This document shows, piece by piece, positions 1 to 64,000 of a DNA stretch of 64,000 nt. The notes under the pieces are model-generated. The model made no database searches. It saw only the letters and a program-made list of their open reading frames with translations, and had not been told where the DNA came from. The translations under genes were made by a program, and so were the position numbers. Numbering within the stretch: position 1 is the first letter of the stretch; each line of letters starts with the position of its first letter. Origin of the DNA: Hujiaoplasma nucleasis (lineage in GTDB: Bacteria; Bacillota_I; Bacilli_A; Izemoplasmatales; Hujiaoplasmataceae); the NCBI RefSeq assembly GCF_013745115.1, contig NZ_CP051151.1, positions 1,488,001-1,552,000 on the forward strand, in the 5' to 3' direction.

Positions 1-1
1 A

Positions 2-2608
2 GATAGTTTTGATTTAGATACTATTAAAGAAAGTCAAAGGATGAGCTTAGATAAAGAAGATGTTGATAGTATTCTCAAATTACTAAACATTAATGAAGAT
101 AAGGTTAAAGAGAAGTATAAGTTAGCCTTTAATGTATTATCAATTGCAAATTTTGATTTAGATGTTATTCCGTTAGTTTATTTGCCTATATACCTGAATG
201 TATTTGATAAAGAAATATTTTTTCTAGAAGAAGAGTTTGTTTTTCATCAAAACAATATATCGAAATTACTGAAAACACCCGATATCGATGTATCAATTTA
301 TGAAAATCACATTGATCAACTTAGAGAAGATATAGATTCAAACTCTTTTAAGCCACAAATTTATGACGAAAACCCACAAATTTTTAAATTAAAGTTAGAT
401 TTATCATTAAGTCCTAGAAAAGATTTTCAAAAAATAAAAGATATTATATATTCAAAAAAAGAACTCACACCTGTTTTAAAGGCGTTTTTTGGAAAATATG
501 AAAAACCAGTATTAAGCAATAATAAGAATATATACTTTGTTGATAATAAAGTGAATGCTGATCAGGTTATGGCAACTTATTCTGTTATCAATAATGATTT
601 AACTTATGTTCAAGGTCCTCCTGGAACAGGTAAATCAGCTACTATAGTTAATATGATAGTTTCTTCTATGTTAAATAATGATACGACTTTAGTAACATCT
701 TATACCAATGCAGCGGTTGATAATATATATAATAAGTTAAGAAATCTAAAATATAAGCAATATAACATTCCAATTCCTATGATACGGCTTGGTTCTCAAG
801 AATACGCTAGAAAAGGTATTCGATATATTAAAAACGCTTATCTTTACTATCAATCAATTATTAAAGATATTAATCTTGAAGAGTTAAGAAAAGAATATAA
901 AGCACTCATCCCAATTGAAGTTAATAAGTTATTACAAATCAATAGTGTAATAGATGCAAATACAAATAGAAAAGATGTTGAAACTAAAATCGATTACTAT
1001 GATAAATTAATTGAGATTTTTACAAAAAATAAAACATTAAAGAAAAAAGTCAAAGATTTAAAAAAATCTCGTACTGCTCAAAAGGGATATCTTACTAGAA
1101 TAGAGAAGAAAACTATAGATAATATTTTAGATGAATTAAATATTAATTTCGAAGTTATTTTACTTGGTATTTTTATCAAATCATTAGATTCTTTTCAAAA
1201 ACTAGAAGAAGATAAATATGCTTATATTAAACAAATGATTACCTCAGAATCATATGAAGATCAAAGAAGCGCACTCTATAAAGAATATACCCATGAAGCA
1301 AACTTAAGAATACTTCAACAAATATTTCCTGTGTTTCTGACCACCAATATTTCATCTAGAAGTTTACCTGACAAACAACCAACTTTTGACTTATTGATAA
1401 TGGATGAAGCAGGTCAATGTGAAAATGCATATGCTATTGTCGCTATGTCAAAAGCATCAAGAGCTGCTTTCATAGGTGATCCAAATCAGTTATTGCCTGT
1501 TGTTACTATTTCAGACACTGTTAACAATCATTTAACATATCAATATTCAATACCGGATGTTTATAACTATAAGAAGACTTCAATATTACAAACACTTAAT
1601 CAAATTGATTTTATAAACGATTTAATTATATTAAAGAAACACTATAGATGTAGAAAAAGCATCGTTAATTTTGCTAATAAAAAATATTATAATAATAGAC
1701 TCGATATCCAAGTAGACCAAATAGACAATGAAGATTGTAAATTTATCGATGTAAAAAGCGAGTTTTATAACAATAAAAAGAATACATCATTACCAGAAGT
1801 AATAGCGATTATAGAAGAACTTAAAAAAATACCACCTGATAAAACCATTGGAGTTATATCTCCTTTTAGAAATCAAACTCTATTAATTAATAAGAAAATA
1901 AAGGAAGAATTACCAGATTCTAAAATTAGTGTTGGAACAGTCCATAAGTTTCAAGGACAAGAAAAAGATGTTATATTGCTTTCTTTGGCGGTTGGAGGGG
2001 ACTCCTATAAAGGTAGTTATGATTGGATTAAAGATAACAGACAGTTGATTAATGTAGCCACAACAAGGCCAAAAGAGAGATTGGTTGTTGTGGGAGATAA
2101 AAATTCAATCAACACCTTATCTGAGGGACAAAATTCTGACTTAAAAGATTTAATAGAATATACAAGTCAATTTAATAAAGAAACATTTAACATTTCATCA
2201 GTGGGAAAAAAATATGGAGACATCACTTCAAAAAATTTATATACTAATTATGAAGACATGTTTTTTGATACTTTACAAAGAGTATTAGAGATCAATACAA
2301 AAGGCTTTAGAATCAATGGGCAAACTGATGTAAAACAAGTTCTTAATATTCATGAAGGTCACCCATTATTTGAATATGCCACTAAGGCATCATTTGATTT
2401 CCTAATAATTGATAAGAAGAATAATGTTAGGTTAGCGATTGAGTTAGGTGGAGCAGAACATAAGTACGACCCTATTGTTATTTCAAGAGATAAGGTTAAA
2501 AAACAGTTAGCTGATGAAAAAGGACTTGAGATAATTTATATTAATAATAGAGATGCGAGAAGGTATAAAATGTTGAAAGATATATTGAAACCGTTATTAA
2601 TGAAGTAG
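2..2608 (+). CDS. Superfamily 1 helicase with DUF2726-like C-terminal domain, 5' partial
   Basis: ATP-dependent nucleic-acid helicase of the UPF1/Dna2-like branch of SF1. Numbering from the first in-frame ATG (41), Walker A (GPPGTGKS) is at about residues 192-199, Walker B (DEAG) near 455, GDPNQLLPV near 483, motif V (GTVHKFQGQEKD) near 636 and motif VI (ATTRPKERL) near 675. The last ~110 residues (FDFLIID, then IELGGAEH) resemble DUF2726, a PD-(D/E)XK-like domain often attached to helicases. The frame is open back to base 2, and the ATG at 41 has AAAGG touching it with no spacing, so the true start probably lies outside the window. Its neighbours are nuclease genes, which fits a defence or DNA-repair role. 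The helicase call is firm; the role is inferred. Confidence 0.85.
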   Translation, partial: DSFDLDTIKESQRMSLDKEDVDSILKLLNINEDKVKEKYKLAFNVLSIANFDLDVIPLVYLPIYLNVFDKEIFFLEEEFVFHQNNISKLLKTPDIDVSIYENHIDQLREDIDSNSFKPQIYDENPQIFKLKLDLSLSPRKDFQKIKDIIYSKKELTPVLKAFFGKYEKPVLSNNKNIYFVDNKVNADQVMATYSVINNDLTYVQGPPGTGKSATIVNMIVSSMLNNDTTLVTSYTNAAVDNIYNKLRNLKYKQYNIPIPMIRLGSQEYARKGIRYIKNAYLYYQSIIKDINLEELRKEYKALIPIEVNKLLQINSVIDANTNRKDVETKIDYYDKLIEIFTKNKTLKKKVKDLKKSRTAQKGYLTRIEKKTIDNILDELNINFEVILLGIFIKSLDSFQKLEEDKYAYIKQMITSESYEDQRSALYKEYTHEANLRILQQIFPVFLTTNISSRSLPDKQPTFDLLIMDEAGQCENAYAIVAMSKASRAAFIGDPNQLLPVVTISDTVNNHLTYQYSIPDVYNYKKTSILQTLNQIDFINDLIILKKHYRCRKSIVNFANKKYYNNRLDIQVDQIDNEDCKFIDVKSEFYNNKKNTSLPEVIAIIEELKKIPPDKTIGVISPFRNQTLLINKKIKEELPDSKISVGTVHKFQGQEKDVILLSLAVGGDSYKGSYDWIKDNRQLINVATTRPKERLVVVGDKNSINTLSEGQNSDLKDLIEYTSQFNKETFNISSVGKKYGDITSKNLYTNYEDMFFDTLQRVLEINTKGFRINGQTDVKQVLNIHEGHPLFEYATKASFDFLIIDKKNNVRLAIELGGAEHKYDPIVISRDKVKKQLADEKGLEIIYINNRDARRYKMLKDILKPLLMK

Positions 2609-2659
2609 ATTTAGATTTTTTAAAATGTTATTTAAATATGAAGAAATAGGAGAAATAGT

Positions 2660-3271
2660 ATGGATGCAAGTAAATTAAAAGGCTGGAATTATATTGTTTA
2701 CGTTCTAGTAAAAAATAACTTTGAATCAAATAAATTTAGTTTAGCTGAAATTTATGAATTTGAGCCGTATTTCAAAATGGTATATCCTGATAACTATCAC
2801 ATAAAAGATAAAATTAGACAGACTTTACAAAAACTAAGAGATCATGATTTATTGAAATTTTTTGGTCAAGGAGAATATCAACTATTAGAAGAAAGAGAAT
2901 ATGAAATCAAAGAGGAAAAATGTTCTGAAGAGGTTGTTTATTTGCTGACAAATGAAAGTATACCTGGTTGGGTTAAAATAGGCAGGTCTAATTCCGTTAG
3001 TAGAAGACTTAAAGAATTATATAACACTTCAGTTCCTTTGCCTTTTATATTAGAGGATAAGATAGTTGTTGATAATAAAGAAAATTCATTTATGCTTGAG
3101 AAAAGCATTCATAGTATTATTGATACTATAAATCCTAGTGTAAGAAAAAATACAGAAGCGAAAAGAAGAGAATTTTTTAAATTAACGGTAGATCAAGGAA
3201 AAATGATATTTCAATTAGTTACAAGAATTACTAGAGTGAATGTATATAGTGATATGTCGTTATTTAATTAG
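2660..3271 (+). CDS. DpnI-like winged helix fused to GIY-YIG/T5orf172 nuclease domain
   Basis: Residues 1-76 (GWN..., FEPYF, YPDN, KIRQTLQKLRD, FFGQGEY) closely follow the C-terminal winged helix of DpnI-type restriction enzymes, which reads DNA sequence or methylation. Residues 91-190 look like the GIY-YIG-related T5orf172/MUG113 family: VYLLTN at 93-98 replaces the GIY strand, KIGRS at 106-110 is the YIG-like element, and RRLKEL carries the expected Arg. A clear AGGAG precedes ATG 2660. The gene lies 51 bases after the helicase and could be co-transcribed with it. A DNA-binding domain joined to a small nuclease fits restriction of foreign DNA; this is inferred from domains and context only. 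Confidence 0.7.
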   Translation: MDASKLKGWNYIVYVLVKNNFESNKFSLAEIYEFEPYFKMVYPDNYHIKDKIRQTLQKLRDHDLLKFFGQGEYQLLEEREYEIKEEKCSEEVVYLLTNESIPGWVKIGRSNSVSRRLKELYNTSVPLPFILEDKIVVDNKENSFMLEKSIHSIIDTINPSVRKNTEAKRREFFKLTVDQGKMIFQLVTRITRVNVYSDMSLFN

Positions 3272-3353
3272 AAAGGGTTGCCAAACCATATAAATTTCTC
3301 TTGAAATATCTCTAATTTCTCATCTTATTGGTATATATCTGGTGGTGATAGTC

Positions 3354-4157
3354 ATGAAAAAAATTGAATATAGACGTAAAGTCTATATAAGGATAACTCA
3401 AGTTATTATTGGACTAACAATATTGTTTTTTCTTTTTTCATTAATATATACAGTGTCTTCTGGAACTGATGGAACCACAGGTGTGAGAATTGGCGCGATA
3501 TGTGAAGATGGTTGGAGATCATCTTCAACTGGGTCTGGAACTTGTTCTTGGCATGGAGGTGTTGATTATTGGCTATATAGAGGTGGAACTGAGTCTACTT
3601 ATGAAGAACATCAATTAATAGATGATGTTTGGCCAATTAATGTTATATTGCTTGTAATATCAATAGTATTAGCAAGGTTATATTATTTTTTATATGGAGA
3701 CAATCAGTTCTCCGAGGGAAGAGTTTCTTTAAAGAAGATGTTCAAAAGTTACTTTATGGATTTTGATACTAATTATAGTAATTATATAAAATTTTATAAC
3801 TCAGATTTTAGTAATCATACGCTGGTTTCTGAAAGGAAAACAGATTTAGAATATCTTAAAATTACATATTGTATTGGAAATTCAAAATTACTAGAGGATG
3901 ATTCAAAATATAGCGTTAACTTTAAAAGTGATTGGTTAGAGGGACAATTGTTCAATTCATTCAACTATCAATTTACTCTTGTTACATTTTTGATAATTGT
4001 GTTTGCTTTTATTCTATATTTTTCATTATTATTATGGATATTGATTTTCCCGTTAGGGATTATATATAGTTTTTCTCATGGGTTATATTCTAAATTAAGC
4101 TACAAAAAATATCAGAAATTATGCGATAGAAAACTGAAATTATTTAAAATAAAATAG
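3354..4157 (+). CDS. Membrane protein of unknown function with a Cys/His-rich external loop
   Basis: Not confidently recognised. There is one hydrophobic segment near the N-terminus (about residues 15-36), then a predicted external stretch with GAICEDGW and GTCSWHGG, a second segment near 92-112, and a further pair near 210-250. The GTC-x-HGG motif recalls short DUF3761-like proteins, but the rest does not obviously match. I chose ATG 3354 over the in-frame GTG at 3342 because GGTGGTGA at 3341-3348 then sits at Shine-Dalgarno distance, a pattern repeated at other starts in this window. The gene lies between nuclease genes, so it might be a membrane effector, but nothing in the sequence shows that. 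Confidence 0.6.
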   Translation: MKKIEYRRKVYIRITQVIIGLTILFFLFSLIYTVSSGTDGTTGVRIGAICEDGWRSSSTGSGTCSWHGGVDYWLYRGGTESTYEEHQLIDDVWPINVILLVISIVLARLYYFLYGDNQFSEGRVSLKKMFKSYFMDFDTNYSNYIKFYNSDFSNHTLVSERKTDLEYLKITYCIGNSKLLEDDSKYSVNFKSDWLEGQLFNSFNYQFTLVTFLIIVFAFILYFSLLLWILIFPLGIIYSFSHGLYSKLSYKKYQKLCDRKLKLFKIK

Positions 4158-4196
4158 ATTGACAAATAAGCTGTATCTACTTACTTGAAGATTGTC

Positions 4197-4380
4197 ATGT
4201 CCGTAGACAATTTAGAAAAGTTGGATTTTCATATTCACGGTTTTGATAATAAAACATATGAAGATTAAAAAATTGTTTTTACAGGTAATTGAAGAAATCC
4301 CAGATTAATTGGATCAAACAATCAAACTAAGAATTAATAAGCATGTAGATTTTATTGATAATGTTTTTAAGGATTTTTAG
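4197..4380 (+). pseudogene. Remnant of a small protein gene
   Basis: An ATG at 4197 opens a 23-codon frame (starting MSVDNLEKLDF) that ends at TAA 4266. From 4285 a different frame continues with protein-like sequence (VIEEIPD, stop at 4306, then LDQTIKLRINKHVDF and a stop at 4378). One frameshift plus one in-frame stop would account for a decayed gene of about 60 codons. The MSVDN-type N-terminus loosely recalls small DUF6572-like proteins. The evidence is the codon pattern only. Confidence 0.35.
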
Positions 4381-4417
4381 TGAGTTAATATTTTATTTTT
4401 GATTAAAGGAGAATTTT

Positions 4418-5488
4418 ATGGTACACGAAGATTTGAATAAAATAAAGATACTTTATTGTAATGTAGCTCCTATGGATAAATATCAAGGTTTAGAAGAAGA
4501 AAGCTTATTAAAAGGTGGAAAATATATACAAGAAAATGGTGTTGGTTTTGAACTCTATAATTTTAAAGAAATTGATGGAAAATATTATGGTTTTGTTCAA
4601 CCTCCTATTGGTTCAAGGAAAATTAAGAAAGATGAAATTGAGACTAATAAATTCAAATTAGCTCAAATGAATATTTCCAGAATCGAAGCTTCAAGATCAA
4701 GCGAATATATTGATGATGTTTTAGTTGTTTGGGTAGCCACTCATAGTCATGAAGGTAGAAAAATTGTGGGTTGGTATAAACATGCAAGACTATATAAGAA
4801 ACAACAAGTATTAGAAGATTACAGAAGAAAATTTCATTATCCTGATGGAAGAATTGATTATGCTAACTATTATATGGTATGTGATATAGAAAATGCTGTT
4901 TTATTACCACTTGACAGAAGAGATTTTCATATGCCAAAAAAGACCATAGGACAAGCAAATATATGGTATGGTCGTGAAGATGTTAATGAACAAGTGATTC
5001 GATATATCAATGATTTTGAAAGAGATATTTTATATAATGGCCGTGCTTTAAAAGATATAATTGATAAGGAAATAAATGATATACCTGAGAAATATAAAGA
5101 TGCTGTTCTAAAAATACGTGTGGGACAAAGTGCTTATAGAACAGCTTTGTTAAATAAGTATCATTCAAAATGTGCTTTATGTGGGGTAGAAGGAAATGAT
5201 TTTTTAATCGCAAGTCATATAAAGGCTTGGAAAGATTGTGATGATCTTGAACATCTCGATAAAAATAATGGCCTTCTTTTATGTCCTAATCATGATAAAG
5301 TATTTGATAATCATTTGATTAGCTTTGATGAATACGGAAATATACTTATATCAAAAAAGTTATCCAAGAATAATAAGATATTTTTGAATATTAATGAATC
5401 TTTCAAGATTAAAATCAATAGTGATAACAAAAAATATTTTGATCATCATAGAAAATTATTTTATTTAGATAATTTGGATTTAAGATAG
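4418..5488 (+). CDS. HNH endonuclease with a conserved N-terminal module
   Basis: The C-terminal third is an HNH_2-type nuclease: a CxxC pair (C252, C255), the ASHIKAW motif with H267, NNGLLLCPNHD with C289 and H292, and the trailing FD. These form the beta-beta-alpha metal site that cleaves DNA. The first ~170 residues form a separate alpha/beta module (ILYCNV, GGKYIQENG, YNFKEIDGKYYGFVQP, VLVVWVATH, IVGWYK) that I have the impression recurs in front of HNH domains in restriction-like proteins; its ligand is not evident. AAGGAGAA precedes ATG 4418. The neighbouring nucleases support a restriction or defence role. Confidence 0.8.
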   Translation: MVHEDLNKIKILYCNVAPMDKYQGLEEESLLKGGKYIQENGVGFELYNFKEIDGKYYGFVQPPIGSRKIKKDEIETNKFKLAQMNISRIEASRSSEYIDDVLVVWVATHSHEGRKIVGWYKHARLYKKQQVLEDYRRKFHYPDGRIDYANYYMVCDIENAVLLPLDRRDFHMPKKTIGQANIWYGREDVNEQVIRYINDFERDILYNGRALKDIIDKEINDIPEKYKDAVLKIRVGQSAYRTALLNKYHSKCALCGVEGNDFLIASHIKAWKDCDDLEHLDKNNGLLLCPNHDKVFDNHLISFDEYGNILISKKLSKNNKIFLNINESFKIKINSDNKKYFDHHRKLFYLDNLDLR

Positions 5489-5519
5489 GTAATACAAAAT
5501 ATATTATTCGGAGGATAGG

Positions 5520-6884
5520 ATGAAAAAACAATTTTTCTTTTTTTTAATCGGACTAGCTGTATTTTTACTTGCTGCTTGTGACGGAATATCATCATCGGAA
5601 CAAACACAAGAAACAAATGAGGGTATGATATCTTCTAGCATTGAAGACCAAATGTTCACCATATCATGGGTGAATTATGATGGGAGCATTTTAGAAACAA
5701 ATGAATTTTCTTATGGTCAGTATCCAACTTATAATGGTGAAATCCCATTTAGAGAATCCACTAACGATGATTATTTTTATATTTTTTATGATTGGAACAC
5801 TGAAGTTACCCCGGTTTATAAAAACAAGACATATAAGGCTTCATTTATAGAAATGCATAATTCTTTTAAAGATTTTGTTGAAGGGGTGGACTATTCATTT
5901 TTCGATTCAAACGATTTACAATCCTTTGGAGTAGGGCAGGGTTGGTTTAGTTTCACTGATAAACAACTATTAATAAGAACAGAGTCATATGTATCTATCT
6001 ACGAGTTTGGTGAAGAAAAAATAAATTTAATCTATTCTTTTGATATGGATAGCAGTGAAAAAGGTATTACTGATATGGAAATCGATTCAAAAGGAAACAT
6101 ATTCTTGCTTGGGTATCACATACCAGGAGGTGGTGATGGAGATACTTATCTCCCAGGGTTTATTTTAGAAATCAATAGCGATTTTTCTGGCCATACTATC
6201 CATGATATAGACAACCAAGGAATGAGAGTGCCAAGAGAGTTTTTTATCAATGAAAATAATGAATTTGGAATCATTGGTGAAGGTAGCAGTGAAACTCATG
6301 CCTACATGCAACATTCTTTTATGATTTTTGATGAAAACTACCAAAAAGAGTATTCATATGAGTTGAATAATATGATTAGAGGAGAGTATAGAAGGATTAT
6401 CTCTAAAGGAGATTCTTTTATTATTGCTGGCTTAGTAGGTGATAGTGCTAGTTGTTCAAATTCTGATTGCATGGATCCAATTGTTCAAGAATTTAATTCA
6501 TCAATCGGGCTTATTAATGAGGTCATTATTGAATACGATTATTATGATGATATATTATCTCTATCATTCAATTCTGAAGAAATTATAGTCATGGTAAATA
6601 ATGATTATAGGCACTTAATGAATATTAAGTTAGATAGTGAATTTAACATTATTTATAATGAGGAAGTTCAATTGAATATAAATGATCCATTTCTTGTAGG
6701 CGGGATAGAAGATAAGGGAATTTTTTATGGAATCATTATAGAATACGACCGATTTATTTTTTTAAAAGTTGAAAAAGGTCTTGTTGAAAAAGTGTACGTT
6801 GATAAGTTAACCAGGATAGAGAGTAATTTTGATAGAGGTTTTTATTTGTATGCAAAGTTACTTGTTTCAAACCTTGATGAATGA
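5520..6884 (+). CDS. Surface lipoprotein with InlB-type repeat
   Basis: The signal peptide ends in a lipobox (LLAAC, Cys at about residue 20), so the protein should be lipid-anchored on the outer face of the membrane. A Ser/Thr/Glu-rich linker is followed by one InlB B-repeat-like unit at about 45-100 (FTISWVNYDGS, YDWNTEVTPVYKNKTYKASF). The remaining ~340 residues are beta-rich with recurring phrases such as DSKGNIFLLG and SKGDSFIIAG, suggesting a propeller-like fold. GGAGG precedes the ATG by a few bases. No enzymatic motif is visible; adhesion or environmental binding is possible. It interrupts the nuclease genes and may not be related to them. Confidence 0.75.
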   Translation: MKKQFFFFLIGLAVFLLAACDGISSSEQTQETNEGMISSSIEDQMFTISWVNYDGSILETNEFSYGQYPTYNGEIPFRESTNDDYFYIFYDWNTEVTPVYKNKTYKASFIEMHNSFKDFVEGVDYSFFDSNDLQSFGVGQGWFSFTDKQLLIRTESYVSIYEFGEEKINLIYSFDMDSSEKGITDMEIDSKGNIFLLGYHIPGGGDGDTYLPGFILEINSDFSGHTIHDIDNQGMRVPREFFINENNEFGIIGEGSSETHAYMQHSFMIFDENYQKEYSYELNNMIRGEYRRIISKGDSFIIAGLVGDSASCSNSDCMDPIVQEFNSSIGLINEVIIEYDYYDDILSLSFNSEEIIVMVNNDYRHLMNIKLDSEFNIIYNEEVQLNINDPFLVGGIEDKGIFYGIIIEYDRFIFLKVEKGLVEKVYVDKLTRIESNFDRGFYLYAKLLVSNLDE

Positions 6885-6921
6885 TATTTGAATAATGGAA
6901 GAAATCAATTTCATTGAATGA

Positions 6922-6933
6922 ATAGACAATATT
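6922..6933 (+). repeat. 12-bp direct repeat, left copy
   Basis: ATAGACAATATT lies about 30 bases upstream of the first gene of the 6963-10499 cassette. It recurs exactly at 10502-10513, just after the last gene, and weaker similarity (TCTTT) follows both copies. It could mark the edges of an inserted cassette or be a shared promoter element; in AT-rich DNA chance is not excluded. Confidence 0.4.
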
Positions 6934-6962
6934 AATCTTTATATCTTTGAAGGGGAGAAAAA

Positions 6963-7715
6963 ATGATTGAAAGTAAATTTGGTATCAAATATATTAATAA
7001 CATTAGATGTTACAAAGTTGATCTTAACAAAAGAAAATATTTTCTAGAATATTCATCTCCACAGTATATGAAGATTGATGATTTTCAAATATTGAATCAA
7101 TCTTGGTTAGGATTAATGGAAGAATTGTTTAATTATCTGATTGATAAGCATCATTTAAGTAAAGAGCATTTACTTGAATTCTCGGTCGATTGGAGTGGAA
7201 AACATATTTTTTCCAAAGATAAGTTAACCAATTTTGACCGCGGCCCTTTAATAAATGATTTATTTTATAATGTTAATCAATCCTCTACCCACTTACAGTG
7301 GATTATACAGGACTTATTGATGTATTTAGGTGAAGATATTAATCACATTGAATTGTACGTAAAAATACCCACTTATAAAGAAGATAAAGAAATTATAAGT
7401 CACTATTTAAATTTATACAAAAAATCATTAAAAATATTTTTAAAAAGAAATCTTGCTTACGATATGGATTATATAAAACAGTTTATGAGTCATTTAACAA
7501 AAATAGATAAAGTATTTAATACATACTTTAATCATCAAGTTTCAATGTTATTACTTGATAATAAACATTCCTACTCCATGTACAAATCTAAATTTTTAGT
7601 CAAATTAAATAAGATTGATAAATTAGCTAACTTGAAAGAAAAAATTAAAAGCATTCTAGATGATTTAACATTGTTTTATGCTTACATAGAAGAAAATAAT
7701 CATATTATTAAATGA
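6963..7715 (+). CDS. Unrecognised protein, first gene of a nuclease/WYL cassette
   Basis: I do not recognise the family. The 250-residue protein is mixed alpha/beta at its N-terminus (IKYINNIRCYKVDL, KRKYFLEYSSP) and mostly helical from residue 60, with a possible coiled coil near 200-245. There is no signal peptide, membrane segment or catalytic motif. AGGGGAG is well placed before ATG 6963. Three genes follow closely on the same strand (gaps of 27, 4 and 65 bases) encoding a PD-(D/E)XK-like protein, a WYL regulator and a second nuclease-like protein. It may be an accessory or specificity subunit of that set, by context only. Confidence 0.6.
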   Translation: MIESKFGIKYINNIRCYKVDLNKRKYFLEYSSPQYMKIDDFQILNQSWLGLMEELFNYLIDKHHLSKEHLLEFSVDWSGKHIFSKDKLTNFDRGPLINDLFYNVNQSSTHLQWIIQDLLMYLGEDINHIELYVKIPTYKEDKEIISHYLNLYKKSLKIFLKRNLAYDMDYIKQFMSHLTKIDKVFNTYFNHQVSMLLLDNKHSYSMYKSKFLVKLNKIDKLANLKEKIKSILDDLTLFYAYIEENNHIIK

Positions 7716-7742
7716 TTTATCTTTTTAGGAGAGGTGAATAGA

Positions 7743-8342
7743 ATGGAATTCATTAAGAAAAAAGTAATCGAAATTGTAGAAAAAGAAATTAGAAATTTTA
7801 TCAATGATTTCAAAGAAATTCCCTTTAAACATAGGGTTGAACATTCTTTACACTGCGAATTATTTAATCGGCTGGTTAGACATGATGAATTAAGTCAATA
7901 TTATAACTTGACTGACGGATCAACAACTCAAGTAATTCACAAAGAATGGCCGGCTAGTAAATTGAAGGAAAGTGATACAAGAAGAGGGAACATTGATTTG
8001 GTGGTCCTAACACAAGATTCTATAGAGAATAGTAATTTAAAAGACTTTAGGTTAGGAAATATTGATCCATTTATTGCTATAGAGCTAGGTTTAAATTATA
8101 ATATCGACCATATGAAAAATGACATAGAAAAGTTAAAAACAGCGAATTCTGAAAAGTCATATATTATTCATCTTGATAATAAAGACCATCAAAATGAAAC
8201 ATATGAAAAAATTCATCAGGAAATTGAAAAAAATACACAAATTGATAATCTAAATATTGCTTATATATCTGTGCCTTATAAAGGCAATATAGTATATTTT
8301 AAACATTTAGAAGATATTAAAGTTAATTTTAAGGAATTGTGA
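7743..8342 (+). CDS. PD-(D/E)XK-like nuclease-fold protein
   Basis: The layout resembles small restriction-endonuclease-like proteins: an N-terminal helix with HSLHCELFNRL, then a strand with Asp (GNIDLVV, D85), then a strand with Glu (FIAIELGLN, E114), then a helix (DIEKLK) and a YIIHLDN strand. The usual ExK lysine is replaced by Gly in the E-L-G motif, so activity would need another lysine or the protein may only bind DNA. I chose ATG 7743 because AGGAGAGG at 7727-7734 sits 8 bases ahead; the upstream GTG 7734 would overlap this site. It belongs to the compact cassette starting at 6963. Confidence 0.6.
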   Translation: MEFIKKKVIEIVEKEIRNFINDFKEIPFKHRVEHSLHCELFNRLVRHDELSQYYNLTDGSTTQVIHKEWPASKLKESDTRRGNIDLVVLTQDSIENSNLKDFRLGNIDPFIAIELGLNYNIDHMKNDIEKLKTANSEKSYIIHLDNKDHQNETYEKIHQEIEKNTQIDNLNIAYISVPYKGNIVYFKHLEDIKVNFKEL

Positions 8343-8346
8343 ACCT

Positions 8347-9234
8347 ATGTCTAAAATCAGCAATTCCTTGTTAATGCTATTTTATCTAAATAATAAGAAT
8401 ACTTATACTAAAATAGCTGAATTATCTAATTATTTGGAAGTGAGTGATCGAGAAATAAGAAGATACCGCGATGATTTAGAAATGGCAGGTTTTTCTATTG
8501 AAAACAAAACCGGAAGGTATGGAGGATATTTATTAGTTAATGATGTTGTACTATCTATGAATATAAATCATATGAAACACGTATTAACACATCAAAGTGA
8601 AACCAACTCTCTAATTAAGTCCAATTACTCCTTAATGCATGAAATCATTCAATCATTAAAGAATGAACAGATCATTTCTAAACATATATTATCTCATGAG
8701 TCCATTGAGAAATTAATGATGATTAATTTAGCAATAAAGTTAAGATATAAAATAAAGATTGACTATTTATCTAATCACCATACATTAATTCAGCAAACAA
8801 TAGAACCGTATTTAATTAAAAATATTAGAGATATTGATTATCTTTTTGCGGTTCATGGCAAAATTTTAAAAAGTTATAGAATTTCCAATATTAGATATAT
8901 TACTCAAACAGAAAATCCTTATCTATTTGATCATAATATTTATCAAAGAGAAACCAACGAAAATGCTTATGGTGTTTATAGGGGAAAAGAGAAATATCTG
9001 ATTAAATTTGAAGTTGTAGGAAAAATGAATCAATTTATTGAAAGTGTTTTTAACAATCAATTAATGATCCTAGAACAAAAACAGAATTATGGTCTTTATC
9101 AAGTAGAAACCTATGATTTAAATGAAATTAAATATACTTTTTTATCCTTAGGAGGAACATTTAACGTTATTTCACCAGAGATTTTTAAACAACAATTATT
9201 AGAAGAAGTAAAAAAAATTATAAATAAGTTATAA
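8347..9234 (+). CDS. WYL-domain transcriptional regulator
   Basis: The N-terminal ~65 residues form a DeoR/HTH_11-like winged helix (TKIAELSNYLEVSDREIRRY, then the GRYGGYLL wing). Residues ~120-200 match a WYL domain in layout (IKIDYLS, IEPYLIKNIRDIDYLFAVH, FRISNI-type segment), and a WCX-like tail follows (LIKFEVVG). Proteins of this type often repress defence operons and respond to nucleic-acid ligands. It starts 4 bases after the preceding stop, so translation is probably coupled. Its place between two nuclease-like genes suggests it controls the cassette. Confidence 0.8.
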   Translation: MSKISNSLLMLFYLNNKNTYTKIAELSNYLEVSDREIRRYRDDLEMAGFSIENKTGRYGGYLLVNDVVLSMNINHMKHVLTHQSETNSLIKSNYSLMHEIIQSLKNEQIISKHILSHESIEKLMMINLAIKLRYKIKIDYLSNHHTLIQQTIEPYLIKNIRDIDYLFAVHGKILKSYRISNIRYITQTENPYLFDHNIYQRETNENAYGVYRGKEKYLIKFEVVGKMNQFIESVFNNQLMILEQKQNYGLYQVETYDLNEIKYTFLSLGGTFNVISPEIFKQQLLEEVKKIINKL

Positions 9235-9299
9235 TGTGCTAATATATGTCCGTAAATATATTTATAATAAACTTATCTTAATAAAGAAAGAGGGATATT

Positions 9300-10499
9300 A
9301 TGAATAATAAAAAATTAGAAAGAGAAAGAGAATTATTGGTTCAAAGATTTAAACAAGGATTTAAAATAGCGACGGGATCATCAAAAATTGGTCATATTAA
9401 TGATAATTTATTTTATCCATTATTAGAGGAAGAAAGAAAACAACTTGAAGATGGCGATGGAGATGAGTTATCTTGGAAAACATCAAGAGTTAATTCTTCA
9501 GCTTGTTTACTTTTAAATACATTCACACCTATGAGGCAAGGGAACTCATTATCCATCAACAATTTAGGAGTTTTTAACTCTTATCGATTGGAAGATAAGC
9601 TTCAAGTATTAAATGGAAGCGTGAGAAAAGCAAACATAGATATGGTTATTAGCAACAATGAAACAGTGGTGTATATAGAGTCTAAGTTTATTGAGTTATT
9701 CTATTACGACAAAAAACATCAATTGAGCGAATCATATTTTTCAGAAGATAAATATCCGACAAAAGATATTTATCAAGCATCAAAGCAATTGTTTAATCTG
9801 TATAATTACTTCGATGGAAATCAACTAATAAAACACGCTATTGGTATCTATAGAGATTGCTTAGATAATAAAGAAAAATATTTAAACAAAAAAGTAAAAT
9901 TATTAAACTTGGCTTGGGAGTTGCACGATACCACATATAAATATGAAGATTCATTTAGACTTCAATTAAGAGCTATTAAAGAAGCAACGATGTTTACAAG
10001 TATGTTTAATAAATTAATGAAAAAAGCTTTTAAGAAAATTGGAGTGGATTTTGAATTTATTTATATGAATTATTATGATTTTATTCATCACCATACCGAT
10101 ATAGGAATGTATAGTATTGAGTTGTTAAATTATTTAGATAAGAGATATTTCTTTTATCATAAGAGAAAAGAAAATATGGAAGATAAGATTGATTATATTA
10201 AAAGTTGTATTGAAAATGATTTAAGCATGGATGATCTGGAGGATTTTCTAGACAAATTTAAAATAATTAATGTCCAAGAAATTTACCAAATAGATGAGAT
10301 ATCATACAAGGAAGAATATATGATGTTGTCAGATGTAATTGTGTTGGTAGGTCCACATATAATTAACTTCCCTAAAAATTATGACCCAACAAATGTCAAC
10401 GAATTTCTTCATATAGTTTCTCCGTTGTTTTATAATCGTTATACGATTATATATTTAAGCAAGGATTTGCCTAGAATTAAGCATTATTTAATTAATTGA
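9300..10499 (+). CDS. PGN_0703-like putative restriction endonuclease
   Basis: A canonical PD-(D/E)XK core is visible: ANIDMVI (D114), a turn, then VVYIESKF (E127 and K129 as ExK). The flanking FFxxLFN-type helix (IYQASKQLFNLYNYF) and the N-terminal stretch (RELLVQRFKQGFKIATG) fit the PGN_0703-like family of putative nucleases. A second half (residues 200-399) is helical and of unknown role, perhaps target recognition or regulation. GAAAGAGGG precedes ATG 9300. It ends the cassette begun at 6963; the 12-bp repeat recurs just after the stop. Confidence 0.65.
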   Translation: MNNKKLERERELLVQRFKQGFKIATGSSKIGHINDNLFYPLLEEERKQLEDGDGDELSWKTSRVNSSACLLLNTFTPMRQGNSLSINNLGVFNSYRLEDKLQVLNGSVRKANIDMVISNNETVVYIESKFIELFYYDKKHQLSESYFSEDKYPTKDIYQASKQLFNLYNYFDGNQLIKHAIGIYRDCLDNKEKYLNKKVKLLNLAWELHDTTYKYEDSFRLQLRAIKEATMFTSMFNKLMKKAFKKIGVDFEFIYMNYYDFIHHHTDIGMYSIELLNYLDKRYFFYHKRKENMEDKIDYIKSCIENDLSMDDLEDFLDKFKIINVQEIYQIDEISYKEEYMMLSDVIVLVGPHIINFPKNYDPTNVNEFLHIVSPLFYNRYTIIYLSKDLPRIKHYLIN

Positions 10500-10501
10500 A
10501 T

Positions 10502-10513
10502 ATAGACAATATT
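10502..10513 (+). repeat. 12-bp direct repeat, right copy
   Basis: ATAGACAATATT, identical to 6922-6933, starts three bases after the stop codon of the PGN_0703-like gene. Together the copies bracket the four-gene cassette. Confidence 0.4.
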
Positions 10514-10574
10514 GGTCTTTGTTTGATATACCGCTAATTTGATAAGATAGTCTATTGATCAGAAGGAGATAAAA

Positions 10575-11279
10575 ATGTTGTATGTAATATTAGGAATTTT
10601 GTTAATATCATGGTTATTGTTTATTTATTTAATTATTAAAGATAGAAGATTAGATGGCTTTTATTTAAAAGGATTTACAAGTTTTGTATTTGTTTTTCTT
10701 TACTTTTATGGCCTTTATAAGATATTTATTGATTCTATGATCCTTGTGAATGAATCTTATATCATATTAATTATAGGTATTGGTTTAGGACTTATTTCAG
10801 GATTAATCGGTGACTTATATTTAGAAGTTCAATATTTTTATCCTAAAAATAAATACAAACAAATTAAATATGGAATGATTATCTTTGCGATGGGTCATAT
10901 ATTTTATTTGATTGCTATGACAGAAGTCGTTGTATTTAATTATTTTTCTTTGTTAATTGCATTATTGATGACTGTTATCACATATTTAGGATCTAAAGTA
11001 TTACAATTAGATTTTGGTAAATTAAAATTGTTTACTTATGGTTATTCTTTTATTATATTCACTATGGTAGGACAAAGTATATTCCAAGCCATTGATTTCA
11101 ATGGTTCTACTTATAGTATCTTATTTATGATAGGTGCTATCCTATTTGGATTATCTGATTTATTATTGGCTCCAATCTATTTTAAGAAAGAATCATCTAA
11201 GACTTTTGTTATTGCTAATCTAGCAACTTATTATCTAGGACAAACATTCATTGCTTTATCTATTTATTTTATTGTCTAG
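10575..11279 (+). CDS. YhhN (TMEM86/lysoplasmalogenase) family membrane protein
   Basis: An integral membrane protein with about eight hydrophobic segments. Family hallmarks are the GDLYLE acidic motif after the third segment, GMIIFAMGHIFYLIAM, and GAILFGLSDLLLAPIYF near the C-terminus, matching the conserved acidic residues of YhhN proteins. Characterised animal members hydrolyse the vinyl-ether bond of lysoplasmalogens; the bacterial role is less certain. AGAAGGAGA precedes ATG 10575. An inverted-repeat terminator follows at 11344. Confidence 0.8.
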   Translation: MLYVILGILLISWLLFIYLIIKDRRLDGFYLKGFTSFVFVFLYFYGLYKIFIDSMILVNESYIILIIGIGLGLISGLIGDLYLEVQYFYPKNKYKQIKYGMIIFAMGHIFYLIAMTEVVVFNYFSLLIALLMTVITYLGSKVLQLDFGKLKLFTYGYSFIIFTMVGQSIFQAIDFNGSTYSILFMIGAILFGLSDLLLAPIYFKKESSKTFVIANLATYYLGQTFIALSIYFIV

Positions 11280-11343
11280 ATTTATAAATTTTTTTGATCA
11301 TTTAAGTAATAATTAAATAAAACTATTGTTATATTATGATTTT

Positions 11344-11399
11344 AAAAAAACTCTAAAGTTTGATGTGATATTCTTTTCATGTTTGCTTTAGAGTTTTAT
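11344..11399 (+). repeat. Long inverted repeat with terminator features, copy 1
   Basis: AAAACTCTAAAG pairs with CTTTAGAGTTTT around a ~27-base internal loop, with a T tract on the plus strand and a longer one on the minus strand. It can serve as the terminator of the YhhN gene. A near-identical copy lies at 13714-13772 in the same orientation, so it is also a dispersed repeat. Confidence 0.65.
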
Positions 11400-11541
11400 T
11401 ATAAATAAATTAAATAAATTTTTTTAACGAAATCCCTGTATCCTGTATAATTCTATTTCAGTAGGTGTTATAATTTTTTTGTATTTAATTAAGTAATATT
11501 AGTAAATATTAGATTTAGATTTTATTTAAGGAGGTTTTTGA

Positions 11542-13395
11542 ATGAAAAGAAGTATTAAAGTTTTTTCGATTATAGTTTTTAGTTTTTTTATTATTGGGTG
11601 TTCCAATGAGTCTGTGACTTCAACGGATATCAGTGCAACTAGTGAACTTACCAATATAGAGGAGCAAACAAGTCAAAAAGAAACAACAACTGAAGTGAAC
11701 ACATATACAATTACTTGGGAAGTGAATGGTGTTGAAGTTGAAGTAGATTTAAATGTTAATCAAGGTGCTATGCCAGTTTATGATGGCTTAACACCTACAA
11801 AATCTTCAACTAATGAATTTTATTATACATTTACTGGTTGGGCTCCTACCATTAATGCTGTAGTAGCTAATCAAACTTATGTAGCTCAATTTAGTGAATC
11901 AACAAGAGAATACAGTGTTGCTTTTAATTCTAATGGTGGGTCTTTGGTTGAAGGGTTTGATGTTGGATATGGATCACTTTTAGAAGAACCACAAAATCCA
12001 ACAAAAGAAGGTTATCGTTTCATAGGTTGGTATTCTAATGAGTCTTTAACGACAAAAGTTGAATGGCCACTCGAAGTGCTTGGAGATGTAACTTTATTCG
12101 CTGCATGGAATGAGTCTGTACCTTATGGAGATTATTTGAGCGGTTTATTATCTAGTTATGGAGCAAACCCAACTCAATTTATTCCAGATTCTTTATTAAA
12201 AGACTTGAATTTGGTTTCCTATACAGAAACTACAGTTGATTATTCTAGTTTTGTAGACACAACAAGTGTTCTCTATGGCGGATTTGGAGAACAATGGGGT
12301 ATGGTTTCTACAAATTTGGAACAGTCACAAATGTTTTTTAATGTTTTAACTACCGTCGATTTATTAGCCAGCACTTCAGTTTTAGCATTCAATAATTACC
12401 TTGATAGTAATCCAGAAGATACAGCTAATTACTCTTTTAATGAAAGTATATATAATGTTACTATTTCATATAGAGAAGGTATCATTTATTATATATTAGA
12501 TTTTACAACAAATTTACCTATGTTAGGCGAACAAACAATACAAATAGCCTTATCTCACGATATTATTAATGGAATTAAAGAAGGAAGAATTCAAATTGGT
12601 GATGCAAATGCTCTTAAATATATTTCAACTAAAGATAGTTACCAATTTGCAATTAAGTACGCCGGAATAAGAAGAGCGTATTTTGAAATATTTAGAGATG
12701 AAGAAGATAATATTGAGGGAAGAATATTTGAATATCTTGAAATAGAAGGAGTTTATTCTTTAGGTAGTTCAGTTCAGTTCTTTATAGATGAAGAATATCT
12801 CTCAGTTGTTGGTAACAAATCTTCTTCTATGATAGGTTGGTCAGGGACAATAGTTGAATTGTATGATGTGAACACTGGAAGATTATTAGGTTATGAAATA
12901 CAGGAATCATTAAGCATGATTACATTTAATACTTTATGGTTTAATTTGAATGATACATCTGGTATTAATACGATTAAATTTGAAGAGGCACCATTAGAAA
13001 ATAATAATCCTTATTTAGTTTATGTTAACGGGGATAATGAAGTGTTTGAATCAAAAATGGTTGGAGGTTTAAGTTTAAAAACTTCATCAAGAAGATATGA
13101 TATAGAATTAAGAACTCAATATTTCTTTTATTTGGATGGTGAAGATATAATTAAAACAGCTGTTTTAGTTCCGATGATATTCGTTCAACAAGAAAATTTA
13201 TCAACACTCGTTTCAGACATCAATAGTATGAATGTAGGGCTGAATTTTGACTTAAATATTTCTTCAATAATATATAACAGGATAATAAATGATTACACTA
13301 CATTAATTGATCCTTTTATACTTCAAAAGGAAGAAATCACATCTGAGATTATTGTATCCTTTATTGGAGAAGTTTATATTCACGATATTCAATGA
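11542..13395 (+). CDS. Lipoprotein with two InlB/Listeria-Bacteroides-type repeats
   Basis: The signal peptide ends at a lipobox (FIIGC, Cys at about residue 20), followed by a Ser/Thr/Glu linker. Two beta-grasp InlB B-repeat units follow: one at about 52-108 (YTITWEVNG, YTFTGWAPTINAVVANQTY) and one at 112-190 (VAFNSNGG, EGYRFIGWYSNE, VTLFAAW). The remaining ~420 residues are beta-rich and unrecognised. InlB repeats act as spacers or in surface contacts in Listeria and many gut and sediment bacteria. AAGGAGG precedes ATG 11542. The gene is flanked by two copies of the same inverted repeat (11344 and 13714). Confidence 0.8.
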   Translation: MKRSIKVFSIIVFSFFIIGCSNESVTSTDISATSELTNIEEQTSQKETTTEVNTYTITWEVNGVEVEVDLNVNQGAMPVYDGLTPTKSSTNEFYYTFTGWAPTINAVVANQTYVAQFSESTREYSVAFNSNGGSLVEGFDVGYGSLLEEPQNPTKEGYRFIGWYSNESLTTKVEWPLEVLGDVTLFAAWNESVPYGDYLSGLLSSYGANPTQFIPDSLLKDLNLVSYTETTVDYSSFVDTTSVLYGGFGEQWGMVSTNLEQSQMFFNVLTTVDLLASTSVLAFNNYLDSNPEDTANYSFNESIYNVTISYREGIIYYILDFTTNLPMLGEQTIQIALSHDIINGIKEGRIQIGDANALKYISTKDSYQFAIKYAGIRRAYFEIFRDEEDNIEGRIFEYLEIEGVYSLGSSVQFFIDEEYLSVVGNKSSSMIGWSGTIVELYDVNTGRLLGYEIQESLSMITFNTLWFNLNDTSGINTIKFEEAPLENNNPYLVYVNGDNEVFESKMVGGLSLKTSSRRYDIELRTQYFFYLDGEDIIKTAVLVPMIFVQQENLSTLVSDINSMNVGLNFDLNISSIIYNRIINDYTTLIDPFILQKEEITSEIIVSFIGEVYIHDIQ

Positions 13396-13421
13396 TTTTG
13401 TTCGTTTGCAATTTAATCAAA

Positions 13422-13450
13422 ATAAACCACCAATTTTTTTGGTGGTTTAT
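13422..13450 (+). terminator. Rho-independent terminator
   Basis: A ten-base stem (ATAAACCACC with GGTGGTTTAT) closes on a T-rich loop, 27 bases after the lipoprotein stop. Confidence 0.75.
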
Positions 13451-13713
13451 GTTAATAATGGTTAAATTGGTAACTCAATGACTCATTGATACATTTGATT
13501 GTCTATTGTTGCTGATATAATCTCCATCTGTTTTTCCTATTATCTACTTTCCTAAAGATAGCCTTATACCATTTGATTTAGTTGTATGTTATTGATTGGT
13601 ATAAAACATATGAAATAATTGTGACTCATCTACATCGATGATATTAGTAGGGTTTGTAAAATCATTTATTTATCTATTTTAATAAATTCAATATGAACTG
13701 AGTATGATCTAAT
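13451..13713. other. Intergenic stretch without a recognisable gene
   Basis: Between the terminator at 13422 and the inverted repeat at 13714 I see no open frame with a ribosome site, no RNA gene and no clear decayed coding sequence on either strand. The convergent neighbours both end here. Confidence 0.5.
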
Positions 13714-13772
13714 TAAAAAAAACTCTAAAGTTTTATATGATATTTTTAATCATATTGACTTTAGAGTTTTTA
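13714..13772 (-). repeat. Long inverted repeat with terminator features, copy 2
   Basis: About 85% identical over ~57 bases to 11344-11399, in the same orientation: the arms ACTCTAAAG and CTTTAGAGT are unchanged and differences are in the loop. On the minus strand the hairpin is followed by eight T residues, so it can terminate the DUF3159-like gene at 13876-14546. Confidence 0.65.
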
Positions 13773-13875
13773 TATTTATTTACTTTTATTTAATCAGTTC
13801 TTTTCTAATTTCAAGATGGAAATAAGCAAAGCAAAGAATTAAACTTACATGTCATGCATCATTTGATTATTTATA

Positions 13876-14546
13876 TTAAAAGCCTTTTCTTTGGCCTTTC
13901 CACGGTGGTGGAGTTTGATTTCTAAATTCATCAATACCAGGACCTTTTAACTTTTTAAGTCGAGTGATACCATAGATATAAGAAATAGTTAAAACACCTA
14001 TTAAAACAGGGAAACCAAGTATCACATTAAAGATGACTAATTCATCTAATGTAGAATTAAAATACAAGTATAATTCTATGGAAAATCTTAAGATAAAAAC
14101 ATTAACCAAAAGATGGTAACTTCTTTATAAGCGGGTAGAATATCTTTTCTATAAAACCATTCAAGATCCCAGCCTCTAGTGATATGAGATACCCATATGG
14201 CTAAAGGTTTTTTTATAATTAAAGAAATAATGGTTATTAAAATTAAGGAAAAAGTTGATATTAAATCGGGTAAAAAGAAATTAGAGGCATTTTGATTAAT
14301 ATAGATACTTATATTAGCGAATATAATCCCTATAATACCTCCAAGAGCGTATAAGACATTATCGTGATGAATGAGTCTTCTTATAAGGAATAGAATTCCT
14401 AATACTAAAGAGCCGATAATAGCTGCGGTTAATGACCGTAAATTATTAAGTAATAGAAATATAATTGGTGGTAATAAAATATCTAATGATTTTCCAGATA
14501 AAACCAGTTTTAATTCTGAAAAGACATCTTTTAGTAGTTGTTTCAT
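13876..14546 (-). pseudogene. DUF3159-like membrane protein split by a frameshift
   Basis: Two overlapping minus-strand frames together make one protein of about 220 residues. The 5' part (to 14088) has four hydrophobic segments and ends WYRKDILPAYKEVTIFWLM; the 3' part resumes with NVFILRFSIELYLYF and a proline-rich tail. The junction matches the DUF3159 signature, an AY-x-EVT-xxW helix followed by xxFxLRxxxQ. Adding one base in the A5 run at 14095-14099 (T5 on the coding strand) restores a single frame. This may be a real disruption or a homopolymer error. Start ATG 14546 is preceded by AAGGGGGTG. Confidence 0.7.
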
Positions 14547-14676
14547 AATGGTCACCCCCTTATCAAATATTATACTTTATTTTATAGTTTCATATATTTA
14601 ATGCACATTTTTATTTTTTCTTAGCATTGTTTTATCATCATATTTATTATAAACTATGGATAGCGAGGCGAAATTA

Positions 14677-15033
14677 ATGATTAAAGATTTTATAAAAAAT
14701 AAATTCTTTGAAGATATACACGAGGCGAAAAGTAAATACTCAAAAACAGTATTTTTGAAGAAGTATATAAGAAGATATAAGTTAATAAAGTATATTAATT
14801 CATGGTTATATCCTTTAATGACTTACATGCTTTTATTTGTAAGTATCGGTTTATTGGTTGATTATATCCGCGAGAGAGAAGTAAATGACTTAATTTTATT
14901 AATCCTTGGTATGATAGGAGTTTTCATTGGTGTAGTATTAACTCATATACATATTACATTTTATTCATCTTTTATTGATGGACATATAGAGTCTTGGGAT
15001 ATAGAGTATAAACAATTGATTAAAGGAGATTAA
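14677..15033 (+). CDS. Small membrane protein of unknown function
   Basis: About 118 residues: a basic N-terminal region (KNKFFEDIHEAKSKYSK, KKYIRRYK) and then two hydrophobic segments near residues 45-62 and 73-95. No family recognised. I chose ATG 14677 because GCGAGG at 14663-14668 lies 8 bases ahead, while the in-frame ATG 14656 has no ribosome site. Its stop is directly followed by the ATG of the GNAT gene, so the two are probably one operon. Confidence 0.6.
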   Translation: MIKDFIKNKFFEDIHEAKSKYSKTVFLKKYIRRYKLIKYINSWLYPLMTYMLLFVSIGLLVDYIREREVNDLILLILGMIGVFIGVVLTHIHITFYSSFIDGHIESWDIEYKQLIKGD

Positions 15034-15492
15034 ATGATTAAAGAAGTAATAAATAAACAAGATAAAGCAGAAATAGCAAGTCAAATATTAAAAGATTTAC
15101 CTGATTGGTTTGGTATGCCTGAGCATACCAAAGATTACATAGAAAAAAGTAAAGATTTGCCATTTTTCGCATATTATAAAGAAAATCAAGCATTAGGTTT
15201 TATTGTTTTAAAAGAAACTTCAATCTATGCATGCGACATATATTGTATGGGGGTTTTAAAAGCGCATCATAGGAAGGGAATAGGTAAAGACCTATTTCGA
15301 TTCTTTGAAACATTTGCAAAAGATAAAGGTTATCGATTCATCCAAGTAAAAACGGTTGAACAAGGACATTATGATGACTATGATTTAACCAATGCCTTTT
15401 ATAAATCTTTAGGCTTTTATGAACTCGAGGTTTTTCCTAATCATTGGGATAAGCATAACCCTTGTCAAATTTATATTAAATCACTTTATTAA
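15034..15492 (+). CDS. GNAT-family N-acetyltransferase
   Basis: Acetyl-CoA-dependent acyltransferase. Motif A is clear (YCMGVLKAHHRKGIGKDLF with the Q/RxxGxG/A-type loop as RKGIGK), followed by motif B (NAFYKSLGFYELEVF). The substrate cannot be told. AAAGGAG overlaps the end of the upstream gene, and the ATG follows that stop with no gap, which implies translational coupling. A terminator follows immediately. Confidence 0.85.
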   Translation: MIKEVINKQDKAEIASQILKDLPDWFGMPEHTKDYIEKSKDLPFFAYYKENQALGFIVLKETSIYACDIYCMGVLKAHHRKGIGKDLFRFFETFAKDKGYRFIQVKTVEQGHYDDYDLTNAFYKSLGFYELEVFPNHWDKHNPCQIYIKSLY

Positions 15493-15521
15493 GAGAAACT
15501 ATTTATGTTTCTCTTTTTTTC
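15491..15521 (+). terminator. Rho-independent terminator
   Basis: Stem AGAGAAAC/GTTTCTCT with a seven-base loop and a run of seven T, directly after the GNAT stop codon. Confidence 0.8.
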
Positions 15522-15553
15522 AATTATAATAAATATCATGAAAGAGGTTTATC

Positions 15554-16081
15554 ATGAAAATAAGTATTATCGGTTATAGTGGATCTGGTAAATCAAGTTT
15601 TGCGACAAAACTTAGTGAAAAATATCATATAGTAGCAACTTATATGGATAAATACCATTTTGAGCCAGGTTGGGTTGAAAGAGATACACATTTAAGAAAT
15701 CAGATGTTAGAAGAAGTTATCAAAAAAGACCAATGGATTATTGATGGAAATTATTCAAAAATATTAAAAGAAAGATTTGAACTTGCGGATCAAATCTTTA
15801 TCTTTAACTTTAATCGTTTTAAGTGTTTGTATGGTGCCCTTATTAGAAGGATTAAATATAGGAATAAAACAAGAAGGTCAATGACTGAAGGTAATAATGA
15901 GAAATTAGATTTAGAATTTATAATATGGATTTTATTTAAAAGTAGAACAAAAAACAGAAGATTATATTATCAGAATTTAAAAGAACTATTTCCTCAAAAA
16001 GTCTTAGAATTCAAAAAAAGAAAACAAGTTAATAAATATTTAGAATCAATTAATATATATGACTTTAAAGAAAAGTCTTAA
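15554..16081 (+). CDS. P-loop kinase of the adenylate kinase/FlaR-like family
   Basis: Walker A is at residues 7-14 (GYSGSGKS) at the very N-terminus. A DKYHFEPGW motif near 32-40 and WIIDGNYS near 60 are typical of the proteins annotated as 'DNA topology modulation protein' or shikimate/adenylate kinase-like. A basic lid region follows (RRIKYRNKTRR). These small kinases probably phosphorylate a nucleotide or small metabolite; the substrate is unknown. AAAGAGG precedes ATG 15554. Confidence 0.75.
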   Translation: MKISIIGYSGSGKSSFATKLSEKYHIVATYMDKYHFEPGWVERDTHLRNQMLEEVIKKDQWIIDGNYSKILKERFELADQIFIFNFNRFKCLYGALIRRIKYRNKTRRSMTEGNNEKLDLEFIIWILFKSRTKNRRLYYQNLKELFPQKVLEFKKRKQVNKYLESINIYDFKEKS

Positions 16082-16099
16082 TCAAGTGATGGATATTTT

Positions 16100-17050
16100 A
16101 TGAATAAAATTAGAGAATATATTAATAAATTTGAAAGAGTAGAAGGTAAAACCTATATTGTTACAGGAGCTAATTCTGGATTAGGTTATTCTACTTCTAA
16201 ACACCTCATCTCATTAGGCGGGAAAGTGATTATGGCTTGTCGTAATCTTGAAAAAGCAAATCATGCGAAGAATGACTTATTAAAAATATATCCAAAAGCT
16301 CAAATAGATATATTAACTTATGATCAAGCTGATTTCAATTCAATTGATCATTTTGTTCATCAAGTTAAAAGCGAATATAATGATTTTTCAGGGCTTGTAT
16401 TGAATGCGGGTTTATTTCACCCTAAGAAAGCTATGTTAACTAAAGATGGTTATCCTTTAACCATAGGGACTAATTATGTTGGTGTATTTTATTTGCTTAA
16501 GAAATTGCATGAAGATCATTTCTTTGAACAAATGATTGATAGAAGGATTATCTTTGTTGGTTCTTTATCTTGGTCTAAAGTTAGAAGAAATCAAATAGAA
16601 CATATACTAAAGAACAATCCTTCTTCTTCAATTAAAGAATATGCCCAATCTAAAACTTTATTGGGCGCTTTAGCATACCAATTATCAAGACACAAACAAG
16701 AAGAATTATATTTTCCTCCACATGTAAAAGCTTTACTTATGCATCCTGGTGTTGTGGCTACCAATATTGTTTCTTCTAAAGAATCTTCATATCCTCAATG
16801 GTTTTCTTCATTAGCAATGAAAGCTTTAGGTTTTTTTGTTCCTTCATCTGATAAAGCCTCATTAGGTATAATAAAATTATTACTGGATAAAAATATTAGT
16901 GAAGATAAGATTGTTGTACCTAGAGGTTTGTTTCATATCTCAGGTTATCCTAAAGAAGTTAAGTATGCAAAGAAATTAAGGTTAGTTGATGAAAAACTTA
17001 TTCAAATAAGTCAAGAGATTTTAAAAAAAGATTTACCTGATTTCCTTTAA
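16100..17050 (+). CDS. Short-chain dehydrogenase/reductase
   Basis: Classical SDR with a cofactor loop TGANSGLG at residues 22-29, MACRN at the end of the second strand (the Arg suggests NADP(H) preference), NAG near 112, a catalytic Ser in VGSLSWS near 155, and YAQSK (Tyr and Lys, about residues 180-184). The overall pattern resembles retinol-dehydrogenase or WW-oxidoreductase-like SDRs. Substrate unknown. It starts 18 bases after the kinase stop, without a strong ribosome site, so it is probably read in the same transcript. Confidence 0.85.
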   Translation: MNKIREYINKFERVEGKTYIVTGANSGLGYSTSKHLISLGGKVIMACRNLEKANHAKNDLLKIYPKAQIDILTYDQADFNSIDHFVHQVKSEYNDFSGLVLNAGLFHPKKAMLTKDGYPLTIGTNYVGVFYLLKKLHEDHFFEQMIDRRIIFVGSLSWSKVRRNQIEHILKNNPSSSIKEYAQSKTLLGALAYQLSRHKQEELYFPPHVKALLMHPGVVATNIVSSKESSYPQWFSSLAMKALGFFVPSSDKASLGIIKLLLDKNISEDKIVVPRGLFHISGYPKEVKYAKKLRLVDEKLIQISQEILKKDLPDFL

Positions 17051-17100
17051 GGCATTGAATATTTTCTCATATATATTTATGATATTTACAGGAGGTAACT

Positions 17101-18039
17101 ATGTCAGATTCTTATAAAACTTATCAAATTAATCCTAATAAAAATCAAAGAAGTGTTACTTTACCTAAAAATACGATAGAACTTAAAAATCAAGCCTTTC
17201 AATCTAATAAGAAATTAATCAATATTTCTTTTAATGAGAAATTATCAATCATAGATCAAGAGTCCTTTAAGGATTGTATTCATTTAGAAAAAGTTTATTT
17301 CCCTTATAAAACTGAGTTAATGACCATCCCTGAATCTTGTTTTGAAAACTGTTATAACTTAAAATATATCTCTATACCTAATAGTCTTGATTATATAAAT
17401 TCAAAAGCTTTTAAAAACTGTACAAGTATTGATGTTTTAACTATTCCTAAGAAAATAGTATCTATAGTTCAAGATGCTTTTGAAGGATGGACATCAAAAC
17501 AAGAAATTATTATCTATAAAGATTATGGTAAATTTATTAATTGTGATGCGAAAATATCTTTATTTAAAGAAAATGATACTGATACTTTAGAAAGTCTTCA
17601 AAGAAAAGAAACGGGTCAAAGATATTTTGCAGTTACTTGCAAATGTGGACATGTATCAAGAAAATATTATATGCCTATTACATTTGGGATTGTTGCTAAA
17701 AATAGAAAAGAAGCTTCAAGAATAGCTAGAAAACTTCCTAGGGTTAAGCATAATCATAAATATGCGATTATTGATAATAAAGAAATTTCATTTATTGAAT
17801 ATAAAAGAATCAATGAACAGAATAAATATGACCCATATTTAAATGTTCAAAGTAATTACCAACAAAAAGAAATTATGGATTCTATCGAAGGAAGATTGGT
17901 TTTAGAAGATAAATATAAATCAAAACATAGTAAAAATGAAGTGAAACCCAAGGTTAGATATCATAAGAAAGAAAAGATTAGGAATTATAAAAAGTTTATG
18001 AATATGAAAGATATGGATGAAGATTCTGGTATTCAATAA
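17101..18039 (+). CDS. BspA-like leucine-rich repeat protein with CKCGHV domain
   Basis: Residues ~20-150 contain four LRR_5-type repeats of about 23 residues (for example LKYISIPNSLDYINSKAFKNC, LTIPKKIVSIVQDAFEG). There is no signal peptide, so the protein is probably intracellular, unlike secreted BspA. From residue ~165 a different basic domain begins (FAVTCKCGHVSRKYYMPI, ASRIARKLPRVKHNHKYAI) with a CxC pair, ending in a highly charged tail that might bind nucleic acid. AGGAGG precedes ATG 17101. Function unknown. Confidence 0.65.
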   Translation: MSDSYKTYQINPNKNQRSVTLPKNTIELKNQAFQSNKKLINISFNEKLSIIDQESFKDCIHLEKVYFPYKTELMTIPESCFENCYNLKYISIPNSLDYINSKAFKNCTSIDVLTIPKKIVSIVQDAFEGWTSKQEIIIYKDYGKFINCDAKISLFKENDTDTLESLQRKETGQRYFAVTCKCGHVSRKYYMPITFGIVAKNRKEASRIARKLPRVKHNHKYAIIDNKEISFIEYKRINEQNKYDPYLNVQSNYQQKEIMDSIEGRLVLEDKYKSKHSKNEVKPKVRYHKKEKIRNYKKFMNMKDMDEDSGIQ

Positions 18040-18047
18040 ATATAATT

Positions 18048-18076
18048 AAAAGTCATTTAATTAATGACTTTTTTTG
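18048..18076 (+). terminator. Rho-independent terminator
   Basis: Ten-base stem AAAAGTCATT/AATGACTTTT with a five-base loop and T run, eight bases after the leucine-rich repeat gene. Confidence 0.8.
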
Positions 18077-18220
18077 ATGAATTTATGAAGACGGGTTGTT
18101 ATAGATTATATTGCGTAATATAATGAAACAAAGTGTAAGGTATTATTTTTAGAAAAATATGAAATACAGAAAGGAGATAGATTTTCAATAATCATATAAT
18201 TGTAAATCTTTAGTAAAAAT

Positions 18221-20464
18221 ATGAAGAAAATATTAGTTGTAATTGTATTATTTCTTTTTTCTCTTTTAATCGCTTGTACAGATAAAGAAGATACTAGTGT
18301 TACTTATTATGTTCTTAACGAAAAAGAAACCATAATGTTGGCTGAGGGAGAAGAGATTATATCATATGAAGAGGGTTATTCATATATTGCTTTTTTTACC
18401 AGTCAAGGAAGATTATTCTTGGGATATGATAATTATGAAGAACTCTCTGACGGAGAGGTGATCCAATATCAATATCCTTTGGATGTGACTCGTAAGATAA
18501 TTGGTGATGATGATGTCATTACAAAAGTAACATTTTTAAGAGAATATATCATTGTTGTTGTTAATCATAGACAAGTTTTATTGGTGAATCCAAAGGTTTC
18601 TCTAAAAAATGATTTACCAATCCAGGTAAATCTTAGATTAGATTTAACCAATCAAATATATAATCAAAATCTAGATGAATTAGAAGTCATAGATATAAGT
18701 CATCATTTTAATTTGTCTGCTGAAGAAGGGATAAGTCAAATCAATGTAGTTAGATATCCAGGAAATTTAGACTATGTTGCTGAAGTATTGACGTCAAGTG
18801 GACGTATATTTTATAGGTATATAAGATATCTATACAAAGATTTTTCTAATGAAGAGAATCAATTTATTGAAGCAGAACCATTAGTAAGTTTGTCTAGTGG
18901 AGAAAAAATCATTGATATTTATACGGGACAATTCATATCAATTTACTTATCTAATCACGGAAAAATATATTCTCGAGGGATAAGTGGGAGAAAAGGACAG
19001 ATATTTAACTCTGGATATGAAGATAAAATAAAAGATATTACAGGCTTATTTAACTTAGAAGATGATGAAAGAATCATAGATTTAAAAATTCAAATGGAGA
19101 TTTCTGGAATTTCATACTTATTAGTTTTGACTTCTAATGGCAGACTTATTGTATGGGGAGCAGCTGTACCAGGTGACCAAATAAACATGTCCAATTTTGA
19201 TAATAATCCGATTGATATTACTTCTTTTATATCAAACGAAGATAAGGTTGAAAGAATCTTTTCGGGCGCTCCGGTCGTCTCTCCAGAAACTGGTAGGATT
19301 TTTTATACTTTCTTTGTTTCAATTGAAGATGGAGATGTTTTTGCGTGGGGTAGTAATCTAGATGGTCTTTTAGGTGTTGGCGAAACTGAGAATGAAAACG
19401 ATCCTGCTGAAATACATGAGATTACCAATATAAGTAGCGAGTTAAATTTAGAGGACGGTGAAGTTATTGAGTCTATTTCATATGTAAGTTATTCGATACT
19501 AGCCAATACTAATTTTGGCAATATAATCAATTGGGGATTCAATTACTTTCAAATTGGTGCCGGTCAGCGCATTTTGGAGCCTATGGTCATTAATGAATCA
19601 TTGTATGAAGACGAAGTGGCTGTGGACTTTATTGTAAATGGTCATAATTCTACCATTTTGTTGGTGACCGATAATCAAAATTATCATTTAGAAAATTATT
19701 TTTATAACATTAAAAACATTGCTAAAACCTACAATTACTATGAAGCGTACCATAGTGAAGTGTTTACAGATTATAATTATGTTCCTACACCTGGTGTTTT
19801 TGATGGTTGGTATACAGATCCTTTTCTTTATAACAAGTTTGGTGGACATGATTATCCGAAAAATTTATACGGTATAGTAAGACTAAGCGAATATGAAAAA
19901 ATTAGAGAGATCATGTTTTCGCCTGATTATTATAGGTTGGTAGATGGCGAATTGTATGAATTAAAAGAAATAGACGCTGATTATTACAGGCATGACAGAG
20001 ATAATTTTGTGACTAGAGAAGTGATGAAGCATAATGTAGATCCGGATTATGTAATGAAAGATTGGAATCCAGAGGAATATTATGATAATCAATTAATTGT
20101 TTATGAACATGTTCAAGGCGATGAACTGCTTGTTGATGAATTTTTAAATTCTTTATTTGACGATTATGGGCTTTTTGTTTATGATTACGAGGATGGAGAA
20201 TTAAGCAATCAAGTTATGGCAACGTCATTCTATGAAGTATGGTTGCCTGGAGATGATGCGAATTTTGATGGCCTTGTTGATGAAGAAGACGAGCCATACT
20301 ATGGTCAGTATATGACTGATGAAGATGGTAATTATATTTATAACAACTTCATTCGTTCATTAATTAGTAGATATGAAAAAGGAAAGGTTATTGAAATTAA
20401 TTTGATGGTAACAGACTCTGATGGTCGCTCATCATCAATTCAAATCATTTTTGAAATAGTATAA
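18221..20464 (+). CDS. Large lipoprotein with degenerate RCC1-type repeats
   Basis: The signal peptide ends at a lipobox (LLIAC, about residue 19). Through the first ~500 residues run divergent RCC1-like units (GRLIVWGAAVPGDQ, GDVFAWGSNLDGLLG, GNIINWGFNYFQIG), suggesting a beta-propeller. A C-terminal part has an InlB-like fragment (FDGWYTDPFLYNKF) and a calcium-loop-like DDANFDGLVDEED near 690. The nearest ribosome site (AAGGAGATAG, 18171-18180) lies about 40 bases upstream of ATG 18221, and no better start codon is present between. It is a relative of the RCC1 lipoprotein at 24392-25981 on the other strand. Probably surface-exposed; ligand unknown. Confidence 0.7.
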   Translation: MKKILVVIVLFLFSLLIACTDKEDTSVTYYVLNEKETIMLAEGEEIISYEEGYSYIAFFTSQGRLFLGYDNYEELSDGEVIQYQYPLDVTRKIIGDDDVITKVTFLREYIIVVVNHRQVLLVNPKVSLKNDLPIQVNLRLDLTNQIYNQNLDELEVIDISHHFNLSAEEGISQINVVRYPGNLDYVAEVLTSSGRIFYRYIRYLYKDFSNEENQFIEAEPLVSLSSGEKIIDIYTGQFISIYLSNHGKIYSRGISGRKGQIFNSGYEDKIKDITGLFNLEDDERIIDLKIQMEISGISYLLVLTSNGRLIVWGAAVPGDQINMSNFDNNPIDITSFISNEDKVERIFSGAPVVSPETGRIFYTFFVSIEDGDVFAWGSNLDGLLGVGETENENDPAEIHEITNISSELNLEDGEVIESISYVSYSILANTNFGNIINWGFNYFQIGAGQRILEPMVINESLYEDEVAVDFIVNGHNSTILLVTDNQNYHLENYFYNIKNIAKTYNYYEAYHSEVFTDYNYVPTPGVFDGWYTDPFLYNKFGGHDYPKNLYGIVRLSEYEKIREIMFSPDYYRLVDGELYELKEIDADYYRHDRDNFVTREVMKHNVDPDYVMKDWNPEEYYDNQLIVYEHVQGDELLVDEFLNSLFDDYGLFVYDYEDGELSNQVMATSFYEVWLPGDDANFDGLVDEEDEPYYGQYMTDEDGNYIYNNFIRSLISRYEKGKVIEINLMVTDSDGRSSSIQIIFEIV

Positions 20465-20485
20465 TTAATTGTTAAAGGAGACGAT

Positions 20486-21268
20486 ATGGATAATATTTTT
20501 GATCCGAAAAATTCTTTATGGTTGGAAATAGTTAGAGTAGTTGGTATTTTAATTAATGGACTGATATTAGTGCTCAGTTTTATTGCTTTGATTATGCGGG
20601 AGTTAGATATTGCATACTTTTTACTAATTATATTAGTCATAGCTATACTCCATTTAATTCAAATGTTGAGTTTAAATTTGCTTTACAATATCCAACAAAT
20701 AAGAATAAATTCAGATAAACAAATTATAATTCAAGAAAAAATTTTAGATATGCTTAATGGTAATGAATCAAGTAATGAACAAAGAGAAGGTATAGTAAAT
20801 AATGATCATGTAGAGAACATAGAGGTAGATACACCCATAGTTGCTGAATCGGATGATTTACCAAGTTCAAATGAAATTAAAAATAGTATTGAAGCTGAGA
20901 AGGATTTAGAAGCTGAAGATGAAATTGAGAAAACTAAAGAAGACAATATTATTCAAAGTGAAAAAGAAAACAAAACTTTTGTAAGTCCTATTCACGGTAA
21001 AGTATTTATGCCGGATGATGATCAAAAATCATCAGTGAAGATTCCATCAGGTTTTGATTCCATAGGAGAATATGCTTTCAAGAATAATGAAATATTAGAA
21101 GAAATATATATACCATTAAGTATAAAGAAAGTATTAATGCAAGCATTTGTTGATTGTATTAATTTGAAAAGAGTATTCTATGAAGGCAGTAAAGAAGACT
21201 GGCAAGCCATCAAATTTTCCGGATATAACGAGGAATTGATGGAAGCTGAGATAGTTTTTAATTATTAA
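20486..21268 (+). CDS. Membrane protein with acidic linker and leucine-rich repeats
   Basis: Two membrane segments (about 13-35 and 44-68) are followed by a basic turn, then a long acidic, probably unstructured stretch (about 85-165). A short C-terminal LRR_5 domain follows (SGFDSIGEYAFKNN, LEEIYIPLSIKKVLMQAFVDC, then YEGSKEDWQ), as in BspA-like proteins. The protein starts 21 bases after the RCC1 lipoprotein stop with a good AAAGGAG, so the two are probably co-transcribed and may work together at the membrane. The repeats could face the cytoplasm. Function unknown. Confidence 0.65.
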   Translation: MDNIFDPKNSLWLEIVRVVGILINGLILVLSFIALIMRELDIAYFLLIILVIAILHLIQMLSLNLLYNIQQIRINSDKQIIIQEKILDMLNGNESSNEQREGIVNNDHVENIEVDTPIVAESDDLPSSNEIKNSIEAEKDLEAEDEIEKTKEDNIIQSEKENKTFVSPIHGKVFMPDDDQKSSVKIPSGFDSIGEYAFKNNEILEEIYIPLSIKKVLMQAFVDCINLKRVFYEGSKEDWQAIKFSGYNEELMEAEIVFNY

Positions 21269-21300
21269 GAAAATTAAGTTAGTAAAGGAAAAGATATTGA

Positions 21301-21336
21301 GAAAAAAGATTCTTACTTTTGAAGAATCTTTTTTCT
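21301..21336. terminator. Strong bidirectional-type terminator hairpin
   Basis: GAAAAAAGATTCTT pairs perfectly with AAGAATCTTTTTTC around a seven-base loop. Confidence 0.85.
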
Positions 21337-21410
21337 TTACTTTTTATTTATTTAGGTATATAATTAAATTATAAACAAATGTTTAAATAAAAACAAAAGT
21401 TGGTGATATA

Positions 21411-22514
21411 TTGAAATTAAATGACAATGAACAAAAAATATTAGATATATTAAAGAAAGATCCTTTTGTCAATCAACAATATATAGCTGATCAGTTATCT
21501 TTATCTAGGTCAGCTGTTGCTAACTTACTTTCAGGTTTGCAAGGAAAAGGTTATATCTTAGGTAAACCATATTTACTTAGGACAGAAGAATATATTACTT
21601 GTGTAGGCGGAGCTAATCTAGATTACACCTTTAGATTAGAAGATAAGTTGATTTTAAAAACATCTAATCCTGTGAAGTCAGATATTTCTTATGGGGGTGT
21701 GGTAAGAAATATTGGGGAAAATCTAGCAAGATTAAACCATAAAGTATCTTTAATGTCTGTGATCGGGGATGATTCAGCGGGTGAAAACTTATTGGCTGCT
21801 ATGAGGAATATGATGGAAGTATTTGCGATCGATAAAATCAGTCGTGAAAAGACTGGTGGATATTATTCGATTATCAATCCTAAGGGTGATATGGATATTG
21901 GCTTTGCGGATATGTCTATTAATGCTCATATGGATAGGACTTGGATTTTAAATCATAAAAGACACTTGAATTTATCAGATTGGATTATAACTGATACAAA
22001 TATTACTAAAGATGCTTTAGAAGCTTTGATTGAATTTACAAGAACTGAAGAGAAGAAATTAGCCATTATTGGCGTGTCTGGCCCAAAGATGAAAAATGTG
22101 CCAGAGGATTTGAATGGTGTAGAAGTCTTAATATGTAACTTAGATGAAAGTCAGGCTTATTTTAAAACAAGTAGTGATGATTTAAAAGAACTTATCCATG
22201 CATGGTTAGATAAGGGTATAAAGAAAGTAGTGATTACTAAGGGTAAAGATGCTTTTGTATATGGTGATAATAAACAAGTATCTTTCCAAAAACCTTTACA
22301 TATAAAAGAAGAGTTGATTAAAGATGTTACTGGGGCAGGAGATGCTTTTAGTGCTGCCTTGTTACATGCTTTAATTCACGAAGATGATTTTAAAACAGCA
22401 ATTCAGTATGCTATTACAAACGCGGCTTTAACCATTCAATCTGAATATTCTGTGAATCCAAATTTATCAATAAAATTAATCAAAAAGGAGATTAAAAGAA
22501 ATGAAGAATTATAA
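21411..22514 (+). CDS. psuK: Pseudouridine kinase with N-terminal HTH (PfkB family)
   Basis: Phosphorylates pseudouridine to its 5'-phosphate in pseudouridine salvage. Residues 1-57 are a MarR/HTH_24-like helix-turn-helix (QQYIADQLSLSRSAVANLL), as in the YeiC branch of this family; the rest is a PfkB ribokinase fold with the catalytic DVTGAGDAFSAALL motif near residue 310. Start is TTG 21411 with GGTGAT just ahead, a pattern used by several genes here. It overlaps psuG by 14 bases, and the pairing with psuG makes the substrate assignment strong. The HTH may let the enzyme regulate its own operon. Confidence 0.87.
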   Translation: MKLNDNEQKILDILKKDPFVNQQYIADQLSLSRSAVANLLSGLQGKGYILGKPYLLRTEEYITCVGGANLDYTFRLEDKLILKTSNPVKSDISYGGVVRNIGENLARLNHKVSLMSVIGDDSAGENLLAAMRNMMEVFAIDKISREKTGGYYSIINPKGDMDIGFADMSINAHMDRTWILNHKRHLNLSDWIITDTNITKDALEALIEFTRTEEKKLAIIGVSGPKMKNVPEDLNGVEVLICNLDESQAYFKTSSDDLKELIHAWLDKGIKKVVITKGKDAFVYGDNKQVSFQKPLHIKEELIKDVTGAGDAFSAALLHALIHEDDFKTAIQYAITNAALTIQSEYSVNPNLSIKLIKKEIKRNEEL

Positions 22515-23424
22515 AATGTTTTTAGATATTAAAGAAGAAGTCAAAGAAGCGCTAAAGAATAATTTACCTGTGGTAGCTTTAGAATCAACCATTATCTCTC
22601 ATGGTATGCCTTATCCTGACAATGTTAAAATGGCGAAGAAAGTTGAAGATATCATTAGAAAAGAAGGTGGAGTACCCGCGACTATTGCTATTATGGATGG
22701 GAAAATTAAAATTGGTTTAACAGATGAAGATTTAGAAACCTTAGCCAAAGCTAAAGATGTTATGAAAGTATCAAGAAGAGACTTAGCTGTGGCTGTTTCT
22801 AATAAAGTATTAGGAGCTACTACAGTTGCAACAACCATGATATGCGCTGAAATGGCTGAAATTAAATTCTTTGTAACAGGTGGTATTGGTGGTGTTCATA
22901 GAGGTTATGAAACTTCTTTGGATGTATCAGCTGACTTAGAAGAATTATCACAAACCAATGTAACAGTTATTTGTGCTGGCGCTAAAGCCATTCTTGATTT
23001 ACCAAGAACTATGGAATATTTAGAAACAAAAGGTGTTAGTGTTGTTGGCTATCAAACGAAAGTATTGCCTGCTTTCTATACAAGAGAATCAGATATTCAA
23101 TTAAGACATTATGTAGATTCAGCTAAAGAATTGGCTGAAATAGTCTATACAAAAGATCAATTAAATTTAAAAGGTGGTTTATTAGTTGCCAATCCAATAC
23201 CAGTAGAAGATTCATTAGATGATTCATACATGAATTCAATTATTGATAAGGCCGTAGAACAATCAGTAAAAGATGGAATCCAAGGAAAAGATGTAACACC
23301 TTACTTATTAAAAACTATTGTTGAAAAAACACAAGGCAAATCATTAGCTGCTAATTTAGCCTTAGTTTATAACAATGCATTAGTTGGTGCGAAGATTGCT
23401 AAAGAATATTTTAATTTAAAATAA
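22501..23424 (+). CDS. psuG: Pseudouridine-5'-phosphate glycosidase
   Basis: Cleaves the C-C glycosidic bond of pseudouridine 5'-phosphate to uracil and ribose 5-phosphate. The N-terminus (PVVALESTIISHGMPYPDN), RDLAVAV, the Gly-rich FVTGGIGGVHRG and ICAGAKAILDLPRTMEYLET match the family closely. At 307 residues it is full length. ATG 22501 lies inside the end of psuK, with AAAGGAG in the psuK coding sequence, so expression is coupled. A terminator follows. Confidence 0.93.
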   Translation: MKNYKMFLDIKEEVKEALKNNLPVVALESTIISHGMPYPDNVKMAKKVEDIIRKEGGVPATIAIMDGKIKIGLTDEDLETLAKAKDVMKVSRRDLAVAVSNKVLGATTVATTMICAEMAEIKFFVTGGIGGVHRGYETSLDVSADLEELSQTNVTVICAGAKAILDLPRTMEYLETKGVSVVGYQTKVLPAFYTRESDIQLRHYVDSAKELAEIVYTKDQLNLKGGLLVANPIPVEDSLDDSYMNSIIDKAVEQSVKDGIQGKDVTPYLLKTIVEKTQGKSLAANLALVYNNALVGAKIAKEYFNLK

Positions 23425-23436
23425 TATAATATAAAT

Positions 23437-23470
23437 AAAAAAAATCATATCTTCTCGATATGATTTTTTT
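23437..23470. terminator. Bidirectional terminator between convergent genes
   Basis: A perfect 14-base stem (seven A then TCATATC, paired with GATATGA then seven T) around TTCTC lies between psuG (+) and the PfpI-like gene (-), and gives T runs on both strands. Confidence 0.88.
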
Positions 23471-23475
23471 ATGTC

Positions 23476-23985
23476 TTATTTATTTAGTACATCAATTAAT
23501 GTTTTAGCAAAAACAGGTAAATCTTTTGGAGCTCTTGAAGTAATAAAGTTCTTATCAACACATACATCTTCATTGACATAAATCGCACCTGAGTTTTCTA
23601 TATCTCTTTGTAAGGTATGGAATCCTGTTAATTTTCTTCCTTTTAAGTTACAAGCAGTTATCATTAACCAAGGACCATGACAGATGGCTGCGATTGGTTT
23701 GTTTTGTTTGTTCATTGATTTAATAAAGTGGACAGTAGCTTGATTACGTCTCATATAATCAGGTGAGAAACCACCTGGGATGATGACTGCATCATAATCA
23801 TCAGCTAAAATATCTTGACTTGCATAATCGCTTTCAAGCGGAACTCCAGTTTTACTGGTATAAGTAGTTTTAGCCAAGGTACCAATCAAATCAACTTCAA
23901 AACCTTCTTCTTGCATCCGATAATAAGGATACAAGACTTCTTTTGCTTCATATTGGTTTTCTATTAACAAAGCTATTTTTTTCAT
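23476..23985 (-). CDS. DJ-1/PfpI family protein
   Basis: A flavodoxin-like class I glutamine amidotransferase fold with the nucleophile elbow AAICHGPW (C102), the PGGF oxyanion motif near 70-73 and an N-terminal strand-Glu pattern (IALLIEN). Length (169) is normal for the PfpI/YraA group, whose members act as stress proteins and are variously reported as proteases, deglycases or glyoxalases. GAAGGAGGG precedes the ATG. Substrate not determinable. Confidence 0.85.
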   Translation of the reverse strand: MKKIALLIENQYEAKEVLYPYYRMQEEGFEVDLIGTLAKTTYTSKTGVPLESDYASQDILADDYDAVIIPGGFSPDYMRRNQATVHFIKSMNKQNKPIAAICHGPWLMITACNLKGRKLTGFHTLQRDIENSGAIYVNEDVCVDKNFITSRAPKDLPVFAKTLIDVLNK

Positions 23986-24355
23986 CTTGATTCCCTCCTT
24001 CTTTATACTTTATTATAAAATAAATTATTTTAATTTGCAAAAATTTCATTGTCTAGTCGTTATCTCTTATATCGTATAATGACCAAAATGGATTATTTTG
24101 ATTAGTTTCTAAAATGTAGGTTTCTATATTATGAAACAAAGAAAGTGGAAGTAATCGCTATTAATTAGTCCTATCTCATTGAGAATTAATTAATTGATGG
24201 ATGATTTAGATTTAAAATGAATTAACCTTTTATTGTCATTGTTTTTATAGTATTTAAGTAAAAACTTATTAGGTGAAATGTTTTTTGTTAGATAAGATTT
24301 TTAATTAGGATTCCCTTTTATTTATTTTTGTGGACAAATAATTCATTATATAAAG
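23986..24355. other. Intergenic stretch without a recognisable gene
   Basis: About 370 bases between the promoter side of the PfpI-like gene and the terminator of the RCC1 lipoprotein. It holds only short stop-interrupted frames, and I see no repeat, RNA gene or decayed coding sequence. Confidence 0.5.
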
Positions 24356-24384
24356 AAAAATACTTTCAAAATTGAAAGTATTTT
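24356..24384 (-). terminator. Rho-independent terminator of the RCC1 lipoprotein gene
   Basis: Thirteen-base stem AAAATACTTTCAA/TTGAAAGTATTTT with a two-base loop; on the minus strand it is followed by a T run. Confidence 0.8.
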
Positions 24385-24391
24385 ATCGTTT

Positions 24392-25981
24392 TTAATCTAT
24401 AAGATAAGCATAAAGATTTAAATTTTCAGTGACAATATAATCTTGATTGACTTGATTTGATAGTTCAAGGTCAAGATACCAAGGACTTAAAGATAGGTTT
24501 TCATCAAAATTAAATTCAAGATTACTGTTTTCTATAAACATATGAGTGTGGAATAATTCTATTTTATTTAAGTTCACCATGATTGGTGTCATTTGGTTTT
24601 TGCTGTTATTGTTACCTAATTCACCATCTGTGTTTTTTCCAAAAGCATATATACTCCCTTTTTCTGTTATTATATAAGAATTTTGTATACCTAAGTGAAT
24701 CATATTGATTGAGTCGTCTTCATCTAATGAAATATAAGCATTGATATTTATTGGTTTGTTTTGGGATTCACTTGTATTATTTCCAAGTTCACCATATGTG
24801 TTTTGGCCCCAAGTGTAGACTTGATGATTTGATGTTATAAGAGAAGAATGATTACCACCTAATTCAATCTTTTGAATGCTTTCATTTTCATCTAAGGAAA
24901 TAAAGTCATTAATTTTAAGAGGAATATTAGAATTATCTCCAGATTCATTCCCTAATAAACCTTCACCATTATAACCCCACATATAGAGATTGCCCTTGTT
25001 TGTTAATGCACCAGCATGAACAACACCTAATGATATTGATTGAATGACCTCGTCTGTTTGAAGATTAAAAGAAGCACTGATATCTATAGGTAGGGATGAA
25101 TTATTGTTATTTCCATTACCTAGTTGACCATAATAGTTATCTCCCCAAATGAGTAGCCTATTTTGATTCGTCAATACAGCTGTATTTGTATTAGCGAGTT
25201 CAACTTGAATAATGGATTCATTGGCATTCAAATTTAAATATTCTGTCACATCTAAAGGCAATGCTTGATTGCTTGTGGAGTTATTTCCAATTTGTCCCAA
25301 TTCATTATTACCCCATAAGAATAATCTTCCCTCAGATGTTAAAGCAGAAGAATGAAAAGTACCCATTGCAATTGATTCGATATACTCTCCTGATTCAAGT
25401 GAGAATTCATCTGTAATATCTTTAGGGGTGCTTTCTCCAGATGAAGGTCCAAATGTTCCATCTCCAAGTTGGTGATGATCATTGTTACCCCAGGTAAATA
25501 GACGATGGTTTGATGATAGGGCCGCAGAATGGATAGCGCCGGCAGAAATTTGAATGATAGTTTCATTATCCACTAGTTCAAAGTATTGACTGATGTCTAA
25601 GGGTAGTATTTTTTGATCAAATGTAGAATTTCCTAATTGTCCATAGGTGTTTTGTCCCCATGCAAATACTTTTCCTTGAGATGTTAAGGCTAAACTATGA
25701 CCCATTCCAGCTTTCACATCAATAATAGCGTCATCAATTTCTAAAAAATTATTATGTGATTCATCATAAGTTTCAGGAAAGATATAATATTTAACTTCAT
25801 ATAGTATTTCTTGACTTGTGATTTCCTGTTCTTGTGTTGTCTCCTGTTCTTCAGATGTAATTTCCTCTGTCGTTGTTTCTTGTGTTGGAGTCTTTGTATT
25901 ATCTGAACTTTGATTTGTACAAGCCAAACTTAAATAAGACAGTAAAGTTAATAAAATTATAAGTATTATTTTCTTTTTCAT
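24392..25981 (-). CDS. Lipoprotein with seven RCC1 repeats (beta-propeller)
   Basis: The signal peptide ends at a lipobox (SLAC, about residue 21) and is followed by a Thr/Glu/Gln-rich linker to about 65. Seven tandem repeats of 50-56 residues then follow, each with the RCC1 pattern ALTS-x-G-x-hhxWG-x-N-xxGQLG (cores WGQNTYGQLG, WGNNDHHQLG, WGNNELGQIG, WGDNYYGQLG, WGYNGEGLLG, WGQNTYGELG, FGKNTDGELG). Seven blades is the number in a closed RCC1 propeller. A ~45-residue tail resembles half an InlB-type unit. A good AGGAGG precedes the ATG. Presumably exposed on the cell surface; binding partner unknown. Related to the lipoprotein at 18221. Confidence 0.85.
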   Translation of the reverse strand: MKKKIILIILLTLLSYLSLACTNQSSDNTKTPTQETTTEEITSEEQETTQEQEITSQEILYEVKYYIFPETYDESHNNFLEIDDAIIDVKAGMGHSLALTSQGKVFAWGQNTYGQLGNSTFDQKILPLDISQYFELVDNETIIQISAGAIHSAALSSNHRLFTWGNNDHHQLGDGTFGPSSGESTPKDITDEFSLESGEYIESIAMGTFHSSALTSEGRLFLWGNNELGQIGNNSTSNQALPLDVTEYLNLNANESIIQVELANTNTAVLTNQNRLLIWGDNYYGQLGNGNNNNSSLPIDISASFNLQTDEVIQSISLGVVHAGALTNKGNLYMWGYNGEGLLGNESGDNSNIPLKINDFISLDENESIQKIELGGNHSSLITSNHQVYTWGQNTYGELGNNTSESQNKPININAYISLDEDDSINMIHLGIQNSYIITEKGSIYAFGKNTDGELGNNNSKNQMTPIMVNLNKIELFHTHMFIENSNLEFNFDENLSLSPWYLDLELSNQVNQDYIVTENLNLYAYLID

Positions 25982-26111
25982 GCAACCTCCTATTTTTGTA
26001 AACAGTTTAACATTATATATGTTTTTCTTAAAGCAAGTTTAGGATTTTTTACAAAATTGATACTTGTTTAATAAAAATAACAAGCATAAAAAATAAAAAT
26101 TTAAAGTAATA

Positions 26112-26141
26112 TTGACTGAAAGTCCCTTACAAGTGTATAGT
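26112..26141 (+). promoter_or_regulatory. Sigma-A-type promoter of the CASTOR/POLLUX-like gene
   Basis: TTGACT, an 18-base spacer and TATAGT end about 40 bases before ATG 26181. Confidence 0.5.
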
Positions 26142-26180
26142 AAAAAATAAGAAATATATTATTTTTAATAGGGAGTTTAT

Positions 26181-28025
26181 ATGAAAAAATTCAAAGAAAA
26201 ACTATCTTATCATTTTGATCAATTTCTATCAAAGGGTACTGTATCCTTGGTTTTATCTCTTTTCCTTATCTTGTTTTTAATTGTTCTAGGCATAGGTCTT
26301 TTACTTTATCTAGTTTTTCCAGATAGTCGCTTTTCAACAATGATCTGGACAAGTTTTATGCAAACCCTAGATCCAGGGAATCTGAGTGGTGAAAGTGGTA
26401 AGCCTTTCTATATGATAATGATGACTTTAGCAACCATAGTAGGAATCTTTATTACTTCTTTATTTATTTCCTTTATTTTAAATGGTTTTCAAAATAAACT
26501 TGAATCTCTAAGTAAGGGTCGTTCTAAGGTTATAGAAAGTAATCATACCCTCATATTAGGCTGGGATAACAATATTTATGTTGTTTTAAAAGAACTTATT
26601 GAAGCCAATAAATCACAAAGAAAAGCTGTCATTGTCATATTATCTGATAAGGATTCATTTCAAATGAATCAAGATATTAAAGATAATATTATTAACACTT
26701 TTAATTCTAAGTTGATTTGTCGATCTGGATCTATCTATAAAAAGGAAGATCTTGATATGTGTAATATCAAAGATGCAAAATCAGTTATTATTCTAGAAAA
26801 TGATATGAATACTATTAAATCCTTATTGGTGATAAGTAATACTGAATTCTTCATCAAAGGTCATGGACATATATCTGCTTTAATGTATGATGAAAAAAAT
26901 ATAGATGTTGCTAAAAGCATAGGTAAAGATAAGTTAGAAGTCATCTACTTAAAATCAGCCATTACAAGAATTATGACGCAAACATGCCTACAAGCAGGTT
27001 TGTCTTCTGTCTATAATGAGTTGTTAGAATTCGAAGGAGATGAAATCTATTTCTATCAAACCAATGATTTACATGGAGTACTATTCAAAGATGCTATTTT
27101 AAGGTTTGATAACGCAATCTTAATAGGTATTGTTAGAAATAATGTGACTATGGTTAGACCTAATATGGATACAATCATTAATAAAGATGACCAATTGATA
27201 CTGATCGTAGAAGATGAAGATAAAGCTATCTTAAATGACGGTCTTATCCAAGTAAATCAATCAGTAATTGTACAAGCAGATCATGCATCAAGTCTAAGAA
27301 GAGAATATATTTCTATTATTGGTTATAATCAAAAAATTCATGATATCATCCAAGAATTAAATAATTATTTAGATAAAGGATCAAAGATAAGAATTTTAGT
27401 GAATTCAAAAGACCATGTCAATATTTTAGAGAAATTAGAAGGTGATTTTAGTAAAATTGAAATTGAAATAGTCCTTGGACAAACTTATTCTAGAAAAGTC
27501 TTAGATGATTTTATAAAACCGACTTGTAAATATGTCATGATATTCGCTAATGATAATGTAGATTTTAATGACCAAGATTCTCAAACACTATTGACACTTC
27601 TTCATCTTAGAGATATTGAAGAAAAGCGAGGTAATAATTTAGATATTATTACAGAAATTACAGATGTAAGAAATACAGAAATCGTTGATTTAGCTAAGGT
27701 TGATGATTTTATTGTGAGTGAGTTAATCGCTAATAAAATGTTAGCGCAAATATCTGAAAATAGACATTTAACAGCAATTTTCGATGATTTGATGTCTTCA
27801 GAAGGTTCTGAAATATATTTAAAAGCAATCGAAAACTATATTCAAATTGATCAAGCAAGTGATTTTTATACATTATCTTTATCAGCATCTTTAAAAAATG
27901 AAATTGCAATCGGTTATAAACTTAAAAATGAAAATCATTTGCCTATAGTTATCTTGAATCCAAATAAGAATCAACCAATTCAATTTACTCCTGGAGATAT
28001 GTTAATTGTTATCTCTGAGGATTAA
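26181..28025 (+). CDS. CASTOR/POLLUX-type ion channel protein
   Basis: The N-terminus has two membrane segments (about 20-45 and 72-95) separated by a pore-like stretch (TSFMQTLDPGNLSGESG), followed by the family signature KGRSKVIESNHTLILGW. Two RCK/TrkA_N-like regulatory units follow (about 112-340 and 365-610), with the CASTOR_POLLUX middle signature ITRIMTQTCLQAGLSSVY, a phrase ending FEGDEIYF, and repeated IGIVR...MDTIINKDDQLILI. Plant relatives are nuclear-envelope cation channels of symbiosis signalling; bacterial members are little studied. Length 614 is full. It stands alone behind its own promoter. Confidence 0.87.
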   Translation: MKKFKEKLSYHFDQFLSKGTVSLVLSLFLILFLIVLGIGLLLYLVFPDSRFSTMIWTSFMQTLDPGNLSGESGKPFYMIMMTLATIVGIFITSLFISFILNGFQNKLESLSKGRSKVIESNHTLILGWDNNIYVVLKELIEANKSQRKAVIVILSDKDSFQMNQDIKDNIINTFNSKLICRSGSIYKKEDLDMCNIKDAKSVIILENDMNTIKSLLVISNTEFFIKGHGHISALMYDEKNIDVAKSIGKDKLEVIYLKSAITRIMTQTCLQAGLSSVYNELLEFEGDEIYFYQTNDLHGVLFKDAILRFDNAILIGIVRNNVTMVRPNMDTIINKDDQLILIVEDEDKAILNDGLIQVNQSVIVQADHASSLRREYISIIGYNQKIHDIIQELNNYLDKGSKIRILVNSKDHVNILEKLEGDFSKIEIEIVLGQTYSRKVLDDFIKPTCKYVMIFANDNVDFNDQDSQTLLTLLHLRDIEEKRGNNLDIITEITDVRNTEIVDLAKVDDFIVSELIANKMLAQISENRHLTAIFDDLMSSEGSEIYLKAIENYIQIDQASDFYTLSLSASLKNEIAIGYKLKNENHLPIVILNPNKNQPIQFTPGDMLIVISED

Positions 28026-28111
28026 TCAAATTTGTTTCTAATAAGTATTGAAAATTATAGATAAAAGTATTATTATATGACTAAGATAATTGCTAAGAAA
28101 GGATACGTTTT

Positions 28112-28501
28112 ATGGCTATAATTGACAAGATAAAAAATCTATTTAAAAAAGATATTAAAGATAATCTAGATTTAATATCAGTAGACTCTGTTAAAAGTAA
28201 GTTTGAACATGAGGATTACATGGGTGCGGCTAAGGATTTAAAAATTTTATTAGAAAAGTATGGCCGCAGAAAAAGAAAGAACCACAGGTATAAGGGAAGA
28301 GAATTTGTATATTTTATTTTAAGCAACAAACATAAAGACTTAAAGAATGTCGGATATACTCATTGGGAAAATATCAATCAGTTTATTCGATTAAACCAAG
28401 AAAAAGTTTACCCATATCATAAAAATAATTTACAAAGCGCCATAGATTTCTTTTTAAAAGAAGTCAAGGGCTTATATGAAATTAAAGTAATGGCTGAATA
28501 A
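28112..28501 (+). CDS. Small soluble protein of unknown function
   Basis: A 129-residue basic protein not recognised. It opens with an amphipathic, Lys-rich helix (IIDKIKNLFKKDIKD), has a central RKRKNHRYKGREFVYF stretch and ends in a helix (NNLQSAIDFFLKEV). AAGAAAGGA precedes ATG 28112. A hairpin terminator follows, so it appears to be a single-gene unit after the channel gene. Confidence 0.55.
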   Translation: MAIIDKIKNLFKKDIKDNLDLISVDSVKSKFEHEDYMGAAKDLKILLEKYGRRKRKNHRYKGREFVYFILSNKHKDLKNVGYTHWENINQFIRLNQEKVYPYHKNNLQSAIDFFLKEVKGLYEIKVMAE

Positions 28502-28508
28502 AAAAGAT

Positions 28509-28540
28509 AAATCTTCTATGATTAGGAGATTTTTTCTTTT
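28509..28540 (+). terminator. Rho-independent terminator
   Basis: AAATCTTCT pairs with AGGAGATTT (one G-T pair) around six bases, then a T run. Confidence 0.7.
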
Positions 28541-28601
28541 TATTATGATATTTGGAGATAATCTATTATAATTAGGTTAAAGACTAAGGTTTGGTGATGA
28601 T

Positions 28602-30731
28602 ATGAAGAAAGTAATCCTGTTAATATTGGGTATATTACTTATCTTATTTGCTTGTGTGAATCATGAAGAGGATAATGTTTATACAGAAAATAATATATCG
28701 ATGGTTGCTCGAACACAAAATAAGGATTATCAAATTTACAATAACGGTAAATTTGAAAATGTTTTTTTAACAGGTGTTAATATGGGAGCGGCACTTCCAG
28801 GAGCCTTTCCTGGGCAAATGGCCATACCAAAATCAATGTATTTAGAATGGTTTCATATGATCCATGATATGAATGCTAAAGTCATAAGAGTATATACTAC
28901 GCAAATGCCTCATTTCTACGAGGCTTTATATGAGTTTAATCAAAGTGTAGATCAACCCTTATATTTAATGCATGGCCTATGGGTAAACGAAGATGATATT
29001 AGGCAAATTAATGATCCTTATGCGGATAATGGATATATATTAAATAATTTTATACAAGATGGTAAAGATTTAATTGATATACTTCATGGTAATAAGTTTT
29101 TAGAAGAAAAACCTGGTTTTGCTTCAGGAGAATATAAAACTAATATATCTCAATATGTTATCGGTTGGATTCTCGGTATAGAATGGGATCCTAATTTTGT
29201 AATAAACACAAATCAGGAGAATAGTGGTTTAGAAGCATATAGAGGTAAGTATCTTTATTCAACAGTGGATGCGTCGCCATTTGAAATTTTTCTTGCAGAA
29301 GTTGGAGATCAACTCATCGAATATGAAGTTGATAATTATCAATTTATGAGACCTTTAAGCTTTGTTAATTGGCCAACCACTGATCATTTAACACATCCAA
29401 ATGAACCTGATCTAAAAGAAGATTCTGTATCTGTTAATATGAATCATATAAAAGGAAGCGATGAATTCATATCGGGATTCTTTGCATCTTTTCATATATA
29501 TCCTTATTATCCTGAATTTATTAATTATAGTCTTGACTATCGTGATTATATAGATCACAGGGGTCAAGTGAATACTTATCAAGCTTATTTAAAGGATTTA
29601 TTATCACATTTGGATATGCCGGTGATCGTGGCTGAGTTTGGTGTGCCTGCATCTAGAGGAAAGACTCATGAAGATGTAAACAGAGGATTTAATCAAGGGT
29701 ATTTAAGTGAAGAAAGTCAAGGTCTTATGAATGTTATGATGTTAGAAGATATCTATTTAAGCGATTATGCAGGAGCTTTAGTCTTTACTTGGCAGGATGA
29801 GTGGTTTAAAAGAACTTGGAATTCCATGGATTTTGATTTAGCACACCGTAGACCTTACTGGTCAAATGTCCAAACCAATGAACAACATTTTGGATTATTG
29901 GCTTTTGAACCTGGTGAAAATGAAAGAATTAGATATGTCGATGGCGATTTAAGTGATTGGCAAGGTGAAATTCCTATTTATAGCGATAATACATTAGAAT
30001 TGTATACCGCATTTGATGCTAGATATATGTATATAATGATTGACTCAAAAGAAGATTTATTGACGAATACTTTGTTGATACCTATGATGACAAGTCCTAA
30101 TCAAGGTAATAATTTTATAAAAGGTACAGATATTTCCTTTTCTAAACCGATTGATTTTTATATTTTAATTAATGGTCAAAATCAAGCTGAAATATTTGTG
30201 GATGCTTATTATGATCCGTTTTATTACTTGTATCATGAAGAATTAAATATGCTTGAAAAGAATCCAGAATATAGGGAAAAAAACACAGGGGTTTTTAACT
30301 CTATCTATCAAGCTTTATCAGCTTCATTGTTTTTACCTGAAGAGAATACTCAAATTGATTTTTTAAAGCATAACACAGGTAGATTGACTCACGGAAATGC
30401 CAATCCAAATTCTGCTGATTATAATTCTTTAGCTGATTATTATATGGATAATCATAGTATTGAAATTAAAATACCTTGGTTATTACTGAATATATCAGAT
30501 CCATCGACAAAGATGAGATTGGCTGATTTTTATGAGAATGATTGGTTTGTTTCTGAAAAAATTGATCAAATCTATATTGGAGCTACAATAGTAAATAGTG
30601 AAATTAATCAAGAAGTATCTCTGGTTTCAACGACTTGGGATGCTTGGGAATATCCTCTTTACCATACAAGATTAAAAGAATCATATTATATATTACAAGA
30701 AGCTTTCGAAGAATATTTGGATAAGGAGTAA
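28602..30731 (+). CDS. Lipoprotein with TIM-barrel glycoside-hydrolase-like domain
   Basis: The signal peptide ends at a lipobox (LLILFAC, about residue 18). Residues ~45-430 read as a clan-A-like (beta/alpha)8 hydrolase: NVFLTGVNMG, AKVIRVYTTQMPHFYEALYEF, GWILGIEWDP with a candidate acid/base Glu near 193, and VIVAEFGVPAS with a candidate nucleophile Glu near 345. A linker then leads to a CBM9-like or DOMON-like beta module (DGDLSDWQGEIPIY) to the end. It probably cleaves or remodels a polysaccharide outside the cell. I cannot name the family or substrate. Start ATG 28602 has GGTGATGAT ahead. The DUF1801 gene follows with almost no gap. Confidence 0.65.
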   Translation: MKKVILLILGILLILFACVNHEEDNVYTENNISMVARTQNKDYQIYNNGKFENVFLTGVNMGAALPGAFPGQMAIPKSMYLEWFHMIHDMNAKVIRVYTTQMPHFYEALYEFNQSVDQPLYLMHGLWVNEDDIRQINDPYADNGYILNNFIQDGKDLIDILHGNKFLEEKPGFASGEYKTNISQYVIGWILGIEWDPNFVINTNQENSGLEAYRGKYLYSTVDASPFEIFLAEVGDQLIEYEVDNYQFMRPLSFVNWPTTDHLTHPNEPDLKEDSVSVNMNHIKGSDEFISGFFASFHIYPYYPEFINYSLDYRDYIDHRGQVNTYQAYLKDLLSHLDMPVIVAEFGVPASRGKTHEDVNRGFNQGYLSEESQGLMNVMMLEDIYLSDYAGALVFTWQDEWFKRTWNSMDFDLAHRRPYWSNVQTNEQHFGLLAFEPGENERIRYVDGDLSDWQGEIPIYSDNTLELYTAFDARYMYIMIDSKEDLLTNTLLIPMMTSPNQGNNFIKGTDISFSKPIDFYILINGQNQAEIFVDAYYDPFYYLYHEELNMLEKNPEYREKNTGVFNSIYQALSASLFLPEENTQIDFLKHNTGRLTHGNANPNSADYNSLADYYMDNHSIEIKIPWLLLNISDPSTKMRLADFYENDWFVSEKIDQIYIGATIVNSEINQEVSLVSTTWDAWEYPLYHTRLKESYYILQEAFEEYLDKE

Positions 30732-30734
30732 CTC

Positions 30735-31190
30735 ATGAATTATAAAGCTAATTCTATTGATGAATATTTAGATTCTATTCCTCAAGATAGAAAAGAAGTT
30801 ATGATTAAATTAAGAAATATTTTTTCAGAGAGTCTACCGCAAGGTTTTTCTGAGTCCTTTCAATATAATATGATTACTTATGTGGTCCCCTTTCATATAT
30901 ACCCAAATGGCTACCATGTTGATTCAAATACTCCCTTGCCCTTTATAAGCCTCGCCTCTCAAAAAAATCATATAGCTATATATCATTTAGCCTTATATAT
31001 GAAAAAAGACTTATTATATTGGTTTACAAAAGCTTATCAAGATTTAAATATAAATAAATTGGATATGGGTAAATCTTGTATTCGCTTTAAAAATATAAAT
31101 AAAATTCCTTTTGATCTAATCAAGGAATTGGCTAAAAAAATATCTGTAGAAGAATATATTAAAATTTATGAAGAAAGTAGAATAAGGTAA
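30735..31190 (+). CDS. DUF1801 (YdhG-like) protein
   Basis: Matches DUF1801: N-terminal SIDEYLDSIPQDRKEVMIKLR, then SFQYNMITY, PLPFISLASQKNHIAIYH and a terminal helix after GKSCIRFKNINKIPFDLIKELAK. Members are small cytosolic proteins of unknown biochemical role, related to frataxin-like folds. GGAG at the end of the upstream lipoprotein gene serves as its ribosome site, so the two are translated from one message. Confidence 0.85.
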   Translation: MNYKANSIDEYLDSIPQDRKEVMIKLRNIFSESLPQGFSESFQYNMITYVVPFHIYPNGYHVDSNTPLPFISLASQKNHIAIYHLALYMKKDLLYWFTKAYQDLNINKLDMGKSCIRFKNINKIPFDLIKELAKKISVEEYIKIYEESRIR

Positions 31191-31192
31191 AT

Positions 31193-31609
31193 ATGAAATA
31201 TACAAGTAGAATCATGATTAATAAAAATATTAAAGAAGTATTTAATACTTATATTGACTACCAACAAATGCCTTTTTGGCAAGAATCTTTAAAAAGAATC
31301 GAACATGATGGACCCATCCATAAGGAAGAAACAGTCTCTAAATTAATATTTGAATTTAATAATCAAGAAATGATCATGACAGAAACTATAGAAAAAATAA
31401 AATCACCAAATATATTTACAGCAATTTATCAAGTGCCTGGTGCTTGGAATAAGTGTGTTAATCTATTTAAAGAAATCAATGGTGTGACTGAATGGACCAT
31501 GGAATCAGAATTTATTTTTGATGAAGATAATGATATACCTATTTCTGCCTTTGAAAATAAGACTTTAACAGCCATGAAAATTTTTAAAGACTATATAGAA
31601 AATAAATAA
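31193..31609 (+). CDS. SRPBCC (START-like) family protein
   Basis: A 138-residue helix-grip protein: N-terminal strand and helix KYTSRIMINKNIKEVFNTYID, a beta-sheet with MTETIEKIKSP, and the long C-terminal helix ISAFENKTLTAMKIFKDYIEN. Such proteins bind hydrophobic ligands or act as cyclase/dehydratase-like enzymes. It follows DUF1801 with a two-base gap and probably shares its transcript. Ligand unknown. Confidence 0.7.
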   Translation: MKYTSRIMINKNIKEVFNTYIDYQQMPFWQESLKRIEHDGPIHKEETVSKLIFEFNNQEMIMTETIEKIKSPNIFTAIYQVPGAWNKCVNLFKEINGVTEWTMESEFIFDEDNDIPISAFENKTLTAMKIFKDYIENK

Positions 31610-31734
31610 GATAACTATATAATTTAATCTTTTATAAGAAAACGCTTGTTTTTTTACTGTAATCAAGAGAAAATGATTGCGTTTTTCTATATTTATGTTA
31701 CACTTAATAGTCTTTAGAAAAAAGGGAGAAATAA

Positions 31735-33360
31735 ATGAACTATAAAAACAAATTAATTGAACAAGCATTAACACAAATGGGCTTTGAAGAATTTACTGAA
31801 ATTCAAGCCAAAGCCATGCCATTGATTGAAGAAGGAAAAGATATTATTGGTCATTCGCAAACAGGAACTGGTAAAACAGCTGCTTTTGCATTACCATTAT
31901 TAGATCGTATTGATTATGAAAACCAAAACATTCAATCAATTATTATTTGTCCAACAAGAGAACTTGCTGTACAAGTAAAATCAGAAATAGATTCTATGGG
32001 GCAATACTTACCGAAGTTAAAAACTGTAGCGATTTATGGTGGTGAAGCCATTACCATTCAAATCAAAAGTTTAAAATATAAGCCACAAGTGATTATTGGA
32101 ACACCAGGAAGAATTATTGATTTAATGAAAAGAAAACTCATTAAATTACATGATATTTCTTATCTTGTCTTAGATGAAGCAGATGAAATGTTAAAAATGG
32201 GATTTATTGAAGACATTGAAACCATTTTAGAACAAACGAATCCAGAAAGACAAACGGTTATGTTCTCTGCGACAATGCCTAAAAGAATCATCGATATTAC
32301 GAAGAAATACATGAACAATCCAGAACTAGTTTCAGTTGTGACTGGTGAAGAACCTAATGAAGATATTACTCAATATTATTATTTAATTCAAGACAAACAT
32401 AAAATTGAAGGTATCACAAGATTATTACATGTATACAACCCAAATTTAACCTTAGTTTTTTGTAATACCAAACGTAAAGTAGATGATGTTACTAGAGAAT
32501 TATCAAAAAAAGGTTATAATGTTAATAAAATCCATGGGGATTTAAAACAAACCAACCGACTTCAAGTCTTAGATTCATTTCATAATGGAGAACTAGATAT
32601 CTTAGTAGCCACTGATGTTGCTGCTAGGGGCTTGGATATTAAAAACGTTGAAGTTGTTATTAACTATGATGTGCCTGAAAAAGCAGAATATTATGTTCAT
32701 CGTATTGGTCGAACTGGTCGTATTGGTAATAAGGGTTATTCATTCACCTTGGTTTCTAAACGTGAAATGTCAAGAATTGATATAATTCAAAATTTCACTA
32801 AAACGAAGATTAAGAAAAGAAAAATACCGACACCTGATACAGTACTAAAAATTAAACAAGAACATCAAATTTATGATATTGAACAAATCATTGAACATAT
32901 TAATTTAAGTCCATATTTAGATACAGCGACTTTATTATTAGAATCAAAAGAACCTGTTGAGATTATTTCAGCCTTATTACATAAGATTGATAAAAATCAA
33001 GTCACTGAAAAAGTAGAAGGTGATATCAACGAAGACTTTACTTCTAAAGGTAATTCTAGATCTCAATCAAGAACTTCATCAAGATCAAGTAATCCAAGAG
33101 TTAAGGGAGATAGTCAAAGATACCATTTAAATGTTGGTAGTGAATCTGGATTAACACCTAAACAATTGGTTAACTTTATCATAAAGAAAACCAAGTTAAG
33201 TAACTTTGATATCAATGATGTATCAGTAAGTAAACAAGCATCTTTCTTTAATGTTCCTTCAAGACACCATGACATGGTTATGTCTGCATTAGCGAACATA
33301 AACTTAAGTGGTATCAATACTTCAGTACAAATGGCTAAGCCTACAAAAAGAAGATACTAA
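31735..33360 (+). CDS. DEAD-box RNA helicase with DbpA-type RNA-binding domain
   Basis: ATP-dependent RNA helicase. All motifs are present: Q motif (GFEEFTEIQAKAMP), Walker A SQTGTGKT, PTRELA, GTPGR, DEAD, SAT, then VFCNTKRKVDD, ATDVAARGLD and HRIGRTGR in the second RecA domain. A Ser/Arg-rich linker (about 430-460) leads to a C-terminal RRM-like DbpA domain (YHLNVGSESGLTPKQLVNFI), which in DbpA/YxiN binds 23S rRNA. It likely acts in ribosome assembly or cold adaptation. AAGGGAG precedes ATG 31735. The 125-base leader contains inverted GC-rich arms that might be regulatory. Confidence 0.93.
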   Translation: MNYKNKLIEQALTQMGFEEFTEIQAKAMPLIEEGKDIIGHSQTGTGKTAAFALPLLDRIDYENQNIQSIIICPTRELAVQVKSEIDSMGQYLPKLKTVAIYGGEAITIQIKSLKYKPQVIIGTPGRIIDLMKRKLIKLHDISYLVLDEADEMLKMGFIEDIETILEQTNPERQTVMFSATMPKRIIDITKKYMNNPELVSVVTGEEPNEDITQYYYLIQDKHKIEGITRLLHVYNPNLTLVFCNTKRKVDDVTRELSKKGYNVNKIHGDLKQTNRLQVLDSFHNGELDILVATDVAARGLDIKNVEVVINYDVPEKAEYYVHRIGRTGRIGNKGYSFTLVSKREMSRIDIIQNFTKTKIKKRKIPTPDTVLKIKQEHQIYDIEQIIEHINLSPYLDTATLLLESKEPVEIISALLHKIDKNQVTEKVEGDINEDFTSKGNSRSQSRTSSRSSNPRVKGDSQRYHLNVGSESGLTPKQLVNFIIKKTKLSNFDINDVSVSKQASFFNVPSRHHDMVMSALANINLSGINTSVQMAKPTKRRY

Positions 33361-33366
33361 TCAATG

Positions 33367-33395
33367 AACGTTACCGAAAAGGTAACGTTTTTTTT
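33367..33395 (+). terminator. Rho-independent terminator
   Basis: AACGTTACC/GGTAACGTT with a GAAAA loop and eight T. Confidence 0.9.
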
Positions 33396-33433
33396 CTAAT
33401 CTATGCTATAATCTTTTTGGTAGGTGAATAAGT

Positions 33434-34267
33434 ATGAACAGGATAAATGCAATGTATCAAGATTTTTTACTGATAAGAAGAAAGAAAATTATCAAGGTAG
33501 TGACTTATATTATGATACCAATAATTGTCTTTGCTTTAATCATGCTGTATTTTATATTAGAAGAACCTAGACAAGTTTATAAAACACTTTTTTATATTTC
33601 CTTAGGACTTATTGGAACCGGATTATTAAATATAGCCTTATCATTCTTAATATTAACTGATAAACCTATGTATAATATCGTCATAAATGAAATTATAAAA
33701 GATGTGAATATGAATGAACAAAGATTTCTTGAATATGAGCCCTTCATCAAAGAAAAAGAAATATTTAATTTAAGTGGTTTATATCCAAGAAGTGCCAGTA
33801 AGTCAACTAAATTTAAATTGACTATGAATACAGATCATCATAGTCAAGTTCAATTGTTTTTTACAGAAATATTTACCCAATCCAATAACTCAAGGGTTGT
33901 CTATTTTAAGGGTTTATATATGGTTTTTGATACACTTAATCAAGATATCTTTCAGATTAGAAGAAAAGGAAAACCAAGACATAAAGAAATCAAATTAATC
34001 AAAGAAGAAAGAGAAGATAAGTTAAAGTTTTACACACAAGGTAAACCTATTAAAGAAACTTATTTGTTATTATTTGAGTCTTTAGAGAATCAATATGGTA
34101 AAGTTGATATTGCTGGTGCTAAAGATCAAATCCATGTGGCTTTATCTAATTTTATGAAGATTTCTATCGAAAAAGAAATCAATGATTCAGTCTATAAAAA
34201 ATATTATGATATGATTTTATCATTAATTAAACTGACAGATGAAATTAGTGAAAAAATAGCTTATTAA
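33434..34267 (+). CDS. DUF3137-like membrane protein
   Basis: Two membrane segments near the N-terminus (about 21-42 and 52-73) are followed by a soluble domain of ~200 residues. The layout LSGLYPRSA... VQLFFTEIFTQ... VYFKGLYMVFDTL resembles DUF3137 proteins, in which an F-x-G-L-F motif follows a beta-rich segment. No catalytic motif. TAGGTGAATA precedes ATG 33434. The arsenate reductase gene follows 14 bases later on the same strand. Function unknown. Confidence 0.55.
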   Translation: MNRINAMYQDFLLIRRKKIIKVVTYIMIPIIVFALIMLYFILEEPRQVYKTLFYISLGLIGTGLLNIALSFLILTDKPMYNIVINEIIKDVNMNEQRFLEYEPFIKEKEIFNLSGLYPRSASKSTKFKLTMNTDHHSQVQLFFTEIFTQSNNSRVVYFKGLYMVFDTLNQDIFQIRRKGKPRHKEIKLIKEEREDKLKFYTQGKPIKETYLLLFESLENQYGKVDIAGAKDQIHVALSNFMKISIEKEINDSVYKKYYDMILSLIKLTDEISEKIAY

Positions 34268-34281
34268 AGGATGATTAATCT

Positions 34282-34719
34282 ATGAAAAAATATAAGATTG
34301 CTTATGTTTGTGTTCACAACTCTTGCCGTTCACAAATGGCTGAAGCCATTACTAAAGCATTTTATTTAGATTTTTTTGAAGCTTATAGTGGTGGTACAGA
34401 AACAAAACCTCAGATTAACCAAGATGCTGTAAGAATCATAAAAGATATGATTCAGGTAGATATGAATCAAAGTCAACGTTCTAAATTGATTGATGAGTTG
34501 CCTGAAGTTGATATATTAATTACCATGGGATGCAATGTGGAGTGTCCATATCTCCCTTGTAAACATAGGGAAAATTGGGGATTGGATGATCCAACAGGTA
34601 AGCCTGATGAAGAATTCATCAAAACAGCTGAAATCATTAAAGAAGAGATTGAATCTTTAAAAACAAGAATTTTGAAAGAAGGATTTCCTTTTCAAGAAAA
34701 AATAGAATTCCATATCTGA
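34282..34719 (+). CDS. arsC: Arsenate reductase, thioredoxin-linked (ArsC, LMW-PTP fold)
   Basis: Reduces arsenate to arsenite. The P-loop CVHNSCRS holds C10 and C15, and the redox relay GCNVECPYLPC supplies C82 and C89; DDPTGKPDEEF is the conserved aspartate loop. This cysteine set identifies the thioredoxin-coupled Staphylococcus/Bacillus type rather than glutaredoxin-linked ArsC or a plain phosphatase. No arsenite pump or ArsR lies beside it; the neighbour is a membrane protein of unknown role. AAAGGATGA precedes the ATG. Confidence 0.9.
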   Translation: MKKYKIAYVCVHNSCRSQMAEAITKAFYLDFFEAYSGGTETKPQINQDAVRIIKDMIQVDMNQSQRSKLIDELPEVDILITMGCNVECPYLPCKHRENWGLDDPTGKPDEEFIKTAEIIKEEIESLKTRILKEGFPFQEKIEFHI

Positions 34720-34724
34720 TTTAT

Positions 34725-34755
34725 AAGCCCATCTTTTAATGATGGGTTTTTATTT
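34725..34755 (+). terminator. Rho-independent terminator
   Basis: CCCATC/GATGGG stem extended by A-T pairs, seven-base loop and T run, directly after arsC. Confidence 0.8.
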
Positions 34756-34816
34756 AGAAAGTAAGTTGTTTATCAAGTTAAATAATGATAAAATATTGGA
34801 AGATTAGGAGAATACA

Positions 34817-37525
34817 TTGTTAAAGACACTTAAAGAATATTTAATCAAACATCCTTATATTTTCTATAGTTTAGTGTTTATATTGATATTCACTTTAGGA
34901 CAAATACCTTTCCAGATAAAAGATGGTTCTTTTTCTTTGAAAGGTTTTTTCTCAGAACCTTCTTTATTTTTCGATGCTTTAAAACAACACATGTTATTTT
35001 TATATGACTTTGTTTCAAAAATAAAAGGATTTTTGTTTGCTGGTGAAAGTTTTCCTGTATATTCATATGATATAGGTTTTGGTGGAGACTTTCTTTATTC
35101 TTATGCATTTTATTCTATTTTTGATCCTTTAACTATCATTGCTTATATCATACCGATTAAATATATAGGTTTATCATATTTTCTTATGATGGTGATTAGG
35201 CTTTATTTATCGGGTTTATTTATGATGATACTAGGAAAAACTTTGGGTATACAAAAACCAACATCATTAATCATTATTGGCTTAGTCTATGCTTTTTCAT
35301 TTCCAATGATGTATTCGGTATATAGACATGCTTTCTTCATTAACGGTCCTATGTATTTACCCTTGTTAATGATTGGGGCTGAAAGAATTATTCATAAGAA
35401 AAGCCCTTTATTATTTATAGTATCCGTATTTTTAGCTGCCATTAGTCAGTTTTACTTCTTTGTATATATTCTTGTTGGTTTTTCAGTCTATTGGATTTTT
35501 AGAATTTATGGAAAACATGAATCCAAAAATCATATACTCTTCTTAAAAGTTATCATATATGGTTTTATTGGGGTTTTAATGGCTGCTTTTGTTTTGTTGC
35601 CTACTTTTATTCAACTCGTAGAAGGCTCAAGAAGTGCATCTAAGGGTTTTGATGTCTTCAATTTCTATGAATTACATACTATTATTCGATCTCATTTGAT
35701 ACCTTTAAGAGGGGTTAAGTATAGTATTGGTATAGGTAACATAATCTTGTTACTGACTGGATTTATGTTTTTTTATCATAAAGACAGTAAATATCCATTT
35801 ATTAAATGGTCTTTTATTATCTTTTTAATCTTAAGCATTTCTTCATCTTTTGGTTTTTTATTAAATGGTTTCACTTATACCAACCAACGATGGTTATTTA
35901 TCATTATGGTTCCTTTGGTTTTAGGCTTTGGTTTTATCATTGATGAAGCTATTCTTATAGAAAAATCAACCAAACAAAAAGCTATAAGTGCTGTATTGAC
36001 TATCTTAATGCTTACATTATTTTTAATCCTAACAACCATTGAATTTAAATCACCTGTCATGAATATTTTTTATTTTGTTATCTTATTTTTTGTTTTTGTA
36101 TTTTTGACAACTTATCTATGTCAAGATAAGTTTACTCAAAGAATAGCTTTAATTGTTAATGTTAAAAACTTAAAGTATTTGGTTCTAATATTTATGGTTT
36201 ATACAGTTTTTCATTATGGTTTTTATTACGCGAAAATGAATACACCAAAGGATGGTTTTAATGATTATTATCCTAATGTAGAGTTGTTTGAAGACTATTT
36301 TCCTAAAGATTCATTCTATCGCGTTGAACAACAAATGTATGATGGAGGATTCGATAAATACAGTAATGATTCCTTAAGATACAATTACTATTCTACCCAT
36401 CTATATAATTCTATGGCTAATGGCTATATTGGGGAATATATCAATGCTTTAGAGATTATAAATTTAAATGGGACAACAGGTTATAATGGATTAGAAAGAA
36501 GATCTCTTTTGATGTCAGTGAATCAAGTGAAGTATGTATTAATCAGAGAATCTGAAAAAACTTTACCACCTTATGGATTTATTTTAGTTGATACTTTATC
36601 TGTACCTCAATATTCAAATGAAAGCATGGCCATCTTAGGTAAAGATTTCCTTAGAGAACGAGGACAAGTTGTTTATGAGGATTTATATGTATATGAAAAC
36701 CAGTATTTTGTAGATTTTGCTTATATGCTTTATGATACTTATAATTTAGATGATTTTAATGGGTTAGATTATTTAAGTAAACAGGAAGTTTTACTTGATT
36801 ATGTAGTTTTAGAAAATGGTCAAAATCAAAACAGTAGTCATCAAGTAGACTTTGTAGAAGTCCTTGATTTTGCGATTATTGATCAAGAAAAATATACATT
36901 CACAGTTCCTGAAATTCAAAATCAAGAAGTCTACCTTTATATTGAGGCGATAATCAAAGATGATCATGATGAAGTCTATGAAATTGTTTTTGAAACAAAG
37001 GATGTTAGATTAAGAGATACTTCAAGCCCCTATGGGACAAACACTTATAAGGAAAATAAAACTCATCTAGTCAATTTAGGCTATTATGAGAATCAAGAAA
37101 ATTTAGAAGTAAATATATATTTTGACCCAGGAACTTATTATATAGTAAATATCTCTTATGCCTTATTGGATATGGACAATATTGATCAAAAATTACTTAA
37201 TTTAAACCAAGAGACTTTAGATGATATAGAATTCAATAATCAGGGTTTTACAGGGAATATAACTGCTAAAGATGATGGTTATTTGATGGTTTCATTACCT
37301 TATTCTAAAGCTTTCAAAGCTTATGTGGATGATAAAGAAGTTGATATTCATAGAGCTAACATTGGTTTTATGTCTATTGAGATTCCCAAGGGTAATCATC
37401 AAATTGAGTTTGTCTATCAAACGAGAGGCTTAACTTTAGGCTTAATTTTATCTTTATCAGGTTTTATTTTGTTGATTGGAACAATTATTATTGATTATAA
37501 GATAAGTAAAAAAGAAAATATCTAA
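34817..37525 (+). CDS. YfhO-family membrane glycosylation protein
   Basis: A large integral membrane protein of the GT-C-like YfhO family, whose members are implicated in adding sugars to teichoic acids from a lipid-linked donor. About twelve hydrophobic segments span residues 15-470, with the family's early GFGGDFLYSYAFYSIFDPLTIIAYIIP loop. A large external domain (about 480-865, including NLNGTTGYNGLERRS) and a final membrane helix (873-893) complete the fold. Start is TTG 34817 with AGGAGAA ahead. Length 902 is usual. It forms a single-gene unit between terminators. Confidence 0.82.
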   Translation: MLKTLKEYLIKHPYIFYSLVFILIFTLGQIPFQIKDGSFSLKGFFSEPSLFFDALKQHMLFLYDFVSKIKGFLFAGESFPVYSYDIGFGGDFLYSYAFYSIFDPLTIIAYIIPIKYIGLSYFLMMVIRLYLSGLFMMILGKTLGIQKPTSLIIIGLVYAFSFPMMYSVYRHAFFINGPMYLPLLMIGAERIIHKKSPLLFIVSVFLAAISQFYFFVYILVGFSVYWIFRIYGKHESKNHILFLKVIIYGFIGVLMAAFVLLPTFIQLVEGSRSASKGFDVFNFYELHTIIRSHLIPLRGVKYSIGIGNIILLLTGFMFFYHKDSKYPFIKWSFIIFLILSISSSFGFLLNGFTYTNQRWLFIIMVPLVLGFGFIIDEAILIEKSTKQKAISAVLTILMLTLFLILTTIEFKSPVMNIFYFVILFFVFVFLTTYLCQDKFTQRIALIVNVKNLKYLVLIFMVYTVFHYGFYYAKMNTPKDGFNDYYPNVELFEDYFPKDSFYRVEQQMYDGGFDKYSNDSLRYNYYSTHLYNSMANGYIGEYINALEIINLNGTTGYNGLERRSLLMSVNQVKYVLIRESEKTLPPYGFILVDTLSVPQYSNESMAILGKDFLRERGQVVYEDLYVYENQYFVDFAYMLYDTYNLDDFNGLDYLSKQEVLLDYVVLENGQNQNSSHQVDFVEVLDFAIIDQEKYTFTVPEIQNQEVYLYIEAIIKDDHDEVYEIVFETKDVRLRDTSSPYGTNTYKENKTHLVNLGYYENQENLEVNIYFDPGTYYIVNISYALLDMDNIDQKLLNLNQETLDDIEFNNQGFTGNITAKDDGYLMVSLPYSKAFKAYVDDKEVDIHRANIGFMSIEIPKGNHQIEFVYQTRGLTLGLILSLSGFILLIGTIIIDYKISKKENI

Positions 37526-37546
37526 AAAATATTTTCTTTTTTTTTA
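37510..37546 (+). terminator. Rho-independent terminator overlapping the yfhO-like stop
   Basis: Twelve-base stem AAAAGAAAATAT/ATATTTTCTTTT with a T run; the left arm lies inside the coding end. Confidence 0.8.
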
Positions 37547-37604
37547 GTCTTGTAGAAAAAGATATGATAGAAATGTTAAAATGATATTTAATAAAGGAGA
37601 TTGT

Positions 37605-38195
37605 ATGAGTTTAAAGTTAAAAGAAATGTCTAAGGAAGAACTATGGCATTTATTTCCTATCATTTTAAAAGAACACAATCCTGACTATAAAAATTGGTAT
37701 GAAGAAGAAAAGAAAAAGCTTATTTCCATGATTGGTAAAGATAAAATTCAAAGAATCAATCACATAGGATCAACATCAGTGCATGGTTTAATAGCTAAAC
37801 CAACCATTGATATTTTAATTGAAGTAGAAAATGAACAAGTCATTCATGACATTAAAGAAATATTGAACTCTGATGAATATATTTGTCTTGAACAAAAGGA
37901 TGTATACAAAAATCCTGCTATTTTTTGTATGAAGGGCTATAGTGAGAATGGTTTTGCGGAAAAGGTTTACCATATTCATATTAAAATTATAAATAATCAT
38001 AAGGAATTATATTTTAGAGATTATTTGCAAAGTCATCCTGAAGTAGCTAATAAATATGGTGACTTAAAGATTCAATTATTGAAGAAATATAAACACCATC
38101 GAGATAATTATACGGACAATAAGACTGAATTTGTTCAATATTATACATCCATAGCTCGTAGTATTTATCCAAACAGGTATAAACCAAAGAAGTAA
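37605..38195 (+). CDS. GrpB-like nucleotidyltransferase-fold protein (UPF0157)
   Basis: Matches the GrpB/UPF0157 family: RINHIGSTSVHGLIAKPTIDILIEV is the nucleotidyltransferase-like GS-x-(7-12)-D-x-D/E motif, and HIHIKIINNHKELYFRDYLQSHPEVANKYGDLK is the conserved second block. Some relatives act as dephospho-CoA-linked or nucleotidyl transferases, but the reaction here is unknown. ATG 37605 was chosen because AAAGGAGA (37593-37600) precedes it; the in-frame ATG at 37581 has no ribosome site. Confidence 0.85.
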   Translation: MSLKLKEMSKEELWHLFPIILKEHNPDYKNWYEEEKKKLISMIGKDKIQRINHIGSTSVHGLIAKPTIDILIEVENEQVIHDIKEILNSDEYICLEQKDVYKNPAIFCMKGYSENGFAEKVYHIHIKIINNHKELYFRDYLQSHPEVANKYGDLKIQLLKKYKHHRDNYTDNKTEFVQYYTSIARSIYPNRYKPKK

Positions 38196-38365
38196 TTTTC
38201 TTTGGTTTATATTATTTTTACTCAATTATTTATTTTTTATATGAAGATTATGCTAAATATGAAAAAAATTTGTTTTTCTTATAGAAAAATATGTAGTTTT
38301 TCATTTAATTAAGATAAAATATAGATATAAAGATAGAATTTATCTTTAAGAGGGGGTTTTATGTT

Positions 38366-41300
38366 ATGAAAAAGATTTTATTAATGATTTCTTTATCACT
38401 TATAGCTTTATTCTTAATAGCTTGTGATGGAACTGGAATTACGACAGACAATTTAACATTACCTAATATCACAACAGGAACTCAGCTGCCGACAACTGAG
38501 GATATCTCCGATGAGCCAGCAACTGAAATTCCAACAACAAGTGAGCATCCAACTCAAGAACCAACAACTTATGAAAGTTCTACTGGAGAACCAACCTCAG
38601 TTCACACAGAAGAGGATACAGTGGTTCCTACAAATGAGCCTACCAATGATTCAACATTAAGTGGGCAATTAGATGTTGTGACTGGCTTAAACATCAACCA
38701 ATCAACTAAAGTCCTATCTTGGATAGGTGTCCAAGGGGCTATTGGCTATGATATTTATGTTGATGGTGAGTTTTTTATTCATGTATCAACAACATCTTAT
38801 GATTTTTCATCTATGACTGCAGATTCGATCTTATTTTCAATTGTTGCTAAAGCACCTAGTGGCTTAAGCGATTCTGCTATGTCTTCAACCATTGCTTATA
38901 TGGGTGATAAGGCATCACAAATACAAGCAATGATTCTTGTCTTGAATTCAAGTCCGATGGATTTCCATGATTCGGAAGCTTTTGCTACTGAACTTGTAAG
39001 TAAGGGTATGACAGCGGATGATATGGATGAAATGATGACTCAAATAATGTCTTTGGAACAAATATCATTTGATGATTTTAATGATTTCTTTGCTTTTATC
39101 GATGGCATTATTGAATCCATGGATAGATATATGATAGAAGCATTTTTATCAGCCCTTATTAAAGTAGAATTACCAGTCTTATTGCAAGAACAATTAGACT
39201 ATTATATGGAGTTACATGGTCAAGAATATTATTACGATGAATATTATGATAAAAGTCTCGTTTATGATTATTCTGAAGACATTCATATGATAGAATCATT
39301 ATTGCTTTTCTTGGAAAGTCATTCTGATCAATCAGTTCAAACGATAATGGTTTTTATTGATTATTTGATGGCTGTTGAAGCATCAATCAATCAAGATATG
39401 ATTACTGATTTAGAAGATATCATCATGACTGGACCTTTTGAAGAATTATCAATCATGTTAATTGTATCTTTAAAGAATGAGTTAGTTAATGATTTGATTA
39501 TTAATTTACCAACATTAGAAGAAATGGTCTTAGTTAACACGACAATGATGGCCTTCATTGATGTTTTGAGTGAAGGTGAAATTGATTTATCAATGATTTC
39601 TGTTGTTGATCAAGCCCAACAAGAACTAATGATTTTAGAGTTAGTGTTTAACTTCCTTTTAGAAATAGACCAAGACTATATTAGAGCTTTTGCTCAAGCA
39701 GCTATGGGCGCGAATATATTAGATGCAAAAGAATTTATTAAGCAAAACTTTTATGCATTTGATAGGTTTATGAATAATAACCAAATCTTATTAGATAGTT
39801 TAGATGCATCAATGTCTAGTGACTTGCTAGAAGAAATTTTTATTGAAATGATCTTTATACCTCTTATGATTGAAGAATATTATTCTTATACTTATGACAG
39901 GGAATACGACCCAGAAGTTGAAGAAGAAATAGCTTTATTGGTGAGAGAATACATTGATTTTTCAGATATATTATTATTTGGTGATTCATTAAAAGATTCA
40001 ATGGAATTGATATTTGATACACTAATAGAAAATGATTTAGCCATAGTGGATGATTTCATTGAGCTCATGATGTTAGAACAAGGTGGGTCTAATGTTGTGG
40101 CCCATAATGATGATTTTGATGATATTAATTTCTACATCAATGTACTATTAGAAGCTGGTAATTATGACTTAGTGGTTAGGGGATATGATGATATTGACCA
40201 TGGTGAGATCGTTATTTATGTTTATGCAGGTGGATATTTACTGAATGAAGATCCTGTATACTTAAATCAAGGACAAGAACTTGTGATTCCATTAACATTA
40301 ACTTCTAAAATGAATGTTGAATTTTATACATCAGGTGAGGTTGATACAGTCGGAACGATTATCAGTACTGATTCACAAGTTAGAACACGCGCACAAATAC
40401 AAGCTTCTTTAATCAATGGAATCATTGACCTAGTGAATCCTGTCATTCAAAATGTAACTATAGAAGAATATCAAGCCTTAATTGATATTATTTTTGCTAA
40501 TGTTTACTTACAAATGGAAATTGTGTCTTTAACAGGTAATGATTTTACTGATTATATGAGGACTGCTCAATTTGTTGAAATGGCGATTAGAAATACCATG
40601 GAAAATCAAATCAATATCATACAAAATACGATTAATGTATTAGATGACACTACTTTTATTGATGATTTAATGTCAATGTATGATACTTATTTTGAAGACG
40701 AATTGGGCTATTATGGCTTAGCTATTATTTATGCGAATTTAGTAGATGATGTATATAGTGCTAATCAAGTTGATATAGATGTGCTTATAGAGGAATTTAT
40801 TACAACGATTTCAGATCCTGAAATGATGTTATTATTAATGTTAAATGAAGATGATATTTTGAATATTGAAAACGTAATTAATTCATACATTAATGATTTA
40901 ACAACCCAAGCAAAGCTTATTAAGGATTATGATTATCAACTTATAACGGAAACACAAATGTTAGACGTTGAAGAATTTATTCTAACATTAGAAGAATTGG
41001 GTATTTATATTGAGATTCCTAGTCAAGTAAAGGGTTATGAACCTGGTGTAGTACTTTCTGAGATTGAAATCTTTGTGCCGTATGAGGTTCAAGATTTTTA
41101 TCAAATGATAGCATATGATTATATTGAGGCCTACAACAATGATCCGCAAAACCAATACTTATATCCGCATGATATTTATGTCTATGGTGTTGATAATTAT
41201 GAACTTATAGATAAGGAATATTATAGTGAAGGTGGTCCTGATATTTTCGCTATTCCACAACCTTTGTTGGGAGGAATGGTTGCTGAAATGGATTTAATTA

Positions 41301-44008
41301 GTCCAATTCAATCTCAAGAGTTAATTGACTACATGCTTAATTTCCTTGATGATGATTTGGTTGAAGATACTCTTTATGATGGGGAATTTTATGGTGTACC
41401 TTATTCAATGGAATCATTATTCTTGTTTTATGATAAGAGATTATTATCAGAAGAAGATGTTTTAAGTTGGGAAGGTATTTGGGCAAAATCACAAACATTA
41501 GGTGTCAATGCTTCTGCCATAACTTCTCCTGATAATTATAATAACTCATTCTTAATATTAGCTTCATATTTAGATAGTGGTCAAATGCCAGTGACCTTAT
41601 TCCAAGATGGTATCAATACCAATACTGATTTTGTTAATGATGCATCCATTTCAGTAATGAAATGGGGTCAAAGAATCTTCTCTGATACTTATGGAATACA
41701 AAATTTTAGTCCTTCTGAAGCTATAAATAAAATGCAAAATCAAGAACTTTTGTCTTTTATAGGTGGACCTTGGCATATGAATGATGTATATGCAACGATG
41801 GGCGAAAATCTTGGTATTGCTGTTTTACCGACATTCATATTAACTGAAGAAGATGTTTATGGTTCAGTTCAAGTAGGTACTCAAATGAAGTCTGGTGCCT
41901 TTACTGATGGAAAAGTCTTTGTTAAAAATCAATACTCATATGAATCTGAGTACTTAGATGATTTATTAGCTTATTTTGTTTCTTATGAAGTTCAAGAGTT
42001 TGCGGTTGCTTATGATAATATAGCGCCTACATATAAGTATGCAAATGAAGAATTTTATTCATTAAGTCATGATGATATTTGGGTTCAAATGCTTAGAACC
42101 CAAGTGGACATGTTAAAACAAGGCATTCCTCAACCATTTAAGAGCAAAGAAACAAATATTTCTTTATATTATAATAGTGGTACTGATGATATTTTGTTCT
42201 TCTTATTATCTTTAGACCATATCGTAAATACAGATGAACTTATCGTTGAAAACATGCAAGATATGGAAGATATATGGACCAGTCATGAAACATCAAATGA
42301 TCTAGATGGTTTCTATATTACCGGTAATTTTGCAGGGTGGTCTGATAGTTTTTCAAATCCTGATTATCAAATGATACCTACGGCGTCTGATAATCCTCTC
42401 TTTGTTGGAATGAATCCAAAAATTCAAACTGCTAGTGAAATTTATATCATTGATGTAATGATTCCTAGTGAAGATGCTGGTTGGTCAGAGTTTTATAACA
42501 TCGGAGGTACATCTTATGAGTTTAATGGTAATTTAACTGTCAAATTTGCTTATGTGCAAGATTATGACGGTATCATGGTTCCTAATTATTGGGCTCCATC
42601 ACCAGAAAGTGGAGTGGTCTATAATTTAACTCCAGAAACCTTATATATACCTGATTATGTTGATGACTATGGTAATCCTGGTGGAGACTGGAATTCAAAC
42701 CCTGTTGTTTTTGAACCGGGAAGATATATTATGGTTGTGGCAGTCATTGATGGTGAATTATGGTTTGGGGCTGTTGAAAAAGAAGTTAGTCAACCAGTAG
42801 AAGGGGCTATTGTTATAGGAAATACAGTTCCAACCACAGGTACTTTTGCTATGGTTGGTTTACCATTCAATCAAGGACTTTTAGCAGTTATTGACTACTA
42901 TAATACACATCTTACTGGTGATGAATTACCTATCGTATTTTCACATTATGATGATCAGTTCGACCCTGAATTGGCTTTAAATTATTTAGACAATTTACGA
43001 ACAATTGATGATGTTTTTGCAGTTGTAGGTCTTTTAGGAACTCCAACAGTCAATTATACTTATCAATTCTTTTTAGAAAACAATATACCTTTGATTTTCC
43101 CATTGAGTCCTAGTGATCAAATATACAATGAATATTCTATGAATAACCCAATTATTCCTGTTCAACCAATCACTTATACTGAAGGAAGGTTTATGGCTTT
43201 AAGGGCTTTAACAACATCCATTTATGGACTTAATCAAGACCAAGCTTTTCCTAGCGATGGTAAAATAGTAATTATGTTTTCAGAAGACGAAAACACTGGT
43301 TTACCTACCATGTTTGGTATCGCTGACCAATTAGATCAATTGGGCTTTAATTGGGATAATGTATATTTCTTACCAGTCAATAGTGAGAATGTAGAAACTC
43401 AATTATCTACAATTGAGTCATTTAATCCTGATGTGATTTTAACTGGTCTAGACTATCAAACATTTATTGATGCGATGATGGCTATGGATGATCTAGGAAT
43501 TTCTATTCCAGTATTTGCTTCTTCAGCCAATACGAATTCTTACTTTATGGGCCTTAATTATTCTCCACAAAGACCTATCTATAACAATGCATGGATAAAT
43601 ATAGATATAACATCAAATGAATATTTAGAATATGTTCAAATGATTAATAGTGCCACTATTTTTGATGAAGCCACAAAACAATCTTTATTAGGAAATCCAT
43701 ATAGTATTTATGGTTATATAGCAGGATTAACACTTATTGAAGGTTTGTATCGAGTTCAAGATAATAATTTGGATATAACAGTCGAGAATTATATAGCTAT
43801 GATGGAATCAATGCCTATAAATATCCCTATGGCTGGTGACTTAGATTTATCTAATGGTAGTCGAATTGGTGCTAATTCAATGTCATTGATACAATATAAG
43901 GTTGGTGATAATCCAAATACTGTTGAAATAGAAACAGATGCTATTTATTGGGTTTTAATTGAAGATTATGTAGATATTTATGATTTACAAGCTGAATTAA
44001 TTGAATAA
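38366..44008 (+). CDS. Giant lipoprotein combining two kinds of solute-binding domain
   Basis: 1880 residues. The order is: signal peptide with lipobox (LFLIAC, about residue 20); Thr/Pro/Glu linker (25-105); an FN3-like domain (about 108-180); a long, mostly helical region (180-870) enclosing a beta-sandwich near 590-670; a family 1 extracellular solute-binding domain (about 890-1305, with DGEFYGVPYSMESLFLFYDKR and FIGGPWHMNDV); a beta module (about 1315-1480, ITGNFAGWSD); and a type I periplasmic-binding (LivJ/Peripla_BP_6) domain (about 1482-1875, IGNTVPTTGTFAMVG and VFAVVGLLGTPTV). No permease or ATPase gene is adjacent. It is probably a surface protein that captures sugars and small ligands. 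Residues 1-870 are paralogous to the protein at 56846. An inverted repeat (38328-38348) sits just before its AGAGGGGG ribosome site. Confidence 0.8.
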   Translation: MKKILLMISLSLIALFLIACDGTGITTDNLTLPNITTGTQLPTTEDISDEPATEIPTTSEHPTQEPTTYESSTGEPTSVHTEEDTVVPTNEPTNDSTLSGQLDVVTGLNINQSTKVLSWIGVQGAIGYDIYVDGEFFIHVSTTSYDFSSMTADSILFSIVAKAPSGLSDSAMSSTIAYMGDKASQIQAMILVLNSSPMDFHDSEAFATELVSKGMTADDMDEMMTQIMSLEQISFDDFNDFFAFIDGIIESMDRYMIEAFLSALIKVELPVLLQEQLDYYMELHGQEYYYDEYYDKSLVYDYSEDIHMIESLLLFLESHSDQSVQTIMVFIDYLMAVEASINQDMITDLEDIIMTGPFEELSIMLIVSLKNELVNDLIINLPTLEEMVLVNTTMMAFIDVLSEGEIDLSMISVVDQAQQELMILELVFNFLLEIDQDYIRAFAQAAMGANILDAKEFIKQNFYAFDRFMNNNQILLDSLDASMSSDLLEEIFIEMIFIPLMIEEYYSYTYDREYDPEVEEEIALLVREYIDFSDILLFGDSLKDSMELIFDTLIENDLAIVDDFIELMMLEQGGSNVVAHNDDFDDINFYINVLLEAGNYDLVVRGYDDIDHGEIVIYVYAGGYLLNEDPVYLNQGQELVIPLTLTSKMNVEFYTSGEVDTVGTIISTDSQVRTRAQIQASLINGIIDLVNPVIQNVTIEEYQALIDIIFANVYLQMEIVSLTGNDFTDYMRTAQFVEMAIRNTMENQINIIQNTINVLDDTTFIDDLMSMYDTYFEDELGYYGLAIIYANLVDDVYSANQVDIDVLIEEFITTISDPEMMLLLMLNEDDILNIENVINSYINDLTTQAKLIKDYDYQLITETQMLDVEEFILTLEELGIYIEIPSQVKGYEPGVVLSEIEIFVPYEVQDFYQMIAYDYIEAYNNDPQNQYLYPHDIYVYGVDNYELIDKEYYSEGGPDIFAIPQPLLGGMVAEMDLISPIQSQELIDYMLNFLDDDLVEDTLYDGEFYGVPYSMESLFLFYDKRLLSEEDVLSWEGIWAKSQTLGVNASAITSPDNYNNSFLILASYLDSGQMPVTLFQDGINTNTDFVNDASISVMKWGQRIFSDTYGIQNFSPSEAINKMQNQELLSFIGGPWHMNDVYATMGENLGIAVLPTFILTEEDVYGSVQVGTQMKSGAFTDGKVFVKNQYSYESEYLDDLLAYFVSYEVQEFAVAYDNIAPTYKYANEEFYSLSHDDIWVQMLRTQVDMLKQGIPQPFKSKETNISLYYNSGTDDILFFLLSLDHIVNTDELIVENMQDMEDIWTSHETSNDLDGFYITGNFAGWSDSFSNPDYQMIPTASDNPLFVGMNPKIQTASEIYIIDVMIPSEDAGWSEFYNIGGTSYEFNGNLTVKFAYVQDYDGIMVPNYWAPSPESGVVYNLTPETLYIPDYVDDYGNPGGDWNSNPVVFEPGRYIMVVAVIDGELWFGAVEKEVSQPVEGAIVIGNTVPTTGTFAMVGLPFNQGLLAVIDYYNTHLTGDELPIVFSHYDDQFDPELALNYLDNLRTIDDVFAVVGLLGTPTVNYTYQFFLENNIPLIFPLSPSDQIYNEYSMNNPIIPVQPITYTEGRFMALRALTTSIYGLNQDQAFPSDGKIVIMFSEDENTGLPTMFGIADQLDQLGFNWDNVYFLPVNSENVETQLSTIESFNPDVILTGLDYQTFIDAMMAMDDLGISIPVFASSANTNSYFMGLNYSPQRPIYNNAWINIDITSNEYLEYVQMINSATIFDEATKQSLLGNPYSIYGYIAGLTLIEGLYRVQDNNLDITVENYIAMMESMPINIPMAGDLDLSNGSRIGANSMSLIQYKVGDNPNTVEIETDAIYWVLIEDYVDIYDLQAELIE

Positions 44009-44020
44009 TTATTATTGTAT

Positions 44021-44061
44021 AAAAAAGCCAAAGAGTTTTTATAAATTCTTTGGCTTTTCTT
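44021..44061 (+). terminator. Rho-independent terminator of the giant lipoprotein gene
   Basis: AAAAAAGCCAAAGAG pairs with TTCTTTGGCTTTT (one mismatch) twelve bases after the stop. Confidence 0.8.
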
Positions 44062-44088
44062 GTAAAGAAAATTCGTAAATGCTATAAT
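44060..44088 (+). promoter_or_regulatory. Promoter of the DNA methyltransferase gene
   Basis: TTGTAA, a 17-base spacer and TATAAT, ending about 20 bases before ATG 44110. Its position rules out the longer frame that begins at 44050. Confidence 0.65.
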
Positions 44089-44109
44089 TTGTATACAATC
44101 GGAGGATTT

Positions 44110-45225
44110 ATGAAAGAAAACAAGGCCTTTTTAAACCAACAAGTTATGACCTATCTTGGAAATAAAAGAAAACTACTATTTGCCATTGAAAAAGAAATAA
44201 TCAAGATAAAAAACGAACTCAATCAAGAAAAACTTTCTATGGTTGATTTGTTTTCAGGAACAGGCATTGTTTCTAGAATGTTTAAACAACATGCTCATAG
44301 TCTGATTGTCAATGATTTAGAACTTTATAGTAAAATTACTAACCAATGTTATTTAAGTAATTATAGTGAATTTCAAGAAGAAGAGTATTTAAAGTATTAT
44401 AAACAAATTAAAGATAAAGAAAAAAATCATCGAACAAAGGGTCTTATTTCTAAAGAATATGCGCCTAAGGAAGATCTTGCCATCAAAATAGGTGAAAGAG
44501 TGTTTTATACATCTAAGAACGCTGAAACGATTGACACCCTTAGAAAAGCCATTGATGATGTTCCTAAAAATTATCAAAAGTATTTTTTAGGACCTTTAAT
44601 TTATGCAGCTTCTGTACATAATAATACTGGGGGTATTTTTAAAGGTTTTTATAAGGATAGTCAAACAGGGATTGGTAAATTTGGTGGCAATGGCCAACAT
44701 GCCTTAAAAAGAATTACGGGTGATATTAAACTATTAAAACCAGTTTTTAGTCATTTTGAAACAAGGGTAGATATATATCAAAAAGATTCTAATCAATTGG
44801 TTAAAGAATTAGATTTGGTTGATCTTATTTATATTGATCCGCCATATAATCAACATCCTTATGGTTCTAATTATTTTATGTTAAATCTCATTATAAAAAA
44901 TAAAATAGAGGCTGATGTCTCTAAAGTATCAGGTATTCCTAATGATTGGAATAGGTCTAATTATAATAAAAAACATAAGGTGCTAGAGACTTTTACAGAC
45001 TTGATTCAACATGCTAAGGCGAAATATTTACTTATTTCTTATAACTCAGAAGGTTATATATCTTTTGATGAAATGGAAAAAGTCTTAAGAAAATATGGAG
45101 AGCTTTCTATTAATAAAATTAGGTATAATACATACAGAGCATCAAGAAATTTAAGACAAAGAGATAAATATGTACATGAATACTTATTTGTTTTAAAAAA
45201 AGATAATTCTATTAAGATAAAATAA
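44110..45225 (+). CDS. D12-class DNA adenine-N6 methyltransferase
   Basis: Methylates adenine in DNA using S-adenosylmethionine. Motif X/N-terminus (QQVMTYLGNKRKLLFAIEKE), motif I (MVDLFSGTGIVSRMF) and catalytic motif IV (IYIDPPYNQHPYGSNYF) mark a MethyltransfD12 enzyme. There is no neighbouring restriction gene, so it is solitary here. Start ATG 44110 has CGGAGG five bases ahead and its own promoter. Recognition sequence cannot be read from the protein. It may guard against a partner nuclease elsewhere or regulate replication or expression. Confidence 0.85.
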   Translation: MKENKAFLNQQVMTYLGNKRKLLFAIEKEIIKIKNELNQEKLSMVDLFSGTGIVSRMFKQHAHSLIVNDLELYSKITNQCYLSNYSEFQEEEYLKYYKQIKDKEKNHRTKGLISKEYAPKEDLAIKIGERVFYTSKNAETIDTLRKAIDDVPKNYQKYFLGPLIYAASVHNNTGGIFKGFYKDSQTGIGKFGGNGQHALKRITGDIKLLKPVFSHFETRVDIYQKDSNQLVKELDLVDLIYIDPPYNQHPYGSNYFMLNLIIKNKIEADVSKVSGIPNDWNRSNYNKKHKVLETFTDLIQHAKAKYLLISYNSEGYISFDEMEKVLRKYGELSINKIRYNTYRASRNLRQRDKYVHEYLFVLKKDNSIKIK

Positions 45226-45265
45226 TGTTCGAATTTATTTTATGATATAATTAAGTGAGGTTTAT

Positions 45266-45682
45266 ATGAAACATTATCGTAAAGAATTATGGTTTGACAC
45301 TTCAAAACGTAGAGAATTTATTAATATCACAAGAGATATTCAAGCTTGTATTGATGAAAGTCAAATATCTGAAGGTTTTGTCTTAGTCAATGCAATGCAT
45401 ATTACAGCTTCAGTTTTTATCAATGATGATGAAGCAGGCCTACACCATGATTTTGAAATGTTTTTAGAGAAAATAGCGCCAGAAAAGCCATATAACCAAT
45501 ACATGCATAATACTTATGAAGATAACGCTGATGCCCATATAAAAAGAACGATTATGGGTAGGGAAGTGGTTTGTGCCATCACGAAGGCTAAGTTAGATTT
45601 TGGCCCTTGGGAACAAATTTTCTATGGTGAGTTTGATGGAAAAAGAAGAAAAAGAGTTTTAGTGAAAATTATCGGTCAATAG
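45266..45682 (+). CDS. YjbQ-family protein (UPF0047)
   Basis: Characteristic YjbQ blocks are present: a strand with [37 protein letters not shown], the [15 protein letters not shown] loop with likely metal-binding His residues, and the C-terminal [22 protein letters not shown]. coli YjbQ has weak thiamine-phosphate synthase activity; the true role is unsettled. 138 residues is normal. The potassium-channel gene begins 10 bases after its stop. Confidence 0.9.
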
Positions 45683-45692
45683 AGGTGATATC

Positions 45693-46694
45693 TTGAATAT
45701 AAAGAAAATTTCCATATGGTTAGGTGTCATGTTAGGAATATTAATCCTTGGGAGTATTGGTTATCTTATTATTTTAGATATAACATTTATTGATGCTTTA
45801 TATATGACAATCATAACCATGTCAACAGTAGGTTTTAACGAAGTCTCAGAAATGAATACTATAGCAAAGATGTATACCATCATTATTATCTTATTAAGTG
45901 TTGGAATGATTGGATATATATTGAAAATAGTATTTGATTTCTTTAGTCAAGGAGATATAAGAGCGGTTTGGAGGCGGAATAAAATGGATAAAACAATTGA
46001 AAGTTTAAGTAATCATTATATTATATGCGGGGCTGGTGATACAGGCATTAATGTCATTACTCAGTTTATTAGAAGAGAAGTTCCCTTTGTGGTTGTTGAA
46101 AAGTCCGAAGAAGCCGTTAAAGAATTAGATGAACTAAATGTCTTGCATATCTTGGGTGATGCTTCTAAAGAAGAAGTTTTACAAAAAGCCGGCGTTGAAA
46201 GAGCTAAAGGCCTCATTACAACCCTTTCAAGTGATGCTGAAAATGTCTTTATTGTGATTACCGCTAGACAGTTAAATCATGATATATTCATTATTTCAAG
46301 ATTCCATGACAGACCAACAAGATCTAAATTAATTCATGCAGGAGCTAATCGAGTGGTATCACCCGATGAAATTGGCGGTAAAAAAATGGCTCAATTAATG
46401 ATATCTCCTAATGTGCAGTTCTTTGTGGATAATATTATTGATGCTAAAAATATGTCTATTAATATGGAAGAAGTCGTGGTCCATCAAGATTCAGAACTTG
46501 CTGGAAAATCATTAAGACAAGCAGATGTATCTAATAAGATAGGTTTAATCATTCTTGGCATTCGTAGAGAAGAAGATAAAATCATCTTTAATCCTAAAGC
46601 CAATGAAATATTAAGGGTTGGAGATAGAATGATTGTTGTTGGATCAAAAGAACAAATTACAAAAATTAGCGATATAGCTTTGGATAATAAATAA
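45693..46694 (+). CDS. Potassium channel with RCK (TrkA_N/TrkA_C) domain
   Basis: Two membrane helices (about 7-28 and 58-83) flank a pore loop with the filter TMSTVGFNEVSE, where TVGFN takes the place of TVGYG. A cytosolic RCK module follows: nucleotide-binding ICGAGDTG near residue 111, an acidic strand end (VVVEKSEE) typical of NAD(H)/ATP sites, and a TrkA_C domain from ~245 (VVHQDSELAGKSLRQADV). This is the MthK/Kch architecture for gated K+ flux. Start is TTG 45693 with GAGGTGAT ahead. Confidence 0.87.
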   Translation: MNIKKISIWLGVMLGILILGSIGYLIILDITFIDALYMTIITMSTVGFNEVSEMNTIAKMYTIIIILLSVGMIGYILKIVFDFFSQGDIRAVWRRNKMDKTIESLSNHYIICGAGDTGINVITQFIRREVPFVVVEKSEEAVKELDELNVLHILGDASKEEVLQKAGVERAKGLITTLSSDAENVFIVITARQLNHDIFIISRFHDRPTRSKLIHAGANRVVSPDEIGGKKMAQLMISPNVQFFVDNIIDAKNMSINMEEVVVHQDSELAGKSLRQADVSNKIGLIILGIRREEDKIIFNPKANEILRVGDRMIVVGSKEQITKISDIALDNK

Positions 46695-46729
46695 AAAATG
46701 AACGAGTTCAGTTTGAACTCGTTCATTTT
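46695..46729. terminator. Bidirectional terminator between convergent genes
   Basis: A perfect 16-base stem (AAAATGAACGAGTTCA with TGAACTCGTTCATTTT) around GTT lies between the channel gene (+) and heliorhodopsin (-). Confidence 0.92.
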
Positions 46730-46741
46730 AATTCATATGTT

Positions 46742-47542
46742 TTATGGTTGCATAATTCCAAAGAAGACTAGCCAAGCCAATAATGTTTTACCAACTAAAC
46801 TTAGAATAATATAGACTCTTTCACCATAAAGATAGTTTTTCCATTTACCAACACCTAAATATTGTAAAATCATATTCACTGGGAAGGTATTAAAAGTAAT
46901 GAAATAAACAACTACAATTGCCCAAACAAATCCAGGGATTTGATCAACGGCAGGTGTCGCAAACATTTGCATAACGATGATGACCCAAGGAATAATACCA
47001 GCGATAGAACCAAAAATGAATGGTAGCCAATTGACATCTTTTTTGTCTTTACCGCTATTCATTTGTTCCATCAATAATCCAAATAGATTCATAGATGCAT
47101 TAATGAAGAATATAAGTAATAAGGTACCTAAATCGTAAACACCAAATAAGGTAGCGATGAGTACAATCATAATTGATGATGATAAAGCATATTCATACCA
47201 TCTAAATTGATTCATTCCTTTTTCTAAATCTCTTGTATAGATTGCATAAGTTTTTTTAGGAAATGAAATAATCGCATGTGCAAGAGCAGATAAGAAGAGG
47301 AAACTTGCTACTAAAACAACGAATGGTAAAGCAAATAATACATTAGTGTCTAATACTAGACCCTCACCATCAAAATCTAAGAATGAAATGGTAATATCTG
47401 GTTGAAATAATGGTGCTCCGTCTAATAAGGCATTTTGTACAACTGTGTACGCAAGAATTAACATGATTATACCTTGTAATAAGTGAACTCCACCCATAAT
47501 CATGTTAAAGCGTTTTAAACTTTCGAAACTAGTTTTTTCCAT
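46742..47542 (-). CDS. Heliorhodopsin
   Basis: Seven-helix retinal protein of the heliorhodopsin family, a light sensor without known strong pumping activity, embedded with its N-terminus inside. Signatures are complete: H20 (GGVHLLQG) and H89 (SALAHA) in the helices that carry the family's polar histidines; RWYEYALSSS with counterion E117; NASMNLFGLLMEQ; IIPWVII; FPVNMILQYLGVGKWKNYLYGERVYIILSLVGKTLLAW with K252 as the retinal Schiff-base lysine. Length 266 is typical. AAGGAGG precedes the ATG. It is divergent from the FakA-DegV/photolyase operon, a context that suggests a link to light stress. No retinal or carotenoid biosynthesis gene lies in the window. Confidence 0.92.
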   Translation of the reverse strand: MEKTSFESLKRFNMIMGGVHLLQGIIMLILAYTVVQNALLDGAPLFQPDITISFLDFDGEGLVLDTNVLFALPFVVLVASFLFLSALAHAIISFPKKTYAIYTRDLEKGMNQFRWYEYALSSSIMIVLIATLFGVYDLGTLLLIFFINASMNLFGLLMEQMNSGKDKKDVNWLPFIFGSIAGIIPWVIIVMQMFATPAVDQIPGFVWAIVVVYFITFNTFPVNMILQYLGVGKWKNYLYGERVYIILSLVGKTLLAWLVFFGIMQP

Positions 47543-47636
47543 ATAAATCCTCCTTGTAATTAATATAACACATCTTAAAAAAATAAATTGAAAAATGAAC
47601 CAAAAAATTAAACTGTGAGTATATTTATTTTAATGA

Positions 47637-47656
47637 ACATATGTTTATGGTATAAT
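47637..47656 (+). promoter_or_regulatory. Palindrome and -10 box of the FakA-DegV operon
   Basis: AACATATGTT (47637-47646), a perfect 10-base palindrome, lies immediately upstream of a TATAAT box at 47651-47656. An operator between -35 and -10 is possible. It lies in the divergent region shared with heliorhodopsin. Confidence 0.4.
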
Positions 47657-47691
47657 CCATACATAAAAACTAAAAATATTGAGGTGTAAAC

Positions 47692-49458
47692 ATGGAATAT
47701 TTGAATGGTCAAGATTTATATCAAATGTTTAATTATGGTACCAATTTTGTTGTAAAAAAAAGAAGATTATTAAATGATATTAATGTGTTTCCCGTACCCG
47801 ATGGTGATACTGGAAATAATTTAGTCCATACGATGCAAACCATATCAAGAGAATCAAAGGTATCTGATTCTTTTCAAGAAACGCTTGATTCTATCTCTGA
47901 TTCAGCCTTGATTGGTGCTAGAGGCAATAGTGGGATTATTTTTGCTCAGTTTGTCAATGGTTTAAGAAAAGCATCACTCAATAAAGATCAAGTCTCTATT
48001 GATGAGTTTACACAAATGGCTTTAGATTCAGTTGAACATGTATACGCTGCCTTATCTAACCCAGTAGAAGGAACCATGTTGTCAGTTATTAAAGATTGGG
48101 CTGAGGGTTTAAACCATATATTACATAAGGTAAAGAATATTAAAGATTACTTTAAACAAGCCTATAAAACAGCTGAAGTCTCTTTAGAAAAAACCAAAGA
48201 ACAATTGGCTGTATTAAAGAAGAACAATGTGGTAGATAGTGGGGCCTTAGGCTTTGTTTTATTTTTAAGTGGTGTTAATTCTTACTTTAATAATGAAGCC
48301 ATAGAACAAGTGGATTTTGAAGAAATAGAAATAGAATATGAACATGATTTTAATGAAGAAATCTCTTATCGATATTGTACAGAAGGTTTGGTTGAATACT
48401 TACCTGGATTAAATGAAGACCTTGTAAAAGAAGCCCTTAAAATCTATGGAGATTCTTTAGTGGTAGTCATGGGGTCACACATGTTTAGGGTTCATATTCA
48501 TACAGATCAACCTCATTTAGTCTTTAAAGAACTCAGAAGATTCGGAAAAATCATATCTCAAAAAGTCGATGATATGATTCAAGATATAGCTTTCAAGAAA
48601 AGCAAAAAAGATACTGTCATCGTAACAGACTCAATCGCTGATATTGATCCAATGTATTTAAAAGATCATGATGTGGCACAAATTCCTTTGAATATTACTG
48701 TGGATGATGTCCTTTACTATGATAAACTTACCATTAATAATGAAATCTTATTTGATATGATTGATGCTGGTTTAGAATATCCAACCACTTCTACACCAAG
48801 TATAAAATACATCAATGATTTATTTTCAAAACTTTTGTTACATTATAAAAATATCATCGTTATATTAGTTGCTGGTCAGTTAAGCGCAACTTATTCAGCC
48901 ATAAAAACAGAAGCTGATAAATTGATTGAAAAAGGCAAAAATATCCGTGTGATTAATTCTTTAAATAACTCAGTGTCTCAAGGATTGCTTGTTAAAAAAG
49001 CTGTAGAGATGTTAGAAGCAGGTCAATCATTTGATCAAATTGTTGAGCAAATAGAAACAATGAAACATAAGACCAAAGTATTGGTTTGCTTAGAAACGTT
49101 TAAATATGCAACCATGTCAGGGAGACTACCTAAGGCAGTTGGAAAAATTGGTATGTTCTTTAAAATTAGACCAATCATGACCTTAGATGAAAAAGGTAAA
49201 GGTGCTGCTTTTGGATTTGCCTTATCTCAAAAAGGTATTACAAAGAAAATTGTTGATTATGTAAAAAAAGATATGGAGACAAACGAGATTGAATCTTATG
49301 CTTTAATTCATTGTTTAAATCCTGAATTATTAGCAGAGTATCGAACATTGTTTACAGACCTGATTGGAAAAGCACCTGAATATGAAAGTGTAGTATCTAG
49401 TGCAACCATGATCCATTCTGGTAAGGGGTCAGTTGCTATTGGATATATCAAGAAGTAA
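47692..49458 (+). CDS. FakA-like (DAK2) protein fused to a DegV/FakB domain
   Basis: Residues 1-195 are a DhaL/DAK2 kinase domain: VFPVPDGDTGNN binds Mg-ATP through D37/D39, followed by GARGNSGIIFAQF and GTMLSVIKDWAE. Residues ~225-300 match the FakA middle domain (FRVHIHTDQP). Residues ~305-586 are a DegV fatty-acid-binding domain (VIVTDSIADI, YPTTSTPSI, VAGQLSATYSAI, GRLPKAVGKIG). In other Gram-positives these are separate: FakA phosphorylates the acyl group held by FakB. Here both are in one chain, apparently a self-contained fatty acid kinase. AGGTGTAAAC precedes ATG 47692; the photolyase gene follows directly. Confidence 0.85.
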   Translation: MEYLNGQDLYQMFNYGTNFVVKKRRLLNDINVFPVPDGDTGNNLVHTMQTISRESKVSDSFQETLDSISDSALIGARGNSGIIFAQFVNGLRKASLNKDQVSIDEFTQMALDSVEHVYAALSNPVEGTMLSVIKDWAEGLNHILHKVKNIKDYFKQAYKTAEVSLEKTKEQLAVLKKNNVVDSGALGFVLFLSGVNSYFNNEAIEQVDFEEIEIEYEHDFNEEISYRYCTEGLVEYLPGLNEDLVKEALKIYGDSLVVVMGSHMFRVHIHTDQPHLVFKELRRFGKIISQKVDDMIQDIAFKKSKKDTVIVTDSIADIDPMYLKDHDVAQIPLNITVDDVLYYDKLTINNEILFDMIDAGLEYPTTSTPSIKYINDLFSKLLLHYKNIIVILVAGQLSATYSAIKTEADKLIEKGKNIRVINSLNNSVSQGLLVKKAVEMLEAGQSFDQIVEQIETMKHKTKVLVCLETFKYATMSGRLPKAVGKIGMFFKIRPIMTLDEKGKGAAFGFALSQKGITKKIVDYVKKDMETNEIESYALIHCLNPELLAEYRTLFTDLIGKAPEYESVVSSATMIHSGKGSVAIGYIKK

Positions 49459-49459
49459 G

Positions 49460-50704
49460 ATGAATATTTCTAAAAGAAACAATGTAGTGGTTAGCGGCCA
49501 TAATCAGGAGAATTCTGTCATTTACCTTATGACTAAAACTTTTAGAATTAGAAACAATTATGGGTTATATCAAAGTTATGAATACGCAAAAAAACACCAT
49601 TGTAATTATAGAATCATCCTTGTAGAACCCTATGAAACAAATCAAAGAAATCTTGATTTTTTTAATCAATACAAAGACGATTTGATTAAAAAACTCAATC
49701 ATTTTACAAATGATATAGTCTTTGTTCAAAGGGAAATTTTAGATTTGAATCATTTATTAGCCCATACTATCTTTATGGATAAAGCCTATTTAAAATTTGA
49801 TTTAGAATTACTAAAGAAACTAAAATTAAGTGCCTATGAAAAAAACATGATTCTTATTGAAGTGGATTCTAATGTCTTGGTGCCTATCAGCTTAGCATCA
49901 GATAAGGAAGAGTATCAAGCGAGAACGATCAGGCCTAAAATTCATAAATTAATAAAGGACTTCTTAGAAGAAGTATACCTTGAAAAAGAATTATCTATAG
50001 CAGAAGAAAAAGCTTTTCAAGTTCTTGATGATTTTAAAAAGAACAAATTAAAGCAATATGATTTACACAATGATCCTTCTTTAGATAAAACTTCATTATT
50101 GAGTCCTTATTTAAAATATGGTTTTATATCTCCAGTAACGATCTATCATCATATGGATGATTTATGTGATGAAAATACTCAAGCTTTTTTAGAAGAGTTA
50201 ATTGTAAGAAGAGAGCTTGCTTATAATTTCGTTTATTATAACCAGGCTTATGATGAATTTGAATATATGACAGAAGCTTGGGCTTATCAAACCATGAAAG
50301 ATCATATCAATGATCGAAGAGACTATATTTATACAAAGGAAGACTATTTAAACTTTAAGACCCACGACCCTTATTTCAATGCGGCCATGAAAGAAATGGT
50401 TTACTTAGGGAGAATGCATTCTTTTATGAGGATGTATTGGTGTAAAAAGATTATTGAATGGTCGGCAACATATAAAGAGGCCTACCAAACAGCCCTTGAA
50501 TTAAATAACCATTATTTTTATGATGGTTTCACACCAAATGCTTATACAGGCGTTGCCTGGTGTTTTGGTAAACATGATCGGGCTTGGTTTGAAAGAGATA
50601 TTTTTGGTAAACTTCGTTATATGAACGACAATGGTTTAAAAAGAAAATTTAATATTGATGATTATGTAAAACAAATGAATTTATTAGAAAAAGGAGAAGA
50701 ATAA
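49460..50704 (+). CDS. Class II deoxyribodipyrimidine (CPD) photolyase
   Basis: Uses light and FAD to repair UV-induced pyrimidine dimers. The C-terminal half carries class II hallmarks: SPYLKYGFISPVTIY, FLEELIVRRELAYNFVYY, MVYLGRMHSFMRMYWCKKIIEW, and AYTGVAWCFGKHDRAWFERDIFGKLRYMN. The N-terminal antenna-type Rossmann domain is present (VVVSGHNQENSVIYLMTKTFRI). I chose ATG 49460, one base after the upstream stop, rather than the upstream TTG inside the preceding gene; translation is presumably coupled. Its stop overlaps the ATG of DUF2177 by one base. Confidence 0.9.
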   Translation: MNISKRNNVVVSGHNQENSVIYLMTKTFRIRNNYGLYQSYEYAKKHHCNYRIILVEPYETNQRNLDFFNQYKDDLIKKLNHFTNDIVFVQREILDLNHLLAHTIFMDKAYLKFDLELLKKLKLSAYEKNMILIEVDSNVLVPISLASDKEEYQARTIRPKIHKLIKDFLEEVYLEKELSIAEEKAFQVLDDFKKNKLKQYDLHNDPSLDKTSLLSPYLKYGFISPVTIYHHMDDLCDENTQAFLEELIVRRELAYNFVYYNQAYDEFEYMTEAWAYQTMKDHINDRRDYIYTKEDYLNFKTHDPYFNAAMKEMVYLGRMHSFMRMYWCKKIIEWSATYKEAYQTALELNNHYFYDGFTPNAYTGVAWCFGKHDRAWFERDIFGKLRYMNDNGLKRKFNIDDYVKQMNLLEKGEE

Positions 50705-51108
50705 TGGAATTTGGAAATTTTATGAAAATGTATTTAATAGCCTTTATTGTTTTTCTAGCCATTGATGCTTTATGGTTAGGATTAATTGCAACTAAATTTT
50801 ATAAAACAAATATCGGCCATTTGATGGCGGAAAAACCTAACTTTATAGCGGCGGGAATATTTTATTTATTATTTATCATTGGGGTTGTCTTTTTTACTTA
50901 CCAGGGTATAGCTGAACAAAACTTTTCTAAAGCTTTATTGGCAGGTGCAGTATTTGGCTTTATGACTTATGCTACTTATGACTTAACCAACCTAGCCACT
51001 TTAAAAGATTGGCCAATCATGGTAACAGTTGTTGATTTATTATGGGGAACTTTCTTATCCTCAGCCATGACAACAGCTACTTATTTTATTTATCACGCTA
51101 TTTTTTAA
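50704..51108 (+). CDS. DUF2177 membrane protein
   Basis: Four hydrophobic segments and the DUF2177 pattern: IDALWLGLIATKFYKTNIGHLM, GAVFGFMTYATYDLTNLATLKDWP, TVVDLLWGTFLSS. Function unknown, but my recollection is that relatives often lie beside photolyase or carotenoid genes. Here the ATG overlaps the photolyase stop (TAATG), so the two are co-translated. A terminator follows. Confidence 0.87.
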   Translation: MEFGNFMKMYLIAFIVFLAIDALWLGLIATKFYKTNIGHLMAEKPNFIAAGIFYLLFIIGVVFFTYQGIAEQNFSKALLAGAVFGFMTYATYDLTNLATLKDWPIMVTVVDLLWGTFLSSAMTTATYFIYHAIF

Positions 51109-51114
51109 AATATA

Positions 51115-51146
51115 GAGGCTTAACCTTTAAGGTTAGGCCTTTTTTA
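51115..51146 (+). terminator. Rho-independent terminator
   Basis: AGGCTTAACC/GGTTAGGCCT (one G-T pair), five-base loop, six T. Confidence 0.85.
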
Positions 51147-51171
51147 ATTTAAAAAGACTTTTGTTTTATCA

Positions 51172-51200
51172 TTTACGAAAGCGCTTTTATAAGGTATAAT
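51172..51200 (+). promoter_or_regulatory. tnaA-arcA promoter with cre-like operator
   Basis: TTTACG, a 17-base spacer and TATAAT (51195-51200). Inside the spacer, 51176-51189 reads CGAAAGCGCTTTTA, which agrees with the Gram-positive catabolite-responsive element at 12 of 14 positions and contains the perfect palindrome AAAGCGCTTT. A CcpA-type repressor bound there would block RNA polymerase. Confidence 0.5.
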
Positions 51201-51235
51201 GTTTAGTGACGAGATTGTATTAGAAAGGAATAATT

Positions 51236-52615
51236 ATGGAAAATTATCAAGTACCTCCCTATAAGATTAAAATGGTTGAACCGATTAAACTTATAACAAA
51301 ATCACAAAGAATCAATAGATTAAAAGAAGCAGGTTATAACCCTTTTAGGTTAAAAAGTGAGGATGTATTTATTGATTTATTAACTGACTCTGGAACTGGC
51401 GCAATGAGTCATTTCCAATGGGGAGCATTAATGCAAGGTGATGAAGCATATGCAGGATCTAGATCTTTTTATAGATTAGAAAAGGTAGTCAAAGATATTA
51501 CAGGATATAAGTATGTTATTCCTGCCCATCAAGGTCGGGGAGCTGAACAAGTTGTTTTGCCTTTATTAATTAAAGAAGGTATGACTGTTATATCTAACAT
51601 TCATTTTGATACCACCAGAGCCCATGTTGAATTGGCTGGAGGTAGAGCAGTAGATTGCGCATGTAAAGAGTGTTTTGATTTAGAGAATTATCATCCTTTT
51701 AAAGGTAACTTTGATTTAGATAAGTTAAAAACTGTCATTAAAGAAAAGGGTAAAGAAAATATAGCAGCTATTATTATGACTATTACCAATAATTCAGCTG
51801 GTGGTCAACCTGTATCTTTAGAAAACATGAGAGCGGTCAATCATATTGCCAGAGAAAATCATATTCCTATTGTGATTGATGGGGCCAGATATGCTGAAAA
51901 CTCTTTTTACATTAAACAAAGAGAAAAAGGCTATGAAAATAAATCAATTAGAGCCATCGCTTTAGAGACTTTTGCCCTTGCGGATATCTTTTTAATGTCT
52001 AGTAAAAAAGATGGTCTAGTGAATATTGGTGGGTTAATCGCCATTAAAGATAACCTAGAAATTTTCCAAAAAGCTCAAGTAAGAGTTATTCCTATGGAGG
52101 GATTTCCAACCTATGGTGGTTTATCAGGAAGAGATATGGATGCTTTAGCCATAGGTCTACAAGAAGCTTTAGATGAAGATTATTTACGATACAGAATTGA
52201 TGAAATTAGATACCTAGGTGACTTATTAAAAGCAGGGGGTGTACCTATTCAATATCCGACAGGTGGCCATGCTGTTTTCGTGGATTGTGGAGCTATTGTT
52301 CCACATATTCCTTTTGATGAATTTCCTGCTCAAGCCGTATGTAATGAGTTATACATAGAAGGCGGCATTAGGGGTGTTGAGATTGGTTCCTTGTTGTTGG
52401 GTAGAGATCCAGACACCCACGAGAATTTAAAAGCAGATAAAGAATTCTTAAGATTGACCATACCAAGAAGAACTTATACCTATGATCATCTAAGATATGT
52501 AGCTGAGACTATGATAAAAGTCTATAAGAGAAGACATAAAATCAAAGGTTTAAAATTTACTTATGAATCACCAATTTTAAGGCATTTTACTGCTAAATTT
52601 GAACCTATAGAATAG
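51236..52615 (+). CDS. tnaA: Tryptophanase
   Basis: PLP enzyme that splits L-tryptophan into indole, pyruvate and ammonia. The whole chain aligns with the tryptophanase/tyrosine phenol-lyase family (IDLLTDSGTGAMS, GDEAYAGS, PAHQGRGAEQ, SSKKDGLVNIGG with PLP lysine K258, TIPRRTYTY). The positions that separate the two enzymes all favour tryptophanase: Asp125 (D137 in E. coli TnaA, Thr in TPL), VEIGS rather than the TPL Arg at MERG, and His450 (LRHFTA; Phe in TPL). AAAGGAA precedes ATG 51236. arcA follows 12 bases later, so this is an amino-acid fermentation operon. No tnaC leader or permease gene is seen. Confidence 0.88.
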   Translation: MENYQVPPYKIKMVEPIKLITKSQRINRLKEAGYNPFRLKSEDVFIDLLTDSGTGAMSHFQWGALMQGDEAYAGSRSFYRLEKVVKDITGYKYVIPAHQGRGAEQVVLPLLIKEGMTVISNIHFDTTRAHVELAGGRAVDCACKECFDLENYHPFKGNFDLDKLKTVIKEKGKENIAAIIMTITNNSAGGQPVSLENMRAVNHIARENHIPIVIDGARYAENSFYIKQREKGYENKSIRAIALETFALADIFLMSSKKDGLVNIGGLIAIKDNLEIFQKAQVRVIPMEGFPTYGGLSGRDMDALAIGLQEALDEDYLRYRIDEIRYLGDLLKAGGVPIQYPTGGHAVFVDCGAIVPHIPFDEFPAQAVCNELYIEGGIRGVEIGSLLLGRDPDTHENLKADKEFLRLTIPRRTYTYDHLRYVAETMIKVYKRRHKIKGLKFTYESPILRHFTAKFEPIE

Positions 52616-52627
52616 AAAGAGGTTGTT

Positions 52628-53848
52628 ATGAGTCTATTAAATGTTCAATCAGAGATTACTGAATTAAAAAAAGTATTATTACATAGGCCAGGTGGCGAGT
52701 TAGAAAATTTAACTCCTAAATGGTTAAAATCCTTATTATTTGATGATATACCTTGGTTAGATAAGGCTAGAGAAGAACATGATGCATTTGCTCAAATATT
52801 TAGAGATGCTGGTGTTGAAGTTCTTTATTTAGCTGATTTGGTTCAAGAAAGTTTAGATCAAGACCCAAAAATTAAAGAACAATTTATTGAACAATTTATT
52901 AAAGAAGCCAACATTACTAGTGAAACAATGAAAAAAGTTATCTTCAAATATTTAATGGATATTGAATCAACCAAAGACATGGTTGAAACCACCATGTCTG
53001 GTATTCGTAAGGTTGATGTACCTAACTTTGTAAAAAGAACACTATCTGATTATATTAGAGACTATCCTTTTATTACGGATCCAATGCCAAACTTATATTT
53101 TACTAGAGATCCTTTTTCAGTTATTGGGCAAGGCGTTAGTTTATCTAAAATGTATTCAATAACAAGATCAAGAGAAACCTTATATGGTGAATATATTTTT
53201 AAATATCATCCCCTATATTCAAAAGATATTGAACTTTATTATGACCGAACGCAAAACGCAACCATTGAAGGTGGGGACATATTAGTTTTATCTGATACAG
53301 TCTTAGCTGTAGGGGTTTCTCAAAGAACCCATCCAGCGGCTATTGAAAGATTAGCTAAAAATATATTCTACCAATATAAAACCAATTTTAAGACTGTATT
53401 AGCTTTTGATATACCTAAGAAAAGAGCATTTATGCATTTAGATACAGTTTTTACTCAAGTGGATTTTGATAAATTCTTAGTTCATAATGATCTAGAAAAA
53501 ACCATGAAAGCCTATGCGGTTACCAAAGCAACACAAGGAGACCATAAATTAAAAGTTGTGCCTATTGAAGATAAGTTAGATAAGATTTTATCTAAATATT
53601 TAAATAAGAAAATTACTTTAATTCCTTGTGGTGGTGATGATCAAGTGGCTGGAGATAGAGAGCAATGGAATGATGGTGCCAATACCATTGTTATTCGCCC
53701 TGGAGAAGTCATAGTCTATGAGAGAAATCATATTACTAATGATATTCTTGAATCATTAGGAGTCAAGGTACATAAAATGCCATCTAGTGAATTATCTAGA
53801 GGCCGTGGCGGTCCTAGATGTATGTCAATGCCATTTAATAGAGAATAA
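52628..53848 (+). CDS. arcA: Arginine deiminase
   Basis: Converts L-arginine to citrulline and ammonia, the first step of the arginine deiminase pathway. The guanidino-modifying fold is clear: LYFTRDPFSVIGQGV, ATIEGGDILVLSD, GVSQRTHPAAI, FMHLDTVFTQVD, and the C-terminal RGRGGPRCMSMP with catalytic Cys398. Length 406 is standard. Carbamoyltransferase (arcB), kinase (arcC) and antiporter (arcD) are not in the window. Transcribed with tnaA. GAAAGAGG precedes the ATG. Confidence 0.94.
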   Translation: MSLLNVQSEITELKKVLLHRPGGELENLTPKWLKSLLFDDIPWLDKAREEHDAFAQIFRDAGVEVLYLADLVQESLDQDPKIKEQFIEQFIKEANITSETMKKVIFKYLMDIESTKDMVETTMSGIRKVDVPNFVKRTLSDYIRDYPFITDPMPNLYFTRDPFSVIGQGVSLSKMYSITRSRETLYGEYIFKYHPLYSKDIELYYDRTQNATIEGGDILVLSDTVLAVGVSQRTHPAAIERLAKNIFYQYKTNFKTVLAFDIPKKRAFMHLDTVFTQVDFDKFLVHNDLEKTMKAYAVTKATQGDHKLKVVPIEDKLDKILSKYLNKKITLIPCGGDDQVAGDREQWNDGANTIVIRPGEVIVYERNHITNDILESLGVKVHKMPSSELSRGRGGPRCMSMPFNRE

Positions 53849-53851
53849 ATT

Positions 53852-53882
53852 AAATGTTTGTGGATTCCACAAACATTTTTTA
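53852..53882 (+). terminator. Rho-independent terminator
   Basis: Perfect 12-base stem AAATGTTTGTGG/CCACAAACATTT with a three-base loop and T run, just after arcA. Confidence 0.88.
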
Positions 53883-53893
53883 TTTTTTCTAAC

Positions 53894-53921
53894 TTGACAG
53901 CCAAATTATAAGTGATATAAT
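53894..53921 (+). promoter_or_regulatory. Promoter of the DUF5320/NifX/MinD cluster
   Basis: Near-consensus TTGACA, 16-base spacer and TATAAT. A 16-base palindrome follows just downstream of the expected start of transcription. Confidence 0.7.
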
Positions 53922-53933
53922 AAAAGTGTAATA

Positions 53934-53949
53934 ATTGACATATGTCAAT
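53934..53949. promoter_or_regulatory. 16-bp perfect palindrome, probable operator
   Basis: ATTGACATATGTCAAT, perfectly self-complementary, lies 13-28 bases after the -10 box and 19 bases before ATG 53968. This is a roadblock-type operator position for a dimeric regulator. It partly resembles FNR/CRP-type boxes but is not an exact match; the regulator is unknown. Confidence 0.6.
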
Positions 53950-53967
53950 AATAAGGAGGTGGCAATA

Positions 53968-54186
53968 ATGCCAGGAAGAAACGGAACAGGACCTTTAGGA
54001 CAAGGAAGATTAACGGGAAGAGCTATGGGACCATGTGGGTCTAATAGACAAGCATATGGTAGAGGATTTGGTATGGGTTTTGGGAGAAGATTCCAAACAT
54101 ATCAAGCGACTAAAGAAGAGCTTTTACAAGAAAAAGAAGACTTGAAGCAAAGATTATTAGACATAGAAAAAGAATTAGACAAGTAG
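53968..54186 (+). CDS. DUF5320 small Gly/Arg-rich protein
   Basis: A 72-residue protein with the DUF5320 signature MPGRNGTGPLGQGRLTGR, then GPCG and a GRGFGMGFGRRF stretch, ending in a coiled coil of about 25 residues (KEELLQEKEDLKQRLLDIEKEL). Such proteins regularly lie next to NifX-like and MinD/ferredoxin genes in anaerobes; their role is not known, possibly iron-sulfur or metal handling. ATG 53968 has an excellent AAGGAGGTGG; the earlier in-frame TTG at 53935 lies within the palindrome and is rejected. Confidence 0.87.
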   Translation: MPGRNGTGPLGQGRLTGRAMGPCGSNRQAYGRGFGMGFGRRFQTYQATKEELLQEKEDLKQRLLDIEKELDK

Positions 54187-54193
54187 GCTAAAT

Positions 54194-54526
54194 ATGAAAA
54201 TTCTTATTCCAAGTAAAGAAAAAAATGATAAGTCGCTTGTTTCTGACCAATTAGGGAGAACTACTTATTTCTACTTATACGATACTGATATTCATGAAGG
54301 GCAATTTATAGAAAATCTATATGTTAAAGAAAATCATGGGGCAGGGGTAAAAACGGCTGAATTTATTCTTAAAAATCATGTGGATTACTTAATCACACCT
54401 AGAATTGGTGAAAAAGCTTTAGATCTTCTTTTAGATACTCAAGTAAAAATTTATCAATCTAATGGTAAAATTGTTAAAGAAAATATTAAGGATTTGTTAT
54501 CAGGAACTTTGGAGGAACTATATTAA
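54194..54526 (+). CDS. NifX/NafY-type dinitrogenase cofactor-like protein
   Basis: A 110-residue RNase H-like NifX/NifB C-terminal domain: KILIPSKEKNDKSLVSDQLGRTTYFYLYD and GAGVKTAEFILKNHVDYLITPRIG. In nitrogen fixers this fold binds FeMo-cofactor; stand-alone copies in non-fixing anaerobes presumably bind other iron-sulfur or metal clusters. No nif structural genes are present. It starts 8 bases after the DUF5320 stop, and its stop overlaps the next ATG. Confidence 0.85.
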   Translation: MKILIPSKEKNDKSLVSDQLGRTTYFYLYDTDIHEGQFIENLYVKENHGAGVKTAEFILKNHVDYLITPRIGEKALDLLLDTQVKIYQSNGKIVKENIKDLLSGTLEELY

Positions 54527-55353
54527 TGCAAGTAGCCATCCTAAGCGGTAAAGGTGGTGCTGGAAAAACACTTTTGGCTGTGAATCTGATCAATCTAATG
54601 AATGGATCTGTTTTTTTAGATTGTGATGTTGAAGAACCCAATGGTGTTTTTTATTTTTCTGATCACTTTGTTCAAGAACCTATTTACAACCTTGTACCAA
54701 AAGTTAATGATGATTTATGTATCCATTGTCACCAGTGTCTTGATGCTTGTCAGTACAACGCTTTGATTGATTTTTTAGGCAATGTCAAAGTATTGCCTAA
54801 TTTATGTCATTCTTGTGGCGCATGTCATTTAGTTTGTCCTAGCAAGGCAATTTCAGAAAGAGATGAATTGATAGGCTGGATTAACCATGCTCAAGTCGAT
54901 CAACATCATATCTATGGTGGTCAATTAAAAATAGGAAAAGAGACTGGGGTTAAAATTATAGAAAGTCTATTAGAAAAAGTAGATAGTTCAGTAGATTCAG
55001 TCATCGATTGTCCTCCAGGCAATGGCTGTTCAGTGATGGAAAGTATTGGGCAAGCTGATTTATGTGTCTTAGTGGCTGAACCTACTGTTTTTGGTTTAAA
55101 TAACTTAAAAATGGTTTATGAGTTAACAAAGGTTTTTAATAAGAAAAGTGCTATAGTGATTAATAAAGTTGACCACAATGCTCAAGTGATTGAAGATTTT
55201 GCTAGTGAATATCAAATTCCTATTATTGGAAAGATTCCTTTTAATAAAGAATTAGCCCTAGCAAATTCTAATTTGGAAATGGTATCTCAATCTAAATTTC
55301 GTTCCTTGTTCGAAGAAATTTTACATGAAATTAGAAAGCAGGTGAAATTATGA
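54526..55353 (+). CDS. MinD-superfamily ATPase with inserted double [4Fe-4S] ferredoxin, first copy
   Basis: A deviant Walker A (SGKGGAGKT, residues 7-15) and Mrp/MinD fold are interrupted at about 62-110 by two ferredoxin motifs, CIHCHQCLDAC and CHSCGACHLVC, enough for two [4Fe-4S] clusters. DCPPGNGCSVM is the switch II region. Proteins of this type occur in pairs in anaerobes and are thought to assemble or transfer Fe-S clusters or couple ATP to electron transfer. Its ATG overlaps the NifX stop, and its stop overlaps the start of the second copy. Confidence 0.88.
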   Translation: MQVAILSGKGGAGKTLLAVNLINLMNGSVFLDCDVEEPNGVFYFSDHFVQEPIYNLVPKVNDDLCIHCHQCLDACQYNALIDFLGNVKVLPNLCHSCGACHLVCPSKAISERDELIGWINHAQVDQHHIYGGQLKIGKETGVKIIESLLEKVDSSVDSVIDCPPGNGCSVMESIGQADLCVLVAEPTVFGLNNLKMVYELTKVFNKKSAIVINKVDHNAQVIEDFASEYQIPIIGKIPFNKELALANSNLEMVSQSKFRSLFEEILHEIRKQVKL

Positions 55354-56204
55354 AACAATTACTAATTTTATCTGGAAAAGGTGGCACAGGTAAGACCACT
55401 ATTTCTTCTTCATTCATTTATTTAAATCAACCTAATCAAGTTGCAGATTGTGATGTAGAAGCACCTAATTTACATTTAATGATGAAACTAGATTTAAAAA
55501 CAAGCAAAGCTTATCATGGTTTAAAGAAAGCCAAAATTATTGAAGACAAGTGTATAGGATGTGGACTTTGTTATGAGCATTGTCGATTTAATGCGATTGA
55601 AAACAATGATAAATATGTAGTTAATTCCTATAAGTGTGAAGGTTGTAAAGTATGTCAAATTGTATGTCCTTCCGGTGCTATTGATTTTGTTGATACAGTA
55701 GATGGTTCAATTGATTTATATGGAGACCAACCTCTGTTCTCGACTGCTAGGCTAAAAATGGGTTCTGGGAATTCAGGGCTTTTAGTGAGTGAAGTTAAAA
55801 GACTCTTGGACCTAAATGATGATCAATTAACCATCATTGATGGACCTCCGGGCATAGGTTGTCCAGTGATAGCTTCAATGAGTGGTGTTGATTTTATATT
55901 ACTGGTGACTGAACCTTCTATGTCGGGCTTAAGTGATTTAAAAAGGATTATTGAAACCATTGAGAAAACAAGAATTAAGAAAGCGGTTTGCATAAATAAA
56001 TATGATATTAATACAAAGATTAGTCAAAAAATCATCGATTATTTATATGATAAAAATATAGATTATTTAGGACATATCAAATATGATTCTTCAGTGAGTG
56101 ACCTGATTAATCAAGGCATCAATATAGTGGAAAAAGAATCAACTGTAAGTAAACAAATAAAAGATATCTATTTAAAAGTACACTTATTAATGACAAGCAA
56201 ATGA
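55350..56204 (+). CDS. MinD-superfamily ATPase with inserted double [4Fe-4S] ferredoxin, second copy
   Basis: Paralogue and probable partner of the preceding protein. Walker A SGKGGTGKTT (residues 7-16), DCDVEAPNLHL after the first strand, ferredoxin insertion with CIGCGLCYEHC and CEGCKVCQIVC (about 68-110), and DGPPGIGCPV as switch II. The two genes overlap by 4 bases (ATGA-type), which favours equal production and a heterodimer. AAGCAGGTGA within the upstream gene is the ribosome site. Confidence 0.88.
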   Translation: MKQLLILSGKGGTGKTTISSSFIYLNQPNQVADCDVEAPNLHLMMKLDLKTSKAYHGLKKAKIIEDKCIGCGLCYEHCRFNAIENNDKYVVNSYKCEGCKVCQIVCPSGAIDFVDTVDGSIDLYGDQPLFSTARLKMGSGNSGLLVSEVKRLLDLNDDQLTIIDGPPGIGCPVIASMSGVDFILLVTEPSMSGLSDLKRIIETIEKTRIKKAVCINKYDINTKISQKIIDYLYDKNIDYLGHIKYDSSVSDLINQGINIVEKESTVSKQIKDIYLKVHLLMTSK

Positions 56205-56262
56205 TTCAATGAAATTAAGTAAATATGTTATAATCTATTTGAAAAGAATAGAGGTGGTTATC

Positions 56263-56742
56263 TTGTTTCAGTCAATTTTATTAATGCAAAAAGAACGCAA
56301 ATATATCATTCAGGGTTCGGTGTTTTTCGTTTTATTCTTTGCTTTATATATCTTATTGGACCAACTTAACATAGGCTATAGCGAGATGATGAAAGACTAT
56401 GGCTTATACTTGGTCATTGGCAATATGATTTTAAATATTATTATGGCCTTTACATCTGCCTTTATGTGGAATATTTCTACCGCTTTAGTGAAGTTAACGG
56501 GAAGAGAAGGCAAGGGTTCATTCATGTCTGGATTTGCATTTCTATTTGGAATGCTTACTTATGGGTGTACACCTTGTGTTATTGCTTTTTTCTCGACCAT
56601 AGGAATTACCTTTGCGGTTGCGGCCTTACCGTTGGCAGGTTTACCCTATAAACTAATAGCCTTGGTTTTGCTATTGATTGGGTTTTTATGGCTGAAATAT
56701 GAAACTAATCATGTTAAATGTAAGGTAAAAACAAAAGAATAA
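56263..56742 (+). CDS. Small membrane protein with CxxC in a membrane segment
   Basis: About 160 residues with four hydrophobic segments. The third contains FGMLTYGCTPCVIAFFSTIGI, with a CxxC pair that could bind a metal or act in thiol exchange. No family recognised with confidence. Start TTG 56263 is preceded by GAGGTGG, and a TATAAT box lies at 56229-56234, inside the longer frame from ATG 56209; the shorter form is therefore more likely. It follows the MinD pair on the same strand but seems to have its own promoter. Confidence 0.6.
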   Translation: MFQSILLMQKERKYIIQGSVFFVLFFALYILLDQLNIGYSEMMKDYGLYLVIGNMILNIIMAFTSAFMWNISTALVKLTGREGKGSFMSGFAFLFGMLTYGCTPCVIAFFSTIGITFAVAALPLAGLPYKLIALVLLLIGFLWLKYETNHVKCKVKTKE

Positions 56743-56772
56743 GCGAAATTCGTTAATTCTTTTTAAATGCAA

Positions 56773-56801
56773 TTGTTTGTTTTTTAACTTTGTTATATAA
56801 T
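56773..56801 (+). promoter_or_regulatory. Promoter of the 822-residue lipoprotein gene
   Basis: TTGTTT, 17-base spacer, TATAAT; followed by AGAGGGGGA as ribosome site before ATG 56846. Confidence 0.65.
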
Positions 56802-56845
56802 GTAAATAAGATAAAAGATTTAGATTTTAGAGGGGGAAGTAAAAA

Positions 56846-59314
56846 ATGAAAAAATTATGGTTATTACTATTAAGTTTATTTGCTGTGGTTGGAATTATAT
56901 CATGTACTGGTGATGAAACATTACCTACTGATGAAACCGTCACAGTTTTTGAACAATTAGACATGCCAGTTAACTTAAGTGTTAACGACTCAACAAAAAC
57001 ATTAACTTGGGATCCGGTTGAAGATGCAGTTAAGTATAATGTATATGTTGATGGTGAATTAAAAACAGAAGTGACAGGAACATCTTATGATTTCTCTAGT
57101 TTAAGTGGAGAACAAATATCATTTACTGTTAAAGCTATTGCTCCTAGTGGTAAGTTAAATTCAAATATGAGTACTGGTGTTGCTTATGTTGCGAATAGAA
57201 CTCAAGCAAAAGCTGCTATGCAATTATCTTTACAACAATATGGATTAATAGTTGATGATTCTGAAGCGTTCGCTGAAGAATTAATCAACAAAGGTATGTT
57301 ATCTTCAGATTTAGATGCAATGATGACTTCACTGATGTCATTAGAAACAATGGATCCATCTGCAGGAGTATCAGCAATCTATAACGCAATTGATGGAGTT
57401 ATGGATGATATGGAATTACAAAACATTGAAGCCTTAGTATCAGCACTTATTAAAGTTCAATTACCAATATTAATTCAAGAAGAAATCGATTACTATCAAT
57501 CGAGAAATGCCACTTATGGTTATGATTTATATTCAGAAGATATCTTAATGTTAGAAAATTTATTAACATTTATTGAAGAAAATGCTGATGAAGCTGTTCG
57601 ATCAGTTATGATTATGGTTGAGTACATTATGGATATTGAAGCTTCAATTGATTCTGAAATGCTTGCTAATATTCAATCATTGATGAATTCATTTGAAACC
57701 TCTGATGAGCCTTCAAGTCAAGATATCGCAACAATCATTGCTATTAAGGACGATATGATTAATATGCTTAAGGATAACTTGCCTGAATTAGAAGACTTTG
57801 TGATGATTAATACAACAATGATGGCTATGGCTAGTATCATGGTTGAAGATGAAGTCAATCTTGCAATTGTTAATGTTTCAAAACAATCACTTGCTTCTAA
57901 ATTAAGTATTGAGTTAATGTTTGATTTTATGTTAGATATAGATCAAGCTTATCTTGAAGCTTTCGTTGAAGTCGCTGAAACAGAATCTCTTGATTCGGTT
58001 AAAGCTTTTATCAAAGAGAACCTTGGAATGATTGATGAATTCTTAGCTGACAACCAAAGTAAGATTGATGAAATCAATAACATTTATTCTGATGAAGAGA
58101 AAGAAGATATGTTTGTAGAATCAATGGTTATGACTATGACAGCTAACTTATATTACATGATGAATCTAGAAATTGATATGACTGAATTTGAAACAGAAAT
58201 AAGAACTATTTTTGAAGATAATTTTGATTTTAACAATATCTTGATTTTACAAGAAGCTATGGATGAAAACTTTAATGAATTGTTAGATGCAATTATTGCA
58301 AGTGATTATGCAATTATTGATAGAATATTTGATTTAGCTGCCTTTTCTAGTGGTGGAAACGTTTTTCTAATATATAATGATGATAATAATGGACTCGATT
58401 TTGGATTCGACTATTATCTTCCTGCTGGGACTTATTACCTAGTTACTGAAGGTTTAAATACTTATGAAAGTGGCTTCTTGCAAGTATTCTTATATGCTGG
58501 AGATACAGAGTTAGTCAATGATGAAACTTATTTGTCTGCTGGTGAAAGCCTTGCTTATGAGTTTACTTTAACACAAAGTTCATTCATCTATGCTTTTTCA
58601 GAAAGTGATTTAGATACAGTAGGTTATATAGTCACTGAAGAAGTATATTTAGGAACTTCATCAAATGAAATGACTGAAACAGAAGCTGGATTTGCATTAA
58701 TCAAAGAAGTTATGAACTTATTAAATCCAATGGTTCAAGACATGACGCTTACTGAATACGAAGCTTTTATAAATACTTTTTATTCTATAACCCAAGTTCA
58801 ATCAGCAATCAATGATATGATGTATGGTGAACTTCAAGGCGAAATGGGAATGAGTATGATGATGGTGATTTATGATGTTATTTTCCAAATGATTCAAGAT
58901 ACATCTGAAAATCATTTTAATTTAATTAAAAACTTATTCGCTACCATCAATTCTAATAATTATATAGATGATCTAGAAACAATAGTATCAGAAATAGATA
59001 CCAATGAAAATGCAACTTATGGATTAATGATCTTAATTTCTAATGTTTTCATAGATTTTTATGCGGATTCATCAACTGATATTAATGTTATGATTGATGA
59101 ATTTATTGTTCTTATGTCTACTCCGGAAATGATGGCTCAAACTGGCTTAACTTTGGCTCAAATTACGGAATTAGAAACTAATATTAACAATACTATTACG
59201 GAAACGATAGCCCAAGCAAACATTATTAAAGATTATGATTATACAAATTTAACACAAACTCAAATGACTAATGTTATGGCTTTCGCAGCATTATTCGGCG
59301 GATTATATTATTAA
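56846..59314 (+). CDS. Lipoprotein with FN3-like domain and long helical region
   Basis: The signal peptide ends with a lipobox (GIISC, about residue 20). An FN3-like domain covers about 39-112 (LDMPVNLSVNDSTKTLTWDPVEDAVKYNVYVDG). A long acidic, Met-rich helical region follows, with a beta-sandwich insert near 515-600 (YYLPAGTYYLVTEGL, VFLYAGD). The protein ends at NIIKDYDYTNLTQTQM plus a short tail. This is the same architecture, with the same phrases, as residues 1-870 of the giant lipoprotein at 38366, but without the two solute-binding domains. The two are clear paralogues. Surface location is likely; function unknown. Confidence 0.8.
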   Translation: MKKLWLLLLSLFAVVGIISCTGDETLPTDETVTVFEQLDMPVNLSVNDSTKTLTWDPVEDAVKYNVYVDGELKTEVTGTSYDFSSLSGEQISFTVKAIAPSGKLNSNMSTGVAYVANRTQAKAAMQLSLQQYGLIVDDSEAFAEELINKGMLSSDLDAMMTSLMSLETMDPSAGVSAIYNAIDGVMDDMELQNIEALVSALIKVQLPILIQEEIDYYQSRNATYGYDLYSEDILMLENLLTFIEENADEAVRSVMIMVEYIMDIEASIDSEMLANIQSLMNSFETSDEPSSQDIATIIAIKDDMINMLKDNLPELEDFVMINTTMMAMASIMVEDEVNLAIVNVSKQSLASKLSIELMFDFMLDIDQAYLEAFVEVAETESLDSVKAFIKENLGMIDEFLADNQSKIDEINNIYSDEEKEDMFVESMVMTMTANLYYMMNLEIDMTEFETEIRTIFEDNFDFNNILILQEAMDENFNELLDAIIASDYAIIDRIFDLAAFSSGGNVFLIYNDDNNGLDFGFDYYLPAGTYYLVTEGLNTYESGFLQVFLYAGDTELVNDETYLSAGESLAYEFTLTQSSFIYAFSESDLDTVGYIVTEEVYLGTSSNEMTETEAGFALIKEVMNLLNPMVQDMTLTEYEAFINTFYSITQVQSAINDMMYGELQGEMGMSMMMVIYDVIFQMIQDTSENHFNLIKNLFATINSNNYIDDLETIVSEIDTNENATYGLMILISNVFIDFYADSSTDINVMIDEFIVLMSTPEMMAQTGLTLAQITELETNINNTITETIAQANIIKDYDYTNLTQTQMTNVMAFAALFGGLYY

Positions 59315-59330
59315 GATAAATAAATAAACT

Positions 59331-59364
59331 TAATAGCGGCATATTTGCCGCTATTATTTTTTTG
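59331..59364 (+). terminator. Rho-independent terminator
   Basis: TAATAGCGGCA/TGCCGCTATTA with a four-base loop and seven T, 17 bases after the lipoprotein stop. Confidence 0.92.
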
Positions 59365-59426
59365 AAAATATTCACAAAACAACCATAGAATTTATGGTAT
59401 AATTTCTTTAAAGGTTTGGTGACTAA

Positions 59427-60560
59427 ATGAACATAAAAACAAATTTCTATAAGTTATTATATAAAATAATTTTCAATATAAAATATAAGATTCATATAGA
59501 GTGGAATGACTTTAACAAGAATAGAAAAGATTCTTATTATTTGTTAGCTAATCATCCATCTTTAAATGACGGCATATTACAAAGCTTGTATTTAAAGAAA
59601 CAACCAACCATGGTTGTTGATCATTTAGAATTATCGAATCCAAAATGGAAACATCTATTAACCAATGTCGTTAAAAGTATAGAAGTACACCGAGAACTTT
59701 TCAATATTAAATCTATTCATGAAATTAAGGATCAAATAGATAAAAATAAAGCAATTTTAATATTCCCAGAAAAAAGCGCTTCTTATTTTGGTGAAAATCA
59801 TCTATTGCCTTTAAGTACAGCAAAGTTAATCAAAAAATATCCCCTTGATATAGCCATGGTTAAAAGTCAAGGATCCTATCTAGCGAATCCTCGATGGGGA
59901 GAAAAAATACCTTTTAGAGCTAATATTGATTTAGATTATCAAATGATATTAACAAAAGAGAGAATTAAGATTTTATCAATAGAAGAAATCCATGATATTT
60001 TAGTTGACCACCTAGCTTACAATGATTTTCAATGGAATAAAGAACAAAAATATTTATATCGAAATAAACATCGGGCTTTAGGATTGGAAAAATACATCTA
60101 CTTTTGTCCTAAATGTTCTAAACATCAAACTATTTATACAAAAGGCGAGAGTATTTATTGTGAACATTGCGGAAAATTAGGTCATTTTAATGCTTATTTA
60201 TTATTATCTGGTTTTGAATTCGATGATTTAATGACTTGGGATAAGTTACAAAAACAAGCCTTACCGCAAATATTATCCAATAGTATCTTTACTCGCGGAT
60301 CTATGAACTTATTAAATATGGATGATGATTCTATTAAAGAACTTAACTATATGGACATGGAGATAAATCCCAAGAGCAAAGCAGTTTTTGTTCAAAATAG
60401 AGATGATGAAATAATGTTTGAAATAAAAAAAATTAAAAGACTTAGTCTTTTAAGAAAAGATGAACTAGTCTTTGAATACAAAGGGATAATTTATGCTTTT
60501 AAAATAGAAGATCCAATCTTAATGAAGGATTCTTTAGAATATATTAAGAAGCAAGATTGA
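59427..60560 (+). CDS. PlsC-like acyltransferase with C-terminal zinc ribbon
   Basis: Residues ~25-215 read as a phospholipid/glycerol acyltransferase: LLANHPSLNDG supplies the NHxxxxD catalytic motif, and ILIFPEKSAS corresponds to the FPEG-type block. At about 228-250 lie two CxxC pairs (FCPKCSK and YCEHCGK), a zinc ribbon not usual for PlsC, followed by ~125 residues that read like a cytosolic beta-rich domain. The acyl acceptor is unknown. A TATAAT box at 59398-59403 and GGTTTGGTGA precede ATG 59427. Confidence 0.7.
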   Translation: MNIKTNFYKLLYKIIFNIKYKIHIEWNDFNKNRKDSYYLLANHPSLNDGILQSLYLKKQPTMVVDHLELSNPKWKHLLTNVVKSIEVHRELFNIKSIHEIKDQIDKNKAILIFPEKSASYFGENHLLPLSTAKLIKKYPLDIAMVKSQGSYLANPRWGEKIPFRANIDLDYQMILTKERIKILSIEEIHDILVDHLAYNDFQWNKEQKYLYRNKHRALGLEKYIYFCPKCSKHQTIYTKGESIYCEHCGKLGHFNAYLLLSGFEFDDLMTWDKLQKQALPQILSNSIFTRGSMNLLNMDDDSIKELNYMDMEINPKSKAVFVQNRDDEIMFEIKKIKRLSLLRKDELVFEYKGIIYAFKIEDPILMKDSLEYIKKQD

Positions 60561-60617
60561 TATATTTTTTAGATATGATAAAATAAAGTTAAGATAAATA
60601 AAAAAGGAGGATTTTTT

Positions 60618-60989
60618 ATGAATATTTATTTTTGCGAAAAATGTAAAAGAATTTGTTACACCTATCCAGTGGATTCACCACTAGATTGCTGCAAACAACC
60701 AATGATATTACTAGAAGCTAAAAAAGAAGAAGAAGGTAATGAAAAACATTTACCAGTCATTGAAAAAATCGGCGAAAACAAAATTAATGTTAAAGTAGGT
60801 TCTGTTGAACATCCTATGCTTGAAAAACATTTCATTCAATGGATTTTTATTGAAAACGGTGACAGATATCTTATTAAAACATTTGAACCTGGAGACAAAC
60901 CTGAGGCTGACTTTGTTGTTGATTTAAATCAACCTGTGAAAGTCTATGAATACTGCAATATTCACGGTTTATGGATGAAAGAATTATAA
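60618..60989 (+). CDS. Superoxide reductase (desulfoferrodoxin, 2Fe type)
   Basis: Reduces superoxide to hydrogen peroxide without releasing oxygen, a defence of anaerobes. Center I ligands C6, C9, C24 and C25 form the desulforedoxin site. Center II ligands are H44 (in EKHLP, with E42-K43), H65 (HPM), H71 (KHF), C113 and H116 (CNIHGLW). All expected residues are present and length (123) is normal. AAAGGAGG precedes ATG 60618. Rubredoxin, its usual electron donor, is not in the window. A terminator follows at once. Confidence 0.94.
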   Translation: MNIYFCEKCKRICYTYPVDSPLDCCKQPMILLEAKKEEEGNEKHLPVIEKIGENKINVKVGSVEHPMLEKHFIQWIFIENGDRYLIKTFEPGDKPEADFVVDLNQPVKVYEYCNIHGLWMKEL

Positions 60990-60993
60990 AAGC

Positions 60994-61026
60994 AAAAAGA
61001 AAGCCAATAATATGGCTTTCTTTTTT
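60994..61026 (+). terminator. Rho-independent terminator
   Basis: AAAAAGAAAGCCA pairs with TGGCTTTCTTTTT around six bases. It overlaps the upstream extension of the UppP frame, arguing against a start there. Confidence 0.88.
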
Positions 61027-61098
61027 CAAATCAATTGTAAAATACCTATATTTAGGTTAAAATATTCATATACATTTTATTTGTCGGTGGTGATGTCT

Positions 61099-61941
61099 TT
61101 GGCTTTCATTGAAGCACTCAAGTATTTATTTTTAGGAATTGTCCAAGGGGTCACAGAAGTATTACCAATTTCTTCTAGTGGCCATGTTGAAATTTCTAGA
61201 TATATTTTGAAAATTGATTTTGCAGATAATATCTTATTTTTAATTATTGTAAACACGGGCTCTTTATTTACTTTTATATTTTTATATCGGGAAAGACTTT
61301 TGCGACTGATAACGTCTTTTTTTGTATATATATTTAATAAGGCTAAAAGAGACTCAGTTAAATCAGATTTTGTTTATATTTTAAAGATTATTGTCGCTAT
61401 TATTCCAGCAGGACTTGTAGGACTAATATTAGAAGATACTATTAATGATATACTATCAACACATGGTCTTTTGCTTGTGGGAATAGGGTTATTATTGACA
61501 GCGACTGTCCTATATTACATCACAAGAGAAGAACCTTTTGATTCAAAGAGAAAGAACTTAAGCTGGACAGATATTGTCCTTATGGGATTGGCACAGTCGG
61601 TGGCTTTAATCCCAGGAGTATCTAGATCCGGTATGACTAGTTCTGCAGCTTTAAAAAGAGGCAATTCGGTTGAGTCTGCATTAGATTTTTCTTTTATCAT
61701 TTATATACCAGTATCCATAGGATCGATATTGTTAATGTTTATTGATATATTTAGAGGCGAAAAAGTTGTATATGAAAATAATCAAATTTTCTTATATCTA
61801 TTAGCTTTTTTAGGGGCTATGATTGCGACTTATATTGCTTATAATCTTATTTTTAATATCTTTAAATCTGGTAAAATTAAATACTTTTCTTACTACTGTT
61901 TCGGTGCGAGCGCTTTTGCTATATTGCTTTATATCTTATAG
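61099..61941 (+). CDS. uppP: Undecaprenyl-diphosphatase (UppP/BacA)
   Basis: Recycles undecaprenyl pyrophosphate, the lipid carrier of wall and capsule sugars. Eight membrane segments. Motif 1 is GIVQGVTEVLPISSSGH (E20 and H29) and motif 2 is LIPGVSRSGMT with the conserved Ser-Arg-Ser and Thr, so the active site looks complete. Start TTG 61099 was chosen because GGTGGTGA at 61086-61093 lies five bases ahead, as at other TTG starts here; longer readings run into the terminator at 60994. The divergent copy follows 15 bases later. Confidence 0.9.
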   Translation: MAFIEALKYLFLGIVQGVTEVLPISSSGHVEISRYILKIDFADNILFLIIVNTGSLFTFIFLYRERLLRLITSFFVYIFNKAKRDSVKSDFVYILKIIVAIIPAGLVGLILEDTINDILSTHGLLLVGIGLLLTATVLYYITREEPFDSKRKNLSWTDIVLMGLAQSVALIPGVSRSGMTSSAALKRGNSVESALDFSFIIYIPVSIGSILLMFIDIFRGEKVVYENNQIFLYLLAFLGAMIATYIAYNLIFNIFKSGKIKYFSYYCFGASAFAILLYIL

Positions 61942-61956
61942 AAATTAGGTGGTTAT

Positions 61957-62814
61957 ATGGATTTACTAGAATTAGTCCGTTATATACTTTATGGTATTGT
62001 TCAAGGAATATTCGAAGTATTACCAATATCTTCAAGTGGCCAAGTGGCCTTTATTCAGTTTATAGTCAATGATCAATTTGAATACAGTCAATTCTTTTTA
62101 ATTGTAGTCAATTTAGGATCGTTATTCGCATTAATCGTATATTTCAGAAAAAATATAAAAGAATTATTATGTCATACATACTTAGATTTGGTTAAGAAAA
62201 AAGATAATCCAGAATATAAAAAATCATCCATATATTTAAAAAATATTTTGATTGCTATTATACCTATAGGTATATTAGGGACAATCTTGACCTTATCTGG
62301 TATTGATATTGCCAATATATCTTTAATTATTATTGGTGTAGGGGCTTTATTGACAGGTACAATACTTTATTTATCAAGACATCGTACTGATTTATATACT
62401 TCGACTAAAGTCACAGCTAAAAAAGCTTGGGTTATAGGCTTATTTCAGATCTTAGCTTTAATACCTGGTGTAAGTCGTTTGGCAGTGACTGCCACAGCTG
62501 GAACCCAACAGGAATTATCTTATAATACAGCCTTGAAATTTTCGCTTCTAATGAGCATTCCTATATCTCTAGGCTCAATATTGGTCTATGTGGTTAGAGG
62601 TTTTGTTGATATCCATAGCTTATTAGATTTTGATACTTCTTTATGGTATATGTATTTTTATTATTTTACCTCTATGTTTATAAGTTTCTTTGGTACTTTG
62701 TATGCCTTGAAGTTTATTTTCATCATTACTCAAAAGGGTAATTTTAGAATGTTTTATGTCTATAATGTGATCTTTGGTTTGATCGCTTTATTGATAGGAA
62801 TTATTAGATATTAA
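61957..62814 (+). CDS. Divergent UppP-like protein with altered active site
   Basis: Same fold and membrane layout as the preceding gene and clearly paralogous (YGIVQGIFEVLPISSSGQ; LIPGVSRLAVTATAG). However the catalytic-region His is Gln29, the motif-1 Thr is Phe19, and SRSGxT has become SRLAVT, although Glu20, the Arg and the last Thr remain. It may act on another polyprenyl or lipid phosphate, or have lost phosphatase activity and taken a transport or regulatory role. AGGTGG precedes ATG 61957. It lies directly upstream of capsule genes. Confidence 0.75.
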   Translation: MDLLELVRYILYGIVQGIFEVLPISSSGQVAFIQFIVNDQFEYSQFFLIVVNLGSLFALIVYFRKNIKELLCHTYLDLVKKKDNPEYKKSSIYLKNILIAIIPIGILGTILTLSGIDIANISLIIIGVGALLTGTILYLSRHRTDLYTSTKVTAKKAWVIGLFQILALIPGVSRLAVTATAGTQQELSYNTALKFSLLMSIPISLGSILVYVVRGFVDIHSLLDFDTSLWYMYFYYFTSMFISFFGTLYALKFIFIITQKGNFRMFYVYNVIFGLIALLIGIIRY

Positions 62815-62828
62815 ATTATATGACTTTA

Positions 62829-62857
62829 TTGTTTTATAAAGACGATTATTGTATAAT
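62829..62857 (+). promoter_or_regulatory. Promoter of the capsule operon
   Basis: TTGTTT, 17-base spacer, TATAAT; AAAGGAG follows before ATG 62888. Confidence 0.65.
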
Positions 62858-62887
62858 AGCATTAATCATAATTAAAGGAGATTTACT

Positions 62888-63637
62888 ATGAATGAAGAAC
62901 TAGATAGAATAAATACTGAACAAGAAGAAGGGATATCTTTAAAAGAACTTTTTAAGATAGTTTGGAACAATATAGCCTTGATTATTATTGTTGGGTTTTG
63001 GGTTGTTGTATTAGGTATTGTATATACCTTTGTAATTGCGACACCTAAATATACAGCCAATGCTTCCCTACAAATGCAAGTTAAGGTTGAAGAAAATGTA
63101 GGCAGTGAACAATCTGCTCTTTATATTGCCAATACAATTAGAGGAACATATAATGATTTTGCTATTTCAAACACTGTTTTAGCAAGTGTGATTGAGGATG
63201 TTCCTGAACTTGAGAATACATCAATCAGCAATTTGAAAAGTCAAATTTCTATTTCCAGCCCTCAAGATGCTTTGATTATCTATATACAAGTAGAATCAAC
63301 ATCACCTGAACTCGCTCAAGAGATAGCCAATCAATTAATTGAAAATTCGATTGAAATCGCTAATGGAACTAGAGAAGATAGAGAAAATATTTATTTGAAA
63401 GATAGGTTAAGCCTTTTGGATGAAGCTACTTATCCAAGTGGTCCTAGTTCTCCTAACAAGGTTTTAAATATTGCTATATCAGTTATCTTAGGTGGAATCA
63501 TTGCTTTGGGTGTTGTTTTTATTAAAGAAGCTTTTAATAATAAATTTAAATCACCTGAAGAACTAGAAAAACACTTAAAAATCAAAGTTTTAGCTACAGT
63601 TCCTGGTACCATTAAAGAAAGAAAGGTTGTGGAATAA
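62888..63637 (+). CDS. Polysaccharide chain-length regulator / BY-kinase adaptor (CpsC/CapA type)
   Basis: A Wzz-type protein: N-terminal cytosolic ISLKELFKIVWNN, first membrane helix at about 32-55, an external domain (TANASLQMQVKV to ~185), a Pro-rich YPSGPSSPNK motif and a second helix (about 198-220), then a short cytosolic tail that would activate the kinase next door. Length 249 is normal for the two-gene Gram-positive system. Its stop overlaps the kinase start by one base (TAATG). Confidence 0.88.
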   Translation: MNEELDRINTEQEEGISLKELFKIVWNNIALIIIVGFWVVVLGIVYTFVIATPKYTANASLQMQVKVEENVGSEQSALYIANTIRGTYNDFAISNTVLASVIEDVPELENTSISNLKSQISISSPQDALIIYIQVESTSPELAQEIANQLIENSIEIANGTREDRENIYLKDRLSLLDEATYPSGPSSPNKVLNIAISVILGGIIALGVVFIKEAFNNKFKSPEELEKHLKIKVLATVPGTIKERKVVE

Positions 63638-64000
63638 TGGAATTTTTTGAATATAGAAATGTTGTCTTAGAAATGCCTAATTCTCCTGAAGCTGAAGCTT
63701 ACAGAAAATTAGAATTAAATATACGTTTACACGGCATTGATAAACCTATCCAAGTTATTCAAACCACATCCGCAACTCCTAGAGATGGTAAAACTACTAC
63801 AGCTATAAATTTAGCAGCTGTTTATAGAGAACGTGGAAAAAAGACTTTAATTATAGATTTTGATTTAAGGAAACCAAAAATTCATCGTGCCTTTAAAAAA
63901 GCCAATGATTTAGGCTTTTATGATTATATAGTTGAAGATAAATCAGTTGAAGACATCATCATTAAAGATGAATCTGGCATTGACTTAATTCTATCTGGCC
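63637..64000 (+). CDS. Bacterial tyrosine kinase (CpsD/CapB type), 3' partial
   Basis: Begins at ATG 63637 within the CpsC stop and stays open to the window end (121 codons). The opening (MEFFEYRN..., NSPEAEAYRKLELNIR), Walker A SATPRDGKTTT (about residues 47-57) and Walker A' LIIDFDLRKPKIH are those of BY-kinases. The Tyr cluster at the C-terminus lies beyond the window. It should phosphorylate itself and control polymer length and export with CpsC. Confidence 0.87.
   Translation, partial: MEFFEYRNVVLEMPNSPEAEAYRKLELNIRLHGIDKPIQVIQTTSATPRDGKTTTAINLAAVYRERGKKTLIIDFDLRKPKIHRAFKKANDLGFYDYIVEDKSVEDIIIKDESGIDLILSG

Follow-up and report, generated by a model that had tools for sequence, protein, structure and literature searches.

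Fusions of WYL domains to enzymatic domains, including Mrr-like restriction endonucleases and HNH nucleases, were reported by Makarova et al. in 2014 (PMC4012209), and the WYL repressors CapW (PMC9122588) and BrxR (PMC9122601), encoded together with the defense genes of CBASS and BREX islands, bind imperfect palindromes in defense promoters. The locus described here lies in a 64,000-nt stretch of the single-contig, 1.81-Mb genome of Hujiaoplasma nucleasis (G000:C1:1488001-1552000; hereafter the window) and likewise encodes a WYL regulator, protein C, with defense genes and pairs it with an enzyme, the nuclease D. The relevant passages of the 2014 paper list the Mrr-like enzymes and do not name the PF22558 (REase-ARP/PGN_0703-type) family of D, and in contrast to the fusions, C and D are encoded separately and are accompanied by a candidate regulatory box. 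Compared with CapW and BrxR, C belongs to a low-GC lineage and is likened to them as a WYL regulator by its domains alone, whereas the putatively controlled gene is a stand-alone nuclease and not part of CBASS or BREX. We propose, with a probability of roughly 0.55, that C and D form a nuclease unit under WYL control, of a restriction or abortive type, inside a defense island.

The cassette comprises four open reading frames on the + strand, A (6963-7715, 250 aa), B (7743-8342, about 199 aa), C (8347-9234, 295 aa) and D (9300-10499, 399 aa), and they are as closely packed as the sequence-only reading of this DNA had described, with gaps of 18 nt between A and B (27 nt with ATG 7743 as the start of B), 4 nt between B and C and 65 nt between C and D. 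For B, ATG 7743 is preferred over the listed start, GTG 7734, because the latter sits inside the Shine-Dalgarno sequence AGGAGAGGTG. The cassette region is AT-richer than the window (24-27% vs. 29% G+C), and the searches of same-genus genomes turned up none of A, C and D, which together is consistent with acquisition. To the left, the window contains a lipoprotein-like ORF, an HNH protein, a membrane protein, a DpnI_C-GIY-YIG protein and an SF1 helicase with DUF2726; farther left, beyond the window, follow a 372-aa ORF, an OLD-like ATPase and a complete type I restriction set (HsdM/HsdS/HsdR), and then ordinary chromosomal genes. As the right side holds a YhhN-family gene and otherwise ordinary chromosomal genes, the cassette is the right-hand end of a defense island of about 20 kb, and the defense setting suggested earlier is borne out. 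These left-hand defense genes occupy positions 41-5488 of the window and 12-8563 of locus L030; the 372-aa ORF is a partner of the OLD-like ATPase, and the N-terminal half of the HNH protein is EVE-like in appearance. Pfam and PADLOC scans found no methyltransferase among A-D or the adjoining genes, which sets the cassette apart from Type II restriction-modification; a putative Type IV (modification-dependent) restriction by D is compatible with this gene content.

The best-supported unit of the cassette is the pair C-D, a recurring module of a WYL regulator and a PF22558 nuclease. Searching all 90 genomes of the order with PF22558 returned eight genomes, the neighborhoods of which were inspected. 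In G048, a single ORF of 665-675 aa combines a C-like WYL regulator (N-terminal 300 aa) with a PF22558 match in its C-terminal half (E = 3e-17), and C is homologous along its whole length to this WYL part (locus L071; 28% identity over 299 aa, E = 3e-24). In G507, three genes follow one another: that of a D-like nuclease, that of a C-like WYL regulator and, overlapping the WYL gene, that of a second PF22558-type protein. The same trio occurs in G499 with a 488-nt gap ahead of the WYL gene. The gene order varies, since in G499 and G507 the D-like gene comes first and in the window D follows C, and the second PF22558-type gene is absent from the window cassette. When the 90 genomes were searched with a C-type WYL profile, the top four matches were the loci of G048, G499 and G507 and the window's own, with the nuclease adjacent in three and fused in one, a score rank that is partly circular because the profile was built from these four loci found via PF22558. 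The next match, in G488, is the only independent strong one (E = 1e-34); no nuclease adjoins it, so that the sole independent case does not support the WYL-nuclease link and counts against it. No PF22558-type nuclease is adjacent to the WYL genes of G488, G105 and G478, and the D-like gene of G482 is not accompanied by a WYL gene. The earlier idea that regulator and nuclease belong together is upheld by the recurrent adjacency, the one fusion and a shared cis-element.

Two other WYL neighborhoods were noted in passing. Near the fusion of G048, at 11473-15706 of L071, genes for a DndD/SMC-like ATPase, a D12 methyltransferase and small proteins look like another candidate defense operon. At 551-5998 of L095, a WYL regulator gene lies opposite a reverse-transcriptase gene, which is followed by genes for proteins of unknown function; this looks like a retron-type or related defense locus.

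D matches PF22558 (REase-ARP) with an E-value of 1.5e-11 and 44.9 bits, against a curated cut-off of 27, and its motif NIDMVISNNETVVYIESK, with D114, E127 and K129, preserves an intact PD-(D/E)XK active site. Both D and the second gene of its relatives match the PF22558 profile, and the D...ExK motif adds to the likeness to REase-ARP/PGN_0703-type proteins, from which D differs in being divergent (45 bits), longer and tied to a WYL regulator. The D/E/K residues are invariant across D and its four counterparts (the first nucleases of G507, G482, G499 and G486), and a profile built from these four, with D left out, recovers D at E = 9e-17; judged by sequence, the five proteins are one family. 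A separate branch is formed by the second PF22558-type nucleases of G499 and G507 together with the C-terminal half of the fusion, and two of its three members have lost the ExK residues (VKTG, VKIA). The branch of D (R1) and that of the nuclease half of the fusion (R2) are connected solely via PF22558, and direct BLASTP of D against the fusion gave nothing. A match to D in G087 (L029) was dropped, being without PF22558 and having no adjacent WYL gene. D had no match in plasmids, viral sequences or the PDB, and there is no PADLOC 2.0 model for D or its relatives, in agreement with the earlier remark that no named system fits. A literature search by the names PGN_0703, REase-ARP and PDC-M33 found no papers.

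C has the domain composition of a WYL regulator, an N-terminal winged helix-turn-helix followed by a WYL/WCX region. HTH_11 scores above its cut-off (E = 3e-7), the Pfam WYL domain falls just below (E = 7e-4, 19.9 bits, cut-off 21.8), WCX is weak, and the PADLOC WYL model matches at E = 5e-15; in the homologues of G048, G499 and G507, both WYL and WCX are above cut-off. The C-type WYL profile found no viral relative.

An exact 10-mer, ATATATGTCC, is common to the WYL-adjacent gaps of the window, G507 and G499. Its window copy, a candidate WYL box, lies in the C-D gap (9242-9251, + strand) inside GTGCTAATATATGTCCGTA (9236-9254). None of 5000 dinucleotide-shuffled gap sets shared a word of at least 10 nt (the longest was 9, in 3 sets), and the sequence ahead of the G048 fusion agrees with its G499 counterpart in 19 of 23 positions, a value reached in 0 of 400 shuffles; these statistics are descriptive, as the gaps were picked after the sequences had been viewed. 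The extended box was drawn up with knowledge of the window copy, and it has a single mismatch-free match in the genome of the window. The box is about 45 nt upstream of the WYL start in the three relatives and 58 nt upstream of D in the window; it thus precedes D and not C here, while in G499 and G507 it is in the gap before the WYL gene. By analogy with CapW and BrxR (PMC9122588, PMC9122601), this position fits a promoter-linked candidate operator.

A was said to have no recognizable family, which holds for Pfam, NCBIfam and PADLOC, and the one weak match is to a PHROG whose function is unknown (E = 0.005). A is nevertheless not a lone protein, but a member of a previously unnamed defense-associated family that accompanies other systems. 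Eight relatives were identified with confidence in other genomes (L003/L008, on one contig; L004/L010; L005/L028; L006/L011; L009; L012; L026; L027), and in L011, L012 and L028 the protein is longer (473-475 aa), with the A domain making up its N-terminal half. Five of the eight (L009, L010, L012, L026, L028) directly precede the A and B genes of the PADLOC candidate system PDC-M33 (PADLOC E = 1e-47 to 1e-138). After these come a C subunit-like gene and a gene for a D12-type methyltransferase, scanned in L010 and assigned at the other four loci by gene order and sequence resemblance. At two loci a small ORF of 72-75 aa stands between the A relative and PDC-M33A (L028, 10233-10460; L026, 7860-8078), and that of L028 matched no PADLOC model. 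In L028, the PDC-M33A gene beside the A relative is broken into two ORFs of 84 and 554 aa (10473-12428), so that the system may be inactive, or there may be an assembly error. The relative in L011 precedes SspD/BrxP-like, SspB and SspC genes (Ssp, phosphorothioation), that in L008 is located after a GmrSD_N gene, and that in L027 adjoins a Cas4-like protein. Although A relatives stand directly before PDC-M33 and Ssp, neither system adjoins A in the window, and PADLOC, run on the cassette and on most of the neighboring genes of the window, gave no PDC-M33 match. No A relative was found in plasmids or viral contigs. The fold prediction proposed for this 250-residue protein produced a confident AlphaFold model (pLDDT 90) and, on the other side, no significant Foldseek match in the PDB or BFVD; in a second comparison with VIA-align, the best Z of 4.2 covered the C-terminal helices alone and was not significant. 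A could be a separate recruited module, perhaps an accessory sensor or targeting factor.

Of the two nuclease-fold proteins of the sequence-only reading, D stands, with its PF22558 match and intact motif, and B is not supported as a demonstrated nuclease. B is an orphan: Pfam, NCBIfam, PADLOC and PHROG yielded nothing useful, and no credible relative was found in 392 genomes of the class and phylum of the window, in plasmids, phages and viral contigs, or among solved structures; matches at E = 0.001-0.1 in the 392-genome search were discarded as chance. Its single-sequence model (pLDDT 37) is unusable. The label "PD-(D/E)XK-like" goes back to the stretch NIDLVV...AIELG, which resembles D...ExK with D and E present and the usual lysine replaced by G, and at which a profile comparison aligned B with D-type proteins, without significance. 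B is thus a possible divergent PD-(D/E)XK relative lacking that lysine, and may be a decayed nuclease.

The cassette is bracketed by an 18-bp element, TAGACAATATTNNTCTTT, with exactly two exact matches in the 1.81-Mb genome. Copy 1, TAGACAATATTAATCTTT (6923-6940, + strand), lies 22 nt ahead of the start codon of A, and copy 2, TAGACAATATTGGTCTTT (10503-10520, + strand), 3 nt past the stop codon of D, with the start of the YhhN gene 54 nt further on. The core AGAC-N7-GTCT is palindromic in copy 2 and the cores of both copies are near-palindromic; it resembles GACAATATATGTC before the WYL gene of G507. These elements could be operators or boundary repeats. That they are the boundaries of a mobile cassette, i.e., a duplicated target, and not operators, we consider possible and somewhat doubtful: one exact copy at each edge and no other in the genome would fit, as would the same-genus G112, in which YhhN directly follows LemA and the repeat is absent. 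However, G112 is the only close relative with YhhN and its neighboring genes differ there, which blocks an empty-site comparison; moreover, the cassette contains no recombinase, near-palindromic cores resembling the G507 site speak for operators, and copy 2 is located where the YhhN promoter would be.

The same elements, bracketing just A-D, together with the short gaps and the common strand, favor a single dedicated four-gene defense system sampled in this genome only, which is what the earlier reading had in mind. We regard this as unlikely, because no search recovered all four genes in a second genome, or A or B adjoining C or D at a second locus, because A relatives accompany other systems, and because the C-D type module exists without A and B; the co-occurrence check proposed for the set A-B-C-D has thus gone against its conservation. 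At the other extreme, accumulation in the island could have brought together a stand-alone PF22558 nuclease, a WYL regulator and a gene of the A family, each acting separately. The surrounding 20 kb are a patchwork of unrelated defense genes, A is never beside C or D elsewhere, and the D-like gene of G482 does without a WYL gene, but WYL genes adjacent or fused to PF22558-type nucleases in four genera, together with the shared box, would be unexpected for random neighbors, and we hold accumulation to be improbable as well.

For the preferred reading, the WYL-controlled nuclease unit C-D, we suggest the following mechanism. C, probably as a dimer, would bind the conserved C-D gap element and possibly the AGAC-N7-GTCT elements at both cassette ends as well, thereby setting the expression of C itself and of D. 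An infection or DNA-damage signal sensed by the WYL domain would alter this binding, and D, with its intact PD-(D/E)XK site and no cognate methyltransferase in the cassette, would then cut DNA. As an anti-phage function, D might cleave invading DNA directly, in a modification-dependent manner or with partner proteins, or it might cut both host and phage DNA in an abortive response. A would contribute as a separate accessory module from a family accompanying modification-based systems, and B as an unclassified partner of C. More tentatively, the WYL sensor and the PF22558 nuclease could be the two halves of a single switch in a compact immune unit, joined in one polypeptide in G048 and split over two genes in the window, with the A family as an interchangeable front-end shared with PDC-M33, Ssp and GmrSD-type systems.

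If the proposed reading is true, it adds a small unit of WYL regulator and nuclease that the PADLOC 2.0 models do not cover and that has a concrete candidate operator. The A family marks the front of several modification-based defense loci, and would thus be an aid to finding and understanding systems of the PDC-M33 type.

Follow-up and report, generated by a model that had tools for sequence, protein, structure and literature searches.

The window analyzed here is a stretch of 64,000 nucleotides from the genome of Hujiaoplasma nucleasis, and nucleotide positions below refer to it, except those in kb, which refer to the genome, and those of L046, L047, and L083, which refer to these loci. On its plus strand, which also carries all features of the gene listed here, a single frame remains open from 38366 to 44008 and encodes 1880 amino acids without an internal stop, as read from the sequence and its translation. 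The initial annotation had described one continuous frame with a lipobox, and this description was borne out: the protein starts with a signal peptide ending in the lipobox LIAC, followed by a T/P/E-rich linker (residues 1 to 97; 38366 to 38656), and Cys20 of the lipobox is the only cysteine of the whole chain. An N-terminal signal peptide with a lipobox cysteine, as in bacterial lipoproteins, is thus seen in MKKILLMISLSLIALFLIAC. Matches of residues 1 to 104 within the same genome showed that the linker is common to other lipoproteins of H. nucleasis. The gene has its own ribosome-binding site, GAGGGGG (38350 to 38356), 9 nucleotides 5' of the ATG at 38366. It is separated from the upstream grpB gene by a terminator-like hairpin found in a promoter/terminator scan (38176 to 38213; a 17-pair stem followed by a T-run), and a second terminator hairpin follows its 3' end (44018 to 44064; −20.4 kcal/mol, z = −7.8). 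Given the ribosome-binding site, the lipoprotein signal peptide, and the hairpins on either side, the gene looks like a single-gene transcription unit. The composition of the protein is unusual (1.7% lysine, 1.1% arginine, and no cysteine past Cys20) but agrees with that of the exported proteins of this genome, which accounts for part of its odd makeup. Such exported proteins, for example the one encoded at 56846 to 59314, contain 1 to 3% lysine, compared with 8 to 14% in cytoplasmic proteins, and are nearly free of cysteine.

The N-terminal part of the mature protein starts with an FN3-like domain (residues ∼104 to 180; 38675 to 38905). This domain, already proposed in the initial annotation, was recovered by family profile comparison with FN3 domains in the PDB (E values of 9.6e-06 and 0.0037), by its predicted strands, and by Foldseek, whose top match was the FN3 domain of chitinase A1 (1k85) with a probability of 1.00, though with an E value of 0.02. 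We used AlphaFold2 to predict the structures of this N-terminal part (residues 98 to 885; mean pLDDT of 81.8) and of a module further downstream, referred to as module X here. The model shows a helical region at residues ∼182 to 572 (38909 to 40081) and a second one at residues ∼669 to 880 (40370 to 41005). The helical region of about 700 residues described earlier is therefore helical at residues 182 to 572 and 669 to 878 but is interrupted by a beta-sandwich at residues ∼573 to 668 (40082 to 40369; low pLDDT of about 46 to 67 over much of the segment). The sandwich weakly resembles carbohydrate-binding jelly rolls of CBM35, CBM6, and CBM51 (Foldseek probability up to 1.00, E value of about 0.1). 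Residues 85 to 873 have a paralogue in the same genome, encoded within the window at 56846 to 59314, with 36% identity. FN3-helical lipoproteins also occur in related genomes, where in many loci their gene lies 3' of genes for an ABC ATPase and a permease-sized protein of ∼800 codons; two such permease-sized genes were scanned, and one of them matched FtsX and, weakly, MacB. Among the loci inspected (L092, L095 to L098, L100, L101, and L105 to L111), many have the lipoprotein gene directly 3' of the ∼800-codon gene, some with the ABC ATPase gene before it. In the genus of H. nucleasis, the FN3-helical lipoprotein is found instead near undecaprenyl-diphosphatase-like and MinD-like genes.

The helical part is followed by a solute-binding domain of the CUT1 (MalE/GanS-like) type at residues ∼900 to 1307 (41063 to 42286). 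Pfam places SBP_bac_8 at residues 957 to 1226 (E value of 1.8e-14; 54.7 bits against a curated cutoff of 27), and alignment to the operon-encoded paralogues extends the domain to the entire mature domain. The earlier assignment of a binding domain to this region hence stands, while its family is better described by SBP_bac_8 than by SBP_bac_1. Profile comparison with the PDB retrieved 9kha (E value of 5.6e-22) and MalE1 (2e-15), and NCBIfam pointed to GanS/MalE with scores far below the respective cutoffs. In related genomes, CUT1-type binding proteins head an operon that continues with MalF, MalG, an alpha-amylase lipoprotein, and a protein of the module X type. The free-standing copies of these MalFG/amylase operons (L045, L051 to L054, and L060; PF13416) have the same full-length domain and are 31 to 42% identical to the fused copy; the relative in the same genome, located at 438 kb, is 40% identical over residues 892 to 1311. 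Unlike them, the fused copy is an internal part of a giant lipoprotein, lacks a signal peptide of its own and adjoining permease genes, and has lost the HDN/HDR loop, which is present in all full-length operon copies and is replaced by QPL at residues 965 to 967. For a comparison of the binding pockets, we mapped the domain on the sequence and sugar-contact residues of MBP (D14, H64-D65-R66, E111, E153, Y155, W230, and W340/Y341). In this mapping, the replaced loop corresponds to H64-D65-R66, the aromatic residues Y1058, W1136, and Y1268/Y1269 align with Y155, W230, and W340/Y341, and acidic residues are found at the positions equivalent to D14, E111, and E153.

Module X, a beta-rich module at residues ∼1316 to 1473 (42311 to 42784), is related to the lipoprotein encoded last in the MalFG/amylase operon and shows 24 to 48% identity to 16 other X modules. 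Its separate relative in the same genome, at 739 kb, is 50% identical over residues 1315 to 1476. The fold is predicted with confidence (pLDDT of 89), and searches for related families and folds returned no significant match: CBM53 reached at best an E value of 0.024 in 3 of 17 copies, SusF had an E value of 0.46, and Foldseek gave nothing below 0.09. SusE and SusF are starch-binding outer-membrane lipoproteins of Bacteroides. Module X shares with them its occurrence in a surface lipoprotein, its position beside starch uptake machinery in related genomes, and a start, FYITGNFAGW, that resembles GYYIVGDFTGWD of SusF, but the likeness is not significant (E value of 0.46 for SusF and 0.59 with Foldseek). 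We therefore did not classify module X as a SusE/SusF or CBM starch-binding domain.

The C-terminal part of the protein is a LivJ-type solute-binding domain at residues ∼1480 to 1876 (42803 to 43993), as the initial annotation had also recognized. Pfam Peripla_BP_6 covers residues 1482 to 1845 (E value of 9.2e-22; 78.6 bits against a curated cutoff of 31.7), alignment to the operon paralogues extends the match to the complete mature domain, and profile comparison retrieved PDB 3lop (E value of 3.9e-20). Both binding domains thus score above the curated Pfam cutoffs in a domain search that had been set beforehand as a possible refutation. The domain is 28 to 38% identical to binding proteins of liv operons, in which the LivJ-type protein is found in related genomes; the separate relative in the same genome, at 899 kb, is 29% identical over residues 1480 to 1856. 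It is the same full-length domain as in LivJ-type binding proteins of the HAAT family (E value of 9e-22), but it lies at the C terminus of an 1880-amino-acid chain, while the other matches in the class are found in frames of 374 to 607 codons, and its ligand-loop motifs are altered (AATG to PLSP and SYVNAD to SSANTN). At the position equivalent to T102, one of the LivJ ligand contacts, it has a serine. The LivJ protein of the genome's own liv operon (L047, 7159 to 8400, minus strand) is itself far from the family type, with 28% identity to the fused copy and a branch length of 3.67, and the genes of this operon differ in size from those in the related genomes G001 and G003.

To describe the divergence of both binding domains, we aligned them with the separate operon copies and considered the columns conserved at 90%. 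The CUT1 domain retains 61% of these columns, compared with 86 to 97% in the other rows, and the LivJ-type domain retains 54%, compared with 86 to 100% in the other LivJ rows except for the LivJ protein of the same genome (64%). In the tree, their branches measure 3.46 and 4.54 changes per site, respectively, which is too long for a firm placement of the fused copies. A hand count from the alignment showed that the loss is even across polar and nonpolar columns, so that it demonstrates divergence rather than a proven change of role. A joint MAFFT alignment of all three C-terminal modules was discarded, as it drew the LivJ rows onto the CUT1 region.

Taken together, the chain consists of an entire FN3-helical lipoprotein joined to the mature parts of a CUT1 binding protein, module X, and a LivJ-type binding protein, and the signal peptides and linkers of the latter three are missing. 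The joins sit where the leaders of the separate proteins end, and every module has a free-standing relative both in the same genome and in related genomes. These relatives are all partners of ABC systems, namely, the MacB/FtsX type for the FN3-helical lipoprotein, the MalFG/amylase operon for the CUT1 binding protein and X, and the liv operon. The open reading frame is shown to encode a genuine composite lipoprotein, assembled from four ABC-associated parts and specific to this lineage. A search for homologues with the same domain order found none in 60 related genomes, in 90 genomes of the order, or in one scan of genome contigs, so that the fusion is known from one species only. In a class-wide search with Peripla_BP_6 (112 matches in 296 genomes), its frame of 1896 codons exceeded the next-longest one threefold.

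The genes flanking the fusion encode YfhO, GrpB, a D12 class adenine methyltransferase (44050 to 45225), UPF0047, a K+ channel, and heliorhodopsin; no nutrient importer permease or ABC ATPase was found among the neighbors annotated with Pfam and NCBIfam, and the MalFG operon with its own binding protein is located elsewhere. This agrees with the earlier view that two distinct classes of binding proteins in one surface lipoprotein with no adjoining transporter are unusual. We compared the slot between grpB and the UPF0047 gene at 38366 to 45225 with loci L065, L123, and L124. The two genes are adjacent in G003, are separated by a Na+/H+ exchanger gene in G001, and enclose the fusion and methyltransferase genes in H. 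nucleasis, and with these differing contents the slot looks like a variable insertion site. The methyltransferase, which lies in the same slot outside the composite protein, is missing from the slot in the sister species, and among 60 related genomes only G040 encodes a close relative (51% identity). The heliorhodopsin gene is flanked by the K+ channel gene and a gene for a DAK2/DegV fusion, and a photolyase gene is close by (45266 to 50704; L065 and L123 to L125); this order is conserved across the genus.

Since the fusion is absent from every other genome searched, a chimeric assembly or an annotation artifact had to be considered, and misassembly had been raised as a concern before. Strain zrk29 belongs to the order Izemoplasmatales and is a free-living deep-sea bacterium that lacks a wall and has been cultured; its genome is reported as one contig of 1,808,583 bp at a depth of 491.1x (GenBank CP051151; PMC10470597). 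A single contig at this depth, together with a block whose flanking genes are neighbors in a sister species, makes a chimeric assembly very unlikely, and hardly any probability remains for an artifact of either kind. The three joins are all in frame and at mature-domain boundaries, the modules are only 28 to 50% identical to their relatives in the same genome and thus offer no shared DNA for joining them, the flanks are syntenic with the sister species, and the gene has its own ribosome-binding site and terminators. The concern is thereby largely removed.

As for its function, we propose that the protein is a putative capture lipoprotein specific to this lineage, whose ligands would be of the glycan type and the amino acid type. 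We assign this reading a probability of about 50%, and a putative role as a multiligand scavenger fits the anatomy of the fusion. The FN3-helical lipoprotein supplies the lipid anchor and the stem, which would keep the chain attached to the outside of the only membrane that this wall-less bacterium has. The CUT1 domain together with module X would then capture a glycan or oligosaccharide near the cell, and the LivJ-type domain an amino-acid-like small solute. Since the two pockets have diverged from their operon counterparts, the chain is probably a surface for capture or adhesion whose specificity has changed, and not a receptor dedicated to a single transporter. The main rival, possible but clearly less probable, is that it acts as an auxiliary receptor in trans, from which the housekeeping permeases MalFG (around 438 kb) and LivHM (around 899 kb) would receive ligands. 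The genome encodes both of these transporters, neither fused domain is truncated, and some of the residues that contact sugar in MBP are kept. Against such delivery, each transporter is already served by its own binding protein, only 61% and 54% of the operon-conserved columns are retained, and the CUT1 domain begins about 880 residues past the lipid anchor.

It is also conceivable, but unlikely, that the binding domains have lost the ability to bind small ligands and that their part in the long surface protein is purely structural or adhesive. The very long branches, the unusual composition, and the loss of both ligand-loop motifs speak for such a role, but the aromatic sugar-stacking positions and pocket acids mapped on MBP are retained, and the loss of conserved columns, as far as can be read from the alignment, is not concentrated in functional residues. 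The multiligand sensor suggested in the initial annotation, which would relay ligand binding to the cell, appears quite improbable. LivJ-like and other periplasmic-binding folds do act as sensor inputs in other systems, but this chain has a lipid anchor only, Pfam and NCBIfam indicated no signaling output domain in its 1880 amino acids, and the neighbors are not signaling genes, with no kinase adjacent. Returning to the capture lipoprotein, a more far-reaching version would see in it a new kind of surface receptor, in which ectodomains of several unrelated ABC systems share one lipid anchor as a multinutrient capture arm serving several transporters in trans. We consider this version doubtful.

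A binding protein commonly works with a single transporter. The fusion shows that two unrelated classes of binding proteins and two further ABC-associated lipoproteins can recombine into a surface protein free of transporter domains, and its host is a cultured wall-less bacterium, so that ligands and role are directly testable. GlnPQ, with its tandem substrate-binding domains, likewise has two domains of differing specificity per chain, but these are linked to the transmembrane domain of the transporter (PMC8025302), whereas the fusion has no transporter domain and combines two different Pfam families. The fusion also directs notice to other giant lipoproteins with binding domains in the same genome. 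One of 1981 amino acids (L083, 600 to 6545, minus strand) contains SBP_bac_5, Ig-like, and CBM_4_9 domains, and another of 1107 amino acids (L046, 4522 to 7845, minus strand) combines a module X with SBP_bac_5. Like the fusion, both are long lipoproteins in which a binding domain is joined to putative glycan-binding modules, but each contains a single class of binding domain, SBP_bac_5.
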